Of a DNA stretch of 6,319 nucleotides, positions 1 to 6,319 are shown piece by piece. The notes beneath the pieces are model-generated. The model searched no databases. It saw only the letters and a program-made list of their open reading frames with translations, and had not been told where the DNA came from. Positions within the stretch are counted from its first letter, which is position 1. Every line of letters begins with the position of its first letter. Origin of the DNA: a bacterium (GTDB lineage: Bacteria > JALSQH01); NCBI GenBank assembly GCA_026985515.1, contig JALSQH010000259.1, positions 1-6,319 of the forward strand, in the 5' to 3' direction. The position numbers and the translations under genes were made by a program.

Positions 1-1
1 T

Positions 2-202
2 GACTGGCAGGAGCCCACCATGTGGGGATTTTTGAAGGTTGATGGAAAAACATTTCCGGCCAGCTGCAAACCATCCATGGATGGAGTAACGGATGAGAAA
101 GTGTTGGAGCAGATTGAGATAAATGGGGTGATTAACTGCGTATTGATAAATTACTGGGGTCTGCTGGATGATATTGAGGGGGCAGGGTTTTTTGTGAGAT
201 AA
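2..202 (+). CDS. unrecognised protein, probable C-terminal end (5' partial)
   Basis: The frame is open from the left edge to a TAA at 200-202 and gives about 66 visible residues. I do not recognise the family. The visible peptide starts DWQEPTMWGFLKVDG, contains two Cys residues (in PASCKPS and INCVLIN), is rich in Asp/Glu/Gly/Ile, has no obvious membrane segment and ends GAGFFVR. There are two readings of its start. It may be the tail of a longer protein beginning outside the window. Alternatively it is a 60-residue protein starting at ATG 20, because AGGAG at 9-13 lies 6 nt upstream of that ATG, a good Shine-Dalgarno spacing. The natural-looking composition and the hairpin after its stop (271-296) support a real gene. 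It converges with the reductase gene on the other strand, so its job cannot be read from operon context. Confidence 0.5.
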   Translation, partial: DWQEPTMWGFLKVDGKTFPASCKPSMDGVTDEKVLEQIEINGVINCVLINYWGLLDDIEGAGFFVR

Positions 203-270
203 AAGGTTTCTTGAACACAGAATTTTCTGGGACTGTGGGTAGAAGGGGCAGGTATCTGCAATGAAATACC

Positions 271-296
271 CCCAATCTCAATTAGGAGATTTTGGG
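271..296 (+). terminator. hairpin after the left-edge gene, possible weak terminator
   Basis: CCCAATCTC (271-279) pairs with GAGATT (286-291) and GGG (294-296). That gives a 6-bp plus a 3-bp stem split by a 2-nt bulge (292-293), with a 6-nt loop AATTAG. It lies about 70 nt past the stop at 202. The downstream sequence (TAACTCGGTTATTTT) is only moderately T-rich, so intrinsic termination is possible but weak. Confidence 0.3.
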
Positions 297-322
297 TAAC
301 TCGGTTATTTTAAAAACATACC

Positions 323-367
323 CTGTATCGTTCCGTCACCTAAATGGTGACGGAATGTAAGATACAG
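323..367 (-). terminator. large inverted repeat, probable terminator of the reductase gene
   Basis: A perfect 10-bp stem, TTCCGTCACC (331-340) with GGTGACGGAA (346-355), closes a 5-nt loop TAAAT. It is extended by outer arms CTGTATC (323-329) and GATACAG (361-367) across an asymmetric internal loop (1 nt against 5 nt). Read on the minus strand, the hairpin is followed a few bases later by a run of five T (plus 312-316). That suits termination of the minus-strand reductase ending at 429. On the plus strand no T-run follows. The long symmetric arms could instead mark a dispersed repeat or a protein-binding dyad. Confidence 0.4.
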
Positions 368-428
368 ATTTATAAGGATAAAAAGGCATACGCTGGATTA
401 ACAAAATTTCTATTCGGGGACTTCGGAT

Positions 429-1274
429 TCACTCCTCCTGAAGCACCTTCTGTAAAATCTTTTCGCTTTCCTCTTTCGCTTCAGGATTATCTGGAATTAT
501 CCACCTGTTTCCGTAGATTGATTCTCCTCCGTCCACCCTTATGGTCTCCCCGGTGATAAAATCTCCTGCTGGAGATGCCAGAAATATTACTGCGTAGGCC
601 ACCTCCTCAGCTCTCCCGTATCTTTTGAGAGGTATCCATTCCCTTGCCATTTCCACAACTTCACGGGGATAAACTTTCATTCCTGATGTTGCTATGGTGC
701 CTGGAGCAACAGCGTTGACTCTGATGTTGTACTGCGCCCATTCAATGGCAAGGGACATGGTTAAGTTAACCACCCCTGCCCTCGCCGCACCGGTGTGAGC
801 AAGTCCTGGAAATCCATTCCACATATTTGCCACTATGTTAATAATTTTTCCATACCTGTGTGGTATCATCCATTTTTTTGCCACGCTCCATGTTACATTG
901 AAAGTGCCATTCAGATTGTTGTTTATAACTGCCGCCCACCCCTTTGGGGTCATATTTTCCACAGGAGAGGGAAACTGCCCCCCTGCATTATTCACGAGAA
1001 TATCCACACCTCCGAGATTTTCAATAACCCATTCCACAAAATTTTCAACGGAATCCGCGTCTCTTATGTCACAGGTATGAGCTATAACTTTTAAATTTTC
1101 CTTCTGAAACTCTTTCAGAGCTTTTTTCAGCTTTTCCTCTTTTCTACCGCAGATGGCAACTTCTGCTCCTAACCGGGCCATCTGCAGTGTTATTTCCTTC
1201 CCTATTCCTGACCCTCCTCCAGTTACTATGGCTCTCTTCCCTTTTAAAAGACCCTCTCTGAAAACAGGATGCAT
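429..1274 (-). CDS. SDR oxidoreductase, peroxisomal trans-2-enoyl-CoA reductase-like
   Basis: This 281-residue protein is a classical-length short-chain dehydrogenase/reductase and probably a cytoplasmic NAD(P)H-dependent reductase acting on an enoyl-CoA-type substrate. The Rossmann cofactor motif TGGGSGIG is at residues 18-25. R44 after the second strand (CGRKEEK) suggests NADPH preference. CDIRD at 68-72 contacts the adenine, and NNAGG at 95-99 and the PG of VAPGT (191-192) are typical. The catalytic Ser-Tyr-Lys set is absent: where the family has YxASKAGV this protein has HTGAARAGV, putting T161 for Tyr and R165 for Lys, with no Ser in INIVANMWNG. From memory, mammalian PECR has nearly the same HSGAARAGV segment and a similar tail after VDGG, so this looks like a clade trait rather than decay. 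The start is firm: AAGGAGG (1287-1281) lies 6 nt before the ATG. It is transcribed divergently from modE. The exact substrate is unknown. Confidence 0.9.
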   Translation of the reverse strand: MHPVFREGLLKGKRAIVTGGGSGIGKEITLQMARLGAEVAICGRKEEKLKKALKEFQKENLKVIAHTCDIRDADSVENFVEWVIENLGGVDILVNNAGGQFPSPVENMTPKGWAAVINNNLNGTFNVTWSVAKKWMIPHRYGKIINIVANMWNGFPGLAHTGAARAGVVNLTMSLAIEWAQYNIRVNAVAPGTIATSGMKVYPREVVEMAREWIPLKRYGRAEEVAYAVIFLASPAGDFITGETIRVDGGESIYGNRWIIPDNPEAKEESEKILQKVLQEE

Positions 1275-1294
1275 GACAACCCTCCTTTTCTGTA

Positions 1295-1323
1295 AGTATA
1301 ATGGGATATGCGCTATTTGACAA
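1295..1323 (-). promoter_or_regulatory. sigma70-type promoter for the reductase gene
   Basis: On the minus strand TTGTCA (1323-1318) is followed by a 17-bp spacer and TATACT (1300-1295), each one base from the bacterial consensus and at ideal spacing. The predicted start near 1288 falls just ahead of the perfect Shine-Dalgarno at 1287-1281, giving a short leader. An archaeal reading is also possible: AAAAG-TTTATATA on the same strand near 1348-1336 resembles BRE plus TATA box and would start transcription near 1312. Confidence 0.5.
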
Positions 1324-1344
1324 AATGATTTTGTTATATAAACT
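1317..1344 (+). promoter_or_regulatory. candidate promoter of the modE-wtpABC operon
   Basis: A perfect -35 hexamer TTGACA (1317-1322) is followed after 16 bp by TAAACT (1339-1344), a 4-of-6 match to the -10 consensus that keeps the second A and final T. The predicted start near 1351 lies only a few bases before the modE ATG, so the mRNA would be nearly leaderless. The -10 and start lie inside the ModE-like operator, the arrangement expected for repression. TATAAA (1337-1342) is a better hexamer but sits only 14 bp from TTGACA. Confidence 0.35.
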
Positions 1345-1354
1345 TTTACATAAC
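1333..1354. promoter_or_regulatory. ModE-type operator (22-bp dyad)
   Basis: The half-sites GTTATATA (1333-1340) and TACATAAC (1347-1354) are separated by AACTTT. They match as an inverted repeat at 7 of 8 positions. The pattern is very like the E. coli modA operator recognised by ModE, recalled as CGTTATATT...TACATAACG. The gene starting 1 bp further on encodes a ModE with an intact oxyanion site, which makes autoregulation the natural reading. The site covers the proposed -10 and transcription start of the operon and lies about 10 bp upstream of the -35 of the divergent reductase promoter. Confidence 0.65.
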
Positions 1355-1355
1355 G

Positions 1356-2102
1356 ATGAATCAGGTGGAGAAGTTAATTTACTCATTGTCAAGGGAAAGA
1401 TATGTGAGATTTCTAAATCTTCTTGCACAGAGGCACTCCATCTTATCGGCTTCAAAAGAGGCTGGTGTCAGTTACAGGAAGGCGTGGGAAATAGTTGAAA
1501 CACTGCGGGAAATCTTTGGCAGTGAGATTTTTGATACCAGAATAGGTGGAATTCATGGTGGCGGAACCTATATAACATCACAGGGGGAGGAGGTGCTGGA
1601 GTATCTTGAGAAATTCCGCACTCTGTTTGTTAACGAACTTGGTGTGATGGAAAAAAAGGGACTGAGTGAGCTGATCGCTCTTATTAAAAGAAGAAGAGTC
1701 CGCACCAGTGCCCGCAATCAACTTGAGGGAGTGGTAAATTCTATTTCCAGAAAAGGGATCATTGTTGATGTTGAGATAGATGTAAAGGGATTCTTTTTTC
1801 TCACCAGGATAACTGAAAAAAGCCTTAAAGATCTTGATCTGCAAAAAGGAAAAGATGTTTTCCTTCTTATCAAAGCTCCACATGTCAGGATTGTTAAAAA
1901 TTGTAAGGGTTATAATTGCTTTGAAGGTGTTGTTGAGAGTATTTCCGGAGAGAAGGGAGGGGATTCCCCATACTTTGAAGCGGAAATTTCCCTGTCACCA
2001 GATTTGACCCTTGTATCTGTGGTAACAGATAAGACAATTTTGCAGAGGAAAGGGAAAGTTAAGATTTTCATACCTCCGGAGGAAATAATTGTGGGAGTTT
2101 AG
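1356..2102 (+). CDS. modE: ModE-family molybdate/tungstate-responsive transcriptional regulator
   Basis: This 248-residue protein matches the domain plan of E. coli ModE. A winged helix-turn-helix comes first (about 16-75), with AQRHSILSASKEAGVSYRKA and KAWEIVETL as recognition region, G64-G65 and HGGGTYIT as the wing and TSQGEEVLEY after it. A linker helix follows, then two TOBE (Mop) domains at about 116-181 and 186-248. The first keeps the oxyanion-site motifs: TSARNQLEG (117-125), ITEKS (152-156) and LLIKAP (170-175). The second, from NCFEGVVESI, is more diverged. It should bind molybdate or tungstate as a dimer and repress the operon through the dyad at 1333-1354. The ATG at 1356 is chosen because it preserves the N-terminal helix expected before the HTH, yet no Shine-Dalgarno precedes it since the operator occupies that space. 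GTG at 1365 is a less likely start. It is the first gene of the operon and ends 3 bp before wtpA. Confidence 0.92.
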   Translation: MNQVEKLIYSLSRERYVRFLNLLAQRHSILSASKEAGVSYRKAWEIVETLREIFGSEIFDTRIGGIHGGGTYITSQGEEVLEYLEKFRTLFVNELGVMEKKGLSELIALIKRRRVRTSARNQLEGVVNSISRKGIIVDVEIDVKGFFFLTRITEKSLKDLDLQKGKDVFLLIKAPHVRIVKNCKGYNCFEGVVESISGEKGGDSPYFEAEISLSPDLTLVSVVTDKTILQRKGKVKIFIPPEEIIVGV

Positions 2103-2105
2103 AAG

Positions 2106-3047
2106 ATGAAAAAATGGCTTATTTTATTTTTTCTCCTTGTTTCCCCTCTCTTTGCAGGCAGTAAAGTTATACTGAAGGTTTTTCACGCTGGCAGTCTCTC
2201 TATTCCATTCAGGGAAATGAAAGAGGAGTTTGAAGAGAAACATCCAGAAGTGGAGGTTAGACTTGAACCAAGTGGGAGTGTTCTTGCCATCAGAAAGATC
2301 ACTGATCTTCACAAATCGGCTGACGTGGTGGCTGTGGCTGATTATTCACTCATAGAGAAGATGCTTTTCCCCACTTATGCAGATAGAGTTTATATCTTTG
2401 GAGCAAACGAGATGGTTCTGGCATTTTCAGATCACTCAAAATATCACAGGTTAATTAATGAAAGAAACTGGTATGAAATTCTTTCTATGCCCGGAGTTAA
2501 GTGGGGCTTTTCCAATCCTCTCCTGGACCCCTGTGGTTACAGTACCCTTGTAACAATTGCTCTTGCTGAGGAGTATTACAGAAAAAAAATCTTTAGCGAG
2601 CTTGTTTCACCCTTTCTGAATGTAACCTTCTCCGGGAGAAAGATTCTCCTTCCATCTGAAATAAAATTGAAGGGAAGAAAAGTTTATATGCGTCCCAAGG
2701 CTGTTGAACTCCTTGGTCTGATTGAAAGTGGTTTTCTTGACTATATTTTTGAATATCGCAGTGTTGCAATGCAGCATCGTCTGAAATTTTTAAAATTGCC
2801 TGAGGAAATTAATCTTTCATCGTTGAAATTCAGAAAATATTACTCAGGCGTAAAAATCCTCTTTCCATCGGGGAAGATAATTTCGGGGAAGCCCATTCTG
2901 TATGGTATTTCACCTTTACTTAACGCTCCTCATCCTCACTGGGCCCGGGAGTGGGTGAAGTTTGTTACCGGGAAGAGAGGTGCGGAGATAATGGAGAGAA
3001 ATTTTCAGAAGAGTATATATCCACCAGTGGTGGAAAAAGCACGATGA
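2106..3047 (+). CDS. wtpA: tungstate/molybdate ABC transporter substrate-binding protein (WtpA type)
   Basis: This 313-residue extracytoplasmic binding protein captures tungstate or molybdate for the WtpBC transporter. Residues 1-18 (MKKWLILFFLLVSPLFAG) form a Sec signal peptide with no lipobox cysteine, so the mature protein is predicted to be soluble in a periplasm. WtpA hallmarks are present: VFHAGSLSIPF (25-35), EPSGSVLAIRKITDL (54-68), DVVAVADYSLI (73-83), NWYEIL (121-126), GFSNPLLDPCGY (134-145) and DYIFEYRSVAMQH (212-224). From known WtpA/ModA structures, an Asp and a Glu complete octahedral metal coordination; the likely counterparts here are D141 and E216. The sequence fits WtpA better than TupA. 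GGGAG (2093-2097) lies 8 nt before the ATG. It follows modE by 3 bp and overlaps wtpB by ATGA. Preference for tungstate over molybdate cannot be read from sequence. Confidence 0.92.
   Translation: MKKWLILFFLLVSPLFAGSKVILKVFHAGSLSIPFREMKEEFEEKHPEVEVRLEPSGSVLAIRKITDLHKSADVVAVADYSLIEKMLFPTYADRVYIFGANEMVLAFSDHSKYHRLINERNWYEILSMPGVKWGFSNPLLDPCGYSTLVTIALAEEYYRKKIFSELVSPFLNVTFSGRKILLPSEIKLKGRKVYMRPKAVELLGLIESGFLDYIFEYRSVAMQHRLKFLKLPEEINLSSLKFRKYYSGVKILFPSGKIISGKPILYGISPLLNAPHPHWAREWVKFVTGKRGAEIMERNFQKSIYPPVVEKAR
3021..3033 (+). promoter_or_regulatory. dyad over the wtpB ribosome binding site
   Basis: CCACC (3021-3025) can pair with GGTGG (3029-3033) around a 3-nt loop. GGTGG is the only plausible Shine-Dalgarno for the wtpB ATG at 3044, so folding would hide it until ribosomes translating the end of wtpA melt the hairpin. 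That would couple wtpB translation to wtpA. The dyad lies in wtpA coding sequence and may be chance. Confidence 0.25.
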
Positions 3048-3820
3048 GAAACGGGGTATTGAGGATAAGTTTCTTTTCAGAGTTGATCCTGATTTCTGTT
3101 TTGTTAACTCCAATCTTGATTTTTCTATTTAAGACTGATCCTGCTATGCTGAAAAAAGTTGCCGGTGATGGAGAGGTATGGAGAGCAATTGAAGTAACTT
3201 TTTTCTCTGCCTTTGTGTCTACACTCCTTGGTGTCATAATCGGTGTGCCTGCCGGATACTTTCTTGCGAGAAAGAGAGGTGCTGTTTTTAGATTTATTGA
3301 AAATCTGGTGGTGTTGCCCACCCTCATTCCTCACGCAATAGTGGGAATTATGATCCTCTTGCTATCTACAGAAAATAATGTAGTTGGTTCTCTCCTTCAA
3401 AAAGCAGGAATATATTTTGTTGATCACTTTGTCGGGATTGTTGCAGTAGTGTTTTTTGTAAGTGTTTCATACATTGTTTCTTCTGCAATTTCTGGATTTA
3501 CATCTTTCCCCGTATCCATCGAAGAAACTTCATATACTCTCGGCATAGGGAGTGTCAAGACCTTCTTGCACATTTCTCTGCCTCTGGCCTTTCCATCAAT
3601 ATTAAGGGGAGCAATTTTATCCTTTGCCAGAGCGATGAGCGAGACGGGTGCACTCCTGATAGTTGCCACCTATCCCAGGACTGCACAGATTCTTATTCTT
3701 GACCGTTTTGAAACCTCAGGTTTAAAGGAGGCTCAGGCTATTTCCTTTATAGTCATTTTTCTGAGCCTCACTCTTTTTGGATTACTTTTTATCACAGGCA
3801 CAGGAAAGAAGAGGATATGA
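3044..3820 (+). CDS. wtpB: tungstate/molybdate ABC transporter permease (WtpB type)
   Basis: This 258-residue inner-membrane permease is expected to work as a homodimer and form the oxyanion channel. About six hydrophobic segments can be seen, near residues 12-30, 50-75, 88-108, 129-153, 184-208 and 231-252. The cytoplasmic EAA loop that docks on the ATPase is at about 160-186 (EETSYTLGIGSVKTFLHISL, then P180), with the conserved Gly and the ISLP ending. ARAMSETGALL (196-206) is typical of molybdate and sulfate-class permeases. The start chosen is the ATG at 3044, which overlaps the wtpA stop as ATGA. An in-frame ATG at 2951 would add 31 polar residues encoded antiparallel to nothing but wtpA itself and is rejected. 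The length is normal for the family. It overlaps wtpC by another ATGA, indicating translational coupling and stoichiometric production. Confidence 0.92.
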   Translation: MRNGVLRISFFSELILISVLLTPILIFLFKTDPAMLKKVAGDGEVWRAIEVTFFSAFVSTLLGVIIGVPAGYFLARKRGAVFRFIENLVVLPTLIPHAIVGIMILLLSTENNVVGSLLQKAGIYFVDHFVGIVAVVFFVSVSYIVSSAISGFTSFPVSIEETSYTLGIGSVKTFLHISLPLAFPSILRGAILSFARAMSETGALLIVATYPRTAQILILDRFETSGLKEAQAISFIVIFLSLTLFGLLFITGTGKKRI

Positions 3821-4527
3821 GCAGGAGAATGTATGTTCATTTTGAAAAAAAGTTTGAAAATTTTGAAGTAAATGTGGAACTGGATTACGACCTTGAGAAG
3901 TACCATGTTATCATTGGTCCGAGCGGCAGTGGAAAGACCCTCACTCTCAGGTTTATTGCAGGCCTGGAGAGTGGCAAAGGCAGGGTGGAATTTGAAGGGA
4001 GAGAGATAACGAAATTTCCTCCCCAGAGGAGAAGGATTGTATATATACCGCAGGATGAGTCCCTTTTTCCTACCATGACGGTGCAAATGAATCTTCTGGC
4101 AGGTGTTAAACTCGGGAAGAGTGATTTTGACAGAGATCTGTTTGAGAGAATTGTTGACGTTTTCAAAATAGAGCATCTACTTGATAGATATCCATCCACG
4201 CTCTCAGCAGGTGAAAAACAGCGTGTTACTCTCGGAAGAGCAATAATGGTAAAGCCCAGGTTACTACTCCTCGATGAGCCTTTTTCCTCCCTTGATTTTC
4301 ACATTAAACTTGAATTGATAGAATTTTTAAAAAATGTGAAAAAAGAATTTGGTACTTCATTTATTCATGTAACCCACGACCCCATTGAGGCTAAATTGCT
4401 TGCAGAATGCGTTACAGTAATAGAGGAAGGAAAAGTAACTTACAGAGGAAATTTTACCACCCTTGTGGAGTCCTCCCGGAGTAGATTTACAGAAAGAGTG
4501 TCTGAATTCTTTTCCTATTTGAAGTAG
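3817..4527 (+). CDS. wtpC: tungstate/molybdate ABC transporter ATP-binding protein (WtpC type)
   Basis: This 236-residue cytoplasmic ATPase powers the WtpB channel. All nucleotide-binding motifs are intact: Walker A GPSGSGKT (34-41), Q-loop Q79 in YIPQDESLFPTMTV, signature LSAGEKQR (129-136, with A and E where LSGGQ is usual), Walker B LLLLDEP (149-155) with E154, D-loop SSLD (157-160) and H-loop H187 in HVTHD. The protein stops shortly after the nucleotide-binding domain. The C-terminal TOBE regulatory domain that makes many ModC/WtpC proteins about 340-360 residues long is missing, so oxyanion feedback presumably rests on ModE. The ATG at 3817 is set by the ATGA overlap with wtpB, with AGGAAAG at 3802-3808 as ribosome binding site. 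The 3' end overlaps the convergent acylase gene by 13 bp. The alternative is another small oxyanion ATPase, but context makes WtpC clear. Confidence 0.92.
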   Translation: MSRRMYVHFEKKFENFEVNVELDYDLEKYHVIIGPSGSGKTLTLRFIAGLESGKGRVEFEGREITKFPPQRRRIVYIPQDESLFPTMTVQMNLLAGVKLGKSDFDRDLFERIVDVFKIEHLLDRYPSTLSAGEKQRVTLGRAIMVKPRLLLLDEPFSSLDFHIKLELIEFLKNVKKEFGTSFIHVTHDPIEAKLLAECVTVIEEGKVTYRGNFTTLVESSRSRFTERVSEFFSYLK

Positions 4528-6319
4528 TAGGTTTTTGTAACATATTGTTTCAATTCACTTTCGTTAAAAATGAGCGGTTGATATTCTCCTTTCATCCACA
4601 TTTCAAACTGGTCAAAACTGTTCCTCCAGTCCTCATCATTGGAGCCGGGCAGAACTCCAAATGCCCTTACGGGTCCACTTTTATCAAACTCCACTATAAG
4701 TCTTACGGAAGCTCCATCAATGTGAAGATAATTTTTAACACTGTCTGTAGAAAGTTCACCCCCGGGATTTACTGTGAAATCATCTCCATCAGTTGGAATC
4801 CCCAATCTTGACCATTGGTAGGCAGGAGAGAACATTACCAGTTTGTGTACATTACCCCATCTTAACTTTTCAGGATCGGTCACTTTTTGCAGTTGCATCA
4901 TCGTCTTAACAGATTTCCTCAGTGCAAGTAAAACATCATACTCCCTCGTTTCAACCTGGGGGGTAGAAACATTGTCAAAGAGAACGCTGTTCTTCTTTTC
5001 CTTCATAATGTAGTAGAGGGATTTAATGTAGGTACATGGAAGACCAGTTTCAGGTAGAGGTACGCTGTACTTTTCAGCTTCATCCTGATAAACAACATAT
5101 TTCATGTACTTGAGCCAGCCCTCAAATATTGAAGTTGCGGCACTGTCCAGTTTTTCCTGTTCACTGTATGTTCTGAATCTGTCAGATACTCCTGAATAAA
5201 TGTGAAAAGACCATTTTTTAAGTAGTTGAATTACGCTGTTGTAATCAATTCCATCCTCACTGCTCCACTGCTGAAGCAGGTCACCTCTTACATCAGCAGC
5301 TTCAAGGATGTCTGGTACAAACTGGGTTGCAAGAAGTGAGTAAACATCTTTATGCATTTTCATGGCATAGTTAATATCGAGGGTGTTGTTTCTTTTACCC
5401 TCGTTAATCATGTCGTCTATTCTTTCAGCTCTGTATCCCGGCCATTTGCTGAAATAGTAATAGTAACCTGTAGATGTAAGGTTGTAGGGGTATTCTGGAT
5501 TGATCTTATAAGGCGGTTCAAACCTCTCCCCATGCAGGATCCCAAAAATGTCATTATTCGCTGTGGAGATATACCCCCTTTCAGGGTTGAGAAGTCTGGG
5601 GATTTTATCGTCGGGAATATACCCGACCCATTTTCCCTCATTTGTGTAGCCATCCATCAATCTCCATGGTCTGGAGCCGCTTGCTCTTATAGGAATGAGA
5701 GCATGGGGATAGTAGGCAATGTCGTTATTGCGATCAATCATTACGAAATTCTGTGCACCAACTCCAAAGTAATTCAGAGCCCTGAAAAAGTCATCCACAG
5801 TTGATGCTGTAAAGAGATTGAAGTATGCCTCCATCTCATGCGTGGCGTCATATCCCGGCCATCTGAAAGAAATTGCCACCCCATCAGTTGGAGGCGTGGC
5901 AAAGGGATCAGTGGCAAGATCATCCCACATAATAATAACTGAATCATCAGGGATATAGTAGACAGCCATTGCTTTATTAATCCATCTATCTGTGTCAACC
6001 CTGACCTTATATGGAAGTACCACACTTTGAAGTTTCACATCTCCGTCTATTTTTCTAACATAATATCCATCATCCCCCCTGTATATGTGTTGAAGCCATA
6101 CATCAGCAACATCGTACCCCGTCATGGTAACACCCCAGGCAATATTTTCGTTGAATCCGATCATGACACCAGGAATTCCTGAGAGTACATATCCCATCAG
6201 TCTGATATTTCCGCTTCCGTGAGTTTTTGAATCAAAGTAGAAACCCTGCCAGACGGGAGGGGTGAGAAGGGGCAGATGGGGGTCATTGGCAAGGATGGGA
6301 TTTCCATCTTTTGTTATTT
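4515..6319 (-). CDS. penicillin amidase family protein, most of the beta chain (5' partial)
   Basis: About 601 codons are visible; the gene continues beyond the right edge, since the frame stays open upstream of the Met at 6197. The first visible residues, ITKDGNPILANDPHLPLL, are the conserved stretch that lies a short way after the catalytic N-terminal Ser of the mature beta chain. The signal peptide, alpha chain, autoprocessing site and nucleophile are therefore off-window. Further family motifs are GIPGVMIGFNENIAWGVT, TGYDVADVW (the usual calcium-loop region), GAQNFVMIDRNNDIAYYP, WVGYIPDDKIP, NPERGYISTANND with the probable oxyanion-hole Asn (codon 5556-5558), and near the end VNPGG, VLPGS and FDQFEMWMKGEYQPLIF. 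Members are Ntn hydrolases, usually exported, that cleave amides such as beta-lactam side chains, acyl-homoserine lactones or other acylamides; the substrate cannot be told here. The TAG stop lies inside the last codons of wtpC on the opposite strand. Confidence 0.9.
   Translation of the reverse strand, partial: ITKDGNPILANDPHLPLLTPPVWQGFYFDSKTHGSGNIRLMGYVLSGIPGVMIGFNENIAWGVTMTGYDVADVWLQHIYRGDDGYYVRKIDGDVKLQSVVLPYKVRVDTDRWINKAMAVYYIPDDSVIIMWDDLATDPFATPPTDGVAISFRWPGYDATHEMEAYFNLFTASTVDDFFRALNYFGVGAQNFVMIDRNNDIAYYPHALIPIRASGSRPWRLMDGYTNEGKWVGYIPDDKIPRLLNPERGYISTANNDIFGILHGERFEPPYKINPEYPYNLTSTGYYYYFSKWPGYRAERIDDMINEGKRNNTLDINYAMKMHKDVYSLLATQFVPDILEAADVRGDLLQQWSSEDGIDYNSVIQLLKKWSFHIYSGVSDRFRTYSEQEKLDSAATSIFEGWLKYMKYVVYQDEAEKYSVPLPETGLPCTYIKSLYYIMKEKKNSVLFDNVSTPQVETREYDVLLALRKSVKTMMQLQKVTDPEKLRWGNVHKLVMFSPAYQWSRLGIPTDGDDFTVNPGGELSTDSVKNYLHIDGASVRLIVEFDKSGPVRAFGVLPGSNDEDWRNSFDQFEMWMKGEYQPLIFNESELKQYVTKTYYFK

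Follow-up and report, generated by a model that had tools for sequence, protein, structure and literature searches.

The window is a whole contig of 6319 bases from a draft genome of 2.36 Mb. It contains modE (positions 1356–2102, plus strand), a set of wtp transporter genes downstream on the same strand, a divergent short-chain dehydrogenase gene on the minus strand (positions 429–1274, assigned by Pfam) and the 3' part only of a penicillin-amidase gene, also on the minus strand. The first transporter gene, wtpA (positions 2106–3047), encodes a tungstate/molybdate-binding protein that scores 321 bits with TIGR03730, above the cut-off of 242.75. Permease and ATPase genes adjoin it, and the transporter is of the WtpA type, as an earlier note on this DNA had proposed. 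The permease gene wtpB (positions 3044–3820) and the wtpC-like ATPase gene (positions 3817–4527, 236 aa) have NF040839 and NF040840 as their respective best matches, the former below the curated cut-off and the latter below the equivalog cut-off. The ATPase covers only positions 7–224 of the 347 in NF040840. A search of it for a Mop/TOBE domain gave no Mop match; the ATPase lacks the domain that the reference WtpC has at its C-terminus. A short WtpC is also found at archaeal loci L125 and L127, and the missing domain is therefore not diagnostic. The gap between modE and wtpA is 3 bases, and the wtpA/wtpB and wtpB/wtpC pairs overlap; because of this tight spacing, modE-wtpABC probably forms one operon.

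An intergenic segment elsewhere in the window (positions 331–355) is a perfect hairpin, TTCCGTCACC-TAAAT-GGTGACGGAA. The genome has six further matches at up to 3 mismatches, and the reversed control has 1. Some copies have paired changes on both arms (TTCCGTCATCC/GGATGACGGAA), and three are clustered on contig C11 with a spacing of approximately 63 bases. The hairpin is a putative member of a dispersed palindromic repeat family.

The modE product was identified by NCBIfam and Pfam, by a PDB sequence match and by a fold match. It has an N-terminal winged helix-turn-helix, a first Mop/TOBE domain and a degenerate second Mop domain. The winged helix-turn-helix is detected by TIGR00637 at E=1.9e-17, but the score of 63 bits is below the curated cut-off of 98.5; PF03459 and TIGR00638 (Mop/TOBE) exceed their cut-offs. 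Among solved structures, E. coli ModE is the closest in sequence (1o7l, E=9e-17). An AlphaFold2 model with a mean pLDDT of 82 also has E. coli ModE as its first fold match. A different placement of the domains in the two proteins keeps the overall TM-score at only about 0.5, while the di-Mop part by itself can be superposed at 2 Angstrom. The oxyanion-site motifs reported earlier as intact are all found in the first Mop domain (SARN 118–121, ITEKS 152–156 and IKAP 172–175). All eight mapped residues, S118, A119, R120, N121, T153, S156, K173 and A174, are identical in the alignment to E. coli S126–N129, T163, S166, K183 and A184, residues that line the oxyanion site in the published ModE structures and have a role in binding. 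The mapped ligand residues and overall fold are thus alike in the two proteins, whereas the window ModE has a shorter N-terminus and a degenerate second Mop domain. The description of this ModE as full-length therefore holds only with two reservations. The N-terminus before the helix-turn-helix is clearly shorter than in other ModE proteins by sequence comparison, and is modeled as a helix where these have a strand. Most motif residues are missing from the second Mop repeat, which is modeled as a strand-rich Mop-like unit.

Directly upstream of modE is a 22 bp dyad, GTTATATA-AACTTT-TACATAAC (positions 1333–1354), found exactly where it had been placed; a single base, G1355, lies between it and the ATG at position 1356. 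It is two-fold symmetric, with an 8-6-8 spacing and arms of the consensus type. The E. coli ModE consensus is ATCGNTATATA-N6-TATATANCGAT (PMC545781). Relative to this consensus, the element is better drawn as 28 bp (positions 1330–1357) than as 22 bp. It then agrees at 17 of the 20 specified positions; the outer left arm has TTT where the consensus has ATC, and the right arm runs two bases into the modE ATG. The E. coli modA operator, taken from a sequence record, is GTCGTTATATTGTCGCCTACATAACGTT. Its two 8-base arms agree with those of the window site at 15 of 16 positions and the six-base spacer is common to both, which bears out the near-identity to the enterobacterial operator that had been suggested. 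The two sites share the 8-6-8 dyad but differ in setting, as the E. coli operator precedes modABC and the window operator precedes modE-wtpABC and touches its start codon.

The dyad is not due to chance. A shuffled window is expected to have 0.03 dyad matches at up to 3 mismatches. A Markov simulation of the 86 bp intergenic region, which includes the first modE bases, was scored against the 16 positions of CGNTATRTA-N6-TAYATANCG, and a score of at least 15/16 was reached in about 1.5e-5 of the simulated copies.

A consensus scan predicts a modE-wtpABC promoter on the plus strand with a -35 of TTGACA (positions 1317–1322) and a -10 of TAAACT (positions 1339–1344), the latter inside the operator. 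The spacer is 16 and 10 of 12 consensus bases are present. The putative operator thus lies upstream of the transport operon, at a promoter predicted by consensus. The transcript would start near position 1351, which gives a leader of about 5 bases. No ribosome-binding site was found before the ATG at 1356, in agreement with so short a leader. Neither of the alternative starts, GTG 1365 or TTG 1386, improves on ATG 1356 in its ribosome site; a later start would abolish the overlap of operator and ATG, but the operator itself would remain. An SD-like sequence, AGGTGGAG, is present within modE at positions 1363–1370. A riboswitch was considered in place of an operator, and the window has no Rfam match.

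The dyad is very probably a ModE operator overlapping the promoter -10 and the modE start, by which oxyanion-loaded ModE would shut off modE-wtpABC. In this model, ModE dimers that carry molybdate or tungstate would bind the dyad and cover the -10 and start, which would block RNA polymerase. Abundant metal would thereby turn off the regulator together with the WtpABC importer of its own operon. Repression, and with it negative autoregulation of the operon, is likely because the predicted -10 sits inside the dyad. Sequence, position, promoter overlap and conservation across lineages all fit the control of modE-wtpABC by a ModE operator that the earlier note had put forward.

The conservation of the dyad was assessed with distant relatives only. 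No close orthologue of the operon was found: of the two genomes of the phylum examined, the second has neither this ModE, nor this WtpA, nor the operon, and a genome-wide scan at the peptide level with ModE gave no match. The comparison of upstream regions that had been called for therefore draws on distant relatives, and in substance it bears the proposal out: the dyad is found at 14 ModE-adjacent wtpA loci and in three other modE lineages. The modE sample consists of 13 distinct Mop-containing ModE genes from far-flung genomes, window included. A dyad of at least 14/16 is located within 19 bp of the start in six of these, the window among them. Since three of the six are from a single family, the number of independent lineages is four with the window counted; in the three other bacterial lineages the dyad is 3–19 bp before modE. 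About half of the sampled genes have no dyad directly upstream, e.g., E. coli, which has its site before modA, and autoregulation is therefore not universal.

The second sample consists of 80 named WtpA loci, with the pattern CGNTATR-N10-YATANCG sought upstream of wtpA at 10/12 or better. It is present at 34 of the 80. It occurs at every one of the 14 loci that have a true ModE-type gene nearby (12 at a shuffle p of 0.05 or less), and at none of the six whose only helix-turn-helix is a distant LysR-like one. These 14 loci all come from archaea, chiefly Methanosarcinales, Archaeoglobi and Bathyarchaeota-like lineages, and do not count as independent cases. The dyad is also upstream of several Bacteroidales wtpA genes. 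Nine loci from archaea and Bacteroidales (L125, L137, L139, L159, L163, L169, L170, L174 and L179) show a ModE-type dyad of identical geometry 5' of wtpA, with the ModE gene outside the stretch examined. Archaeal wtpABC-modE operons (e.g., L127, L138 and L154) have the transporter type and dyad geometry of the window; however, their modE gene is last and encodes no or one Mop domain, whereas in the window modE is first and encodes two Mop repeats. The strong conservation of the recognition code that had been claimed is consistent with this recurrence across lineages, and conservation across phyla was already published. Studholme and Pau described ModE elements outside enterobacteria in 2003 (cited in PMC545781); these elements of other phyla have the E. 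coli-type consensus but belong to different lineages. The Geobacter sulfurreducens site also has the E. coli-type consensus, but it is located at -158 (PMC545781), while the window site abuts the start codon.

The 2.36 Mb genome as a whole was covered by pattern searches. The dyad at 1333–1354 is the sole exact copy and best match, and the strict consensus within 2 mismatches finds this site alone. The 3-mismatch class is not enriched (9 versus 16 in the reversed-pattern control), and only the window site therefore stands out. The relaxed pattern gives three other sites at one mismatch, all within long reading frames, and fewer matches than the reversed control. No dyad was found in the stretches examined around the aldehyde ferredoxin oxidoreductase, molybdopterin oxidoreductase and MoeA genes. 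As no further operator was found in these searches, ModE regulation looks local to the modE-wtpABC operon.

A second, single-domain ModE-like gene is present in the same genome (G000, contig C33:6652–6906, L062) and has a relative (L063) in the only other genome of the phylum examined. Its protein has a ModE helix-turn-helix and may bind the dyad instead of or besides the operon ModE, and single-domain ModE genes beside archaeal wtpABC also have the dyad. This is nevertheless improbable, in that the C33 gene has no good upstream dyad of its own (score 10/16, shuffle p 0.5) and is not on the wtp contig, while the operon ModE adjoins the site.

It is marginally less probable still that the dyad is a real ModE site that acts as an activator or mainly controls the divergent dehydrogenase gene. 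Divergent promoter-like sites do share the region: by consensus scan, a dehydrogenase promoter-like site at positions 1323–1295 overlaps the modE -35 region. However, the dyad extends over both the predicted modE -10 and the start codon, it lies upstream of the predicted -35 of the dehydrogenase, and sites over a -10 usually repress. Activation has a precedent in E. coli, where ModE also activates moaA (PMC2408646), but the arrangement of the window site does not point to it. Least credible is a chance resemblance of an A+T-rich promoter to a ModE operator: the 86 bp region is 30% G+C and near matches in the genome do not exceed the control, but the simulated frequency of such a score is very low and the site is directly before modE.

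The preferred reading, a ModE operator over the modE promoter, makes the window site a clear but ordinary new example of an operator type known outside enterobacteria since 2003. The position of modE first in the operon, the short WtpC and the abutting operator are variations on a known theme. In many WtpABC systems the metal feedback can sit on the ATPase domain of the transporter itself. It is conceivable, though unlikely, that here this feedback is left wholly to the co-transcribed two-Mop ModE, with the operator fused to a nearly leaderless start, in a self-contained tungstate-sensing import module. Established views are unchanged by a single case, which adds a poorly sampled bacterial lineage to the users of the E. 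coli-type ModE code. In the survey, the dyad is a mark of many wtpABC operons across Archaea and of some in Bacteroidales, and ModE recognition is therefore a notably stable operator code across two domains. With so stable a code, regulation in uncultured lineages can be predicted from sequence.
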